Positions 1 to 64,000 of a stretch of 64,000 nucleotides of DNA are shown one piece after another. Origin of the DNA: Chitinophaga sp. E66 (lineage in GTDB: Bacteria > Bacteroidota > Bacteroidia > Chitinophagales > Chitinophagaceae); the NCBI GenBank assembly GCA_019285755.1, contig CP079103.1:1488001-1552000 (forward strand), read 5' to 3'. The notes beneath the pieces are model-generated. The model ran no database searches and had not been told where the DNA came from. It was given only the letters and a program-made list of their open reading frames with translations. Position 1 is the stretch's first letter. Each line of letters opens with the position of its first letter. The translations under genes and the position numbers were made by a program.

Positions 1-321
1 AACCTTTCGCTCACCTATATCAAACGCCTGGCCCGCGAAGGCCGGTTATTGCAGCATCTCCGTGATTTTACAGAAACATCCCGTACGGATGTGGCCGACC
101 AGGTCCAGTTCCGGGAAAGCGGTACGGTGATCGCCCGGGCGGTGGAAAGCCTGCCGCCACAGCAGCAACAGATCTACCGCCTCAGCCGGTACGACGGGCT
201 CTCCATCCCGGAGATCGCCGCCAGGATGGATCTGTCTCCCAATACGGTTAAAAATCACCTGGTCAGGGCCTTACAGACGGTCAGGACTTTCGTCCGCAAT
301 GCCGGATTGTTCTGGTTTTAG
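1..321 (+). CDS. ECF RNA polymerase sigma factor, C-terminal part
   Basis: The frame is open from base 1, so the start lies outside the window and about 106 C-terminal residues are visible. They hold the sigma-70 region 4 helix-turn-helix: SLPPQQQQIYRLSRYDGLS followed by IPEIAARMDLSPNTVKNHL, which recognises the -35 element. ECF factors of this type in Bacteroidota are held by a membrane FecR protein and released when an outer-membrane SusC/TonB receptor senses its ligand. A FecR gene and an STN-bearing SusC gene follow directly, which fits that role. The family call is firm; the regulon (the downstream sus genes) is inferred. Confidence 0.9.
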   Translation, partial: NLSLTYIKRLAREGRLLQHLRDFTETSRTDVADQVQFRESGTVIARAVESLPPQQQQIYRLSRYDGLSIPEIAARMDLSPNTVKNHLVRALQTVRTFVRNAGLFWF

Positions 322-411
322 GGAAAAAGAAAAATATTTTCGGATGGACTGGTCCTAACCTTCCTTTCGATAGTTATAGCATATATCGTTGTTGCAAATC
401 ACTATTCCACC

Positions 412-1573
412 ATGTTAGACGAAAAAAGGGACAAAGTGCGTCTCCTGCTGCGGGATTATTATACCGGCAGCATTGGAGATAACGACGCGGCAGATCTTGG
501 CGCCATGCTGCAGGACGGGCAATACGATGCCCTCGTGCAGGAGGTATTGGCTGAAATCTCCGCCGAAGTGGAGCCTATGGAACTGGATCCGTCCGACATG
601 GATCGGATGATGACCCGTCTGCAGGACACGAAGGCCCCGGCCCCATGCGCCCGGTTTACTGGCGCAGGATCGCCGCCGCCGCCGTGATCGTGCTGGCGCT
701 GGGAGCAACGGCATACCTGGCGCTACGCCCTTCGGCCGCGCCGCGCGATACAGTCCGCCACTTCGGCGGCGAAGCGATGCCTGGCAGCAACAAGGCCACG
801 CTGACGCTGGGAGACGGCAGCCTGCTGGATCTTACCGATGCGCAGAACGGTCAGCTGGCGGCGCAGGGCGGCAGCAACGCCATAAAGACGGATGCGGGAG
901 TACTGGCCTATCAGCAGGGAGCCGGCAGCGGGATGTGCAATATCACGTCCTCAGCACCCCGCGCGGCGGGCAGTACCGCCTCACCCTGCCAGACGGTACG
1001 GTGGTTTGGCTGAACGCCGGGAGCGCACTGCGTTATCCTACCGTGTTCAAAGGGAAGGAGCGCACCGTGGAGCTAAAAGGCGAAGCTTATTTTGATGTAG
1101 CGGCCAATGCGAACCAGCCCTTCAAAGTGAAGGTGCAGGATGGTGTGGATGTGTTGGTACTGGGTACCGGGTTCAACATCTCGGCCTATGCCGACGAGCC
1201 GGGCAGCCGCACGACCCTCGTGGAAGGCGCTGTGCTGGTGCGGAAAGGAGAGGATCAGCAATTACTGAAGCCCGGCCAGGAAGCCCTGGCGGCAGATGGC
1301 GCCATCCGGTTTAATCCGCAGGCGGATATCGAAATGGCGACGGCCTGGAAGAACGGGCAGTTCCTTTTCCGGGATGCGCCCATCGGGACCGTAATGAAAC
1401 AATTATCCCGTTGGTATGACGTGGATGTAGCATATGAAGAAGGATCGGTAAAAGAGATGTTTAACGGCACGATCCCGCGGGATGTTCCGCTGTCGAAAGT
1501 GCTGGAATTATTGGAACTGACAGGACTAGTACACTTTACAATCAAAGGAAATACAGTGACTGTAGCGCCCTGA
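412..1573 (+). CDS. FecR family anti-sigma factor (frame-broken)
   Basis: Single-pass inner-membrane anti-sigma factor of about 387 codons. The cytoplasmic N-terminus (MLDEKRDKVRLLLRDYYTG) is followed by a membrane segment around 660-720 (AAAAVIVLALGATAYLAL). The periplasmic FecR domain carries the typical LPDGTVVWLNAGSALRYP and GEAYFDV motifs, and the C-terminus (VDVAYEEGSV...FNGTIPRD...LSKVLELLELTG) is the STN-like region common in Bacteroidota FecR. Frame changes near 630-645 and 930 split it into three pieces that read as one protein. It lies 90 bp after the sigma gene and 83 bp before susC, so it very likely couples the two. The intergenic gap shows no clear promoter. Confidence 0.88.
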
Positions 1574-1656
1574 TGACAGCTGCATCGGGTTAGCAGACAT
1601 GAGATCTGAATCGCAGGTATTCGTTTTTATTTTATTTATCACCCAAAATCGAATTT

Positions 1657-4600
1657 ATGTATTCATGCGCCTGGCGCCAGGCGGATCGGGGATTCTTATG
1701 CCACCCGGCCATCCGCAAGGCTTTCCGTATGCTGACGTTCTTCCTGATGATCATCGCCGCGGGCTCCGCAGCCCGTGCTCAGGAACTTTCCTGCAGTTCC
1801 GGAACGAGCCTTTTGTGAAAGTGCTGAAGTCGATCGAAAAACAGAGCGGCTACACCTTTATCTATGGCAAAAACCAACTGGACAACGCCAAACCCGTTAC
1901 CGTGAACCTCCGGACCGCTACGCTTAAAGAAGCGCTGGAGGCCTGTTTCAAAAACCAACCATTAACTTATGCCCTGCAGGAACCGAAGTTCATCGTTATC
2001 CAGAACCGGACCATCCTGTATTCGTCTCCCGGCTCCGAAACGCCCAATGCGCCCGTCAACCTCGCCGGCCGCGTAACGGATGAGGACGGGGCGCCCATGC
2101 CCGGCGTTACCGTGAGAGCGGTGAATAACAGCCCGATGGGCGTAACCCGCATGACCACCACCGACGAAGACGGGCGGTTCGTGATCCCTATGTCGCACAA
2201 CCCGCAGCTGATCTTCAGCTTCATCGGGTACGAGCCTTTGCCATCACCCCCAAATCTTTTGCTTCGCTGAACATCAGGCTGAAACGCGCAGCGGCCAAAC
2301 TGGAGGAAATGGTGATCACCGGCTATACCGCTAAATCGGCCAAAGAACTGACCGGCGCGGTGCAGAAGGTGACCGGCGAACAGCTCCGCAACAGCGTTAC
2401 TACCCCCAATGCCTTGTCGATGCTCAAAGGCAAGACGACCGGTTTGTATATCACAGAAACTTCCGGTGAATCCGGGGCCAAGGGGCAGGTCATCGAAAGG
2501 GGCAGTCCTCCATGGCAACGCCAACCAACAGTTACTTCGGCCCGCTGTTCGTCGTGGATGGCGTGATAACCAACTATACCAGCCTGCAGGACGCGGTGAA
2601 CCCCGCGGATGTGGAAGACATTACCATCCTGAAAGACGCATCGTCTACCGCCATCTACGGATCGCGCGCGGCGCAGGGCGTGATCGTGGTAACGACCCGC
2701 AGGGGAAAGACAGGCCGTACGTTTGTCAACCTCAATATGCAATACGGCGCCATCCAGCCCGTGCGCGCCATCCGGTTCATGAACACGACCGAACTGATCG
2801 GGTTCATGGACAAGCAGATGCAGCGCTACTGGGAGCAAACGCCTTCCATACAGGCTCAGTTCCCCAATGTGAATGACTTTGTCAGGAGCGGCGCACATAC
2901 AACGACGCGGACAAGAACAACAACTTCAACTGGGAAGACGCCATCTACAGCAACGGTAATTTCCGGAACACCGAGCTGAACATCCAGAGCGGAAATGACA
3001 AGACTCGCTTTTATGGCGGCGTGGCCTGGTATAAAGAAAACGGTGCGTTGTACGATAACGGCTTCGACAGGAAGAGCCTCCGGGTCAATATCGACCAGAA
3101 AGTAAGCGATAAGTTTTCCGTAGCCGTGAACCTTAGTTCTATCATCGATAAAACGACCCGTCGCAACGGCGTTCCTGAACTATACATGATCCAGCCGTTC
3201 CAGAACCCTTATAATGCGGATGGTTCCATGCCCGACAGCCTGCCGGTAAAGCAATCCAATAATTACGGCCCCATGTTCCAGACCTGGACGCAGAACTTCC
3301 TCGCGGAAGCGGATTACGATAATACGGCGGTGACGGACGTACAGAACCACCTGGGCGCCATCAAGCTGCGGTACGACATCAAACCCTGGCTGTTCGTGCA
3401 ATCCGCGAACTCGGTCAACTACATGGGCACCCGTTTCAATTCTTACCTCGATCCCCGTACCTATTCCGGTAAATATGGGGATACCCTTACCTGTTTACCC
3501 CGGTAAGTCCGGTGCTGCCCAATGGTACGCTCACAATCCGGGATACGCGGTATACCGATTACCTGACATCGAACACCCTCAACTTCCGTAAATCCTTCGG
3601 GCGGCATTCCGTAGCGGCGCTCCTGGGTCAGGAATGGGGCAAGCGGACGACGGAAGTGACGAGCGCGGACATGTACAACGTGATGCCCGGCGAGCGCAAT
3701 GCCGGAGCCGCCAGGGCTATGGCAGTGCCGTATACCTGGCGTACCTGTTGCCTTCTACACCTCCGGCTACGCCGATAGGCAGTTACAACGAGCGGGCCAC
3801 CTTCTCCGTTTTCGGACAGGCGGACTATAACTACGACCAGAAGTACTTCGCGGCAGCGTCCGTTCGCTCGGATGCCACCACCAACTTCGGGCGCGACAAA
3901 CGCTATGGTACCTTCTACTCCGTGAGCGGCGGCTGGTTATTATCGAACGAAGCGTTCCTGAAAGGCAACGGTACCATCAATAACCTGAAGCTCCGCGCGG
4001 TGTATGGTACTTCCGGCCGCGATCTGGGAGATGGCTACCTGAATACGACTTTTTATAGCGACAGCCGCCGGTACGGTTCCGTTGACAACCTCGGCTCCAC
4101 GATCTCCCAGCTGGAGAACCCCGCCATTTCCTGGGAAACGATGTACAGCACGAACGTTGGGATAGACCTGGGCGTTTGGAACCGCATCGACCTGACGGCT
4201 GATTTCTACCGCAAGCGCAGCGCTGGCCTCTTGCAGAACGTGAACCTCACATCTGCACAGGGATCACTGAGCCAGTACCAGAATATCGGGAGATCATCAA
4301 CCGTGGGGTAGAACTGATGCTGAATGCGCATGTCGTGAAAACGAAAGACTTCAACTGGTATGCGAATTTCAATATCAGCTTCAACAAGAACCACATATCC
4401 GCCCTGTACCAGGATTCCCTGCGCGACAGCTACTCCAACGCTTACTACCGCAAGATCGGGAGGATATCAACGTGATCAAGGCGATCACATTCATCGGCAT
4501 CAACCCGGATAACGGGAATATGATCCACCGGAACTATGACGCTTCCGGAAAGCCGGTCGAGGTGGAAGGCATTGGCAGTACTACGAACCTGGCGAACTGG

Positions 4601-5151
4601 GAGACGGTGGGCTCTGCTACGCCTAAGTTCTTCGGCGGGTTCACCAATACGTTTAAATACAAGCAATTTACACTGAGCGCGGAATGGTGGTTCCAATACG
4701 GCAACTACGTGATGATGTCTTTGGTGAACAACTTCCAGTCTGCCACAGCGCCCCGCCTGGCCGCAACAACGTGGTGTTCGGCGAAAACCAAAGGCTATGG
4801 CAGGGCAAGGGCGATACGCAAGCCAATTACCCGGACGTGTTCAGTACCAACGCGAATGCATGGAGCGCTTTGACGTACCGTTCTTCCCGGCTTTGGGGCG
4901 ATGCGAGCCACCTGCGCCTGCGCAATGTACGCTTCTCTTATGAAGTGCCTGACGCATTGCTGCGCAAGCTCAGGATCCGGCAGCTCACGGCGTATGTAAG
5001 CGGCGACAACCTGGCTGTGATCAAACGGAAAGACTTTGTAGGGGCCGATCCGGAAGGCGCGTCCTGGGTTCCAGCACTGCATACAGCGGTGTAGGCACTT
5101 CTTTCGCGAACCCCGCAGGTTCCTGGCAGGTATCAACGTAGGCTTTTAACA
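1657..5151 (+). CDS. SusC-like TonB-dependent outer-membrane transporter with STN domain (frame-broken)
   Basis: About 1,165 codons, the usual SusC size. I chose ATG 1657 because that frame gives a long N-terminal leader and the hydrophobic signal MLTFFLMIIAAGSAARAQ. Domains in order: STN (FRNEPFVKVLKSIEKQSGY), carboxypeptidase-regulatory-like beta-sandwich (AGRVTDEDGAPMPGVTV), TonB plug with the family signature (ILKDASSTAIYGSRAAQGV), then the barrel ending in AGINVGF. It should import an oligomer together with the SusD lipoprotein 13 bp downstream, and the STN domain should signal to FecR. About eleven frame changes (near 1790, 2235, 2505, 2893, 3490, 3735, 4290, 4458, 4755, 5060, 5115) interrupt it. 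At 5115 one missing C in a CCCC run explains the break. Confidence 0.9.
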
Positions 5152-5164
5152 TCAAACCCGACAC

Positions 5165-6630
5165 ATGAAATCTATCATAAGATATATCGCGGCGGCCGGC
5201 ATTTTGCTCACCGGCAGCGCCTGCAACAAAGAACTCGACAAGCTGCGGCCGCATAACGTAACGTACGAGGAGCAGCAATTCGCTACGCCGGAAGGCTTTA
5301 AGAAGGCGGTATTCGGCGCATATGCCGCCGTTGCCGGCGCGGCGGTAACAGGAACCAGCTTCAATTTCAATGATATGCAGCTGTTCTTCTCCGAAGCGCA
5401 CGGCAATAACATCAAAGCACTGGACGCGGGCGTGAACCGGTATACGGACGCATTTAATTTCCTGAACTCCGGGGAGAAGGACCTGTCATACACTTACGAA
5501 TACTGGCGCGGGGCGTATAATGCCTCCCTGCTGATCAATAAGATCCTGGGTAACGTAAAAGACGGGGAAACCAGCCCGGTGATCCTGCAGGCAAAAGGGG
5601 AGGCGTTGTTTCTCCGGGCGTACGTTTACTTCAACCTCATCCGCCTGTACGGCAAGCCGTATTACCAGAACGCAGGAAATAACCCGGGAGTAATGCTGAT
5701 CACGACCGATAATAACGGCACTTCGTTTGCGCCGACGCGCGCTACCGTGAAAGCGGTATACGACCAGGTGATCGCGGATCTCAATACTGCCTTGCCGTTG
5801 CTGAAAGCTAATGCGGGCAATGCTTATGCCACGCGCTATGCGGCTTTTGGTTTATTGTCGAGGGTGTACCTCTACATGGGCGGTACGTTTGCCGGGCCGG
5901 ACGCCAATGCAAATAAAAAGGCACGGGAGTATGCGGATTCGGTGATACTGAACGGCGGTTATACGCTGCTGCAGGATGCGGCATATACCAGCTATTACAG
6001 CACCGACGCCCCGGGTAATAAAGAGGATATTTTTGCCGTCAATACCCAGCAGCACCAGGGGCTCATCGCCAACCTGTTCGCCATGCCGTCGCAGATCAAT
6101 TACACGGGTGGGTTATATCGCCCGTCGCCCGACCTGCTTTCGCTCCTCCGGCCGAACGACCTGCGCCGCCAGTTCTACAAGCGCAACGTAACGCCGGGAT
6201 GGCCGAACGATTCACTGGCCACGGTGAAGTACATGATCAATTATGTGTCGCTTTACAGCGTTTCGCCCTATCGTTACCTGCGCCTGGCAGAGATCTACCT
6301 GAACCGTGCGGAAGCCGCCGTGAAAGCGGGGATAATGCCGCGGCGCTGACAGACCTCAACGTGATCCGCCGGCGCGCGGGGATCGGGGATACTTCCAACA
6401 TCACCGGCCTTCCTTTGTTCAACGAGATACTCAAACAACGGAGGATCGAACTGGCGTTTGAAGGACATGTGAGCTACGACTATTTCCGGAACGGGCTGCC
6501 TATGGTGCGGGATTATGCTTCCGGGAACTCCGGGGCCATGACCATTCAGCCCACAGATCCAAAAGTGTTGATGCGCATCCCGTCTGACGAGATCACCGGC
6601 AATCCCAACCTTTCCCAAAACGAACAATAA
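5165..6630 (+). CDS. SusD/RagB-like nutrient-binding lipoprotein (frame-broken)
   Basis: Surface lipoprotein of about 488 codons that caps the SusC channel and binds the substrate. The lipobox is visible in IAAAGILLTGSACNKELD. Family landmarks follow: the RAYVYFNLIRLYGKPYY helix of the TPR-rich SusD fold, YRYLRLAEIYLNRAEAA near the C-terminus, and RRIELAFEGHVSYDYFR, which aligns with the usual ...R..ELAFEG..W.DL.R motif. One frame change near 6332 moves the last about 95 residues to another frame. It sits 13 bp behind susC and 10 bp before the thioredoxin gene, consistent with one operon. The substrate cannot be read from the sequence. Confidence 0.92.
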
Positions 6631-6640
6631 AATCAAGACC

Positions 6641-7797
6641 ATGAAGAAAATCCTTTCCATCTCGATGATAGCCCTGGGCTGTTTCCTGGACGCCGGCGCA
6701 CAGGGGACGTTCACGCTCGAAGGGCGGTTCTCCGGCGGCGATCTTCCCTACATTTACCTCAGGTATCCCGGCGCCGGCGGCAAATATATCAATGACAGCA
6801 CCCCGGTTAAAAATGGCCGGTTTGCATTTAAAGGCGCGGTAGACGGGCCGGTATATGCCAGCCTGAACGGGAAACTGAAATCGCGCGGGATGGATGATCC
6901 CAATATCCAGTTCTTTTTCCTCGAACCGGGCAAAACAACGGTATCGGTACAAGAAGGCCAATTCAAGGAAATGGCCATCAAAGGCGGCGCGGTACAAAGT
7001 GATTACGACGCCCTCAACCGCCAGAAAGCGCCACTTAAAAAGCAATGGGAGCCGTTCTTCCGGGCGTTGGACTCCGTGAATAAGATCGATAACTTCAAGT
7101 TTCAGGAGATGAAATCCGGGTTGAAGCCTTACCAGGAAGAAATGGAGAAGATCGATATGGCTTATATCGATAAACATCCCGGCACTTTCCTGAGCGCTTT
7201 CTTGCTTCGTAGCTACGCCTATACCATGCCGACCGGAAAGCTGCAGGCATATTACGATCAGTTCCCGGAATCCATCCGTAAAGGGAACGCCAAAAGCGTA
7301 GGCGACGAGCTGGACCGCAGGAAGATCGGCGTACCCGGCACTACGGCATTCGCATTCGCATCCACGGATATCAACGGACAGCCTTTCAATATGGCCGATC
7401 TGAAAGGGAAATACGTGTTGATCGATTTCTGGGCCAGCTGGTGCCTTCCCTGCCGCAAAGGGAACCCCATCTGAAGACGCTATATGCGCAGTATAAAGAA
7501 AAAGGACTGGAGATCGTTGGCGTGTCTGACGACGACAGCAAACCGGATGCATGGCGCAAAGCCGTGAACGACGACGGGATCGGCATCTGGAAGCATGTTC
7601 TTCGCGGTATGGACCGCGAGAAGCTCATGGCAGGCATATACAATCCTAATGACCTAAGCAAACGATATGGTATCGCTTCGCTTCCGACAAAGGTACTCAT
7701 CGACCCGGACGGCCAGATCATTGGCCGGTTCGAAGGCGGCGACCGGGACGATGCAATGATGGATGCTCAATTAGAGCGTTTGCTGGGCGGGAAATAA
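6641..7797 (+). CDS. Exported TlpA-like thioredoxin with DUF4369-type N-terminal domain, copy 1 (frame-broken)
   Basis: About 385 codons with the signal peptide MKKILSISMIALGCFLDAGAQ. The N-terminal half (TFTLEGRFSGGDLPYIYLRY) is the DUF4369-type beta domain. The C-terminal half is an AhpC-TSA/TlpA thioredoxin fold with the redox motif WASWCLPC and the cis-proline loop at GIASLPTKVLIDPDG. Such proteins usually act as periplasmic disulfide reductases or peroxidase-like enzymes; the specific client is unknown. One frame change lies just after the CxxC motif, near 7462. The neighbouring gene is a diverged copy, and both follow a SusCD pair, an arrangement often seen in Chitinophaga and Pedobacter relatives. 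Confidence 0.88.
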
Positions 7798-7828
7798 TGT
7801 GAATAAAAGACCTTATATTACTGAGAAT

Positions 7829-8934
7829 ATGAAAACAATTACACAGGCGCTCGCCTGTTGCCTGCTGAGTTTGACCGCGCTGTCGCAGGATGCGGTGTTG
7901 GACGGGAAGATCAAAGGGATACCCGACGGTGTGAAAGTATACCTTCGCGCATTCAATGCAGGAGGAAGGGGCGATTCCGCGGTTGCGAAGGGCGGTACTT
8001 TCCGTATAAAAACCCCGGTTCCTGAAGAGGATATTTACCTGTTAAGCGCCGGAAACGACCGCATGGCCCGCCATAGCGCTGTGCTGATATACCTTGAGCC
8101 CGGTTCGCTGAAAGTCTCGGGAAACGGCCCGATGATGAAAGATGTAAAGTTTTCGGGACCGGCATACGCCACAGACCTCAACAGCCTGGCAGCGCTGAAT
8201 AGTACGCCTTTGTTCGAAAAAAGGGCGGCGTTGGCCGAGCAGATGAACGCAGCCTATCAGGCCAAAGATACCGTTGCCCTGCAGTCGATGCGGCCGGAAT
8301 ACCAGCGTTTGGATTCCGCGATTACGGTAGTGTATGAACGCTGGATCGACGATCACAAATCTTCGCCCGTCAGCGCGATGGCGTTGTCGTTCTTTGTGCG
8401 CTACAGGGATATGGAGAAGCTCGAAAAGCGCCTCAAGGACCTGGAGCCCTCCGCCAAAAAGAACGCCATGGCCAGGAAAATGCAGCATAGCGTAGACGCC
8501 GCCAAGGCTACCGCTATCGGCAAAATAGCGCCGGAATTCACGCAGAACGATACACTGGACAAGCCTGTCGCCCTCAAAGACTTCCGCGGCAAATACCTGC
8601 TGATCGACTTCTGGGCCAGCTGGTGCGTACCCTGCCGCCACGAGAACCCTGCCGTAGTAAAGGCATTCCAGCGCTTCAAAGACAAGAATTTCACGGTGCT
8701 GGGCGTTTCGCTGGACCGCCAGGGCGATAAGGACAAATGGCTTAAAGCGATCCACGACGACAACCTCGCCTGGACGCATGTGTCCGATCTCAATTGGTGG
8801 GACAATGCCGTATCGCGCCAATATGATATCCGATCCATTCCGCCAACTACCTCCTCGATCCGGAAGGCCGGATCATCGGGAAGAACCTGAGAGGGGAGGA
8901 GCTGGAAAAGAAATTGGCTGAAGTACTGCTTTAA
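7829..8934 (+). CDS. Exported TlpA-like thioredoxin with DUF4369-type N-terminal domain, copy 2 (frame-broken)
   Basis: Tandem paralogue of the preceding gene, about 368 codons. I prefer ATG 7829 (MKTITQALACCLLSLTALSQ, a clear signal peptide) over an in-frame GTG at 7799. The N-terminal beta domain (LDGKIKGIPDGVKVYLRAF) is followed by a long helical linker and the thioredoxin domain with LLIDFWASWCVPCRHENPA. The active site CVPC is intact. A frame change near 8845 displaces the last about 30 residues (LLDPEGRIIGKNLRG), including the segment after the cis-proline. A strong hairpin terminator lies about 20 bp downstream, so this is probably the last gene of the first sus operon. Confidence 0.87.
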
Positions 8935-8956
8935 CCAATGCTCCTGAAATTGAGAA

Positions 8957-8981
8957 GGGCGGCCAAAACGGCCGCCTTTTT
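8957..8981 (+). terminator. Rho-independent terminator after the first sus operon
   Basis: A perfect 7-bp stem (GGCGGCC at 8958-8964, GGCCGCC at 8970-8976) with loop AAAAC is followed by TTTTT. It lies about 20 bp after the second thioredoxin gene and before the lactate dehydrogenase gene, so it separates the two transcription units. Confidence 0.85.
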
Positions 8982-9036
8982 CATTTGATGAGGATAGTCA
9001 TTGGCCGGTTTCCGCAGGTTTTGTATTTTCATCCAT

Positions 9037-10034
9037 ATGAAAATGCTATTCTTCTCCGCCAAACCATACGACAAGCAGTTCTTCTCCCGCGCCAACGAAA
9101 AACACGGCTTTGAACTGGAATTCCTGGAAACGCATCTTGGCCCGCATATCGTGAATGCCGTGGACGACGGAACGCCCGTGATCTGTACGTTCGTGAACGA
9201 TAAGCTGACGGAAGAGGTGATCGGCATCCTGGCCGCTAAAGGCGTGAAGGTGCTGGCGCTGCGATGCGCGGGTTTCAACAATGTGAACCTGGAGGCGGCG
9301 AAACAATACGGCATCCGTGTGTGCAGGGTGCCTGCCTATTCTCCGGAAGCAGTGGCGGAACACGCCCTGGCGATGTTGCTGACATTGGTCCGCAAGACCC
9401 ATAAGGCATACAACCGCGTGCGCGAACAGAACTTCGCGCTGAACGGATTGCTGGGCTTTAATCTCCATGGAAAAACGATAGGCGTCATCGGGACGGGCAA
9501 GATCGGCAAGGCTTTTGCAAGATCATCGCCGGGTTCGGTTGCCGGGTGCTGGCATCGGATCCCTATCCGGATCAGGAATTGCAGGCGGCGGGCGTGGAGT
9601 ACCTGCCGCTGGATGAACTGATGACTTCGGCAGATATCATTTCTTTACATTGCCCCCTTGTGCCGGAAAACAAATACCTCATCAACCGGGAAACGCTCCG
9701 CCGCATGAAACGCGGCGTAACCATCATCAATACCAGCCGTGGCGGCCTGCTGCATACCGCCGACGTGATCGACAGCCTGAAGTCCGGCCAGATCGCCTAT
9801 CTCGGCATCGATGTATATGAACAGGAGGAGAAACTCTTCTTCAAAGACCTCTCCGGCAGCATTATCGAAGACGATACCATCCAGCGGCTGATGAGCTTCC
9901 CCAATGTGCTCGTGACAGGGCACCAGGCATTCTTTACGGAAGAGGCGCTCCAGCAGATCGCAGAGATCACGTTGCGAAGCGTGGACCAGCTGATAAACGG
10001 GAAAGCGGTGAACGAAGAAGTGATCCTCGTATAG
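9037..10034 (+). CDS. ldhA: D-lactate dehydrogenase / D-2-hydroxyacid dehydrogenase (frame-broken)
   Basis: Cytoplasmic NAD-dependent enzyme interconverting pyruvate and D-lactate, about 332 codons, the usual length. ATG 9037 (MKMLFFSAKPYDKQFF) matches the family N-terminus; an in-frame TTG at 9001 is less likely. The nucleotide-binding glycine motif is GVIGTGKIGKAF. The catalytic residues are recognisable: Arg in NTSRGGLLHT, Glu in DVYEQEEKLFF and His in LVTGHQAFFTEEAL, the last being typical of D-lactate dehydrogenases rather than other family members. One frame change near 9520 follows the Rossmann motif. It is a single gene, convergent with the ATPase gene that ends 18 bp away. Confidence 0.9.
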
Positions 10035-10051
10035 CGCCGTCCCGTTTTATT

Positions 10052-13000
10052 TTATGCTTTTACCTGTGCGATCGCCCGTGCGATCGCCTCGAGGTGCTCA
10101 TTGAAGGAGCTCAGGTGCTGCAACATTTGTCCGGATGCATCTGTGGATGCCAACCCGCCAAACTTGTTGTTTTTCCGGAAGACCTCCAGTATCTGCTCCC
10201 AGCGACGGGTATCCGCATCTGTGAGGAGCCCGGCAATCTCTTTCATTTTTAGCAGGTTCGACTCGGCGTCTGAAGTGAGCGTCTGGGATTCGCTCTCGTA
10301 GTGGGAACGGATGAGCGTGGCGATTTCTTCGGTGTTCATGAGCGGCACCACTCTTCCCGCCAGTTTGTTCATATTTCGGTAAGAACCCTGCAGCTTGAAG
10401 GGAGGCTCGGTCCGATAAGCGTCTTTCATCGCCGCGCTGGCGATGTATTGCGCATTTACGCGGATGACGATATCGCGGATGCGCATGATGTTGCGCAAAA
10501 CGGCGATGGCATCTTCTGTTTCCTGGCGATTGTAATTGCCTTCCAGTTCCGGCAGCAGCTCGGCGCTGCTTTCGATATAACCGATCAGTTTATACAGATC
10601 TTCAAAACTCCGGTTGGCGATGCGTTGCAGGTAACTGTTTTCGGCGACCGCATTCTCTATCAGGCTCAGCCTGAACAATTCCGCCGATCCGCCTACTACA
10701 TCGCCCAGGTTGTACACGTCTGCCCGGTTAGACAGCATATCAGGTATCTTAAACTGTTCACCGCTTTCCGTATAAGGGTTGCCCGCCATGACAACGCAGA
10801 ACCGTTTGCCGCGAAGGTCGTAAGTTTTGCTCTCTCCTTCGAAAATACCGTCCATTTTACGTTGACCGTCGGCCAGGGAGATGAATTTTTGCAGGAACTC
10901 AGGGCTGCAGTGCTGGATGTCGTCGATATACAACATCACGTTATCGGCCATTTCGAAAGAAAGGTTGATCTTCTTTAATTCCTCACGGGCTCCTGAGGTG
11001 GTGGCTTCCAGCGGATCAATGGATGTGATGCCGTGGCCGATGGTAGGACCGTTGATCTTCACGAAATGCAGTCCCATGGTTTTAGCCAGGTATTCCATCA
11101 GGGTGGTTTTACCATAGCCCGGCGGCGATACCAGCAGGAGCATGCCCATGCGGGCCGTCCGCTTATCGTCTCCCGCCGTACCGATCTGTTTGGCGAGATT
11201 AGCGCCGATCAGGGGAAGTAAACTTCGCTGATAAGCCGGTTGCGAACGAAGGAGCTTAACACCTTGGGTTCGAATTCTCGTATTTTCAATTGCTGCCGGT
11301 AGGCGGCGGTCAGCTGTTCTTTTTCCTGGTTGAAGGACCTGAATGCGGGTACGGTCGTTGTGAAATAAGCCTGCATCTTCTGCTGGAAGGAGTGGAAATG
11401 CAGGAGGTATTTTCCTCCTTCCCCGATAACGGCGTGCGTGCCTTTAAGGCCTTCCAGCTGTAGTGAGTCGGAAGCAGGCCTTTCTTTATAGGGATGATCC
11501 GCAAACAACAGCAGGCATACGGCTTCGTCGAGGTATTGATCATCCGTACCGGCGGCCTGGGTCTTCACGAATGCGTCCAGCCAGCCCCGGATGACGCGGA
11601 AGCGTTCGGTTGTGCTGAAGGCGGGATTGGAGGCTTCCTGGAGGAAAAGTTCCGCGCGTTTCTGAGCGTGGAGGTATTCTTTAAAGTCTTTTTGATCCTT
11701 GCGGCTTGTTGGCTGCACGTGAATTGCGGGCCCTGGGAAAGCTCCTGGTACAGGTAATTGGCCACCTCGTCTGCATGAGCAGGGTACTTGCCCCTGATGC
11801 TGCCAGGTAGCGTGCCGCGATCTCCGCTTCCGCGAACGTGGCGTGGCTATCCGGGAAGCATTGCCGGATGGCGTGAGCGGCGGAGATCAGTTGCAGTAGT
11901 TTGGCTTGTGCGGGTTCGTCCTGGCTATGCCAGAAAAGTTGTCCGCCACGCGCAATGCCGGCGAAAACTGAAGGATGCCCAGCGCTTCGCGCAGCTTCCG
12001 CAATCCCTGGTAAATAACTGCGGCGTCCGTATTGTGAACGCCTTTCAGGTAAGCGGCGGCATAATCCCGCTCAGTCTGCCCGTCGATGTAGGCAGCGTAG
12101 TCCCAGTCCGTTCCATGGCGCAGGCTTTCATTCATCGCCTGGTAAGACAGGTATTCGCTTCTATAAACGGCTGCGTTTTCTGAAATGAGTTCCTGGTCCC
12201 AGATGGCCCGGTGGCGGTTGAGGGATTCCGCGGAAACTTCTTTGTAAAAGCTCGTCCCGGTGAGGTGATAGAACAGCCGGTCGTTGCGCCGGACCATGGT
12301 AAGGTCGAGCACCTGTTTGTTGATGACGAACTTATGTTTGCCAAGCGAAATGATGTGCTGTCCGTCGGCAAAGAGATCTGCTTTGTCTTTCAGGTTGCGC
12401 AGCGCCGTTTCTGGGCTACCTTCGTGAGGTTCGCCAGGTTCTCCGCCTTCGCCACATCTCCCAGTCCTTTGAGGTCCTCTACCAGTTCCCTGACCTTTTC
12501 GATCATCATGTCGCTGGAGAAGAATGCGTAGATGCTTTCTTTATCTGTGAATGACTGCGCTTTGTTTTCGATATTCTTCAATACCCGGATTCCGATCTGC
12601 TCCAGGGCGGAAGCGCGCTTGTTGATCTGTGCGATCAGTTGTTCCTTTCGCCCGTTGAATGCCTTGATCACTTCATCGCGCTTGTCGGCGATCTTGAGGA
12701 CGAACTCTTCGAATTCGGCGAACCGGCTTTCGAGCTCTTCGATCTGGATGCTGATCCGGGCGAAATAGTCGTCGCACTTTTCAGGGGTTACAGACAGATC
12801 GAGGAAGTTGACGATGCTTTGGTCGAGCAGGGTCAGCTGTGCGTGGAACTCTCCGGTGGATTCTTTGGACCGGAGGGCGGTAACGGTGCGCACCAGGCTG
12901 GCTTTGACCTCGTTCAGCGATGCGAATATCAGGATATCTTCTCGATGATCTGGGTGGTCTTGGTCGTATCGTCGATCTTCAGGCTGTTGAGGATGCCGAT

Positions 13001-14883
13001 CAGCATTTCCAGTCCTGCCGCGATACCATGGACGGCCTTTTCCACCGGCTGCGCATCGATCACCTTCGTGACCTTAGCAGCGGCAGCTTTCTGCTCCGCG
13101 ACCATGGCCTCGTATGGCGTCAACGCTTCATCTTTCAGGAGAAATTTTATGGTATCTTCTGACAGGGTAGCATTGTGCTGCTGCAAGGTCTCCTTCATGG
13201 CGTTGACCGCTGCCGCGTCGATATAACGGACGTTCAGCAGGTCAATGACCGCGCCCTGGGTGCTGCGGGTAGCGGACAATAATGCCACCAGCTGATCCAG
13301 CGAGGTAATGGAAGCGTTTTCACATCCACGACCAGCTGATCCACCCGCTTGCTCATCGCCTTCAGCGTTTCCGATGCATGGCTTCGCTGGGCCTGTACCT
13401 TGGCGAATTCGTCGATGGCGGTGTTGGCGATATCCCGGATCTGGGACAAGGGGCGGCGATATCGAATGCTTCCGGCTGTTTGATCCAGAAATAGCTGTCC
13501 AGGATATCGTTGGTTCGTTTGTGAACGTCCTCATACAGGCCTTCGTAGCTGTCTTCTTTCTGCAACAGTTGGATCACTTCCTGTCCTTCGCTCATGGCGC
13601 TCACGATGTCCTTATTGCCGATCTTGTACAGCACATTCCCGCTCATGGCGGTGTTCTCCTGCAGCACCAGGGCATAGGGCGTCTGCCAGATCTGTACCTG
13701 GTGATGCCTTTGGGCTTCCGCTTCGGAACGGAAATATACCAGCGTGCCGTTGTCGTATACGGTAAAACCATTGCAGACGATGGGCGTTTCCACCTGTTTG
13801 GCGATCATGTTGTACGACATGAGCAGGTAGGTGTTGGTCGTCTTCTGGTAGAATACGTAGAGGAAGTCCTCTCCGTTAGGGGATACTAGGCTGCGTATGA
13901 ATTCCAGCCCGGTGAGGCCGGAGTCGAATATTTTATGTTCGCCGTTTTGCAGGTAATATCCGTTGGGGAAGATGAGCCCTGGTTATCTGGGAGCAGCACG
14001 GCGGATTCGAGAATTGCCGGGATGGAGGTGACCTGTTTGGTCCGGACGTTGAAGATATAGGCCCGGGGCCTTCCTGGTAGGGTTTTATCCGGATGACGAT
14101 CAGGTTGCCGATATCGGCAAAGTGGTACTCGGCGTCATCCAGCTGTTGGTCCCTGTTCATGACAGGCTCGGAATAGATGCCCTTTCCCGTGTCGGTATTG
14201 TTTTCGATCTTGAAGGTGATATCGCCGTTCATCGCTTCGATAAACACCTTGTCCAGTATCGAAATATGGGGGTGAATGCCCAGGCGGCGGTGGCTAAGAT
14301 CTGTTTTCACCCATTCGAACTCATGCTGCGGGGCAAGCCGTGCTTCATGTACGCTGCGGTCGTCCACATACGACAGCTTCCCGTCTTTGATCAGCCACTT
14401 GAACGCTTTCCGGTCGTCCGGGTTCTTGCTCGTGAGGAAGATCATGTAGAGATAGTTCTCCGTCCGGGCAAACCGGGAGAAGATCGAATCGCGGTAGTAT
14501 TTGTACAGGTTGGTGAAGTCCGTTACAAAGGCCGGGTCCTCGATCAGCGTAAGCGGTTGCGGTTCGAAGTGGCCATCGGTGAACCGGTATATGCTGAACA
14601 CATCACTGAGCCGGATATCTTCGCGCAGCCCGAAATGGACGTTATAGGCGAAGATGGTCAGGTCGCCGAAGGCCATGATGCCCCGGGCCACGCCGTTATT
14701 TTCGGTAGTGATGCGTTGGTTGGCTACCAATTGAAAACCGGTAGAATTGAAAATTTCCTTCCTGGCGGCGTTCAGCTTCGCCAAACGCTGCGTCAGGTCG
14801 AGGCGCTGTTCGTTCAGCCGGTTGCGGATGATCTCATAAGTTCCGGAATCCAATACTGCTGTCGTACTTTCTAAATCTGCCAT
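10052..14883 (-). CDS. Giant coiled-coil protein with C-terminal AAA ATPase module (DNA repair ATPase-like family, frame-broken)
   Basis: About 1,610 codons and last gene of the pspA/flotillin cassette. The N-terminal 350 residues (MADLESTTAVLDSGTYEIIR...) look beta-rich. The middle is mostly helical coiled coil, for example RISIQIEELESRFAEFEEF and the stretch around QINKRASALEQIGIRVL. The C-terminal about 390 residues are an AAA ATPase: Walker A SPPGYGKTTLM (about 11100-11125), Walker B VMLYIDDIQHCS, sensor-1 Asn in CVVMAGNPY. At least ten frame changes occur (near 11217, 11720, 11805, 11925, 12410, 12932, 13318, 13452, 13985, 14067), and each joins smoothly; at 11217 it falls in a CCCC run. 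I recall such proteins being labelled DNA repair ATPase beside flotillin genes in Bacteroidota, but nothing visible proves a DNA function. Its neighbours argue for a membrane role. Confidence 0.82.
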
Positions 14884-14933
14884 TGCGCTGTGATGAGTTC
14901 GTTCTACGGGAATGCTTCTGCGAAATAAAAGGG

Positions 14934-16962
14934 TTACAATTTCCTGTTGGCAATGCCAAGGCTATTGGCAAGGTTGGCCAGGTTGAGCAGCGATGGCAGG
15001 TCGCTTTCAGAACTGTTTTGTTGCATTTTAAGGATCAGGCTGGAGATGGACAGGTTCTTGAGATCGTTTGTGGAAATATTATACTTCTCCGCAAATTCCT
15101 GATGCGTTCCATCAGGTCGCCGCCATTACCGTTGCCGTCCCCTATGAGTGCTGTCTTAATATGCGTGGCGTGCTCGCTTTCATTGATCAGGCGGTCAAAG
15201 CCACGGGCGTTCGACACCTGGTTAACGATATGCTGGAAGAACATGGTTTCGCCGCCTACGATATCGATACGGGCGTTCTTCAGCGCGTCGCCCAGTACAT
15301 TGGCCTGCGCATCGGCGATGTCTTTCTGGATATTGATCTGCGCCAGCGCGATCTCTTTGTCCTTATTCAGCATGAGTTTGAACTCTTCGTGGTCTTTACC
15401 TACGGCATCCAGCTTTTTCATAGCTTCGGCCTTTTCCTGGATACCGGCCGCTTCGGCGAGCGCTTTCTCTTTCGTTACTTCCGCCTGTACGAGGCCTTCC
15501 CTGCGTTTCGCATCGGCAATTTTCTCGATAACGGTAGCGTCTACGGTTCCCTGGCGTTCCGCGGCTTCGGCTTTGGCTATCATTACTTCTGCTTCGGAGA
15601 GGCCGAGGGTAGCTTCTTCCTGGCTTGTGCCTCAGCGAGGATCTTGCGGGCTTCGGCCTGCTTAACGGCGGCTTCTTTCCTGGCTTCCGCATCGATGATG
15701 AGCTGCTTGGCTTTTTCTTCCGCGGCTTTCTTTTCCGCTTCGGCGGCTTTAACCGTGTAGATCAGTTTTCTTCCGCCTGCTGGCTGGCCTGGGTGATACC
15801 TACCGTTTTCTCACGTTCTACGGCACGGAAGGCTTCGAGGTCTTTTACGCCCTGTTGCTCTTCCACCACGCCCTTTTCCAGGCGTACACGGTCGCGGATA
15901 ACATCCTGGATGTTTTTGCGCTCCACTTCCACGGTTTTTTCTTTGTCGATCTGCGCGAGGGTGACGATCTTTTCGCGTTCGGTGGCTTCCAGCGCGCGGT
16001 CCTTTTCCACTCTTTCCGTTTCTACGGCGTCGGTACGTTGCTTATTCTTTTCTGCGATGATGATCTGGCGCAGTTTGTTCTCTTCCTGAACGGCGAGTGA
16101 TTCATCGGTTTTGATACGGACGGATTGCGCTTTCAGGCGTTCTTCTTCCCGTACCTTGATGATCTCTGCGTTTTCGCGGGAGCGGATATTGTCGATCTCT
16201 CTTTTTTTTTTTCTTCTTTTTCCGCCATCTGCCGGTCCAGTTCGAGGATGGCTTCCCTGGCTTCGACGTCCTGTTTCTTGATCACCTTTTCTTCTTCCCT
16301 GCGGATGAGGTTGGCTTTGATATTCTGTTCAGCGGTCAGTTCCGTGATCTTTTTGATGCCCTGGGAGTCGAGGATATTCTGGGCGCTGAGGTACTTTATT
16401 TCCGTTTGCTCCAGGTAGTCGATGGCGCAGTCGTCCAGGATATATCCGTTCAGGTCGGTTCCGATGATGTTGAGGATTTCCGTACGGAATTCGCGGCGGG
16501 CTTCATATAGCTCGATAAAATCGAACTTTTGCCTACTGTCTTTAATGCTTCGGAGAATTTGGCCTCAAAGAGATTGCGTAACGTATCTACGTCGGAAGCC
16601 CGTTCTGTGCCAATGATCTGTGCAACGTTCAGTACGTCGTCGATATTCTTGTTTACGCGCACGAAGAACGCGACCTTGATATCTGCACGGATGTTGTCTT
16701 TACAGATGAGGCCATCATTCTCCAGCCGGTCGATCTGTAATTTCTTAACGGAAATGTCCATGATCTCCATCTGGTGCAAAATGGGAATGACGTACATTCC
16801 TTTGTTGAATGCCACTTTGCCGCCGCCTACACCGGTGCGTACGATCGCTTTGCCCTGGGGTATTTTTTTGTAGAATTTAGCAAAGGCATAGAGGATAATA
16901 AACACCAGGAATACGATACCGCCGACCATCAGCAGGCTGATTCCTCCGAGAGCTTCCATCAT
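14934..16962 (-). CDS. Flotillin-family (SPFH/Band 7) membrane protein, YqiK-like (frame-broken)
   Basis: About 676 codons. An N-terminal membrane helix (LMVGGIVFLVFIILYAFAKF) is followed by the SPFH/Band 7 domain (KAIVRTGVGGGKVAFNKGMY; VKKLQIDRLENDGLICKDN). A very long charged coiled coil rich in AEA, KAE and EKE repeats is the flotillin hallmark. The C-terminal tail ends LANSLGIANRKL. Flotillins form cage-like oligomers that organise membrane microdomains and fluidity. Breaks lie near 16530, 16208 (a poly-A run on the coding strand), 15770, 15610 and 15090. It is 50 bp upstream of the giant ATPase gene and 57 bp downstream of the YqiJ-like gene, matching the YqiJ-YqiK pairing known from E. 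coli. Confidence 0.88.
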
Positions 16963-17019
16963 GTTGAAGTTGATTTTTAGGTTAAGTTGAATGAATATTG
17001 TGAAGGTATAAGTTGCATG

Positions 17020-17703
17020 TTATACTACATTGCCCAGGTTGACTTCAGGCACTACGATGTAGTATTTGCGGTCCGCCGATTCGTCTGCGATCATCACTTC
17101 GGCGCCAAATTCAATGGTTTCGCCGGTTTTGCTCTGAACGTTGATTTGCAGGACGTCGCCTTTTATTTTCAGTTCGGCGGCGCCGATGGTATTGCCTGAA
17201 ATGGTAGAGCGCATGCGGGCTACGCGGCCCAGGTACTCTTGCGCCTCTTCTCCGTTGTAGCCCATAGCGTTGTATACTTTGATGAGGGGTTTTGTGGCGT
17301 ACCGTGTTAAAACGAATGCCACGGCGATAATCGGTATAAGGATAAAGATGGACATCCAGCCCCAGGCGGCGACGCCAAAAACGATCGATGAGGCCAGCGT
17401 CGTGATCCAGGCAATGAACTTAAACGTGGAATACACGACCATAAAAGGAACTTTCCCAATGTTAACATACTCCATGGCTTCCTGCAGGAACGATTTTCCG
17501 GTGGCGGCGTCGTTCATGTCGCTGTCCGGGCCGGCATCCGTATCGGCATCCGCGTCTGCGTCCACATCAGTGTCCATATCGCTGGCGCCTGAAATGCCGC
17601 CGCCGATGAACGAGAATATCCAGTAAGTGGCGGTAATGCCTGTAGCTACCGTCATGACGGCATTGCTGAGTGGGTGGAAGAGTAAGTTTGAGATATTCAA
17701 CAT
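17020..17703 (-). CDS. YqiJ-like membrane protein with OB-fold tail
   Basis: Intact, 227 aa. One N-terminal membrane helix (AVMTVATGITATYWIFSFIGG) is followed by a short aspartate-rich stretch (DMDTDVDADADADTDAG), then two or more membrane helices (FMVVYSTFKFIAWITTLASS; MSIFILIPIIAVAFVLT). A C-terminal beta domain (YLGRVARMRSTISGNTIGA ... ILQINVQSKTGET) resembles the NfeD/YqiJ OB-fold. Such proteins pair with a flotillin and are thought to anchor or modulate it. The stop is 3 bp from the pspA start region and the flotillin start is 57 bp further, so co-expression is almost certain. The acidic linker could face the periplasm or bind cations; that is speculation. Confidence 0.82.
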   Translation of the reverse strand: MLNISNLLFHPLSNAVMTVATGITATYWIFSFIGGGISGASDMDTDVDADADADTDAGPDSDMNDAATGKSFLQEAMEYVNIGKVPFMVVYSTFKFIAWITTLASSIVFGVAAWGWMSIFILIPIIAVAFVLTRYATKPLIKVYNAMGYNGEEAQEYLGRVARMRSTISGNTIGAAELKIKGDVLQINVQSKTGETIEFGAEVMIADESADRKYYIVVPEVNLGNVV

Positions 17704-17706
17704 AGG

Positions 17707-18420
17707 TTAAGGGTTATCCGTGATACCCAGTTTTTCTTTAATTGCTTTTAAATCTTTTTCTATCGATAAAGAGTCGTCTTTCAGTAATTCGTCCAGTTCA
17801 TGTTTGAGGGAGCTGTTTTTGCCCCGGGCTATTTCGCCATAAGCCTGTGCCAGAGCTTCCTGGTCTTCCACTTTGGCTTTCATGCGTTCCAGCATGGCAA
17901 TGGTTCCGTTATTGTCCAGCTGGGCGAGCTGTTTGTTTACCTGTTCGGTGGCTTTGCTTACCTTGGCGCGGGCTTTCAGGGTCCGGAGCTCCTTTTCCCA
18001 CTTTTCCATGTTCTCTTTCAGGATCTCGGTGTTGCGGAACATATCGCGGGACGACTGCTGCAGGGTTGTTACCTGGTGCCCCAGTTCCTCTGATTCCGCG
18101 TAGAACTTCCGGCGGAGGGAAAGCGCTTCCCTTGCAAGTTCCTCTGCTTTACCGAGATCAACATGCCCTGCCTGGGCCTTTTGCATGATCAAGATAGCCT
18201 TTTCCGCATAATTCAGCGATTCTTTCTGGCATTGCATCTGTTCGTTCTCCGTACGAATGGCAAGGGCCTTCACTTTCGCGTATGCTTCGGTGGCCTCCGT
18301 CAGGTCTTTTTGCAATTCGCGCAATCCCTGCTCCGTCATTTTTACAGGATCCTCCATTTTCTCTACCGCCGCATGGATCTCCGCTTGCCCAATTCTCAAT
18401 AGTCGCTTGAAAATGTTCAT
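17707..18420 (-). CDS. pspA: PspA/IM30 family membrane-stress protein
   Basis: Intact, 237 aa from the preferred ATG at 18420 (MNIFKRLLRIGQAEIHAAVE); an upstream in-frame ATG at 18429 adds MPI. The amphipathic N-terminal helix and the all-helical charged body (ELQKDLTEATEAYAKVKAL; ALSLRRKFYAESEELG) are typical of PspA/Vipp1, the bacterial ESCRT-III-like scaffold that coats and repairs stressed inner membrane. No PspB, PspC or PspF is nearby. The neighbours are YqiJ-like, flotillin and AAA genes instead, so this is a Psp variant in which an AAA protein may remodel the PspA scaffold (inference). It lies a few bases from the genes on both sides. Confidence 0.92.
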   Translation of the reverse strand: MNIFKRLLRIGQAEIHAAVEKMEDPVKMTEQGLRELQKDLTEATEAYAKVKALAIRTENEQMQCQKESLNYAEKAILIMQKAQAGHVDLGKAEELAREALSLRRKFYAESEELGHQVTTLQQSSRDMFRNTEILKENMEKWEKELRTLKARAKVSKATEQVNKQLAQLDNNGTIAMLERMKAKVEDQEALAQAYGEIARGKNSSLKHELDELLKDDSLSIEKDLKAIKEKLGITDNP

Positions 18421-18431
18421 GATTGGCAAAT

Positions 18432-18823
18432 TTATAGTTTTGAAAAATCTATGATTTGTTGCGCATATTCGCTCAGCAACAGCCCCAGCGAATTGATCGC
18501 GCCTTCGAATTCGATAAAATCGATGTTCCCCAGCTGCATGGTATATCTGAATAATACCTTGTTCCCGTCTTCACTGACCACAAAGGCGCCATGAATGGTA
18601 TCCCGGTTCTTTTGCAGCAGGGCTTTGAACATGGCCGCATTGTCGTCCCGGAAGGAAAACAGGTACTGCTCCATGATCAGGATTGGGGCGCAATGCCAAT
18701 GATAAGGTTGTGGATACCGTCCGCCTGGTTATCGATCTTTAGAATGCCGTTTTGCTCGTTTTTATACACAATCCTGCAATTCAACCGGGTGGCGAAATCT
18801 TCGATAGTGTCGATATAGGTCAT
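18432..18823 (-). CDS. Small YbjN / type III chaperone (Tir-like) family protein (frame-broken)
   Basis: About 130 codons, first gene of the cassette. The N-terminal part starts at 18823 (MTYIDTIEDFATRLNCRIVY). After a frame change in the GGGG run near 18688 it continues as PILIMEQYLFSFRDDNAAMF, then LLQKNRDTIHGAFVVSEDGN and LGNIDFIEFEGAINSLGLLL. The mixed alpha/beta pattern and the conserved-looking NR..HGAF segment resemble the YbjN/CesT-Tir chaperone fold, a class often annotated beside pspA in Bacteroidota. A DUF2170/YjfI-like protein, the partner of YjfJ-type PspA, is an alternative I cannot exclude. It could act as an adaptor or chaperone for PspA. Confidence 0.6.
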
Positions 18824-18848
18824 TGGCGGTGCTTTGGTTTTGTTGAAA

Positions 18849-18879
18849 CAAATCTACGGTACTAATTCGATAGTGCAAA
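18849..18879 (-). promoter_or_regulatory. Promoter of the pspA/flotillin cassette
   Basis: On the minus strand a TTTG (plus 18876-18879) is separated by exactly 19 bp from TAGATTTG (plus 18849-18856). This fits the Bacteroidota sigma-ABfr consensus TTTG ... TAnnTTTG. Transcription would start near 18843, about 20 bp before the ATG at 18823. Confidence 0.7.
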
Positions 18880-18893
18880 ATATTTTAGCAGTA

Positions 18894-18920
18894 TTGTTAA
18901 AAATTTTACCCTTACTTTTG
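18894..18920 (+). promoter_or_regulatory. Promoter of the XRE regulator gene, probably giving a leaderless mRNA
   Basis: TTG at 18894-18896 is followed after 16 bp by TACTTTTG (18913-18920), a match to TAnnTTTG. A start about 5-7 bp downstream would fall on or next to the ATG at 18926, so the transcript may have no leader. An AAAATATTTT palindrome (18877-18886) lies between this promoter and the opposite one and could be an operator for the regulator. Confidence 0.5.
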
Positions 18921-18925
18921 TGGGG

Positions 18926-19601
18926 ATGTCAAAAATAGGGGCAAATATTAAAAAAATACGCACTACTAAAGGCTTGAGCCAGCAGGCATTTGCAGAGTTG
19001 TTCGATCTTACGAGGGGGAATATATCGTCTTATGAAGACAATCGGGCCGAACCCAGGATCGAAACACTGGTGCGAATTGCCAATTATTTTTGCATCCCGG
19101 TAGATAGCTTTATCCAGGACCAGTTGACGATTAACGAAATCCTTCAGTTCAACAGCGATAAATTATTGACGGACGAGCCGCCCGGCTCGCGCGTCCGCCT
19201 CCGGGAAGTGCCTTTCCTCAGCGATGATGTGTACGTAAAATGCCAATATGGCGACCTGGCGTTCAATGATTGGGGGCCTTCCCGAGGCTTGTACTGCCCG
19301 GCACGATCCATCAGAACCTGGCCGCGCTGGCGTTTAACCGCAACATTCCCCACCATGCGTCGTTACTGCCTTACCAGGTGAATGACGTGCTCGTGTTCGA
19401 AGAAGTAACCCAGGGAACATCCATCTGTGCGATGGCAAGACCGGCCTGTTTACTTCTGAACGGGAAATTATGATCGGCCAATATGCGGCTTCCGGCAGCG
19501 GCATGGACCTCGTCCTGAACGATTTCAAGCGGCAGCAATTTGACTTTACACCTAGTTTCGCATTCTGGAAGCTGTTCGCCACATATGAACATATTGTATA
19601 G
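18926..19601 (+). CDS. XRE-family transcriptional regulator with S24/LexA-like C-terminal domain (frame-broken)
   Basis: About 225 codons. The N-terminal HTH_3 domain is clear: IGANIKKIRTTKGLSQQAFA, then FDLTRGNISSYEDNRAEPRI. The C-terminal half (LPRLVLPGTIHQNLAALAF; LLPYQVNDVLVFEEV; KTGLFTSEREIMIGQYAASG) has the beta-rich look of the S24/LexA-CI peptidase-like fold. I cannot confidently place a Ser-Lys catalytic pair, so it may only dimerise or sense. ATG 18926 is preferred over the GTG at 18920, which lies inside the promoter. Breaks lie near 19285 and 19430. It is divergent from the membrane-stress cassette across 102 bp and probably controls it and itself. Confidence 0.8.
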
Positions 19602-19623
19602 TAGTGCCGTTCACTGCAAACAG

Positions 19624-19659
19624 AAAGGAGGCGCCTCGTTATTGAGACGCCTCCTTTTT
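19624..19659. terminator. Terminator between convergent genes
   Basis: GGAGGCG (19627-19633) pairs with CGCCTCC (19648-19654), and the stem extends inward with one mismatch. TTTTT follows on the plus strand and a short T run on the minus strand. It lies between the XRE gene and the convergent DUF5689-like gene, and is best on the plus strand. Confidence 0.8.
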
Positions 19660-19690
19660 GCTTTACATATGACAAATCCGGGATCGCCCG

Positions 19691-21743
19691 CTATTTGTTG
19701 TACTTGATGGATGCATGCATCAATCTGCTGAGGGCTGTGGCGGAAACAGAGCCTGCGGTTGCGCTGGTACTTGTACCTGCGGTCTTGTTAGTCACCCGGA
19801 TGCGGATGAACAGCTTGTTGAGCCCGCTCGCAGCCTGCGGAACTGGAAGTTCACCACCTTGCTGCCCGCCACCTGCGTAAGCAGGGTATTCGACCAGTTG
19901 GCCACATCCTGGAAAGTGAAAGTTCCCACGCTCGTCCAGTTGGCTGCGTCGTCGTTTGTGGAGGCCCATTCCACCGTAAAGTTGCGGGGACCGCCGATGT
20001 CCGAGTTACCTTCCAGCTGAAGCGAAATGGGTGTGGTGATGCCAGCTGTCGAAACTTCGATCATCCAACCTTCGCCCTTATTGGCAGTGGTATTCCACCA
20101 GTTTTTAGTGGACCACCCGCCGTTAGATACAGCGCCTTTTACGGTAGCGGTTTCCTGCAGCAGGCCATTGTAGTCGGTTGCCGCACCGATGCCGCTGGAG
20201 GTGAAGTCCAGCCCTGTTTTGGTCGTCTGCCAGAGCCTGCCAGCGCCAATTTCCGGAGTCAGCGGATTTTGAGTGGCGGTTGGCGTGGCGGCGAACTCGC
20301 TTTTGTAACGGCTCCATTCCGCCAGCACGTTTGACAAGCCATTCTCCCGAGCGTTTTGCAGGGCAATATCGTCGCGGCGGAGATGTCGGATGGCATATTT
20401 GCCGATGTTCCCGCCATAGCGGTCCATCGTTTCGCTGACGATCACCCCTGCGATGGTGCCGGAGCCCTGGGGCACCTGCTCCCCGTCGCGGCGATAGGGC
20501 ACATCCAGGTTGGTGAGCATGTACATGCCGTTGCCACGGATGTCGCGGATATGCGTAGGGTAGCAGTCCATACGCGCGGTATAGCCTTCATTGATATTGG
20601 TGAAGGAGCCGGAGGGAACAGATATCTCCACATCGCGCAGCTTCACATAAGTATACAGGTCATTGTCCGTCAGTTCGCCGATGTATTTTTCCCTGGGCTG
20701 AAGCATGGCAGTCCGGCTTTCCTTCTGCATGACCTGCGGCGCCACGATGCCTGTGATCACAACTCTGTCAGGGTTGGCCAGTTTAGCAAGCGTAGCGCCT
20801 TTCAGCCAGATCTTCACATGGTCGTTGAAGCTGAAGATATTATCGCCCGGCGTCTGGGTCTTGAAATAGATACCCGAGGCGCCATCCATGCTTTGGATAT
20901 ATACGGCCACAGCGTTCTCCGATTTATCGAGCGTGTGCTTGTTGGTGGCAGTATTATTGTTTTTGGCGATGTTGGGATGCCCTTTGTCGCTGATGACGAT
21001 ACCTTCGATGTAAATGTTCTCATCAATGGCGCCGGCAGCCAGGCTCTGTTTCACATATGCAAAGTCTTTCAGAACGGCCCCGGTAAAGTCGATCCCCGGA
21101 TGCTGGCGGATGCGCACGGAATCGCGGGTGGTGGAGCCGAGGGCGTCCAGGTAGCTAAGGGTCAGCATGCCGGTACGTTGTGCGGCCGACTTGCTGGTAT
21201 CCGCTTTGAGGAAAAGGTACCCGTTGCTGATGGTGGCTTCTTTCAGCCAGCCTTCCTGTGCCGGGTCATCGAAGCGGTAGCTGACGCTCATTTTGTCCAG
21301 GGGGACGTTAGTGGTGATGACGGATTTTAGGGATCCGCCATTGGCGATGCTTTGCAGCGTGGTATCCGCGATGGCGATCTGCGGCGTCAGTCCGCGCTGC
21401 TGGAGGGAGACGGTGTCTGTACGGTTTCCCGCACGAACGATGAGCTTCACGGCGCGGGGAGGTTCCCTTCGTTGCTGGTCACTTCCGCCCGCACGCTGCC
21501 TTTGCCGTCGCCGCCGGTGGACTGCAGTTTTACCCAGCTCGCTTCTTCGGCGGGTTCAACGGTCCACTGACCGTCTGCATAGACGATGATCTGTGTAGTA
21601 TCCGCCGGTGCGTTTAGGCGGACGATCCTGTTATTGATGGCCAGCTCGGTGCTGAATTTGTAGTCTTCCGTCTTGCGGCATCCGGCGGCGAACAGGAGGG
21701 CGGTTGCGCCGGCGGCTGCCAGGTATCTGAGGGATTGTTGCAT
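19691..21743 (-). CDS. Large BACON/DUF5689-like surface lipoprotein (frame-broken)
   Basis: About 684 codons, last gene of the second sus locus. The lipobox lies in ATALLFAAGCRKTEDYKF. Next are two BACON-like beta domains (QWTVEPAEEASWVKLQSTGG; then SYRFDDPAQEGWLKEATISN). A DUF5689-type segment (EGIVISDKGHPNIAKNN; GDNIFSFNDHVKIWLKGATL) resembles nucleic-acid-binding OB domains seen in exported nucleases. A C-terminal beta-sandwich region (TVEWASTNDDAANWTSVGTF ... LFIRIRVTNKTAGTST) may bind the substrate or the cell surface. Breaks lie near 21455 and 19845. It is 5 bp downstream of the EEP-type enzyme, so the two probably act on the same polymer outside the cell. BACON and DUF5689 are my recognition from pattern only. 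Confidence 0.72.
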
Positions 21744-21748
21744 GCCGG

Positions 21749-22586
21749 TTATTGTTTGAGTTCGAGGAAAATAGGCCGGTGGTCGGAATGAGCGGCCGTG
21801 AACGGGTCATAGATAAACGCGCAGTGGAGCACTTTCTTTTGAGATCGCCGCTGACATACACGTAATCGATCCGGGAGTTGGTGGCGATGATGCTCTTGCC
21901 GGATTTTTCCATTTGCTTTGCATCCAGGCATGGCCGGCATCGGTGAATCCGCACTGAGGATGCTTTGCTGCACTTCGTAATCTATTGTGCCAGCTTCGGT
22001 GAGGTTATCGAGCACAGGTCTTTTTCCATGGCTGCCTTCTGGCGGGCCAGGTAGTCGGACTTTTCGATGCGTTCCCTGTCTAGCGGGGATAGGGAGTTAA
22101 AGTCGCCCATGATGATGCGGTTCTTCTGGTCTGCCTGCAAATCGATATTAGCCAGTACCTGAGCGATTTCGGCTCTTCTCTTTTTGTGCTGATGCGGATT
22201 GAGGTGGAGCACCACGATGTTGTATTTGCCCACTTTGGCCATAATGAAGCCGTGGGTCATGTTCTCATTGATCTTTTGGATACCTGCGATGGGGAACCTG
22301 GATGTAAGGCCGGTGGGGTATCCGTTTTCCTTTACGATCACGGCGTAGGGGTGGCCATAGCTGGCCGCGAGCTCTTCAAGCGTCTTCTGGGTGAAGCCGT
22401 TGCATTCCTGCAGGGCAACGATATCGGGCCTTTGGGCTTTAACCCAATCCACGAAAACCTGTTTGCCGCGGGTAGTGTCTTTCACCATCCCTTCCAGGAT
22501 ATTATAGCTGAGGACCCTCAGTGTGTCCTGTGCGCCGGCAGTCAGGGCAGACAGCAGCAGGAGGAGGAGGCGATGTTTCTTTTCAT
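21749..22586 (-). CDS. Exported endonuclease/exonuclease/phosphatase-fold hydrolase (frame-broken)
   Basis: About 279 codons with a leucine-rich signal peptide ending in SALTAGAQ; a frame change at a TCC/CTG repeat near 22572 breaks it. EEP-family motifs are in order: LRVLSYNILEGM, PDIVALQECNG (metal-binding Glu), VVLHLNPHQ, RIIMGDFNSLS (catalytic Asp-x-Asn), RIDYVYV, and SDHRPIFLELK (catalytic Asp-His). All key residues of a Mg-dependent phosphodiesterase are present. Targets in this superfamily include DNA, RNA, phosphoinositides and sphingomyelin, so the substrate is open. Further breaks lie near 22015, 21950 and 21835. It is 4 bp behind susD, so it probably digests the polymer that the transporter imports. 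Confidence 0.88.
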
Positions 22587-22590
22587 GTTG

Positions 22591-24100
22591 TTATTGGTTA
22601 TAGGCTGGATTGGTCAGGATTCCGTTGGATCGCATCACTTCCTTGTCGGGGATGGGATAGTACTCGTGGTACGGCATGGCGTTGTCTTTGATCACCTGGT
22701 ATTCTTCCGCGATCGTTTCCTGCACGGCGCGGTACCAGTCGCCCCAGCGCACGAGATCCCACTTCCTGCCGTATTCTCCCATCAGCTCGCGGGCGCGCTC
22801 TTTCTTCACTTCTTCCAGGAACCCGGGCTTGCCGGGATAGGCGGGTAGTTTCAGGTCTTCGCCGGCCCTGCCTTTCACTTCGTTGAGGCATTGCATGGCC
22901 AGGTCGGTGTTCCCCAGTTCATTGGCGGCTTCGGCGAGCATTAGGATGGCATCAGCGTAGCGGAATACTTTCTGGTTGTTTCCGTCAGCGATGTTGGTCA
23001 TACCCGGGCACCAGAACTTCGGCCCCATCCAGGGCTTGCCGGTGCCATTGTTGGCCATGGGCCGTTTAAACCAGGCGCCGTTATAAGAATAACCGAGGAT
23101 GATTTCCTTACGCGGATCGGTCAGGTCATACAGAGACATCATGTATTCAGATGGGGTAATGGACGCGAACGGGTTCGCTGCGTCGCCCAGTTCCGGAATG
23201 TCCACACCGTCGTACATACTCGTGCCGGAGGCTTTGGTAGGGGTGAAGAAAGCCGCCACGGTGGTGGTCTTCTTCAAGCCGGTGGCCGACCATGTATATT
23301 GCACCTCGAATATGGATTCAGGTGTATTCTTGTTCCTGAAGTAAGTATCAGAAAAAGGATATTGCACGAGCTGGCCATATATCTTCCGGATTTCCTCCAT
23401 AGCACTGGCGCAGGTGGTGTAATCCTTGTTCCAGAGCGCCATTTTACCGATTAGCATGTATGCCGTGGGCGCGGAGATGCGGTTGTCTTTACTTCGGATG
23501 TGCGCTTCATGGGAAGGTGCTGCGCATATTCCTTTAGCTCGTTGATCAGCGTGGTACGCGTTTCGGTAGCATTCATCCGCCCCAGTTTCGCGATGGTTTC
23601 CAGGACGCTGAGGCTGTTGATGTCTCCAGTATAATAAGGCACGTCGCCGAAGGTGCTGGTCAGGATGTAATAGTACAAAGCCCTCAGCGCCACGGCCTCC
23701 GCTTTCAGGGCGGGCTTCCGGTCGTCCGCAATGGTAGCCTTTTCAATGCCTGCGATGGCGGCGTTGCAATACATCACCCCGCGGTAGCAGGCCGTCCACA
23801 CGTTATCGCCCATTCCCGGGTTGGCGGGGATATCTCCAGCTTGGCGTCCAGGTTGGAGGAGTTGAGGAATGCCAGGTCTGTCACGGCTTCGAGGGAGATC
23901 ATGAGATCCGCCGCGAATATGTTGGTAAGGTCGATGTAACAGCCGTTCAGCGCTGCGACGCATTGGGCTTCTGATTTGAAGAACCCCTCGCCGTCCACGA
24001 AGCTGTGCGGTTCTTCTTCCAGCAGTTTGGCGCAGCTGCCCAAAGTAAGGGAGCCGCTGAGCAGCAGGAGGTAAAGTATGCGGTGCTTGTTCGTTTTCAT
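22591..24100 (-). CDS. SusD/RagB-like lipoprotein, second sus locus (frame-broken)
   Basis: About 503 codons. The lipobox is in LLLLSGSLTLGSCAKLLEEE. Family features follow: an N-terminal region with KSEAQCVAALNGCYIDL, the ALKAEAVALRALYYYILTSTFGDVP-type helix (residues about 125-150), FRYADAILMLAEAANELG, and the C-terminal KKERARELMGEYGRKWDLVR, the SusD ...R..EL..E..R..DL.R motif. It ends with PIPDKEVMRSNGILTNPAY, very typical of SusD proteins. Breaks lie near 23830 and 23460. It is 11 bp downstream of its susC. Being co-transcribed with an exported phosphodiesterase suggests a phosphorus- or nucleotide-containing ligand, which is inference. Confidence 0.92.
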
Positions 24101-24111
24101 GTCTGGTGTTT

Positions 24112-27100
24112 TTAGAATTTCAGTTCTGCGCTAAAAGTGATCGTTCTGCTGGTCGGGTAGGCGCCGTTGTCCATCCTGCGGATGGTGGAGCCGCCGCTTT
24201 GGGTGGATACTTCCGGATCATAACCGTTGTAGTGTTTCCAGAGAAAAAGGTTGTTGCCGGTCAGCGCCAGGTACAGCGACTGGATCCGCTTGCCGGTGAT
24301 GCCGTTCAGGTTGACGGGATATCCAAAGGAGAGGTTCTTGAAACGAAGGAAGGTAGCGTCGTGCAGGAAGCGGTCGTTCGGGATATCGTCTTTCGAATCT
24401 GCCCTTGGGTAATCGGAAGTCGGATTGCGAACGGGGTGCCAGGCATTTACCATATAGCGGAACTGGTTGCTCAGGTAGGTCCCGGTGCCCATGAACAGCT
24501 CGGTGGGATTGTAGATCTTCCCGCCAAGCGAGTAATTGAAATAGAACGACACGCTTAGCTTTTTGATCCGGAAGGTGTTCTGGATGCCGCCGTAAACGTA
24601 AGGGTCGGCGTTGCCCAGGTAAATGAGGTCGTTATTGTCGAGCACGCCATCTTTGTTCTGGTCGATGTAGCGTTGGCGGCCCGGTTGATAGAAGTTCACG
24701 GCGGCGGAAGCGTAGTCTTTCGTCGCTTTGTTCTTTTCTATTTCTTCGGTGCTCTTCCAAACGCCGGCGTATTGCATGCCCCACAGCGCGTTGAGCGGGC
24801 GGCCCTTTTCGTAGCCGTACATCATGTATTGTGCGCCATAGGGGTTGTCGTACACGGAAACCCTTTCATAACCGCCGATATCTTCCACGCGCTGGGTGTT
24901 ATGCGCCGCGGTAACGGACGTAGACCAGGAGAAGTTCTTCCTGCGGATATTCTCATGGTTAACTGTCAGTTCAATACCACGGTTGGAGGTCTTGCCGATA
25001 TTAGCCAGGCGAGATCCGTAACCAACGTGGGTGGGCAGCTGAACCGTCAGCAGCAGATCGGAGGTGCGGCTCTGGTATACGTCGAGCACGATGTCTAGCC
25101 GTTTGTTGAAAAACGACACGTCGAGGCCGGCGTTGAAAGTGGTGGTCTTTTCCCGGTGAGGCCTTCGTTGGCGATGCGGGAAGGGTAGTAGGCCACAGGC
25201 TGCGCCCCGTTGAAGAGGTAACCGCCGGTGGTGGAGGTCAGCCGGGAGAGCGACTGGTAACGGCTGATGGCGTCATTACCTGAAGTACCACCGCTCAGGC
25301 GCAGGGAGAGCTCGCTCAGCTTGTTGAAGTCTTTCATGAAGGGCTCGTTGCTGATATTCCATTTGAAAGCGCCGGAGGAAGAAAGCCCATTTGTTGTCGC
25401 TCGAGAAGTTGGAAGCACCGTCCCGGCGCATGGTGGCGGTGAGGTAATACCGGCCGCGGTAGTTGTAGTTGACGCGGGCGAGGTGGCTCATCCGGCCCTG
25501 GGTTTCGAGGGAGGAGGAGAGGTTGATGGTTTCCTTGGAAGGCAGTGCGCCAGGTCGTTGTTCTCAATGTCGTCGATGAAATACCCTTGTCCGTTGGCGC
25601 TCATGTTATTGTATTGCCGCTTCTGCATCGTGAAACCGTACATCGCATCGAAGATGTGATGGCGGTTGAACGTCCTTTATACGTGATGGTATTTTCGTTC
25701 AGCAGGTTGTTTTCATAATAAGCGCTTTTGTACGCGTATCCGCCGGAATTGGCATTTACCCGCGTAGGCATGGTGGACGGGATGTATTGATCGTTATCGC
25801 GCGAGAGGTCGGAATAGGAGATGGTGGAGCGGATCAGGATATTCTTGACCGGCGTGATCTCCGGGTAGGCCATGGAGCTGAGGCTTTTCTCTAAACGGTC
25901 GTTCTTCCGCAGGAGCACATTGGCCAGCGGGGAGTCGAACAGGGTGCCGCTGTACCATTGGGAGTTCCAGTCGTTAAAGCTGCCGTCTGCTTTATAAGCC
26001 GGTATAGTGGGGAAAGGAAGATGGTGGAGCGGTACCACAGCGTTTGGGTGCCCACATCTGCGTTATTCAACGCCCTGTCCAGGTTGGAATAGTTGAAACG
26101 GACGCCGGCTTTGACGTATTGATTGATGGTACGGTCCAGGTTGAGGCGTACCTGGTAGCGCTTAATGCCGCTGTTTTTGATGATGCCCTGGTTATTGTTA
26201 TAGTTGGCGGAGAAAAAGTACTGTGTGGCTTTGTCGCCCCGGAGGCGGACAGAGTCAGATTAAGGTAGGGCGCCCGGCGGGTGATCTCCTGCGTCCAGTT
26301 GGTGCCATTGCCGAGTGCGAGGGGATCGGGGTAGGGATATTCTTCCAGCGGTTTGGTCTGGTTGGCCGTGCTGGCAAAGTAATACCGGTCGTTTTGCAGC
26401 TGTGCGAACTCGGTGGCGTTCATCAGGTCGAGGTAGCGGGGCAGCTCGGAGAAGCCAACGTCGTTGCGGAGCGTGAAGCTGGTTTTGCCTTTCTTGTCAC
26501 CGCCGGATTTGGTGGTGATGATGATCACGCCGTTGCTGCCGCGGGAGCCATAAATGGCGGTGGAGGAGGCATCTTTCAGTACGCTGATGTTCTCGATGTC
26601 GGAGGGGTTGAGCTCATTAAGCGAGGTGATGGCATCCATGAGACCGTCTACTATATACAGCGGTTCGTTGCTGGCCGTGATGGAGCGGGTGCCCCGGATG
26701 CGGACGGAGGTGCCTGAACCGGGTTCCCCATCCGCCGAAACGAATTCAGCGCCTGCGATGCGGCCCTGCAGCATCTGGTCTACCCGGGAAACGGGCACGT
26801 CCTGCAGGTCAGACATCTTCACGGAAGACACGGCGCCCGTGAGGTCTTTCTTCGCCACGCTCCCATAACCAATTACGACCACTTCGTTAACGCTTTTATT
26901 GGCCATCGCCAACTTTACGACGAGTGGTTGTTTAATGTCCTTCACTGCCAGCGCTTTTCTTTCAAAACCGAGGTAGGTAATGAAGAGGATGTCTTTGGCA
27001 TCCGCCTCGATGATAAACTCGCCGTTCTCATTGGTCTGTACACCGCGGGTAGTGCCGGCAACGGCAACGGTAGCGCCGGGCAGCGCGTTCCCTTCTTCGT

Positions 27101-27503
27101 CGGTAACGCGGCCTTTAACGGGGGCGCCTTGGCGGGGATGAGGAACTTTCCGAAACGCGCGGCCGTTCTTTGATGGTAATCGTTTTGCTGTTGATCTCGT
27201 AATCGATCGGCTGGCCGGTCATGATCGTGGAAAGGAAGGATTCCAGGGCATATTCCTGGCGTCTACATTCACCGGCGTGGTTTTATCCAGCAGGGAAAGG
27301 TTGTAGAATACCACGTAGCCCGTTTGTTTTTCGAGGCGGGCGAAGATCTCTTTAAAGGAGAGCTGCTTGCCCGTCATGGAAATGGTCTGAGCGGCTACGC
27401 GCGCCTGTACCTGTAAGGTAAGGACGGTAGCCAGCATAAACATCAGCTTCATGACTATGCGTTTTGTTTTCGTTCGTTGAAGTCGGTAGTTAAAGTGCAA
27501 CAT
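24112..27503 (-). CDS. SusC-like TonB-dependent transporter with STN domain, second sus locus (frame-broken)
   Basis: About 1,130 codons. ATG 27503 gives a leader followed by the signal MKLMFMLATVLTLQVQARVAAQ; an internal start at that second Met would also be possible. Domains: STN (ISMTGKQLSFKEIFARLEKQ), carboxypeptidase-regulatory-like region, a connector (VVVIGYGSVAKKDLTGAVSS), a TonB plug with LQGRIAGAEFVSADGEPGSG and ISVLKDASSTAIYGSRGSNG, and a barrel ending TSRTITFSAELKF. At least eight frame changes (near 25150, 25380, 25520, 25665, 26030, 26240, 27140, 27255) interrupt it. The STN domain implies signalling to the FecR/sigma pair encoded just upstream. Confidence 0.9.
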
Positions 27504-27520
27504 GTTCCATTGTAAGATTT

Positions 27521-27558
27521 AAAAGGCATGGGATGCCCGGACCTGCCGACGGGCAGGT
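27521..27558 (-). terminator. Hairpin pair between fecR and susC (possible attenuator)
   Basis: Reading the minus strand, a hairpin ACCTGCC-loop-GGCAGGT (plus 27541-27558) comes first. Then GGCAT-CCC-ATGCC (plus 27525-27537) is followed directly by TTTT (plus 27524-27521), a small intrinsic-terminator shape. It sits 18 bp before the susC start and 30 bp after the fecR stop, so it may limit readthrough from the sigma/fecR unit into susC. Confidence 0.4.
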
Positions 27559-27590
27559 GATGCGGGCGGCGGATAGTGCCGGATTTGTGT

Positions 27591-28731
27591 TTATGGCATG
27601 ATGATCAGTTTTCGTCCCTCCAGCCTGCAGTGTACATTGGATATGGCCAGTATCCGGGTTAGCTGCTGCAGGGTAAGGCTGCGTTCCATTTTGCCGCCGA
27701 ATCGCAGGGGCGGTATGCCGTTTTCGTAAATGACATCTATATCGTACCAGCGCTCCAGCTGCTGCATCACTTCGCGGAAATCCGCGTTTTCGAAATTGAA
27801 CATGCCATTGCGCCACGCCATTACCTGGCTGGTATCTGCGGTAATGATCTGCAGGGCATTCGTGTAGCCGGAAACCCTGGCTTGCTGGCCCGGCTGAAGT
27901 ACCCGGCGCTGAACGGATACTTTACCCTGGAGCAACGTGGTGGCCGTAACGGGATCTTCCGGGTAAGCGGAAACGTTGAACTGGGTACCAAGCACCAATA
28001 CTTCCTGCCGGTTGCCGGTCTTTACGGTAAATGGCTTGCCGGCCATTGGCGTAACGTCAAAGTAAGCTTCGCCGGTCAGTTCCACGGTCCTGTCTTCATT
28101 ATTGAAGCTGGTAGGGTACCTAAGACTGCTGGCTGCGTTCAGCCACACGCCCGACCCGTCCGGCAGCGTTACGTGAAACAAGCGGCCGCGGGGCGTAGAG
28201 AGCGTATTATAGGTAGCGGCTCCGGTTTGCTGGTCATCGTACATCAGCGAACCATTGCCCAGTTTTATTGCAGCTCCCCCTGTTGTGCGATCACGCCCTG
28301 CTGGAGGCTATCGAGCGGGATGGTTTGGCCGTTGCCCAGGGTTAGCAGGGCGCCATTGGCTGCGGGGAGGATATCTTGTTCCATTACCACCGCAAGCTGC
28401 GGTTGCGATTGCCGGAGCGGTTGCAGCTGGCGGATGCCAGCGAATACCAGGGCTGCTGCGGCGGCTGCTGCGGCGCCAATGGACAGGGTCCGAAGGAGGG
28501 GCCGCCGTTTGGGAGGGGCCTGAGCCTGCAGGATAATGGAAAGGATGGCATCGGCGCGATCGTCACTCACCGCTTTTCGTCGTCTGTGACAGACAGGATG
28601 GCCTCGTCCAGCAGGCGCTGCAGGTCCGCGTCGTGCTCCTGCGTTGCCAGGAGGGCGTACAGCTCCTGCTTTTCCTGCTGGGAGCAGGCGCCGGCAGTGA
28701 GTTTATGGAACAACTCGTCTAGTCTGGACAT
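27591..28731 (-). CDS. FecR family anti-sigma factor, second sus locus (frame-broken)
   Basis: About 380 codons. The cytoplasmic sigma-binding part begins MSRLDELFHKLTAGACSQQE at 28731. The membrane helix is LSIGAAAAAAAALVFAGIRQ. The periplasmic FecR domain shows LFHVTLPDGSGVWLNAASSL and VELTGEAYFDV, then the C-terminal MERSLTLQQLTRILAISNVH segment that resembles STN. Breaks lie near 28572 and 28258. It is 78 bp downstream of the sigma gene and is the expected transducer between the STN-type SusC and that sigma factor. Confidence 0.88.
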
Positions 28732-28809
28732 CGGTGTGGATTGTGCGTTTCTAATAAAGGAGACAGTAAAAAAGGAGGGCGGGTCAGCCGGCGCGAAAAT
28801 ATTTTTCGA

Positions 28810-29416
28810 TTATAATATTGCCTTAACAATGGTGAGCCCTGCCCAGGCGCCGAGATGGGAAACGCAATAAACCCGGATGAACTGCATGGCGTCTGAGAGA
28901 TGCCGCTTGACGGTTTCGGGAGAAAGGTTCAGTTCTACTGCTGCCTCTTCACGCTTAAGGCCGTGTTCTTTAATAAGGCGGTATACTTTTTTTCTGCTGC
29001 GGCGGCAGGCGGTCTATTGCCTGTTGCAGCACTTTGCGGTATTCTTTTTCCTGGAGGATGGCGGCGGGATTGTCGCTGCAGGGGAGGAATGTATATTCGT
29101 CCTGCTCGGCAAGAGGGGCGGGTTGCATGCGGAGCGCGGTCTGTTTGAGGAGGTTGAACAAATGGTTGCGGGTGATGGTGAAGAGCCATGCGGTGAAATG
29201 CTCCACCTGCGGCAATTGCTCACGCTTTAACCAGACTTTTAGGAATACGTCAAGCAGCACTTCTTCGGCTATGGCATCCGAATCGGTCAATTTGTAGGCA
29301 ATGGCGTACACGCGGTTCCGGTAACGATGAAACAATTCGCTGAATGCTCTTTCATCGCCATCCGCAACGGCTTGTAACAAGCCCCGTCCGATATCTTCTT
29401 TCCGCTCAGACATCAC
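28810..29416 (-). CDS. ECF RNA polymerase sigma factor, second sus locus (frame-broken)
   Basis: About 202 codons. Region 2 is seen in FSELFHRYRNRVYAIAYKLT and FLKVWLKREQLPQVEHFTA with WLFTITRNHLFNLLKQ. Region 4 is split by one extra A in a seven-A run (near 28985), after which it reads KVYRLIKEHGLKREEAAVEL and NLSPETVKRHLSDAM. The protein ends with a short hydrophobic tail (HLGAWAGLTIVKAIL), as in other Bacteroidota FecI-like factors. It is the first gene of the second sus locus. Confidence 0.88.
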
Positions 29417-29430
29417 GTCAGTTTATTTAG

Positions 29431-29438
29431 CAAATATA
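29431..29438 (-). promoter_or_regulatory. Possible -7 element of the second sigma gene
   Basis: TATATTTG on the minus strand fits TAnnTTTG and lies 15 bp before the ATG at 29416. No convincing TTTG is seen about 19 bp upstream, so the promoter may need an activator or the match may be chance. The rest of the 29417-29677 gap shows nothing else I can support. Confidence 0.35.
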
Positions 29439-29677
29439 ATTTTGCCGGCCGGATACTGCCAGCGGGCCGCGCCGCAGCTTCATGTCCAATGCTTCGGCCG
29501 ATTGCCGCCAAACCTGCTGTTGGCCTGGATTAAACGTGGAAAAAAGATGGTTGGAATGTATCTGACTTAACAATAAGTTAATCATTCCGTGATTTTGGTT
29601 CGGCCCTTTCAGGGGAAAAGTACAAAAATATCATTCAATGAACCGCTAACCCACGCGTTTCCCCAGAATCTTCAACC

Positions 29678-30147
29678 CTACTTCCTTTCCGTCCAGTTCC
29701 GCGATATCAGGAGCGTAGCCCAATCATCGAATCCCAGGGCGCGGAAAAGCCGGATGCTGGGGAGGTTGTGGTCGAAAATAAAACCCAGCAGCGTTTTGAC
29801 GCCGTAGTTGGGAGCATTGTCAATCGCGTAGCGTAGCATGTCTTTACCGTACCCGCGGCCGCGGAATCGTTCGTCGAGGTAAATGCTGATCTCTGCCGTG
29901 GCATTGTACGCGGGCCGCCCGTAAAAGGATTGGAAGCTTACCCAGCCTATCATATCGCCTGTTTCATTCTCCACGACCCAGAGTGGCCGCCTGTCGGGTG
30001 AGTGCTCATCGAACCACCGCTGCCGGCTTTCGACGGATACGGGGTCGGTGTCTGCGGTCACCATCCGGGATGGGATGGTAGAATTGTAAATGGCCACGAT
30101 AGCGGGAGGTCAGCTGGTTCGGCGTTTTTGAATGTGACTGCTGGCAT
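29678..30147 (-). CDS. GNAT-family N-acetyltransferase, phosphinothricin acetyltransferase-like (frame-broken)
   Basis: About 156 codons, cytoplasmic. Starting at 30147 (MPAVTFKNAEPADLP), a frame change near 30100 leads into IVAIYNSTIPSRMVTADTD. The acetyl-CoA-binding motif A is IYLDERFRGRGYGKDMLRYA, followed by LLGFIFDHNLPSIRLFRALG (motif B). The N-terminal AIYNS.I....T.D.. pattern is that of the phosphinothricin/amino-acid N-acyltransferase subgroup. It would acetylate an amino group of a small molecule; the substrate is unknown. It stands alone, divergent from the histidine kinase gene. Confidence 0.85.
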
Positions 30148-30287
30148 CTGGGAGATTTTGATGGTGTGAAGGTATGGAATCTGTGTGCCGGATGCATAAA
30201 ATCCCCGGAAATTATACCTTTATGTCGTTTTTTTAAGCTGGCGGTTTAATCGGGACACCAGGTACATCCATTAGAACAGGAGGGATT

Positions 30288-32519
30288 TTGAAAAGGATGC
30301 TCATTTTGATGGTGATGCTAATCACCATCTCAGCAATTTCTGCTTTAGGACAGTTGCCCGCGTTTCGGGAGGAGATAGACCACATAACCGCCTCCCCACA
30401 GGCGGATACGGCTACATTGATGCTCCTGAAAGCCCGGGCGGAGACATATATTGATAAGCAGAACCGGGACTCTGCGGACGTCCGGATGCTGTCGTACATC
30501 ATCAACAGCATGTCGGCGCTTGCCAGCCGGCTGGGTAATCCGGTCGGTCTCGCCATCAGCCAGCTCACCGCCGCCAAGATGTACCGTGTTACTGGGCAAC
30601 CCGATAGGGGCAGAAAAGCCAGTGAAAGTGCGGTACAGTTACTGAAAGGTAAAGGAGCGCTCAGTCTGGAGGCCGAAGCGTTGATAGAGCTGGGAGGAAC
30701 GTATAGTAATGCCTCCGGCGATCTTCCGGACAAGATCAGATATTATGAAGCCGGAACGGAAATATATGCCCGGTTGGGAAATAGGCGAAAAGTAGCGGAG
30801 CTGAAGGAGTTTATCGGTGACCTCTTGCTGATTGGCCTGCAGCACGACCAGGCCATCAAGGTATTGCATGAATCGCTTGCATTATATAAGGAAACTGGCA
30901 ATAAACGGCTGCATGGCGTTTATTCCCCTTGGCAACGCTTACCAGTCTGCTGATAATTACGTGGAATCTTTACGTTACAGCCTGGAGGCATTACGCACCG
31001 CTGAAGCATTGAAGGAAGATGGGCAGCTCATGGTCACGTTGCTGAATCGCCTGGGGATGAATTACTATTCCGTGCGGTATTTTGAACAGGCGCTGGGATG
31101 TTTCCGGCGTGCGCTGGCACTGGCCAGGAATATGTCAGACACTACGTCGGCCATGTATTTGCAGCTGAACATTTCCGATGCGCTTAACCAGATGGGCAAA
31201 CACCGCGAAAGCCTCGATTCGCTGGCTACGATAGATAAAAAGTTCGTGGAGCAGGAGGAATTTATGAACACGCATTTCGTGGTCATGATCGTCCGCAACT
31301 ATATTTCTCTGGAGCAGCTGGACCAGGCGCGGAACGAATTCCGGCAGATGAAGGAGCTGTACCGCAGGAAGGCATGAATCCTTCACTGCGCCAGGCTATC
31401 GGGCTCAATATCGCCTATTATCTACAGTCGGGCAGAAATTACCGGGAATCGGACCCCTACTTAGCCAGTTACCTGGAAAGCCTGAAGACTACAAGTCCTA
31501 CCATCAATAAGCGTATTAACGCGGCCCAGATGTTATATCGCTCGGATTCCGCCCGGGGAACTTTTTCTCCGCCCTGCAGTGGCACCGGGAGTTCAAGGAC
31601 CTGAACGATTCCATGACCACTATTACAACGCTCCGGCAAATGGGCGCCCTGCAAGTAGAATTTGAAACGCGTCAGAAAGATGAAAGCATTAAATTGCTGA
31701 CCCAAAAAAATCATACCCAGGAAGTAGTCATACAAAAGGCCGCGGTTGTCCGGAATTTTATCATCGGGGCGTCGCCATGCTCATCGTCCTCATCGGTTTG
31801 CTGTATAACCGTTATCGTCTGAAGCAACGCAGCAACGCGCAACTTGTGCGGAAACAGGACGAAATCAACCAGCAAAATAACCAACTGAAGAAACTGATCG
31901 ACGAACGGGAATGGCTGCTCCGGGAAATCCATCACCGTGTTAAAAACAACCTCCAGATCGTCATCAGCCTGCTCAATACCCAATCTCAATACCTTGACAG
32001 TCAAGATGCCATCGCCGCTATTCAGAATAGCCAGCACCGGATGCACGCGATGTCACTCATCCACCAGCGCCTGTATCAGACCGATGACCTCGGAAGCATC
32101 GATATGAAATGGTATATCTCCGAATTAATGGGCTATATGAGAGACAGCTTCGATATCAAAGGGCGCATCCTGTTCCGCGAAGATTGCGACCGGGTGCTGA
32201 TGGACGTGGTGCAGGCGGTGCCCTGGGACTTATCCTGAACGAAGCGATCAGCAACGCCATGAAATATGCATTCCCTGGTGGGCGGGAAGGAACCGTCAGT
32301 GTTGTCTTTAAGCAAGAAGCAGGCGGTTGGTGCCGTTTGCAGATAACTGATGATGGCGTTGGGTTTAAAGCCGATGATCAGCACACCCAATCGTTGGGCA
32401 TGAGCCTCATGTATGGGCTGGCAGGTCAACTGGAAGGGGGCATCGCCATCAGCAACCAAACGGGCGTATCCGTAATGGTCCGGTTCCGGCGATCTACTGT
32501 AGACTTGCCGCAGGAGTAG
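30288..32519 (+). CDS. TPR-type sensor histidine kinase, HisKA_2 class (frame-broken)
   Basis: About 744 codons. A signal-like N-terminus ([19 protein letters not shown]) is followed by a periplasmic helical region of several TPR-like repeats ([60 protein letters not shown]). A membrane helix near 31755-31815 ([16 protein letters not shown]) precedes a coiled linker. The HisKA_2 phosphoacceptor box is [20 protein letters not shown], with paired His. The HATPase domain shows [16 protein letters not shown] and [12 protein letters not shown]. Breaks lie near 30910, 31370, 31555, 31770 and 32225. No response regulator is adjacent, so its partner must be encoded elsewhere. Confidence 0.88.
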
Positions 32520-32529
32520 CTACATAAAA

Positions 32530-33540
32530 TCAGGAAGACTTCCTTACCACCAGTTCCGTCTTTAATATCTTAATGACCGATTTCCAGTCGGCCACTTCGC
32601 GGTTGATCTGGTCGATCAGCAATTGCGCGGCAGTGCGCCCGATCTCGAGTACCGGCTGGGAAACGGTGGTGAGCGGAGGGTCAATGAGCCGGGACACGAA
32701 GTCGTCGCTGAAGCCCACCACTGCAATATCTTCCGGCACCCGCAGCCCACGTTTCCGGATTATCTGGATGGCTTCTATGGCCGTTGGGTCGTTGACGGCA
32801 AAGATGGCGTCGGGCCGGTTGTCGAGGTTCAGCAGGTGGGTGACGTAGATTTTAACTTTCTCTATATTGAGGTCGTAGGAGATGAGCAATTCCTCGTCGT
32901 ACGGCACATTATGTTTCCGCAGCGCGGCCTTGTAGCCGTTGATCCGCCTTTCGCTGATCTTAAGCGAGGAAGGGCCTGCCAGGTGAGCTATACGTTTTCT
33001 ACCGGACTCGATAAGGTAATTTACCGCCCGGTATGCGCCATCATAATCATCCACGATCACCTTCGGTACCCCATTTCATCGCAAACACGGTTGAAGAAGA
33101 CGATGGGGATGCCCTTGCGCTGGAAAATCTTCAAGTGATCGTAGTTCAGCGTTTCCCTGGTAATGGAGACGAGAATCCCGTCGACCTGGTTGGCCAGCAT
33201 TACTCTCGTGTTGGCGACTTCCGTTTCATAGCGTTCGTCGGATTGACAGATCACTGTCGAATACCCTGCCTTGCTCGCTACTTCCTGCGCGCCGATGATC
33301 GCCGTGGGAAAATAGGAGCTTTTGAACTCGGGGACGATAATACCGATCGTATTCGTTTTTTCGTGATAAGGCTGATGGCAAGCATATTTCGCTGGTAATC
33401 CATTTTCTCGGCCAGTTCCAGTACCGCCTGGCGGGTTTCTGGTTTGACGCTCTTGTGGCCCGTCAAAGCCCGGGAGACGGTGGACTTCGACAGGTTCAGT
33501 TCCTGGCGATATCGATGATGGTGATCTGGTGCCTTTTCAT
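32530..33540 (-). CDS. LacI-family transcriptional regulator of the adjacent utilisation locus (frame-broken)
   Basis: About 337 codons, the normal LacI size. The N-terminal HTH (MKRHQITIIDIAR ... LNLSKSTVSRALTGHKSV) includes the hinge region. The periplasmic-binding-protein-like ligand domain follows: GIIVPEFKSSYFPTAIIGAQ, GILVSITRETLNYDH, AIFAVNDPTAIEAIQIIRKR, VVGFSDDFVSRLIDPPLTTV. Breaks lie near 33508, 33357 and 33066; the total length is still a multiple of three, as opposite indels would give. It is divergent from susC across a 253 bp region holding a double palindrome whose twin lies near 48.4 kb. It should sense a sugar or sugar acid made by the locus. Confidence 0.92.
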
Positions 33541-33570
33541 TTCGCTAAGAAACAAATTATTTCTTATCAT

Positions 33571-33601
33571 GGGAACATTCCCGCAAATTGGGAATGTTCC
33601 C
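33571..33601. promoter_or_regulatory. Composite palindromic operator 1 (LacI site, lacI/susC intergenic)
   Basis: Two 12-bp palindromes of the form GGGAA-NN-TTCCC: GGGAACATTCCC at 33571-33582 and GGGAATGTTCCC at 33590-33601. They are separated by GCAAATT and are also reverse complements of each other. The centre lies 62 bp upstream of the AATCTTTG element. The shape and position next to lacI fit a LacI-family dimer-pair operator. Confidence 0.8.
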
Positions 33602-33647
33602 ATAGTGCTAAAAGTCATTTTTTGTTCGCCGAATAGCTGTTAGTTGC

Positions 33648-33655
33648 AATCTTTG
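33648..33655 (+). promoter_or_regulatory. Probable -7 element of the susC-led operon
   Basis: AATCTTTG matches TAnnTTTG at seven of eight positions. No good TTTG lies 19 bp upstream, which is compatible with dependence on the upstream operator-bound protein. The leader to the susC ATG would be about 130 nt. Confidence 0.4.
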
Positions 33656-33678
33656 GAAACCAATCAAAATTCGCACGT

Positions 33679-33768
33679 ATGAAAAAGCTGTTGTTTACCG
33701 TCGGCTTCCCGGCGCCGGCTAACGCCACGTTTTCAGCATCTTCCGGTTTTACTGCACAGCACGCATAG
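33679..33768 (+). other. Small leader reading frame upstream of susC (29 codons)
   Basis: ATG to TAG encodes MKKLLFTVGFPAPANATF followed by 11 further residues ending HA. It lies in the inferred leader of the susC mRNA and starts like a signal peptide. It may be a chance frame, a leader peptide or a remnant of an older start. I have no evidence of translation. Confidence 0.25.
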
Positions 33769-33793
33769 TTTATCTTTAAATCACGCTGGATTT

Positions 33794-36700
33794 ATGAATG
33801 CAAAGATTTTATTACTGCTGATGTCGTGCATGGTGCTGATCCGATCCGCCTATGCACAATCACAGCCTTCCCCGCAGCCACGCGCCATTACGGGAAAGAT
33901 TACAGACATGGAGGGGGAGCCGCTCCCGGAGTTACAGTACTCCTCAAAGGCGGTAAAGCCAACGCAATGACCAACGAAAGCGGGATATATACGATCCGCA
34001 TCCCGCAATCGACGGAAGCCATTCTCGTATTTTCCTTTGTAGGTTTTCACACCAAGGAAGTAAAGCTACCTCCCAATGCCTCTGTGTACAACACCAAAAT
34101 GGAACCTTCCATCAAAGGACTGAACGATGTGGTCGTTATCGGTTATGGAACAGTTAAGCGGAAAGACCTCACCGGTTCGGTGGGCGAAGTGAAAATGGCC
34201 GACATGGAAAAAGCACCCGTTGCCAGCTTCGATCAGGCACTCGCAGGGAGAGTAGCGGGAGTACAGGTTTCAGCCGCCGACGGACAACCCGGCTCCGGCA
34301 TGCAGATCGTTATCCGTGGAAACAATTCCGTGACGCAGGACAACTCGCCGCTCTATGTGGTGGACGGTTTCCCCATGGAAAGCCCGGATAATAACGTCAT
34401 CAACCCCGCTGAGATCGCTTCAATCGAAGTGCTGAAAGATGCGTCCGCCACTGCTATCTACGGCGCCCGCGGCGCCAACGGCGTCATCATGATCACCACG
34501 AAACAGGGTAAAACCGGCGCTCCCGTCGTGAATTACCAGGCTTGGGTGGGCATGATGCAGAACATTCGTCAGCAGGAAATGCTGGACCCATACGAATTCG
34601 TCAAATACCAGCTGGAAATGAACCGTACCCTGTACGAGCCGGTCTACCTGAAGGATGGCAAAACGCTGGAAGACTATCGTAATGTGAAAGGCGTCAACTG
34701 GCAAGACCAGGTGTTCCGGAACGCGTTCGGGCAGAATCATAATATCTCCATTCGCGGCGGGTCAGATAATACGAAGTATTCCCTGTCAGGTAATATCTTC
34801 TCGCAAGACGGTATTATCATTAACAGCGGCTTCCGCCGTAACCAGGGGCGCATCGTCATTGACCAGACCATCACGCCCAAAGTTAAAGCCGGGGTAAATG
34901 TGAACTATACGGGTACGAAAACTTACGGTGTGTTCGCCAACTCTACCGTGAGCGGCCCGGCCTCCGGGCCTACCGCAAGCCTTATGTACAGCGTCTGGGG
35001 CTTCCGGCCGGTAACCGGCAGCGATGAAGCCGACGGTTCCCTGCTGGAAGAACCGTTCGATCCCGACGTGGACCCGCTGAGCGAGTGGCGCATCAACCCG
35101 ATCATCTCCACCCGCAATGAATACAATCCCGCTTTCAATAATACCCTTATTTCCAATGCCTACCTGGAAGTAAAACCGCTAAAGTATTTCACGTTGCGGA
35201 TCACCGGGGCTGACCAAGATCAACATCCGCCGCGAGATATTCAATAATTCGAACACCCGGCTGGGTAATCCCAAAAGCAGCGCCCTGGGGTGAACGGATC
35301 GATCGATAATATCGAGACCAACAACCTTCTGAACGAAAATACCCTCAGCTATGTCCGCACTTTCAATAAGAAGCATAGCCTGAACGCGGTTGCGGGGATG
35401 ACATTACAGAAAATATCTACCTACCGCCATGGATTTACATCCACGCAGGTGCCCAACGAAGCGCTGGGCATGAGCGGGCTGGACGAAGGGATCGTGGCCA
35501 CGGCACCGAATGAGCGATCGAAAAATGCGCTGATGTCGTTCCTCGGCCGTGTGAACTATACATTCAATTCCGGTACCTGTTCACCGTATCCTTCCGGGCG
35601 GACGGTTCCTCCAAATTCGCACCGGGCAACAAATGGGCGACATTCCCTTCAGGGGCATTCGCATGGCGCCTCAGCGATGAGGAATTCATGAAAGACATCA
35701 ACTGGATCTCTGACGCTAAAGTGCGGCTGGGCTATGGCATGACAGGCAACAACCGTGTACTCGATTTCGCCTACCTGTCGTCTATGCAGATGTATATCTA
35801 TTCCGGTTATTCCTACGGCAATAATATGGAAGCAGGCATCATCCCGAACAACCTGGGCAACAAAGACCTGCGCTGGGAAACCACCGAACAGGCAGACGTT
35901 GGCCTGGACCTTGGGTTCCTGAAAAACCGCATCACCTTCACGGCAGATTACTACAAGAAGAACACGCGTGATCTGCTGCTGCTGGCTACGCTGCCCGGAT
36001 CGACGGGCTACCTGAGCGGCTTCCGCAACGTAGGGAAAGTGTCTAACCAGGGATTGGAGTTTACGCTCAATACCACTAATATACAGGGTAAGAAATTCGG
36101 GTGGACCTCCAGCTTCAATATCTCTTTTAACCGCAATAAAGTTGTGCAGCTCAATGACGACGAGCCCAGCCTGGCATCACGCATTACGTGGGGCAACTTC
36201 AACAATGCATTCCCTTATATTGCTATTCCCGGCCAGCCTATCGCTCAGTTTTATGGTTTCCTGTTTGACGGTGTGTACCAATACAGCGACTTCAACAAGC
36301 TGCCAAACGGCTCCTATGTGCTGAGAGACGATGTGCCGAATAACACCATGCCCCGCGCCAATATCACGCCCGGGCATATTAAGTATAAGGACATCAACAA
36401 CGACGGGCAGGTAGACAACAACGACCTGACCATCATCGGTAATCCCAATCCGAAGCATGTTGGAGGTTTCTCCAACAACTTCACCTATGGCGGATTTGAC
36501 CTGAACGTTTTCTTCCAGTGGAGCTACGGGAACGATATTCTCAATGCCAACCGGATCGAATTCGAAGGCGGAGATGTAGTGAGGAATTACCTGAATATGT
36601 TCAAATCCTTCGAGAACCGCTGGACGCCGGAGAACCAGACCAACGAGCTGTACCGTGTAGGCGGACAAGGCCCGCAGGTCTATTCCTCCCGTACTATCGA

Positions 36701-36947
36701 AGACGGTTCCTACCTGCGGCTCAAGACTGTGGCCCTGGGGTACACGCTGCCCCAAAGCCTTATGCGCAGGGCGAAGATAAAGTCGCTGCGGATATATGCC
36801 GCCGCGCAAAACCTTAATACCTGGACGAACTACAGCGGCCTGGACCCCGAAGTGTCCGTGCGCCACTCCGCCCTGACGCCGGGCTTCGACTGGTCGGCTT
36901 ATCCTAAAGCGCGGACGCTCACTGTGGGACTGGACCTTACTTTATAA
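33794..36947 (+). CDS. SusC-like TonB-dependent transporter, LacI-controlled locus (frame-broken)
   Basis: About 1,051 codons. ATG 33794 gives a signal peptide (MNAKILLLLMSCMVLIRSAYAQ). There is no STN domain, in keeping with control by LacI rather than sigma/FecR. Carboxypeptidase-regulatory-like region (ITGKITDMEGEPL ... GVTVLLKGGKANAMTNESG), connector VVVIGYGTVKRKDLTGSVGE, plug with LAGRVAGVQVSAADGQPGSG and IEVLKDASATAIYGARGANG, then the barrel ending TLTVGLDLTL. Breaks lie near 33920, 35215, 35290 and 35575-35690. It is the first structural gene after operator 1, 4 bp before susD. Confidence 0.92.
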
Positions 36948-36950
36948 CGA

Positions 36951-38534
36951 ATGAAATCATTACAAATGAAACGCATTCTTTTCATACTATTACTTGCATC
37001 AGCTACCTTTTCGGGTTGCAGCAAGTTCCTGGAAACCGAGCCGGAAGATTTTGTGACACCGGACAACTATTACAATACGGAAGCCGATCTCCGGCGGGCG
37101 CTGAATGGTGTGTACAACCGGCTGATCGATAATTTCGGCAGGATGTATTCCCGCGGGTTGTTTAGCTATCTTGCTATCAGCGACGAATCATTCTATAAGA
37201 ACATTACCATTAACAATATTAAGGTAATGGAATTTGACGCAGGGCAGCTTGACGTAGGGCGTTTCTGGGAGACGGCCTACCAGGGCATCGACAGGGCCAA
37301 TCTGTTGCTCGAGAATATCGACAAACCGAAGATGGACGAAACAAAGCGCGGCATGATCAGGGAGAGGCGCTGTTTCTGCGGGCTTATTTTTACTTTCTGC
37401 TGGTGGATAATTTCGGTGGAGTTCCGTTAAAGCTCACATCCACGAAATCTCCCAACGACGGATACCTGGCTCGCTCCTCCGTAAAAGCGGTCTACACGCA
37501 GATCGTCAAGGACATGCAGGAAGCGGAAACACTCGTGAGTGACATCAGCAACTATACCTATAATGAAACCGTAACCAAGACGGCTGTGCAGGCGATCCTC
37601 GCAAGGGTATTCCTCACCATGGCGGGAGAGCCGCTGAAGGAAACAGAGCGCTATAAGGAAGCGCTGGATTACGCTGACAGCGTAATCGCTTCCGGCCGTC
37701 ATTCCCTTAACCCGGATTATAGCCAGATTTTCATCAATCATTCGCAGGATAAGTATGACCTGCAGGAATGCCTTTGGGAAATCGGCATGTTCGGTAATCA
37801 GCTGGGCAGCACGCAGCTGGCAGGCGCCGTTGGTATCGAAAATGGGCTGGAGTGCCCGGACGATAAGATCGGTTACAGCGGCGGCGGAATTCACCCGACA
37901 GGCAGGATGTTCAATATGTATGACCCCTGGATTTGCGCCGCGACTGGGCCATTGCCCCTATAAATATGTGACGGCTAACAGCGTTACCACAAAATCGTTC
38001 TACACGGGCACGCAGGTTTACGAACGTACCATAGGCAAGTGGCGCCGGGAATATGAAACGGCCACGCCCAAAAACCGGACTTATAATTCTACAAACTTCC
38101 CGGTTATCCGGTACGCAGACGTACTGCTGATGAAAGCGGAAGCGGAGAACGAAGTAAATGGCGGGCCTAATGCGGCTGCGTACAAGGCGCTGAATGAAGT
38201 GCGGCGGAGAGGCTATGGTAAGGCGGTGGATGTACCTGATGCTGATGCAGACGCGCCGGCAGGAATGGGCAAGCAAGATTTCCTGGCGTTTCTGCAGGAC
38301 GAGCGCGCACGTGAACTGGCATTTGAAGGCATGCGCAAACACGACCTGATCCGCTGGGGATTGTATCTGTCGAAGATGCAGTCGCTCATAGCAGATATTA
38401 CCACCAACGCACCGTCTGCCTGGCGTTATGCAGCCAACGCCGCAAAAAACGTCACCGCCCGGAATCTCGTGTTCCCCATCCCGAACACAGAGATCACTGT
38501 CAACCATCTCATCATCCAAAATCCGAATTGGTAA
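36951..38534 (+). CDS. SusD/RagB-like lipoprotein, LacI-controlled locus (frame-broken)
   Basis: About 528 codons. The start is ATG 36951 or the second Met at 36966 (MKRILFILLLASATFSGC, with the lipobox Cys). Typical SusD features: FLETEPEDFVTPDNYYNTEA, the FLRAYFYFLLVDNFGGVPL helix, VIRYADVLLMKAEAENEVNG, DERARELAFEGMRKHDLIRW and the closing FPIPNTEITVNHLIIQNPNW. Breaks lie near 37362 and 37930. It should bind the glycan at the cell surface for the preceding SusC. Confidence 0.93.
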
Positions 38535-38537
38535 ATC

Positions 38538-39428
38538 ATGCGAAAGGTTTTATATACTTTAGCCGCAACCATGGCGCTGGCGGCCTGCCAAAAGGATAAG
38601 GTGGAAATGCCGGATTTCGAAGTACAAACGGCGTCCCTGACATATAAAGCAGGCGATACCGTGCGGTTTACTTTCAAAGGCAATCCGGATAATATCACCT
38701 TCTTTTCCGGCGAACCGGGACATAATTACGAGTTCAGAAAAAGAACCAGCGCGGCCAATGACCTTCGGGTAGAATTCTCGACGTTGGTACGCAGTGGTCT
38801 TATTTATCCCAACCTGCAGCTGATGGTGTCCAATAATTTTAACGGAAAGGCCACTATTGCCGACGTAGAAGCTGCCACCTGGACGGACCTCAGCGACCGC
38901 GCAACGTTCTCCACAGGTGCAGATAACACCCCGTCTGGAGTGATAAGTCTTAAGGAGTTTACCAGGCCGTTGAAGGATTCGGCATTGATATATGTCGCGT
39001 TCCGGTATACCGATTATAAAAAGCCAGAAGGACAAAACCTCTGGGCCATCCGTACCTTTAGCGCTACCAATGTATCGGACGAGGGCATCGTGACGCCGCT
39101 GGCCGTTATGAGCACCGGCGGGTGGCAGGCGGTGGATTTCAAGAATCCTGTCCGTACCTGGACCATTACTTCTGCGCAGTTGTTGCTCTCTAACAGTAGT
39201 GCCACCGTGGCTGATAATGAAGACTGGGTGATCAGCAAGGGCTTCAATCCCTGGCAAATGGTGCCCGACGTGGGAACGGCGCTGAAAAACATCAGCACGG
39301 TGCTGGATGGTTATAGCTACGCATTTAAAAAGCCCGGCACCTACAAAGTGGTGTTCGATGCTTCTGCGGTGCGCTATAACGGTGAAAAGCGGCTGACGCG
39401 CGAAATTACATTAACCATTACTCCCTAG
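38538..39428 (+). CDS. DUF5017 surface lipoprotein
   Basis: Intact, 296 aa. The lipobox lies in TLAATMALAACQKDKVEMP. The N-terminal beta domain AGDTVRFTFKGNPDNITFFS followed by GEPGHNYEFRKR is the DUF5017 signature, and the remainder looks all-beta with a closing Ig-like strand set (GTYKVVFDASAVRYNGEKRL). DUF5017 proteins are found after susD in many glycan loci and probably act as surface glycan-binding proteins (SusE/F-like role). The gene starts 4 bp after susD and is the only long gene in this locus without a frame break. Confidence 0.85.
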   Translation: MRKVLYTLAATMALAACQKDKVEMPDFEVQTASLTYKAGDTVRFTFKGNPDNITFFSGEPGHNYEFRKRTSAANDLRVEFSTLVRSGLIYPNLQLMVSNNFNGKATIADVEAATWTDLSDRATFSTGADNTPSGVISLKEFTRPLKDSALIYVAFRYTDYKKPEGQNLWAIRTFSATNVSDEGIVTPLAVMSTGGWQAVDFKNPVRTWTITSAQLLLSNSSATVADNEDWVISKGFNPWQMVPDVGTALKNISTVLDGYSYAFKKPGTYKVVFDASAVRYNGEKRLTREITLTITP

Positions 39429-39435
39429 CAGACAC

Positions 39436-41125
39436 ATGAACGTTGCGATCGACACATCTGTAATTGTAGTATTCTCGGTATTTATCATGCTGGTCGGCTT
39501 TTCCTTTTCGCGGACGGGCCGTAACCTGAAATCCTTTTTTGCGGCAGGTGAAGCTGTACCCTGGTTCATTGGCGGTCTTTCGCTGTTTATGAGCTTCTTT
39601 TCAGCAGGTACATTCGTGGCCTGGGGCTCCATCGCGTATAAATACGGCTGGGTGGCCGTAACCATCCAGTGGACCATGTGCATCGGCGGCCTGGTGACGG
39701 GGTTGTACCTCGCCCCAAAGTGGAAGGCAACCGGCAACCTCACCGCGGCGGAGTTCATCCGCGAACGGCTGGGGCGGGCGTGCAGCAGTCTTATATCTAC
39801 ATTTTCATGATCGTGTCGTTACTCATCAAAGGCTCGGTGTTGTATTCAGTGGCCCGGCTGGTAAGCTCGTCGCTCGGGTTTCCGTTGATGCCCGGTACAG
39901 TGGTGTTAGGTTTGCTGATGATCGCGTATACCGCCGTTGGTGGCTTATGGGCGGTGATGGTGACGGATATTCTCCAGTTTGTGATCCTCACGGCCGCTGT
40001 GCTGATCATTATACCGCTGGCGTTCGACGCGGCGGGAGGCGTGCAGCAGTTCCTGCATTTCTCGCCGGAAGGATTTTTTGATGTGGTGAATGGAGAGTAT
40101 TCCTGGGGCTTCATTTTCGCTTTCGCTTTGTATCATATTTTCTATATCGGCGGCAACTGGACTTTTGTGCAGCGCTATACGAGCGTGGATACGCCCAAAT
40201 CAGCGTCGAAAGTAGCCTACCTGTTCGCAGGGCTGTATATCATCAGCCCTGTGCTCTGGATGCTGCCGCCCATGTTGTATAAACTGATCGACCCCTCATT
40301 GCAGGGCGCAGACACGGAAAATGCGTACCTGCTGGTCTGCAAGCACGTGCTGCCTGCCGGCCTCATGGGGCTGATCCTCACCGGCATGTACTTTTCAACT
40401 TCAGCGTCGGCCAATACGGCGCTTAATGTAGTGTCTGCCGTGTTTACCAATGACATTTACAAAGGGCGCATCAATCCTGCCGCGTCAGATAAGAAGCTGA
40501 TGTCCGTAGCGCGGCTATCGTCCTGGTGCTTTGGGCTGGGGATGATCGCCATCGCACTGATCGTTCCCTACATTGGCGGCATCGTGGAATTCACGCTAAG
40601 CATTGCCGCTGTCACCGGTGGCCCGTTACTTGCTCCGCCGATCTGGGCCCTTTTCTCGAAGCGGCTCTCCGGCACCGCGACTCTCTGGATCACCGGGATC
40701 AGCCTGGCGGCCAACCTGGTATTCAAAATAGTGCTGCCATTTACAGCGGATGTGCGCCTTAATCGTGCCGATGAGATGCTACTGGGCGTAGGCCTCCCGT
40801 TCCTGATGCTGCTGGTGTTCGAAATCTATGCCCGGTGGAAAGGTGGTATTAGCGAGGAATATCTACACCTGCTGCAGGTAAGGGCGAAACGCAAAGTAGA
40901 GACGAAAACGACCGATCCGGAAGAGGCCGCTGCCATCCGCCAACAGAATATTTTCGGGCTGAAAGTAATCTCTTTTTCCTGGCGTTTATCGCAGTACTGA
41001 TGTACATTCTTTGTTTCTTCGCCGCCGGCAGCGCTACGCTGGTCGCGGCCATCGCTACTATTATTCTCCTGATGGCCCTCGTTCCGCTCAGGGCATCGAT
41101 GCAAAAATCGAAACATGAAGCTTAA
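39436..41125 (+). CDS. Sodium:solute symporter (SSS family) (frame-broken)
   Basis: About 563 codons and a polytopic inner-membrane protein of probably 13 helices: VIVVFSVFIMLVGFSFSRTG, FIGGLSLFMSFFSAGTFVAW, MIAYTAVGGLWAVMVTDILQ, LILTGMYFSTSASANTALN. The A.GG.WAV..TD.LQF stretch is the SSS signature. It should take up the monosaccharide or sugar acid released in the periplasm, using the sodium gradient. Breaks lie near 39780 and 40975. The stop at 41125 overlaps the next start (41115), showing translational coupling with the first toroid gene. Confidence 0.92.
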
Positions 41126-43662
41126 CAGGAAATTTATCCTCTGCTGGGCCGTTTGCGCCCTGTTTACAGGCAACGTAACCGCGCAAACCGCTGTGAAACT
41201 GGAGAGCAGCGCCTTGCGGCTGGAATGGAAACCTTCCGGCAAAGGACTCGCGCTGTCTGCCCTCTCCATCAAGCGCAATGGCGGTTGGCAACAATTGCCG
41301 CATGCGGGTGGGGAATATACATTGCTCTATGCTGCCGGAAAGCCGGACAAGCAGCCGCAATCGGTACTAAATCCGCAGGAGAGCCCATCCGGTTTCCTGA
41401 AAGTATCTATAAGTACGTCATTCCGCTCTGGAAGGAATTGACCAGCCCCGTGCAGCTGAATACCGCCGGGGAAGCATTACATTTTTACCCGGAAGCGGCA
41501 AAGCCCGAAGGCAAAGGCCAGTCCTTTTCATCATCGAACAACCGGGCGTCGGTCACGGCTCTCTGGCAAACGGATCCCGCATTCCCTGCAGATGTCCTGG
41601 TAACAATAAAGCTGACCGCCAAAGCAGACGGCTATTTCTCCATAGCAACGCCCACGCTGGCCAGCTGGCCGCAAGACGGCTTCGCCTGGGCAGGGATACC
41701 CGGATATTACCAGAGCAATGCGATCGAGAAAGACTTCATCAAATCAGCGGTATACATGCAGGGTATCCCGGACAGACCTATCCTCGTCCGCGACCGCGCC
41801 GCGTCAACGCTGGCGCCTTTCATTGAAGGTAAGAACCGCGTGTCGATGGCGGTGATCGCCGCGCCGGGGACGGGCCGCGATCCCTGGAAGGACAGCGTGA
41901 AAACCCAAACCGCCTGGCGGCTGGGGCTTTCGCTCATGAACCGAAAAGGAGAAATGACGCCTACTTTATACCATCCTGTGTTAGGAGAGGAGGGATCTTA
42001 TCTGCAACGCGGACAAACCGCGGAGTTTTCTTTCCGTTACACTTTGCAGGATGCAGACTGGTACACGGTCTACAAGCATGCCGTGAATGATATCTACCGT
42101 TTCCCCGAATTCCTGGCTATCAAAAGCACGAAACGATCGCTGACAGATCGTATCCTGACAATGCACCGGTACCTGACTAACGACTCTACCTCATTATGGA
42201 GAACGGAAGATTTCAACGGCATGAAGATCGGCGCGCAAGCATATCTCGGCGGCGTATACGGATCAGAACGTGACGCCATGAAAACTCCGACTATGGCGCT
42301 ATGTGGATGCTCAGCGCCATCACAAACGACGGCGTGCTGAAAGAGACCAGGCTTCCTTCGCCCGCAACTTTAAACTGCAGCAACAGACAACAGCGCCGGG
42401 ATTCTTCCACGGTGCTGCCGCCGGGCAATATTATTTATCTAAAAGCAAACGCTTCACAGAAGAGTGGGGCCATATGTGGAGCCTATTGCCACTACCTATT
42501 ATGTGTTGATGGACGCCGGTAACATATTACTCTTCAATCCCGGTGACACGGTGTTGAAGAACGAAGTGGCAGCTGCTGCCGACCGGTTGCTGCATTGGAT
42601 GGATAAAAACGGCCAATGGCAGGTGGCGTATGACCAGGCTACGCAGGCGCCCATGTTCCGGGAAGTCGAAGACCTCCGCCCTACCTTTACGGATTGCTCA
42701 TTGCATATAAGTTACTCAAAGAACCGCGTTACCTGGCAGCCGCCCGTAAAGGAGCGGATTGGTTTGTGCGGCATGCGGTAGACTCCGGCCGGTTCCTGGG
42801 TGTATGCGGCGATACGCGCTTCGCCCCTGATTTCGCAACTGCCCAAAGCGCACAGGCATTGCTGGAGCTTTTCGATGCAACTGGCGATAAAAAGTATCGC
42901 GACGCCGCCATCAAAACGGCAAGACTATATACCACTTCCATCTTTACCCATCCTATCCCTGACAACAGGATGAAAACGGTACAGGGAGTGCAGCGGAAAG
43001 ACTGGGAGATCAGTCAGGCAGGGTTAAGCTTCGAGCACGGTGGTACTTTCGGGAGCGCCAACTACCGCGGCCCAATTCTGCTTGCCAGTCACGCCGGGCT
43101 GTTCGTGCGGATGTTCACCCTCACGAAGGATTCCTTGTTCCTAAACATGGCTCGTGCCGCCGCCCTGGGGCGCGATGCATTCGTGGATCAGGCAACGGGT
43201 GTGGCCTCCTACTATTGGGATGTCATGAATAAAGGCGCCGGGCCTTATCCGCATCATGCGTGGTGGCAGATCGGGTGGATCACGGATTACCTGTTAGCGG
43301 AAGCAGAAATGCGTTCTGGCGGTAAAGTAGTTTTCCACAGGGGATTCATCACGCCGAAAGTCGGGCCGCATCAGTCTTACGGCTTCGCACCCGGAAAAGT
43401 GAATGGCACATCGGCGCAATTGTTGATCCGACAGGGATTGATCTATTCCGATAATCCTTACCTCGATTATTACTGTGCGATCAGTACTGACAATAAAAAG
43501 TTATTCCTGATATTATTGAATAATGACGACGAGGCCTTACAGACTACGCTTCGCGTTAACTACGACGCTGTGCCGGTTACACCGGTGCGTGCGGGAACTG
43601 ATTTCCTGGTTCAGATAAAACCTTTCGGTATCCGGGTGGTGGAAATTGATGTGAGGAAATAA
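41115..43662 (+). CDS. Secreted alpha/alpha-toroid-like protein, copy 1 of 3 (frame-broken)
   Basis: About 849 codons with the signal peptide FILCWAVCALFTGNVTAQ. I do not recognise a named family. The N-terminal about 330 residues look all-beta (LRLEWKPSGKGLALSALSIK). The C-terminal half has repeated helical hairpins of the A.GD..Y..AA type (LKEPRYLAAARKGADWF; FDATGDKKYRDAAIKTARLY), as in (alpha/alpha)6 glycoside hydrolases, lyases and epimerases. Then come YPHHAWWQIGWITDYLLAEA and a final beta-sandwich. Breaks lie near 41390, 42290-42340, 42470 and 42690. Two paralogues follow. The context suggests exported glycan degradation; the reaction is unknown. Confidence 0.7.
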
Positions 43663-43683
43663 TCGTCAACCAGTCCAATTGTC

Positions 43684-46600
43684 ATGAAGTTAATTTTGAT
43701 ATGCATATTAATGTGCGTAACCGTTGTTGTGCCCGTAAAGGCGCAGAAGAGTTACATGGTAGAGGCCGAAGATTTCCGGATTAAAGGGGCTGGATCGTCG
43801 AGAAGCCTCCGGGACAACAAGTCTCCAATCACCAGATATTACGCGTGATATCCGGTCAGGTGAAAGCAGCCGACGCACTGACTGTTATTAAGGTGGCCGA
43901 ACCAGGCGCCTACGCCGTCTGGGCCAGAACAGCCGACTATCCGCAAGACAGGCCCGGTACGCGCCTGTTCCGGGTGTTGCTCAACGACATACCGATGGTG
44001 CATGAAGCCGGTCAACATGGGAAAGACGGTTACTACTGGGAAAAAGTGGGCACGGCACAACTGGAAGCCGGTGAAAACGTGATCCAGCTTCGGGACAGCC
44101 GCGGTAATTTCGCCAGGGTGGATGCCGTCTTCCTTACTGCCGATAACATCAACCCAAATACGACAGAAACTTCCCCTACAAAACTGTTCATGCCACCATT
44201 CAGCCCCCACAAGTACCGTATCCCAAACTCCCCGTAGCGAAAGTGCCCTGGAAACGCCGGTGGCCGCTTCATTGGAAAACGATCACCTGAAACTGGAATG
44301 GAGAAAAGGTGATTATTTCTACGCGCGGACGGCCATAAAACAAAACGGGCGCTGGGAGTATCTCCTGATCTGGAAGAAGAGCATCGCATATTGCTGCTCT
44401 CAGCCGGCGATCCCCAGATGACCTTCGGTGGGTTCTTCCCGGGATGGAATGGTTCCATGGGCTACAGCACCTTTCTGTGCAAAGGCAAGTCTTATACGAT
44501 CATGGAACCGGATAACCTCCGTAATCCTTACCTCTCCGGCAAGCTGACGGCCTTTTGTGCGGTGGCGGTAAAGCCAGCCGGTCATGGCCGCCTTGAAGTT
44601 ATCTATCGGTCTGCTGATGCGCAGGAGATCCGCGGCATATGGTCGCTGATGCCCGGGCACAGGCATTTCCGGCTGGATCTGCATTTCGTTGCGGCGAAAC
44701 CTGCATATTATAGCCTGGCGGTAACCGCTTTTAATGGTGCTCCGCGCAACGCGGTCTCCAATGTACAGTTGCCGCCCATGTTCCAGTACCAGCGCATCCC
44801 TGAACAACCAATGATGCTGCCAAGCGCCATGATGCCTCAACCCGTTTCCATCACGGAAAGGAAGCAAGGGGAATAGCATTGTTCGTTGCCGGTACCGCTG
44901 ATGGATTCCCGCTCGACTGGGCCATGGCGGGAACGTCTGTCATGGGATTCGGTATGCAGAGCGAGCGTAACGAAATTCAACCGGTGGTATTTTCACCGGT
45001 ACCGGGGTTGAAGGACGGGCGCCTGAAAGCAGGGAGGCGCTCAGCCGCTCATTCAGTATTGGCGCCGCCCCGGGCTGGAATGCGGCGCTGGAATATGTGT
45101 CCGACAGCGTGTATGGCGTCCGGGATTACCGGCGGCAGCAATTGTCGCTCACAGAAACGATGTTCAATATCATCGATCTCATTCAAAATGATGAAGCCGC
45201 CGGATGGGCGCCTACCATGAAAGGATTTTATGATATCGAAGCTGATCCCAAAGCCGCCCCGACCGTCGTACAGGCCGCCCCGCTGGCCGTAATAGCCGCT
45301 GCAGTCTTACAGCGGGACGAAGCGCTCTTCGTCAGCCGCGCCCTTCCGGTGATCGAATATACATTAAGCCGCGGCGGATTCCGTTGGGCACAGGCCGGGA
45401 TGAGTAAAAAGGCCGGGACACTAAGCCCGTATAATTCACAATTTACGACCGCCTATTTCGATGGGTTGCACCATTTGCTGGGAGAAGCCAACCCTGGCTC
45501 AAAAGTATCGCGCTGCCGGATGGTAAAGTTCGTGAAGCAAGCGGTTATTCGGTGTCCGTTCCTTCCTGGTCGCAGGAGCTTGCGGCGTGGCGGCTGACAG
45601 GGCAACGGAAATGGCTGGATTCAGCCATCCTTCATGCGGATATGTTTGTGAAAAACGAGGTGTACGGAACAAAGACAATCCCCCTCAGCAAACAACCCTT
45701 TTACAATACTTCGTTCTACGCCAACTGGTGGGATCTGACCGATCTGTACGACGCCACCGGCAACAAGGCTTACCTCGATGCGGCTGAGTCCGCCGCCTTC
45801 CATACTATCGCAGGAGTCCGTAGTTTTCCGGCTGTTCAGGATACTTTGCAGACCATTCATCCCGGCAATACCTTTGAAGGCAATACGACTATGTGGTGGA
45901 AAGGAGGGGAAAAGTACCGGCTCGGCTTTCCGCGGAAACCGGGAGACGTAAAGGAGAAACAGGTTCCCAGGCGCTGGTGTCTCCGGTCGGGCTTGGCTTC
46001 GAGCAACCTTACACATTCTTCGATCCCGGTAAGGCGGTGCGGCATGTCTATATGAGCAGCTGGGCGCCGCATCTGTTGCGGCTATATCAGCAACGCCCCG
46101 CAAGATTTATGAGACCTATGCGCGCAACGCTGTGATTGGGCGCTTTACGAATTACCCGGGGTACTATGCTCCTGGGTTCCAGGATATCACCATGCAGCCC
46201 GGTTTTCCATACATAGGGCCGGACGTCAGTTCTATTTATTACCATCACATCCCGCCGCATCTTGCATTCACAATGGATTACCTCGTAACTGAAATACAAC
46301 AGCGGAGCGATGGTAAAGTCCGTTTCCCTTTCGTTAAACAGGACGGTTTCGTGTGGTTCAATAACCGCATTTACGGAGGCGGTAAAGGAACGGTGATGGA
46401 TGATGAAGACGTCAACCTCTGGATGAAACGGGGCTTGTGACGGTCGGTCATACAGACCTGAACTATGTGACGGCAATTTCTGATAAGCGCTTCTGGATAT
46501 TGTTAAATAGCGAAGCAGATGCGCTCATAACCTCGCAGGTAACGCTGGGTGAACAGGTGCCTGTATCTGCTAACACCACTGCAGCCTTGTATGGCGGCGC

Positions 46601-47012
46601 AAACGCAGCACCGGTGAATAGTCCAGTCAAAGATAGGAGTGTTACCATATCTGTTCCAGCCAAACAATTCGTAGCGATTAGTTTCCCGTTGAAGGATAAA
46701 AAGTCCCCGCGCTCTAAAGTGCAAACATTAAAGTCGGGCATGCAACAGACGGATTTTGGCCCCGGGATCGGGAAATGCTTCGTTTTCCGCATCCGGACGC
46801 CCTTCGGCTGGGACGCGATTTACGGCTACCTCGAATCCACCCTGTCTCCCGGCGCCCGGGTGACGGTCTCCATGAATCACCAGGAAACTATCCTGACCGC
46901 ATACCCGTTCGAATGGTCCTTCCGTCCGCTGGAGACAAACGAGGCGGCGAACCTTAATGTGACGGTCACCACGCGGGAAGGACGGGTTTTCATAAAGCAA
47001 CTGCATTTATGA
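43684..47012 (+). CDS. Secreted alpha/alpha-toroid-like protein with N-terminal CBM-like domain, copy 2 of 3 (frame-broken)
   Basis: About 1,109 codons, the largest of the three paralogues. Signal peptide LICILMCVTVVVPVKAQ. The first 140 residues (SYMVEAEDFRIKGAG ... VWARTADYPQDRPGTRLFRV) look like a galactose-binding, CBM35-type beta-sandwich. The beta-rich region and helical toroid then follow as in copy 1, with SVYGVRDYRRQQLS, IEYTLSRGGFRWAQAG and YDATGNKAYLDAAESAAFH. The C-terminal part is YYHHIPPHLAFTMDYLVTE. Breaks lie near 43795, 44215, 44380, 44875, 45030, 45500, 45975, 46110 and 46438. The stop overlaps the SGNH gene start as ATGA. Confidence 0.68.
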
Positions 47013-48361
47013 TAAAGCCGGTAATTGCCATCAGCCTGATGGGATTTTTTTAGGCAAATCCGGGTTTGCACAAAGCAATAGCGACCTGATCGCTGCCTCG
47101 CAGGCCGGCGCCTCGCCTTTGTATTTCCAGGTTGCGCCGACTACCCCGCTCGTGGATACAGGCAGTTTCAGCGATGAAGCCGAATGCATTCCCCGGGAGG
47201 GCTTCCCATGTTCTTTGCGAAAGCTAAGGCCGGGAAGCCGCTGAAAGTAGGGTTCATTGGCGGCAGTATCACCCAGGGCAACGCAGGGTACCGGCCGCAG
47301 GTATTGCGATACCTCCAGGCGATGTTCCCGCACAACGATATTAAAGCGTTGAACGCGGGCGTGTCCGGTACCGGGACGGATCTCGGTGCCTGCCGCATCC
47401 GGGAGCAGTTGTTACAATACCAGCCCGATCTCATCTTCGTCGAATTTGCCGTAAATGGCGCTTATGCTGAGGGGATGGAAGGAATCGTACGGCAGGCATT
47501 AAGCGGGGAGCGGAAGCTTGCCTGATTTACACGATTACCGGTGCACAGACGAAGGTATACGCCGCAGGCGATGTTCCGCCTTCTATTCAAGGACTGGAAC
47601 GGGTGGCGGAACACTATAATTTACCCTCTGTTCACCTGGGAATAGAGGCGGCGAAACGTGAGCAGCTGGGGACCCTGTTATGGAAAGGCAACGCATATGA
47701 CACATCCGGGCATATGCTCTTTTCCCTTGACGGCGTTCATCCCCTGCAGGCCGGCGGGAATCTATATGCCGCTGCGGTTGCCCGTGGGCTGGAAAAAATG
47801 AAAAGAATGCCAAAAGGCAAACCGCAGCGGGTATTGCCAGCGCCATTATTCTCGGATAACTGGTCGGATGCCGGTATGTATACGCCCCGAGACATCGCGG
47901 TATTCAGCGGAGACTGGGAGCAGGTAGCCATGCCGCAGTTCGCGCCCTGGTTCGCAACGGTTGAAAAAGCGGCTACTCCGGGAGCTTCCTTTAGTTTTCG
48001 GTTTAAAGGAACAGGGTTCGGTATTTTCGATATCGGTGGCCCGGAAGCAGGACAAATCTCTATTGAAGTAGATGGCCGCCCTATGCAGGCGGTACCTCCA
48101 CTGGTACCGGGTACGCAGGTATATCGGTTACGCGCCGGAGACAGCCTGCCTGTTAACCGTTTCAATAACTATTGCAATAACCGGTACCGCGGACAGCATC
48201 AGCTGTTTACCTTGCCAGAGGGGGAACATTCAGTCACCATCCGGCTTTCTTCCCAAAAAGCGGATAAGAAAGCCATACTGGGTCCTGGCCAGGAAATAGA
48301 TATTACGCAGCATCCCGGGAAGTATGACCAGACAGTATTATTCCCGGGAGAATCCTGGTGA
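47009..48361 (+). CDS. Exported SGNH/GDSL-type esterase with C-terminal beta domain (frame-broken)
   Basis: About 451 codons. The start ATG at 47009 overlaps the previous stop. The signal region (MIKPVIAISLMGFF) is broken by a missing T in a seven-T run near 47047; restoring it gives LGKSGFAQSNSDLIA. SGNH blocks are present: block I VGFIGGSITQGNAG with the nucleophile Ser, the Gly block NAGVSGTGTDLGA, block III FVEFAVNG with Asn, and block V DGVHP with the Asp-His pair. Other breaks lie near 47200 and 47515. The C-terminal about 200 residues are a beta-sandwich (FRFKGTGFGIFDIGGPEAGQ). It probably removes acetyl or other ester groups from the glycan before or during backbone cleavage. Confidence 0.87.
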
Positions 48362-48402
48362 AAGGTACGCCTGAGGCTCCGGCATCGAGATAACAATATT
48401 TT

Positions 48403-48433
48403 GGGAATGCTCCCACAAATTGGGAATGTTCCC
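48403..48433. promoter_or_regulatory. Composite palindromic operator 2 (LacI site, before third toroid gene)
   Basis: GGGAATGCTCCC (48403-48414) and GGGAATGTTCCC (48422-48433) are separated by ACAAATT. The 12-7-12 layout, the CAAATT spacer core and the complete right half equal those of the site at 33571-33601. The centre lies 63 bp upstream of a TACATTTG element, one base different from the geometry at site 1. Confidence 0.8.
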
Positions 48434-48480
48434 AGTGGGATTTCTCACCTTGTGCCAGCACTGGGCAGCGGGTACCGTAG

Positions 48481-48488
48481 TACATTTG
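48481..48488 (+). promoter_or_regulatory. -7 element of the third-toroid / oxidoreductase unit
   Basis: TACATTTG is a full TAnnTTTG match, 23 bp before the ATG at 48511. No TTTG occurs at the expected upstream distance, so the promoter may be weak without the protein bound at 48403-48433. Confidence 0.6.
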
Positions 48489-48510
48489 AGAACGAGCAGA
48501 TTTACACTTT

Positions 48511-51334
48511 ATGAAAAACGGACTTCCACGACTCTTCGCCTGTCTTTTACTGATGAACCTCGTGTCGCAGGCGCAGGTACGTGTACCTTCCGCAGAGAAA
48601 GGGATCGAGATCACTGCTGCCGGAAAAACCTACACGTTCCTTCCCGTATTCCGCATATTATACAACGAGCGTGATCCCGCAATGGCACTGAAGCCGGCCG
48701 GTATTAAAAACGTCGAGTACAATGTACTTACCTGGAAGGTGTCAGACAGCAGCCGGGCAGACTTTGTTCAGAAAAAGATAGGCGCAGCCATGGCGGGCGA
48801 TGGGTTCGACGATCGCATCCTGCGCCGCCCGGACGAATGGCGTACCGCAAATATATTTAACGCAGGCATCAGCAAGCTGTTGAAAGCTAACGCCACCCGG
48901 CGGCAGGGCGATACCGTCTTCTTTAGTTTCCCCACTGACGAGCTCCAGGCATATGTGGTAACGTCCGCTAAACCATTTCCCATTTTGCATTTTTCCTTCA
49001 AGCCTGCGAAAGACGGGTTTTATAGCGTGGGGTACGAAGGTGCGCCTCGCTTTACCCTCAGTGATGTGATGGAAATATGGCAGCCGCTGATCTGGCAGGA
49101 GCGCCGAATACCCGATGCCGCTTACCTGACACCGGCTTTCATGACGCCGGTGCCCACCACCATGGTTTATGATGGAAAGAGCACGCTGGGCGTCCTCGCA
49201 GCGCCTGAGCATCTGCCTTTTCAACCGCTGCCGATGCTGCCGAACAGTCGATTCGGGATCTCGGTCCGCAATGAGCAAGGGAGGCTTCAGCCTCAGTTAT
49301 ATGCGCCCATCCCCGGCGGGTACGGTTCCAAAATGAAGCAGGAGACACGTTCCGGTTTTCAATGCAGCTGGTTGCCGAACCCAGGGATATTACACATACT
49401 TACCAATTTATCGCGGAGCAGGTCTTCGGTTTCCGGGATTACCGCCGCAACGATATCGCCTCGCTCAATACCGTCCTCGATAACATGACCGCCTACGCCA
49501 TGACGCATTACGCCTGGTTTATAGACAGCCTGAAAGGGTTTGCCTATTCAACGGATGTGCCGGGCGCAGTGAAAACGTTTCCAGCCTTAATCCACTGGAG
49601 TTGTCGATCGTCCGCGACGATGCCGTGATGTTCGAGAAGCGGGCCTACCCGCTCATGGAATTCATGCTCAGCCGCGAGAAATTCCTTTTCAGCCTGGATA
49701 GCCTGCAAAAGATTCAAAGCCCGTCGAGGAGGCTGAAAGGGCCCGTAGCTCCTTTATCAGAGTTGGGAGCCTTGTACAGCGTGTTTGGAAAATCGAATCC
49801 TGTTTATCTCCGTCTGATGGAGAAGGAATATAAAATGGCCCGCGTCCGGAACCTGGATGTAAAAGAAGACGGTGCCAGCTGGATCAATGCCATGCATTTG
49901 TATAAAGCCACCGGTGATCAGTATTACCTGGCTGCCGCGGTCTCCAGGGCAAGGGCTTATCTTCGTAGCAGGGTAGACCAGCCGCAGACGGCCTTTAACG
50001 ACCCGTTCGCAGGCAGTTTCTTCTTCTGGCCCGCGTTCACCAATCGCTGGATAGAATTGTCGCAACTCTACGAGCTTACCGGCGACCAGTCATTCCTCGA
50101 TGCCGCCGTTGCCGGCGCCCGCCATTATACGATGTTCACCTGGATGGCGCCGAAGATCCCCGATAGCCTCGTTACCGTGAACAAAGGTGGTAAAGCGCCG
50201 ATGTATTGGTACCTCCGTTCCAAAGGGCACGCGCAGATGTACTATCCGGAAGAAAATGCGCCGGCATGGCGCCTTCCGAAACCGGACTTACACCCGAATC
50301 TTCTGGCACCTCCACCGGCCACCGGGGCATCTTTATGACCAATTTCGCACCCTGGATGCTGCGGATCGGTTATTATGCAAAAGATACATTTTTGATGAAC
50401 GTCGCGAAGGCGGCCACTATCGGCCGGTACCGCAACTTCCCGGGTTATCATGTCAATACGGAAAGAACGACAGCATACGAACAGCAAGACTTTCCCTGCA
50501 CGGGCACAAAGCGCAAAGCGTCAATTCCTTTCACTACAATCATATCCTGCCCATGGCATCTATGCTGATCGATTACCTCGTTACGGATGCGTTTGTACGT
50601 AGCAAAGGGCAGATAGACTTCCCGGCAGAGTATATCGAAGGATATGCCTATCTGCAGAATAAAATGTATGGCAGTGCTCCCGGAGGGTTTTACGGCGAAA
50701 AAGGTGTGCAATTATGGATGCCCGCTAAGTTACTGACCAGTACCAGCCGCGAAGTGAATTACATCGCTGCGCGGAAAGGAAACCGGCTGTACCTCGCGTT
50801 CACCAATCAAAGCAGGGAGACCGTCCGCACGCGGATCACGCTTAATCCCTCGCTGGTAAAAATGACATCAGCCAGCAAAGTAAGATCGCTTAACGGCGGC
50901 ACGGCAGGCGGCATGCAGCAGGGTGTTTTCGAATGCACTGTGGCTCCCAATGGCATTGCCGCGCTGGTGATAGAGAATGTTTCCCCGGTCGTACAATTCC
51001 AGGATAGAATATTGGCGCGGACGGCAGCAACGGGTAAGGATTATGGGGAAATCTCGGATGGAAACGCAAAAGCCATGCTGCTCAGGCTGGGCGCGTATGG
51101 CCAGCGGCTCTTCGTTTACCTGGAAGATGACGATAACCGGTGGCGAAACGTTCAGCTTCATTACACAAGTGCGGCAGGAGTGGAGTCGGTAATCCGAGAT
51201 ACCGGGTATCCTTTCGAATTTACCGTTCCACTGGAACAGGCGGCCACCGTCAATGCTGGCTGACGCTGGAAAGGAGGGATGGCACGATCGTCAATAGTGA
51301 AAAAAATAACCTTAGGCAAATAAATAACAGATAA
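48511..51334 (+). CDS. Secreted alpha/alpha-toroid-like protein, copy 3 of 3 (frame-broken)
   Basis: About 941 codons with the signal peptide LPRLFACLLLMNLVSQAQ. Clearly paralogous to copy 2: QVFGFRDYRRNDIASLNTVL matches SVYGVRDYRRQQLS, and MFEKRAYPLMEFMLSREKFL matches the IEYTLSRGGF region. Two textbook toroid hairpins are present (YKATGDQYYLAAAVSRARAY; YELTGDQSFLDAAVAGARHY). The C-terminal half has FHYNHILPMASMLIDYLVTD and a closing beta-sandwich. Breaks lie near 49345, 49590, 50300, 50500 and 51255. It has its own operator and promoter, and its stop overlaps the next start as TAATG. The enzymatic role is unassigned. Confidence 0.7.
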
Positions 51335-53610
51335 TGATCAAGCAAGATGCAGCCGGAGCGCGTAACTTTCCGGAAAAGAACATTGTTGTTGACCTGGTGA
51401 TCACCGGCGGCGGCCTTTCCGGTGTATGCGCCGCCATCACCGCCGCACGGCAGGGACTGAAAATCGTGCTCGTGCAAGACCGTCCCGTTCTCGGCGGCAA
51501 TGCCAGCAGCGAGGTGCGCCTCTGGATCCTTGGCGCCACATCGCATATGGGCAATAATAACCGCTGGGCCCGGGAAGGAGGTGTGGTAGATGAAATCCTC
51601 GTGGAAAACACCTATCGTAACCCCGAAGGCAACCCGGTTATTTTCGACATGATCCTCCTCGATAAAGTTTCGCAGGAGCCCAATATCACCTTACTGCTCA
51701 ATACGACCGTATACCAGGTAGAAAAGCGGGACGCCAACACCATCAGCGCCCTACGTGCGTTTTGCAGCCAGAATCAAACAGAATATATCCTGAATGCCCC
51801 GCTATTCATCGATGCCTCGGGCGACGGCGTAGTGGGCTTTCTAGCCGGCGCCGCATTCAGAATGGGCGCGGAGAAGAAAGAAGAATTCGGTGAACTGTTT
51901 GCGCCAACGGAAGAATACGGGGAGCTCCTGGGCCACAGCCTTTACTTTTACAGTAAAGACGCCGGCCGGCCCGTCAACTTTACGCCCCCGGCCTTCGCGC
52001 TCGATGACATCACCAAAGTTCCACGATTCCGCAGTTTTAACGCAAAAGAATACGGTTGCAAGTTATGGTGGATAGAATATGGCGGCCGTCTGGATACGGT
52101 ACATGATACTGAAACGATCAAATGGGAGCTTTGGAAAGTGGTATATGGCGTTTGGAACCACATCAAGAACTCAGGCGAATTCCTGAAGCCGCGAACCTCA
52201 CGCTGGAATGGGTGGGCATGATCCCCGGCAAACGCGAAAGCCGCCGTTTCGAAGGGGATTATATGCTGATCCAACAGGATGTGGTGGAGCAGCGCGAACA
52301 TGCCGATGCGGTGGCCTTCGGCGGCTGGTCGATCGATCTGCACCCTGCAGACGGCGTCTTCAGTGAAAAGCCCGGCTGTAATCAATGGCACAGCAAGGGG
52401 TCTACCAGATTCCGTACCGCTGCCTGTACAGCCGCAATATCTCCAACCTCTTCCTGGGCGGCAGAACGATCAGCGCATCTCATGTGGCGTATGGCTCAAC
52501 GCGCGTAATGGCCACTTCCGCACACGTAACACAGGCGGCGGCCATGGCGGCGGTACTTTGTAAGGAGAAAGGATTGTTGCCCGCAGGAATCATTCATCAG
52601 GAGGAAATCCATACACTGCAACAGCGGCTCCTCCAGTCAGGTCAATACATTCCGGGACTACGCTACGACGCAGCCCATGACCTTGCCGGCCAGGCGGCTA
52701 TCACCGCCAGCAGCGAGTTGTTGTTTAAAGAATTTCCCGGCAAGCCATTCCTCAAACCGCTGGATATCTCCGTGGCGCAGATGGTGCCGTTGCCGGCCGG
52801 TAAGATACCTGCGCTGGCCTTTCATGCCGAATCCCTAACCAATACCAATCTTGAAATAGAACTGCGCATTAGCGGCAAAAGCGGCAATCATACGCCGGAT
52901 GTAACGCTGGCGCAGCAAACACTCACACTGCAGCCTGGCCGCAATTGTTTGCAGCTGCAGTTCGATACCGAATTACGGGAACCATGTTATGCTTTCGTTA
53001 CTTTCTTCCGTAACCCCGACGTTCAGTTGCACTACACGGATAAGCGCGTTACGGGTATGCTGTCGGTGTTCAATACCGTCAATAAAGCGGTATCCAACTA
53101 TGGAAAACAGGCCCCGCCGGAAGATATCGGGATGGACGCATTCGAATTCTGGTGCCCACAGCGCCGGCCGGAAGGGCACAACCTCGATTTTAAAGTAAAC
53201 GATGGGCTGGGCCTTTTTCTGCCGCCAACGTCATCAATGGGGTAGAGCGCCCGGTTGCGCAGCCTAATGCCTGGGTGGCCGATTGGAGCGATGCGGCTCC
53301 GGCACTGACATTGACCTGGAATGAGCCGAAAGACATCCGGCGCATCGAACTTTTCTTTGACGCGGATTACGACCATCCCATGGAGTCCGTCCTGATGACG
53401 CACCCCGAGACCGTCATGCCTTTCTGCGTAAGAAGCTTCCGCGTTAAGGACGATGCCGGGAACATCCTGGTGGAGCGGACGGACAATTACCAGGCTTTCA
53501 ACCTGCTGGAACTGGAAAAGCCGGTCCGTACGTCAGGGCTCGTTATTGAAGTAGACCATCCTTCCGCCGAAGTGCCGGCCGCTATCTGCGCCGTGAGATG
53601 TTATGAATGA
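51334..53610 (+). CDS. FAD-dependent oxidoreductase with C-terminal beta domain (frame-broken)
   Basis: About 759 codons. No signal peptide is visible (MIKQDAAGARNFPEKNIV), so it is probably cytoplasmic. The dinucleotide-binding motif is VDLVITGGGLSGVCAAITAA, followed by VQDRPVLGGNASSEVRLWIL, the signature of the pfam12831-type FAD oxidoreductases, and FIDASGDGVVGFLAGA. Near residues 340-400, LFLGGRTISASHVAYGSTRV matches the second FAD-contact motif. The last about 200 residues are a beta-sandwich that could bind sugar. Breaks lie near 52190, 52400 and 53225. It starts inside the stop codon of toroid copy 3, so both are translated together. It may oxidise a sugar product of the locus; the substrate is not known. 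Confidence 0.85.
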
Positions 53611-53640
53611 AGAAAGGAGGGCGACCCCTCCTTTCGTTTG
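53611..53640 (+). terminator. Hairpin terminator closing the LacI-controlled locus
   Basis: GAAAGGAGG (53612-53620) and CCTCCTTTC (53627-53635) form a perfect 9-bp stem with a 6-nt loop right after the oxidoreductase stop. A weak T-rich stretch (GTTTGTTTC) follows. It also sits between convergent genes. Confidence 0.7.
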
Positions 53641-53678
53641 TTTCGAACATTCACTGTTCCCTGTATTAATCCCTGCTT

Positions 53679-55321
53679 TTAGTCACCTTTCATCACTTTT
53701 CTTATTTCTTTGTCTGTTTGAATCTCCTTGATCGCATCCTTAACAAGGTTCTGCGGACTGAAGCTCGGCGGGATGGAGCGAGGAGGGAAAGTTTTTAAGG
53801 ATTCTGCAAATTCCCCTACTTCGGCAATAGCGTAGTAAGCGATGTAGACATGGTCCATGATCCAATCCCAATAGGTGTTTGAGGTAATGTCAGCCCGTTC
53901 GAAGGGGTCCATATAAAGATTGAACATCTTTTGTAATCGAAGTTCCGTAAAAGGTTCTGCCCATACTTGCATAGTACCCTGTACACGCTGCTCGGCGAAA
54001 ACCATTTTATAAGGGCCAAGGCGCATACCTACCAACAGGCCGTCATCATCCGAATACAGGAATTTGTTTCTGGCACTCTTGGGCGTCGTTCCCCGTAGGA
54101 ACGCAGATTGGTCGAAGCCGTCCAAATGTACTTTGTACGATTTGCCATTGGCGTTGTAGCCTTTCTGCAACTTGCCTACTATATCAGGCTCACCAGCGAT
54201 GGCGCACAATGTTGGCATCCAGTCGTTGTGGCTCATGATCTCATTAGTGACCTGTCCAGGCTTAATAACGCCGGGCCACCGCACAACGCATGGTACTCTG
54301 AATGCCCCTTCCCAGTTCGTATTCTTTTCACTGCGGAATGCCGTGGTAGCGCCATCGGGCCGGTATTGGCATGCGGGCCGTTGTCTGTGGTGTACACCAC
54401 GATCGTATTATTGGCGATACCCAATTCATCCAGCGCTTTAAGCATTATGCCTACCTGAGCATCATGCTCAATCATGCCGTCAATATACTCACTCGTACCA
54501 TGTTCGAACTTACCGCGGTTAGACTGCTTTACGTGTGTGCGCAGGTGCATTCTGGTACTATTCCACCAACAGAAGAAAGGTTTGCCTGCGGAGTGCTGCC
54601 GTTTGATAAAATCGATCGCGGCATTGAGGGTTTCTTCATCTACCGTCTCCATTCTTTTCTTCGTCAGCGGGCCGGTATCTTCTATTTTCTGTTTGCCGAT
54701 CCTGCCAAAACGGGGATCCACAGTCCCGTCGTCCGCACTGGTTGCCGTGCAGCGCAATACGCCGCGCGGGCCGAACTTGGCCAGGAATTTTGGATCTTTC
54801 GGATAGTCGGGCAGTTCAGGTTCTTCTTCTGCGTTGAGGTGATACAGGTTGCCGAAGAATTCATCGAACCCATTCACCGTAGGTAGGTTCTCATTCCGGT
54901 CACCTACGTGGTTTTTGCCGAATTGCCCGCTCACATACCCCAGGTTTTTGATCAGTCCGCCGATAGATGGGTCTTTCTGGCTCATGCCCATTGGCGCGCC
55001 CGGGTAACCCACTTTAGTAAGCCCCGTACGGATACCATGTTGCCCGGTGAGGAATGCCGCCCGGCCTGCTGTGCAGCTTTGCTCTCCATAATAATGCAGG
55101 AACCGTATTCCTTCGTTTGCGATGCGATCGATGTTCGGAGTCATATACCCCATCAGGCCGTCGCTATAAGCGCTGATGTTGGTGGTGCCGATGTCGTCCC
55201 CGAAAATGACGAGAATGTTGGGCTTCTGCTGTGCATAAACTGCACCACTTGCCAATAGCAGGGATAAGCCACTGCCAAAGACGCTTCTTCGGAGCAATGG
55301 GATCAAGGAAGTTTGTGCCAT
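53679..55321 (-). CDS. Arylsulfatase, formylglycine-dependent S1 type, exported (frame-broken)
   Basis: About 547 codons. Signal peptide SGLSLLLASGAVYAQ. The metal-binding N-terminus is KPNILVIFGDDIGTTNISAY. The catalytic signature EQSCTAGRAAFLTGQ holds Cys 83 (codon 55073-55075), the residue that must become formylglycine, and GQFGKNHVGD follows. VVYTTDNGPHANT supplies the C-terminal metal ligands. One frame change near 54360 separates the ends. It would hydrolyse a sulfate ester in the periplasm. It is convergent with the LacI-controlled locus and divergent from a HAD gene and the maturase gene needed to activate it, so these form a functional unit. Confidence 0.92.
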
Positions 55322-55661
55322 AGTGCTATCTGTTTTAGATGTTCACAGTTTCAGGCCCCGTAATAGCGGCGGCATTTTCCCTGATGATGCTAATGTGCTA
55401 TGGACTGCGCTGCCGGAACCGGCAGTAGAGAGGTGGTTAAAGAATAGAACAACATCGGGCTGTTATTGTTCAAATAATTTAGCGGGTCTTCAACTTTTCC
55501 TTTTTGAAGGAGATGCTTCATGTTATTAAACAAAATCATGGCGATGTTGTTATTATCTCTGTTAACCCGCCTTCCCGAGCATATTCAGCAATCTTCAGAT
55601 GCCCCTCCTGCAGCGCGCCCACCGGCCACGCCACAGGGAATATTGACTGAATTAAATGTGA
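55322..55661. other. Divergent promoter region between arylsulfatase and HAD/FGE units, with palindrome
   Basis: About 340 bp without a supported gene. CTGCCGG-AA-CCGGCAG (55410-55425) is a near-perfect 16-bp palindrome that could be an operator shared by the two divergent units. I see no clear TAnnTTTG element in either direction. A 61-codon frame at 55520-55705 overlaps the next gene and is not called. Confidence 0.4.
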
Positions 55662-55667
55662 ATGCTC

Positions 55668-56704
55668 ATGAATCCTATAACAAATTTGTCGGTTGTTGCC
55701 TTTAGTTTCTTTATTATGGCCTGTAATAGTGGTGCGCCCGGTAATAAGGGCGCAGGCGCTGATCCCGTGACGACGGCACCGCAAGCCGGGTTACCGCTCC
55801 CTTCCTGGAACGACGGCCCCTCTAAATCCGCCATATTGATTTCGTGGCCCGCGTCACGGATTCAACCAGCCCGCAGTTTGTTCCCCGGCCAGACAGGATC
55901 GCCGTATTTGACAATGACGGTACCCTCTGGTCAGAACAGCCGGCGTATTTCCAGTTCTTTTTCGCCATGGACCAGGTGAGGCGTCTCGCCGCCGGTAACC
56001 CCTCCTGGAGTAAGGAGGAGCCCTTCGCATCCGTACTTCGCAACGATCCGGCAGGAGTCATGAAAAGTGGGGAGAAAGGCATACTGAAGATCGTGATGCG
56101 GTCTCATGCCGGCATGACGACCGAGGAATTCTCACAATCCGTTAAAAACTGGATCGATACGGCCAGGCACCCCCTCAAGCAACGCCTCTTCCGCAAGATG
56201 ACGTACCAACCGATGATAGAAGTGATCCGCTATCTGCAGGATAATGGATTTAAGACCTATATAGTCTCCGGAGGCGGCGCGGAATTCATGAGACCATGGA
56301 CGGAAGCCGCTTATGGCATCCCGCCGGAGCAGGTGATCGGCAGTGCCGTAAAAATGCAGTATGAGCTGAATGGCGATACGCCTTCGATCCGCAAAATGGC
56401 CGGTGTCGGCTTCATTGACGATGGTCCCGGCAAGCCGGTAGGCATCCAGCATACCATCGGTAAAAGGCCGGTGGCGGCATTCGGAAACTCCGATGGCGAC
56501 CTCCAGATGCTCCAATGGACCGCTGCGGGCGGCGGAGACCGGCTCATGATGATCGTGCATCACACCGACAGTGCCCGCGAATGGGCCTACGACCGGCATT
56601 CTCATGTAGGGAAGCTGGATAAGGCGATGGATGAAGCAAAGGCCAAAGGATGGCACCTGATCGATATGCAAAAAGAATGGAACGTCATTTACCCTGAACC
56701 CTGA
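55668..56704 (+). CDS. HAD-superfamily phosphatase, exported lipoprotein (frame-broken)
   Basis: About 345 codons. Start at 55668 (MNPITNLSVVAFSFFIMAC, lipobox Cys); an ATG two codons earlier is possible. The HAD motif I is RIAVFDNDGTLWSEQPAY with the nucleophilic Asp, motif II is TYIVSGGGAEFMR, and the motif III/IV region is VAAFGNSDGDLQML. A helical cap (GNPSWSKEEPFASVL) lies between. A frame change near 55835 separates the signal peptide from the enzyme. Such exported HAD proteins are phosphoserine-phosphatase-like; the substrate is unknown. It is 11 bp upstream of the FGE gene. Confidence 0.85.
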
Positions 56705-56715
56705 ATAAATATCCC

Positions 56716-57833
56716 ATGAAACAGCTGAAATTGCTTTGGGTCCCGGCCCTGATGCTGGCCGCCTGCAACAACCAGGGCCGCACGCCGGACCAAATTGCCA
56801 CAGCCGCCTACGCTGGCCGCGAAATGTCCTGCTGCCCGGTTCCCGGAACGGGAAGCACCGCCGATATGGTGCTGGTGGAAGGTGGAACATTTACAATGGG
56901 CACTAATGAAAGCGAAGCGTATGACCATGAACGCCCGGCGCACCAGGTGGAAGTGGACGGCTTCTATATGGACTGCTCAGAAGTCACCAACAGGCAATTC
57001 AAAGCCTTTATAGATGCCACCGGGTACATCACCGTTGCGGAGCGTAAACCTGACTGGGAGGAGTTGAAACAGCAACTGCCCCGGGAACGGAACAACCGCC
57101 TGCTGACATGCTGCAGCCTGGGTCCATGGTGTTTGAAATGCCGGAGGGAGACGTGCCGATGGAACATATCGAAGTTTGGTGGAAATGGGTGCCCGGCGCC
57201 AGCTGGAAGCATCGAAGGCCCGTCCAGCAGCCTGGAAGGGCGATGGGAGCATCCGTGGTTCATGTAGCCTGGGAAGATGCTCAGGCTTACGCCACCTGGG
57301 CCGGAAAAAGGCTGCCTACGGAAGCGGAATGGGAGTATGCGGCACGTGGCGGGCTTATCGGGAAAAGATATGCCTGGGGCAACGAATTTACCGAAAACGG
57401 GCGCTATATGGCCAATACCTGGCAGGGGAAATTCCCTTCTGTTAACCTGCGGTCAGACGGCCACCCCGGCACCGCGCCCGTCAAAAGCTATGCGGCCAAC
57501 GATTTCGGACTGTATGATATGATCGGCAACGTCTGGGAATGGACAGCGGATTGGTACGACGCCGATGCATACCGGAAAGCCGGAACCGCCGCCCTCGTTA
57601 AAAACCCGCAGGGCCCCGAACAATGTTACCATCCTGGCAACAATTACGCCCGGGAACGTGTTACCAAAGGAGGATCGTTCCTCTGCGCCGACAATTACTG
57701 TATCAATTACCGGCCCAGCGCAAGAAGAGGCACCGCGTACGACTCAGGGGCCTCGCACATCGGCTTCCGTTGCGTGAAAGACAAAAACAAAGGTGATAAA
57801 GTTGCTGCACGCCAGCAGACCGCCCACCGTTAA
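56716..57833 (+). CDS. Formylglycine-generating enzyme (sulfatase maturase), exported lipoprotein-like (frame-broken)
   Basis: About 372 codons. The N-terminus LLWVPALMLAACNNQ looks like a lipoprotein signal. The FGE-sulfatase domain begins MVLVEGGTFTMGTNESEA and has HVAWEDAQAYATWAGKRLPT, GNVWEWTADWYD, and the C-terminal active-site stretch GGSFLCADNYCINYRPSARR ending GFRCV. The two catalytic cysteines (codons at 57684 and 57699) align with the copper-binding pair of oxygen-dependent FGE, so it should be active, unlike GldK/GldJ-type relatives. Breaks lie near 57100 and 57230. It converts the sulfatase Cys to formylglycine; the obvious client is the CTAGR arylsulfatase encoded divergently. 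Confidence 0.9.
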
Positions 57834-57922
57834 AATATTGCGGCACTAACCCCTCGCTGCAAACCGCTTTGGTGGTTTTATGTACAACGTCTCTTAGCAA
57901 TCCAGATAGTATCATCAAAAAA

Positions 57923-57954
57923 ACTTGTACAGCTTGAAATACAGCTGTACAAGT
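57923..57954. repeat. Perfect 12-bp inverted repeat with adjacent poly-A
   Basis: ACTTGTACAGCT (57923-57934) and AGCTGTACAAGT (57943-57954) are exact inverted copies with an 8-nt spacer. Seven A residues precede it on the plus strand, so on the minus strand it has the form of an intrinsic terminator, although no minus gene ends there. It lies between the FGE and BamA-like genes. Confidence 0.7.
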
Positions 57955-57977
57955 CCTGTTGACCATGAGAATTTTTG

Positions 57978-59179
57978 ATGATGCAAATCTGGAGTCGAAA
58001 CATACCGTGTGCGGTCAGGTGTATATGCTGCGGCATATGGCTGCTGTTTGGGGCTTTCTCCGCCCAGGCGCAGGACACCTCCGCCGCACCGGTAAAATGG
58101 AAATTTACCCTGCATGATTCGCTGGATAACGCGATCGACCTGAGCGACTGGATCCTCAACGCAGGAGGTTTCGTTCCCGTTCCCATGATCATTACAGAGC
58201 CTGCCGTGGGTTATGGAGGCGCCCTGATCCCCGTTTTTCTGCACAAGCACCGCCAGCCAAATCTCGTGAACCGTCCTAAGCATGCCGTTGCTATACCGCC
58301 GGATATAACGGGAGCAATGGCATTTTACACGGAAAGCAAAAGCTGGGGCGCGGGCGTATTCCGCAGCGCCACCATCGTGCCCTGGATGTTGCGTTACATG
58401 GTAGGAGGCGCATACCTCGATATGAACCTCAATTACTACAAAACCCTTCCCCGCGTCGGCGAAGTGGAATACGGCGCCAATATAAAATCAATCCCACTCT
58501 TCCTTCGTGTACAAAAGCAGATCGGGTGGCAGGGGTTCTCGGCCGGTATGCAATATGTCTTTACCAAAACGGAAGCTTCGCTCACCAATAACGTTCTGCC
58601 CGATTCCTTATTTAAACCCCGTGAATTCGATAACATCAGCAGTATAGCCGGTATCCTGGTCGAATTCGATAACCGGGATAACATCTTTACGCCCAATAAA
58701 GGGTACAAGGCTCACCTGGACGCGAATCTTTCCGCGTCGTTCCTGGGTAGCGATTTTGACTACACGCACCTTAATGGGTTCGCTTACGCATATGTTCCCA
58801 TCGGGCATAAAGAAAAATGGGTGAGCGGCTTTCGCGTAGATATACAGCAGGTGTTCGGGGATATCCCGTTTTACTTCAAACCTTCCATAGACCTCCGCGG
58901 CATTCCCAAAGGCCGTTACCAGGGAGACGCCAACATGCTCGTGGAAACAGAGCAGCGCTGGAACGTTTTCCGCCGCTGGAGCGCCATATTCTTCGGGGGA
59001 CGGGTAAAGCCTTTGATGATTATTCCGATTTCGGCTCCGCCAAATGGGTGTACAACGCAGGCGCAGGGTTCAGGTACCTCCTGGCGCGCAAATTCAAATT
59101 ATACATGGGCGTCGATGTAGCGAGAGGTCCCGAGCAATGGGGAGCTTATATCCAGTTCGGCAGTGCATGGCTAAAATAA
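57978..59179 (+). CDS. BamA/TamA-like outer-membrane barrel protein (frame-broken)
   Basis: About 400 codons. ATG 57978 follows a TTG in the same frame; the signal peptide is CGIWLLFGAFSAQAQ. No POTRA repeats fit before the barrel, only a short linker (DNAIDLSDWILNAGGFVPVP). Barrel strands typical of the surface-antigen/Omp85 family are seen: ISSIAGILVEFDNRDNIFTP, NKGYKAHLDANLSASFLGSD, and a C-terminal strand AYIQFGSAWLK. One break lies near 59005. It may secrete or insert a protein, or act as a pore for the following exported genes. Its 141 bp upstream gap carries only the inverted repeat. Confidence 0.8.
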
Positions 59180-59186
59180 AGACAGC

Positions 59187-59881
59187 ATGAGAGTCATTAT
59201 CATATCGTTTTGCCTGGCCCTATGCGGGCTCCTCGCCCCGAAAGCCTCGGCGGCGCAGGCGCTCATCGCGTTGGTGTTCGGAAAGAAACTGACCACCGAC
59301 CGCCTGCATATCGGTATTTATCTTGGCGCTTCCGGCAGCTGGCTGCAAAATGCTACCGGGCAGCACCCGCGGGTGGCGTTGGCGGTAGGGGCCTATACTG
59401 CCTTCGATCTGAATAAAGACTGGCAGCTGGAGCTGGATATCATCATGCGGTCGCCAAGAGGCGCAGACCGCCTCCGCTATGAGAACGCTTTCGTTGCTCC
59501 CGAAGATAGCATGCTGGTAGGTTCGGAACTCGACCGGAAGCTAACCTACATCACCTTCGCGCCGCTTATCCGATGGCGGATATCGCCATCGTTTGGTATT
59601 GAGTCGGCCCGCAGGTAGCTATCAGGACGGTGGCGCGCGACATTTTCAACCGCGACATGGAGCACGGATCGTTGTCTTACACCTACGGCGCAAAGTCCGA
59701 CATTCACCGCCTGGACGGCGGCGGAGTATTGGACCTTCAGTACATCCTCCTCAAAGGCAAGGGCATCCGCCTGAACCTTCAAATGGCGTGGGGATTTTCC
59801 AACCTGTACAAGCCTGAAGGGGAAACCGGGCGCAGCCGGCAGATATTGCTGGGCGCGGGTATACCCATCGGACATAAATAA
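59187..59881 (+). CDS. Small outer-membrane beta-barrel protein (frame-broken)
   Basis: About 231 codons, 7 bp behind the BamA-like gene. Signal peptide VIIISFCLALCGLLAPKAS. The body alternates amphipathic strands (LHIGIYLGASGSWLQNATG; VALAVGAYTAFDLNKDWQLE; LTYITFAPLIRWRISPSFGI) and ends with ILLGAGIPIGHK, as expected for a PorT/OmpA-like eight-strand barrel. A frame change near 59607 splits it. The function is unknown. Confidence 0.7.
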
Positions 59882-59915
59882 GAATCTGGATTATTGACCT
59901 AAAAATCAGTTTAAC

Positions 59916-60459
59916 ATGAAACACCCTCCACTAAAACTCACATTCTGCGTCCTGCTGTTCCCGGCCGCAAACTTCACTACTGTAAAAGCGCAAGACAAAA
60001 CGATGCTGAAAGCCGAGAAGATCTCCAGTAAGGATCTGCCTCCGGAAGTACTCGACGCATACAAAAACGCTTCCCTAACGCCAATCTCAAACAGATCGTC
60101 AAATTACCGTTAGAGACATACAAAAACGATTGGGAAATCGACGAACTGAACAAGCCGGATGGCAGCGAAGAGTTCTATACGCTTTCGCTGCGGGGCGACG
60201 ACGTGGATCTTGAAGCCCTGTATGACAGGAAAGGCAACCTGATCCGTGCCAATGAAGTAGCGCGTAACGTGGCCATGCCTTTAACGATCAGCCAGTATAT
60301 CGTTACCAATTACAAAGGATATACAGTCAAAAAGATAAAGTGAAAAGACTCATCGAGCCGAATCAGATCAGTGCGGAATGGGAAGTCCTCATCGCAAATA
60401 AGAGCGGGAAGAAAAGGCTTTTCTTCGATACGGCCGGAAAATTTATCAAGGAGAAATAA
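59916..60459 (+). CDS. Exported PepSY-like (BLIP-type) protein (frame-broken)
   Basis: About 181 codons with the signal peptide FCVLLFPAANFTTVKAQ. The visible repeat of a short helix and a beta sheet (DLPPEVLDAYKKRFPNANL ... SLRGDDVDLEALYDRKGNLI ... LFFDTAGKFIKEK) is the pattern of the PepSY-like, beta-lactamase-inhibitor-like family of Bacteroidota. Breaks lie near 60070 and 60330 (an A-rich run). It sits between two barrel genes in the same direction and may be a periplasmic partner. The family call is moderate. Confidence 0.6.
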
Positions 60460-60468
60460 CGGGGAACG

Positions 60469-61264
60469 ATGAAAACACTGCTCGCGGTCGCCGCCATGCT
60501 GATGGCGGCAACGATCTGTCAACGCGCGGTTGCGCAACAGCTTTCTGAAGAAGAAATGAAAAAGGCGAATAACCCGATGGCGAATGCAAAGTCTATCAAC
60601 ATCCAGGATTATTACGTTTCTTCTATCTACGACAATGCTGATATCAGGGCCAATACCATGATGGTAAGGTTTGCCTCTCCTTTTGCTAAAGGCAAAATAC
60701 TTGTCCGCTTCACTTTGCCGGTTAGCACGATATACACGGGGCAGGATGCGTCCGGCAGGCAAAATTACACTTCCGGGTTGGGGACCTGAATTTCTTCGCG
60801 ACGTTCGTTGTCAGCAAACCCACTGCCAATTGGCTGATAGGTGTTGGCCCCAGGTTGTGATACCGACGGCAACCCAAACGCAGACAGGCGCGGGCAAAGT
60901 TCAGGCTGGCGCGGCATTGATCGCCTTTAACGTAAAGGAGCCTACCCTGCAATGGGGCGGGCTGGTTACCTGGCAGCACTCTATTGCCGGGCAATCGGAC
61001 CGTCCGGATGCGCAACTGCTGGTAGCACAACCCATCGGGTTCTTCCAGCTGGGGAAAGGCGCCTATCTGCGTTCATCCGGCAGCTGGACTTTTGACCTGG
61101 AAAGCGGGGCGTATGCCATGCCGGTCGGGTTCGGCGCCGGCCATGTCGTGAAGGCCGGGAAAGTCGTTTTCAACATCTTCCTGGAACCGCAGCTGACGGT
61201 CCTGCATTATGGACCGGGACAGGCGGCATTCCAACTTTTTGCGGGCGTAAACGCCCAGTTCTGA
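60469..61264 (+). CDS. Outer-membrane barrel protein, neuromedin-U-like annotation group (frame-broken)
   Basis: About 265 codons with the signal peptide LLAVAAMLMAATICQRAVAQ. After an N-terminal linker (ANNPMANAKSINIQDYY) it has porin-like strands: MMVRFASPFAKGKILVRFTL, WGGLVTWQHSIAGQSDRPDA, WTFDLESGAYAMPVGFGAGH. This pattern and the GQS..D motif match proteins labelled neuromedin U in bacterial genomes, which are outer-membrane barrels unrelated to the hormone. Breaks lie near 60783 and 60855. The gene is 10 bp downstream of the PepSY-like gene. Confidence 0.68.
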
Positions 61265-61407
61265 TATGACTGCAACGGTCAAGTGTACAAACATGTAAAC
61301 GGGGAGGAGCCGTTCGTGGCTTCTCCCTACCTACGCATACAACGATTAGCAACATCATCCGCTTATTCACAACGTAGCCGCGCCGGTAAACGGACGGTTG
61401 CACTTTG

Positions 61408-62440
61408 ATGGTTACTATGAAAGTATTACATCATATCACGCTGATTGCCATTTGCATCTGCGTTGCCATACAGTCCTCCTCCGGGCAGGCGGGCACGGGC
61501 ATGAAGATCGGTGACGCGCACCAGGAATATATCGACAGCCTGCAAAGAGCAGGTTACCCTGGCGCTTTTCCTGTTGGGCGCCAAAGCGGCAAAGAAAGGT
61601 TTTAATCTGCCGTATCCCGTAGGCGCGATGATCAACTATTTTGGCGGCAGCCAGGAAGTGACGATTTCAATCTGGAGGTCGGGATCAATGACAGCGAATT
61701 AGTTCCATTCGATTTTGTAGAGTTCGGCGAAGTAACCGCTGATATCCAGACACTCAACACCCGGGTGGATCTGTGGCTCTTCCCGTTCCTCGACGTATAT
61801 GGCATATTGGGGAAAGTGTGGACGAAAACCAACGTGGAAGTAACGGCCCCTGTGCATTTCAATAACACCGCCCGGTTCGGGGATACACCTATGGAATGGG
61901 CGTTACCCTGGCCGGCGGTTATCATGGCCTTATCACTATCAATGATATCAATTTCACCTGGACGGACCTTCATAAGCTGAGCGATAAAGTAAAAACATTA
62001 ATGATTTCTCCCCGCATCGGGTACAATTTCCTCTTCCATGGCAAACACGGACAAAGCTTCGCAGTCTGGGTCGGCGCAACGGGGGCATATATCAACAAAG
62101 GAACGGAAGGGGAGATCAATGTATCCGAACTGACGGCCAATATACCACAGGAAAAAATCGACGAAATAACAAATGAAGTAGCCGATTGGTACCAGCAACT
62201 GCGGCCTGCCCAACAGGTAGTGGTGAAAGAAATTGCGCAAAAGTTAAAAGATAAGATGGACGGCCGGCTACAGGATATGACGATCCATTATTCCTGGAAA
62301 AGGAAGCATTGTCCAAATGGACTATGCTGGTTGGTGGACAGTTCCAGTTTAATCAAAGATGGCAGGCACGCGTAGAATTCGGATTCCTGGGAGGCAGGAA
62401 GTCGGGCCTTCTCTCGGCAAATTACCGGTGGCGGTGGTAG
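61408..62440 (+). CDS. Uncharacterised exported barrel-like protein (frame-broken)
   Basis: About 344 codons; ATG 61408 or 61417 (MKVLHHITLIAICICVAIQS) starts a signal peptide. I do not recognise the family. It contains strand-like segments (FGEVTADIQTLNTRVDLWLF; KVWTKTNVEVTAPVHF; ISPRIGYNFLFHGKHGQSFA), a helical insertion (NVSELTANIPQEKIDEITNE) and an end FGFLGGRKSGLLSANYRWRW that resembles a terminal barrel strand. Breaks lie near 61560, 61665, 61890 and 62300. The 143 bp before it holds a hairpin at 61301-61327 without a T run. Confidence 0.6.
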
Positions 62441-62460
62441 GGAAACCCGTAATAAGGACT

Positions 62461-63494
62461 ATGCTTGTCCTGCTACTGATAACAGCCGGCAGGGCTTCCG
62501 CCCAGCAAACGGACCCGCTGTCGCGCGATGTGATCTATTTCAAGAACGGCGACATGTTGCAGGGAGAGATCAAATCCCTGCTGATGGGCGAGCTGACATT
62601 TTCGGCAGATGAAGTGAATAACGACGTAACCGTCAAACTGAAAGATATACGCATGATGAGAGCAAGAAGAATGATATATGAAGTAGAGGATGTCAATTCC
62701 CGGAAGTATTACGGCATCATTGACTCCAGCCGGTTCCCCGGTTGGGTGAGCGTATACCGGGAGAAAGACACGGTAGATATCTACCTGCAGGATATCGATA
62801 ATATCAGGGTCTTGGACGATGATTTGTGGAAGCGGATGGACGGCAGCATTTCGCTCGGTTTCTCTTATTCAAGATCCAGCCAGGTAGGGCGTTTCAACGG
62901 CGGCGGGGATGTCAGTTACAACACACGGCGCTGGATATTGAAACTGAACAGCGATCTGATGTATACGATAGACGAAGCGTACAAGGGGATCGAGAAAGCG
63001 GACCTGTCGTTGCAGGGATACTACGAATTCCGCCGACGTTGGTTCAGCATCGGGCAGGTCCAGTATCAGCGCATCACGGAACTGAACGTTGACGCCCGTA
63101 TCCAGGGAATAGTGGGTGTGGGGCCAACTGTGGTCAAGACCCGTCACCAGGACCTGCGGGTAGCTTCCGGGATCTCCGTGCAACAGGAATTCGGGTCAGA
63201 CTCCACTGGCGGCCGCGAAAGCAGCGTCAATACGGAGGTTCCCTTATCGTCAATTACCATTTGGTCCGCTTTGGTCATCCCGAATTAAGCCTTCAGGCCA
63301 CCAATAACTTCTTTTTCAGCTTATCGGAAAAAGGCCGCTGGCGGGTAGACCAGAACGCGACGTTCGCCTGGAAGATCATCCGGCACCTGAACCTGAGCCT
63401 GCAGGTCTACCTCAACTACGATAGTCAGCCTATTGGCAGCACTACGGGGGCGGTAGACTATGGAACCGTTTTTAGTATTGGATACTCATTTTAA
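62461..63494 (+). CDS. DUF481-like outer-membrane protein (frame-broken)
   Basis: About 345 codons. ATG 62461 gives the signal MLVLLLITAGRASAQ. The N-terminal soluble domain DVIYFKNGDMLQGEIKSLLM has the ..NGD...G.I....GKL pattern found before DUF481 barrels. The barrel follows: GSISLGFSYSRSSQVGRFNG, DLSLQGYYEFRRRWFSIGQV, and an aromatic C-terminus (VFSIGYSF). One break lies near 63250. YdiY-type proteins are salt-inducible outer-membrane barrels; the role here is unknown. Confidence 0.72.
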
Positions 63495-63516
63495 ATACGT
63501 AAAAACCTGTGAGACT

Positions 63517-64000
63517 ATGAATCGATTAACATGTTTCTGCGCCTTGTCCATGCTTGTAGTCACAGCATGCGGGCCCACCCTGAAAGTGACGTCGGATTAT
63601 GATAAATCGGCGTCTTTCAAGAGCTACAACACGTTTGCGCTGTACGATCCGTCGTCCGGAGGGCAAAGCTCCATCAGCCAGCTGAACCGAGACCGGATAC
63701 AAAGCGCCGTCCGTTCGCAGATGATCGCCAAAGGCTATACCGAATCGACCGACACCAGCGCGGCCGATCTGCTTGTCAATGCCCTGACGATCACCAAGGA
63801 AGGCAAATCCGTTTCCGCCAATACCGATTACTACGGCTATGGCGGCTTCTACCGGCCCTATTATTGGGGCGGCGGCATGGGTATGGCTTCCAGCAACACG
63901 ACCTTCAACGTGGATAAGTATATCGACGGCTCGCTGATCATCGACGTTGTAGACCGCAAAACCCGCAAGCTCCTCTGGGAAGGTACGGGCAACAGCGAGA
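63517..64000 (+). CDS. DUF4136-like lipoprotein, cut by the window end
   Basis: Starts at ATG 63517 (MNRLTCFCALSMLVVTACGP, lipobox Cys) and stays open to the last base, giving 161 codons. Family features: VTSDYDKSASFKSYNTFALY near the start, QSAVRSQMIAKGYTESTDTS with the AADLLVNALTITKEG segment, a glycine/tyrosine-rich loop, and IDGSLIIDVVDRKTRKLLWE. These are the usual DUF4136 blocks. The function of the family is not established; it is a small envelope lipoprotein. No frame break is seen in the visible part. Confidence 0.85.
   Translation, partial: MNRLTCFCALSMLVVTACGPTLKVTSDYDKSASFKSYNTFALYDPSSGGQSSISQLNRDRIQSAVRSQMIAKGYTESTDTSAADLLVNALTITKEGKSVSANTDYYGYGGFYRPYYWGGGMGMASSNTTFNVDKYIDGSLIIDVVDRKTRKLLWEGTGNSE

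Follow-up and report, generated by a model that had tools for sequence, protein, structure and literature searches.

A giant AAA+ ATPase encoded with flotillin, a YqiJ-like protein and CesT-PspA in Chitinophaga, and the divergent XRE-type regulator beside them

Do bacterial members of the ESCRT-III superfamily have an ATPase that serves them as Vps4 does its substrates? Liu et al. (2021) leave it unclear whether PspF plays such a part for PspA, or whether Vipp1 has an ATPase of this kind. The locus described here lies in a 64,000-nucleotide stretch of the Chitinophaga sp. E66 genome (the window in the following) and resembles an answer to that question, with PspA, a flotillin and a giant AAA+ ATPase encoded in one row. 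Its distribution, in turn, ties the ATPase to the flotillin and suggests that it can manage without PspA, so that a loose ESCRT analogy becomes a sharp question: which of the proteins is it that the ATPase binds and moves?

The operon class to which the locus belongs has been published before: Ravi et al. (2024; PMC11237479) described CesT/Tir-PspA, band-7/flotillin, YqiJ and a propeller-coiled-coil-AAA+ protein in one operon (for instance, at ANH61663.1), proposed ESCRT-like roles for it and noted abbreviated operons without PspA, perhaps served by PspAs encoded elsewhere; the idea put forward in the initial annotation, which held the joint mechanism to be not worked out, had therefore been published. 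An XRE-type regulator gene and a 17-bp palindrome are our additions to the published description, along with the delimitation of a YqiJ-flotillin-ATPase core and the distribution of PspA and of the long flotillin given below. Neither a regulator of this type nor its operator is named in the searched main text of that paper, where a passage on 'cro' concerns ClgR, and we found no relevant paper by title that joins any three of PspA, the XRE family, flotillin and an operator.

Genes of the locus

The five cassette genes occupy positions 10052-18823 of the minus strand in the order CesT/Tir-like, pspA, YqiJ-like, flotillin and giant ATPase, as initially annotated, and a sixth gene diverges from them:

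18926..19601, plus strand: XRE/Cro-type HTH regulator, about 225 aa, found by tblastn with intact homologues from two of the fetched loci, L022 and L047
18874..18890, no strand: putative operator, 17-bp palindrome TGCTAAAATATTTTGCA, a conserved motif between regulator and cassette
18849..18879, minus strand: predicted Bacteroidota-type promoter, TTTG (18879-18876), 19 nt, TAGATTTG (18856-18849)
18432..18823, minus strand: CesT/Tir-like chaperone gene, frame change near 18686-18692 (CesT_Tir_1, 1.2e-40)
17707..18420, minus strand: pspA, ESCRT-III superfamily, intact (PspA_IM30, 3.3e-40)
17020..17703, minus strand: intact gene for a YqiJ/YuaF-like membrane protein that has an Asp-rich loop (YqiJ_N, 1.4e-4)
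14934..16962, minus strand: flotillin/SPFH gene, about 675 aa, five frame changes (Band_7, 3.1e-8, over the cut-off)
10052..14883, minus strand: giant ATPase, about 1613 aa, ten frame changes (DUF3686, 1.1e-87; AAA, 1.9e-9)

Read off the sequence, the gaps measure 11 nt (CesT-PspA), 3 nt (PspA-YqiJ), 57 nt (YqiJ-flotillin) and 50 nt (flotillin-ATPase). Since the same order recurs in 63 of the 89 loci that we fetched (9 others are cut by contig ends), it is above chance.

By our own reading, backed by tblastn with intact relatives, three of the five genes (CesT, flotillin and ATPase) carry frame changes. These are most likely assembly errors, because the source assembly, a single 6.29-Mb contig, has a completeness score of 65%, because the neighbouring regulator gene is likewise broken (two frame changes, near 19273-19300 and 19414, according to tblastn with its L022 and L047 homologues), and because an intact ATPase relative (P0001) of 1613 aa is 91% identical to the read-through of the window copy. 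Chitinophaga japonensis has a more distant one, of 80% identity. In the Pfam searches, gene 1 was queried as two pieces joined by X, and genes 4 and 5 were queried as pieces.

The CesT gene starts with an ATG at 18823 and matches L022 with 93/87% identity in tblastn, while PspA is 87-88% identical to its L022 and L047 counterparts and is the sole PspA_IM30 match in its own genome. The adjacent CesT_Tir_1 and PspA_IM30 genes form the CesT/Tir-PspA dyad of the class of Ravi et al. (2024). PspA belongs to the ESCRT-III superfamily by its domain and by its sequence relation to solved PspA and Vipp1 chains, which are its nearest relatives of known structure (Synechocystis sll0617 in the PDB, 1e-15). 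In an NCBIfam scan that left out gene 1, PspA-type models fitted best, all far under the cut-off.

In the window copy of the YqiJ-like protein, YqiJ_N scores 22.5 bits, just below the 23-bit cut-off. Its family was counted as YqiJ/YuaF-type, with YqiJ_N found in 20 of 41 members at E<=0.01 (best 3.6e-8). Bearing on a possible C-terminal OB fold of the NfeD/YuaF kind, NfeD matches one of the 41, and YuaF (2k14) is the best PDB match of the family profile, weak at E=0.013. Along its length, the flotillin matches L022 and L047 in tblastn segments of 76-93% identity; by eye, it has a hydrophobic N-terminal segment and charged repeats. No C-terminal flotillin domain was matched by Pfam in the pieces scanned, two intact relatives gave no Pfam match whatsoever at E<=0.01, and the flotillin profile found nothing in the PDB at 1e-5.

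For the ATPase, a layout of N-terminal beta-propeller, coiled coils and C-terminal AAA+ domain is predicted, with the Pfam matches to DUF3686 at the N-terminus and to AAA at the C-terminus, and with an AAA fold apparently nearest to the MoxR and Clp types and possibly of the MoxR/CbbQ/NorQ clade. All 87 aligned rows share PPGYGKTT, an atypical Asp-Asp Walker B, Asn1372 and Arg1390, which we take to represent the Walker A, Walker B, sensor 1 and arginine finger elements of an AAA+ protein. Where Vps4 carries an N-terminal MIT domain, this protein has the predicted propeller: MIT, searched for under what we presume to be its accession, is absent from the precomputed domains listed for 120 of its 3580 relatives, and Vps4 is not among the VIA matches listed. 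Likewise, no protease domain was found by Pfam in the five ATPase pieces or, with PF25472 left aside, among the precomputed domains of the same 120.

The regulator and its putative operator

The regulator is encoded divergently in all 63 loci that bear CesT-PspA and in two loci without the pair; its helix-turn-helix domain was scored on the L022 homologue (HTH_3, 1.3e-9). The palindrome TGCWAAN5TTWGCA is present in 61 of 66 intergenic regions between regulator and cassette (mean 0.09 and maximum 1 in 100 shuffles) and in none of the 14 loci that consist of YqiJ, flotillin and ATPase only. From this pattern, it is likely to be the operator bound by the XRE regulator.

The TTTG of the predicted promoter sits within an operator arm, so that promoter and palindrome overlap, and a TAnnTTT element follows the operator by 16-18 nt in 44 of the 61 regions, by exactly 17 nt in the window. 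We assigned its type by what we take to be the Bacteroidota -33/-7 consensus. As for the single clear promoter initially annotated, the conserved candidate is this Bacteroidota-type element (18879-18849) and not the strongest sigma-70-like match (18932..18903); the 10 sigma-70-like matches in the region stand at chance level (9.0 expected).

The genome of this strain holds two exact operator sites in all; as the one further site equals the single site of a backwards control, we claim no wider regulon. Regulator and putative operator would offer a ready reporter for the inducing signal of the system.

Distribution of the cassette and its parts

Of the 89 loci, 63 comprise regulator, CesT, PspA, YqiJ, flotillin and ATPase, 14 only YqiJ, flotillin and ATPase, two regulator, YqiJ, flotillin and ATPase, and one the ATPase alone. 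The full order spans nine named families of Bacteroidota, beyond the close relatives to which it might have been confined. Among the 80 loci uncut by contig ends, the YqiJ-flotillin-ATPase core is found in 79, across three phyla, and 63 of these add CesT-PspA; the ATPase thus occurs without the pair in 17 of 80.

Elsewhere in these 17 genomes, PF04012 matches in seven at E<=1e-3, six of which exceed the cut-off; in the other ten, PspA is undetectable by PF04012, nor is there a match to a profile built from the PspA clade of the cassette. Among 17 control genomes (those of 16 of the 63 full-operon loci and the strain's own), PspA was detected in all (Fisher p=9e-5 on cut-off counts, 6/17 versus controls). 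The PspAs encoded elsewhere that Ravi et al. (2024) suggested are therefore undetectable in 10 of 17 cases.

Within the phylum, DUF3686 occurs in 10 of 392 genomes, nine of which hold the nine best matches to the long flotillin (3.6e-228 or better, against 3.8e-89 for the genome that follows). In the remaining one, the strain's own, the flotillin is matched in three pieces (best 1.5e-75) because of its frame changes. No other sampled genome of the genus (0 of 18) has the ATPase. When near-copies are removed, which leaves 49 of 62 loci, the partial correlations between pairwise distances amount to 0.68 for ATPase and flotillin, 0.45 for ATPase and regulator, 0.44 for PspA and CesT, and 0.22 for ATPase and PspA. 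Over the ATPase tree, built without the fragmentary L035 and L044 (ATPase piece <1400 aa) and with contig-end-cut loci unscored for the pair, the presence of CesT-PspA switches at least five times. The tree also crosses families: two Chryseobacterium loci group with Paenimyroides inside the Sphingobacterium group.

The pair also occurs by itself: in ten of ten stretches, drawn from 14 genomes with a strong CesT match and without the ATPase, CesT-PspA has no YqiJ, flotillin or ATPase match nearby. A conserved C-terminal PspA tail, L..(L/I/M)K after a variable linker, is found in 62 of 63 ATPase-linked PspAs. We had considered it as an ATPase dock and set it aside, because by eye similar tails end all ten of these PspAs without a nearby ATPase.

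What the ATPase may act on

The locus is a membrane-stress gene set, a conserved operon of membrane-stress families, and its PspA is close to solved PspA and Vipp1; to this extent, the initial view is supported. Its other half, the ATPase as the motor that disassembles or reshapes PspA polymers like a bacterial Vps4, with the flotillin merely placing the machine, is weakened, and we now consider it unlikely. As with Vps4, the genes of an AAA+ ATPase and of an ESCRT-III superfamily member are neighbours, and they share one operon in 63 of 89 loci. From gene neighbourhoods that combine PspA/Snf7 with AAA+ proteins, Ravi et al. make a case for remodelling driven by ATP; Liu et al. (2021) leave room for such a role, and six of the 17 genomes whose locus lacks the pair have a PspA gene in another place. 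Unlike Vps4, however, this ATPase has a predicted propeller in place of MIT and persists in ten genomes without a detectable ESCRT-III substrate, and the PspA tail is shared with relatives that have no ATPase.

The patchy spread of the cassette would be explained if it were a horizontally mobile envelope-defence module that detects when phages or toxins damage the membrane and then repairs or isolates the damage. Its absence from the other genomes of the genus, its rarity in the phylum, an ATPase tree that crosses family lines and an XRE-type regulator of its own are consistent with this, but PADLOC gave only weak matches (0.001-0.009) on ten pieces that left out CesT, and by eye the 17 loci without CesT-PspA have no recurrent defence neighbours (their recurrent neighbours, among the 25 matches listed, come mostly from sister-species pairs), so that we hold it to be improbable. 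Less credible still is a DNA-repair ATPase that is linked only loosely, or by chance, to the membrane genes. The Pfam description of DUF3686 does read 'ATPase involved in DNA repair', many relatives are named 'DNA repair ATPase', and Foldseek matches include the helicases RuvB and MCM; yet we found no source for the name, no paper naming the DUF3686 family and none pairing the name with flotillin, whereas the ATPase is coupled to YqiJ and flotillin in 79 of 80 loci and tracks the long flotillin in its occurrence.

We lean towards a single membrane machine of flotillin, YqiJ-type partner and giant ATPase, with CesT-PspA as an accessory and XRE repression at the operator. The ATPase most likely serves the flotillin-YqiJ complex, as FtsH does with HflKC, and PspA is probably an add-on, because the core is nearly invariant, some of its genomes lack a detectable PspA, and ATPase and long flotillin co-occur. 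We infer the physical contacts and the work of the proteins as follows. Membrane stress would free the operator of its repressor. At the inner membrane, a scaffold or cage would be formed by the flotillin and anchored by YqiJ. The ATPase would attach to it by way of the propeller and the coiled coils, and the MoxR-like AAA+ ring at the C-terminus of the ATPase could then remodel or extract the clients gathered there, as FtsH works with the HflK/HflC cage. The CesT-like protein would restrain PspA, and PspA would be drawn to the flotillin site, where it may seal or stabilise the stressed membrane, much as the SPFH protein YdjI recruits PspA in Bacillus subtilis. More tentatively, and possible rather than probable, this would be a second bacterial SPFH-AAA+ machine beside HflKC-FtsH, a flotillin-YqiJ cage with a 1600-residue propeller-coiled-coil-MoxR-type ATPase, independent of ESCRT-III, with PspA as an interchangeable sealing module in many Bacteroidota and a dedicated XRE switch. 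Relatives that have naturally lost CesT-PspA provide a built-in genetic control.

Known systems share parts of this design. At the inner membrane, HflK/HflC-FtsH likewise joins an SPFH assembly to an AAA+ machine, but FtsH is a membrane-bound protease and the cassette ATPase is far larger. In the Bacillus subtilis pspA-ydjGHI operon, the SPFH protein YdjI localises PspA (PMC8581546), bringing it to the membrane together with membrane partners; these partners are different ones, and the consulted text names no ATPase in the operon. In Pseudomonas aeruginosa, the bac cluster (PA14_16140-16180, with BacA/YjfI, BacB/PspA, a short NfeD and PaFlo3) also groups CesT/Tir-like, PspA, NfeD-type and SPFH genes. 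Unlike in the cassette, BacA is of the DUF2170 type and the consulted text makes no mention of a giant ATPase; for the region upstream of bacA, a putative site for sigma-54 is reported.

Composition of the cassette and its published relatives

The initial annotation had described a five-gene order, and re-reading the minus strand bore out both this order and its coordinates. The cassette genes were assigned by sequence reading and Pfam, the regulator gene by homology and Pfam, and the operator by pattern search:

18926 (start), divergent from the cassette: XRE/Cro-type HTH regulator gene
18874-18890, between regulator and cassette: putative operator TGCWAAN5TTWGCA
18823-18432, minus: CesT-like chaperone gene
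18420-17707, minus: pspA
17703-17020, minus: YqiJ-like gene
16962-14934, minus: flotillin gene
14883-10052, minus: giant ATPase gene

As read, the CesT-like gene contains one frame change, the flotillin gene five and the ATPase gene ten. These are likely indel errors, since the adjacent regulator gene is interrupted in like manner, the genome, a single 6.29-Mb contig, has a completeness score of only 65%, and an intact ATPase relative of 1613 residues (P0001) is 91% identical to the read-through of the window ATPase. In all 87 aligned ATPases, Walker B reads Asp-Asp, not Asp-Glu, at residues 1324-1325 (P0001 numbering). YqiJ residues about 42-65 (window 17509-17580, minus), after the first hydrophobic segment, form an alternating Asp-rich loop, DMDTDVDADADADTDAGPDSD, a possible candidate for cation binding; by eye, most of the 21 rows displayed from the family alignment retain it, though not every one. 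The convergent neighbour (9001-10034, plus), in two frames, resembles a D-2-hydroxyacid dehydrogenase by eye.

Ravi et al. (2024; PMC11237479) describe this operon class and put forward ESCRT-like roles for it, so the cassette adds a member to a class already in print. Sister arrangements have been studied in P. aeruginosa (the bac cluster) and in B. subtilis (the pspA-ydjGHI operon); in the latter, PspA depends on the SPFH protein YdjI to reach the membrane (PMC8581546). Whether PspA or Vipp1 has a Vps4 equivalent is called unclear by Liu et al. (2021), and the operon supplies no clear one for either.

Distribution and separable modules

DUF3686, which marks the ATPase, was found in none of the 18 other same-genus and 11 same-order genomes sampled; across the phylum, 10 of 392 genomes carry it, including E66 itself. 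A contig scan confirmed 543 loci, of which the best 80, from Bacteroidota, Planctomycetota and Calditrichota, were kept; together with nine loci from the phylum search, they form a set of 89 with some near-copies (e.g. L019 and L071, which coincide on the ATPase tree), classified by home-made profiles. The full regulator-CesT-PspA-YqiJ-flotillin-ATPase set was found in 63 of these 89 loci (best 80 of 543 plus nine); 14 hold YqiJ-flotillin-ATPase alone, two, both Chryseobacterium, hold regulator-YqiJ-flotillin-ATPase without CesT-PspA, one holds the ATPase by itself, and nine are ended by contig edges. Within the same set, L087 is the sole uncut locus without a flotillin or YqiJ match adjoining the ATPase; its genome has a PspA_IM30 match at another place.

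The long-flotillin profile matched 22 of the 392 phylum genomes at 1e-30, and the top nine matches (3.6e-228 or better) fall in nine of the ten ATPase genomes. In the tenth, that of E66, flotillin matched as three pieces because of the frame changes, the best of them (1.5e-75) outranked by six of the twelve ATPase-less genomes with a match (the six, 3.8e-89 to 9.1e-83; all twelve, 3.8e-89 to 4.8e-54). CesT_Tir_1 occurs in 50 of the 392 genomes (45 over cut-off), all ten ATPase carriers among them. In ten stretches taken from among the 14 strong-CesT genomes without the ATPase, CesT adjoins PspA, with no flotillin, YqiJ or ATPase match. Across 49 loci, the partial distance correlation is highest for ATPase-flotillin (0.68), followed by ATPase-regulator (0.45) and PspA-CesT (0.44); ATPase-PspA reaches 0.22. 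The flotillin and CesT-PspA modules thus each occur separately, and the ATPase is part of the former.

All 17 loci with upstream room but without CesT-PspA (among the best 80 of 543 plus nine) were traced to their genomes. PspA_IM30 (PF04012) was found in seven of these (six over cut-off) and in all 17 controls, comprising 16 genomes from the 63 full loci and that of E66, whose only match lies at the operon. A profile built from this PspA clade found nothing in the ten PF04012-negative genomes; in the one genome whose PF04012 match is below cut-off, it matched 18 residues. By title, the ten are four MAGs and six isolates (Myroides phaeus, M. marinus, Dysgonomonas capnocytophagoides, Chryseobacterium balustinum, C. 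aahli and Pontibacter sp.).

At least five changes are required to fit the presence or absence of CesT-PspA to the ATPase tree, which covers 87 loci after omission of two fragments, with contig-cut loci unscored for CesT-PspA. Chryseobacterium L033 and L041 group with Paenimyroides within the Sphingobacterium part, which suggests horizontal transfer. Six Sphingobacterium loci (L034, L036, L037, L040, L045, L064) have much weaker PspA scores (8e-53 to 4e-60) than sister loci such as L028, L029, L032 and L043 (1e-82 to 1e-84), and their ATPases remain close to those of the sisters; PspA replacement or fast change would account for this.

On the best reading, the ATPase would serve a flotillin-YqiJ scaffold, CesT-PspA being a probable accessory and the XRE regulator the putative switch. 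The gene content, the separable modules and the joint occurrence of regulator and operator pattern are observed; contacts, cage, client and signal are what we infer for such a system. HflKC-FtsH is the nearest working model for flotillin-YqiJ with the ATPase.

The divergent regulator and its putative operator

Among the best 80 of 543 plus nine loci, the XRE/Cro-type regulator accompanies all 63 full loci and is kept in two without CesT-PspA. A Peptidase_S24-like C-terminal domain is weakly matched in two regulators (L013:4347-5099, 5.2e-5, slightly above cut-off; L016:9723-10469, 0.0023, below it) and absent from the one Chitinophaga homologue scanned; the sensor part may have been exchanged among lineages.

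The operator pattern TGCWAAN5TTWGCA is present in 61 of 66 regulator-cassette regions (65 loci and the window), whereas 100 shuffles gave 0.09 on average and never more than 1. It occurs in none of the 14 core-only (YqiJ-flotillin-ATPase) loci, all regulator-less (L087, a fifteenth regulator-less locus, was left out). In 44 of the 61 regions, TAnnTTT follows after 16-18 nt, in 38 after exactly 17. The predicted promoter in the window is TTTG-N19-TAGATTTG, which has the Bacteroidota promoter form; its TTTG lies within an operator arm, so regulator binding is predicted to block the promoter.

Taken at full length (1.53 Mb), the 65 loci with a regulator contain 104 exact sites; the pattern is therefore also found elsewhere in these mostly AT-rich genomes. 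In the E66 genome, a second exact copy, distant from the cassette (C1:463917-463933), may be due to chance; the backwards control also gave one site.
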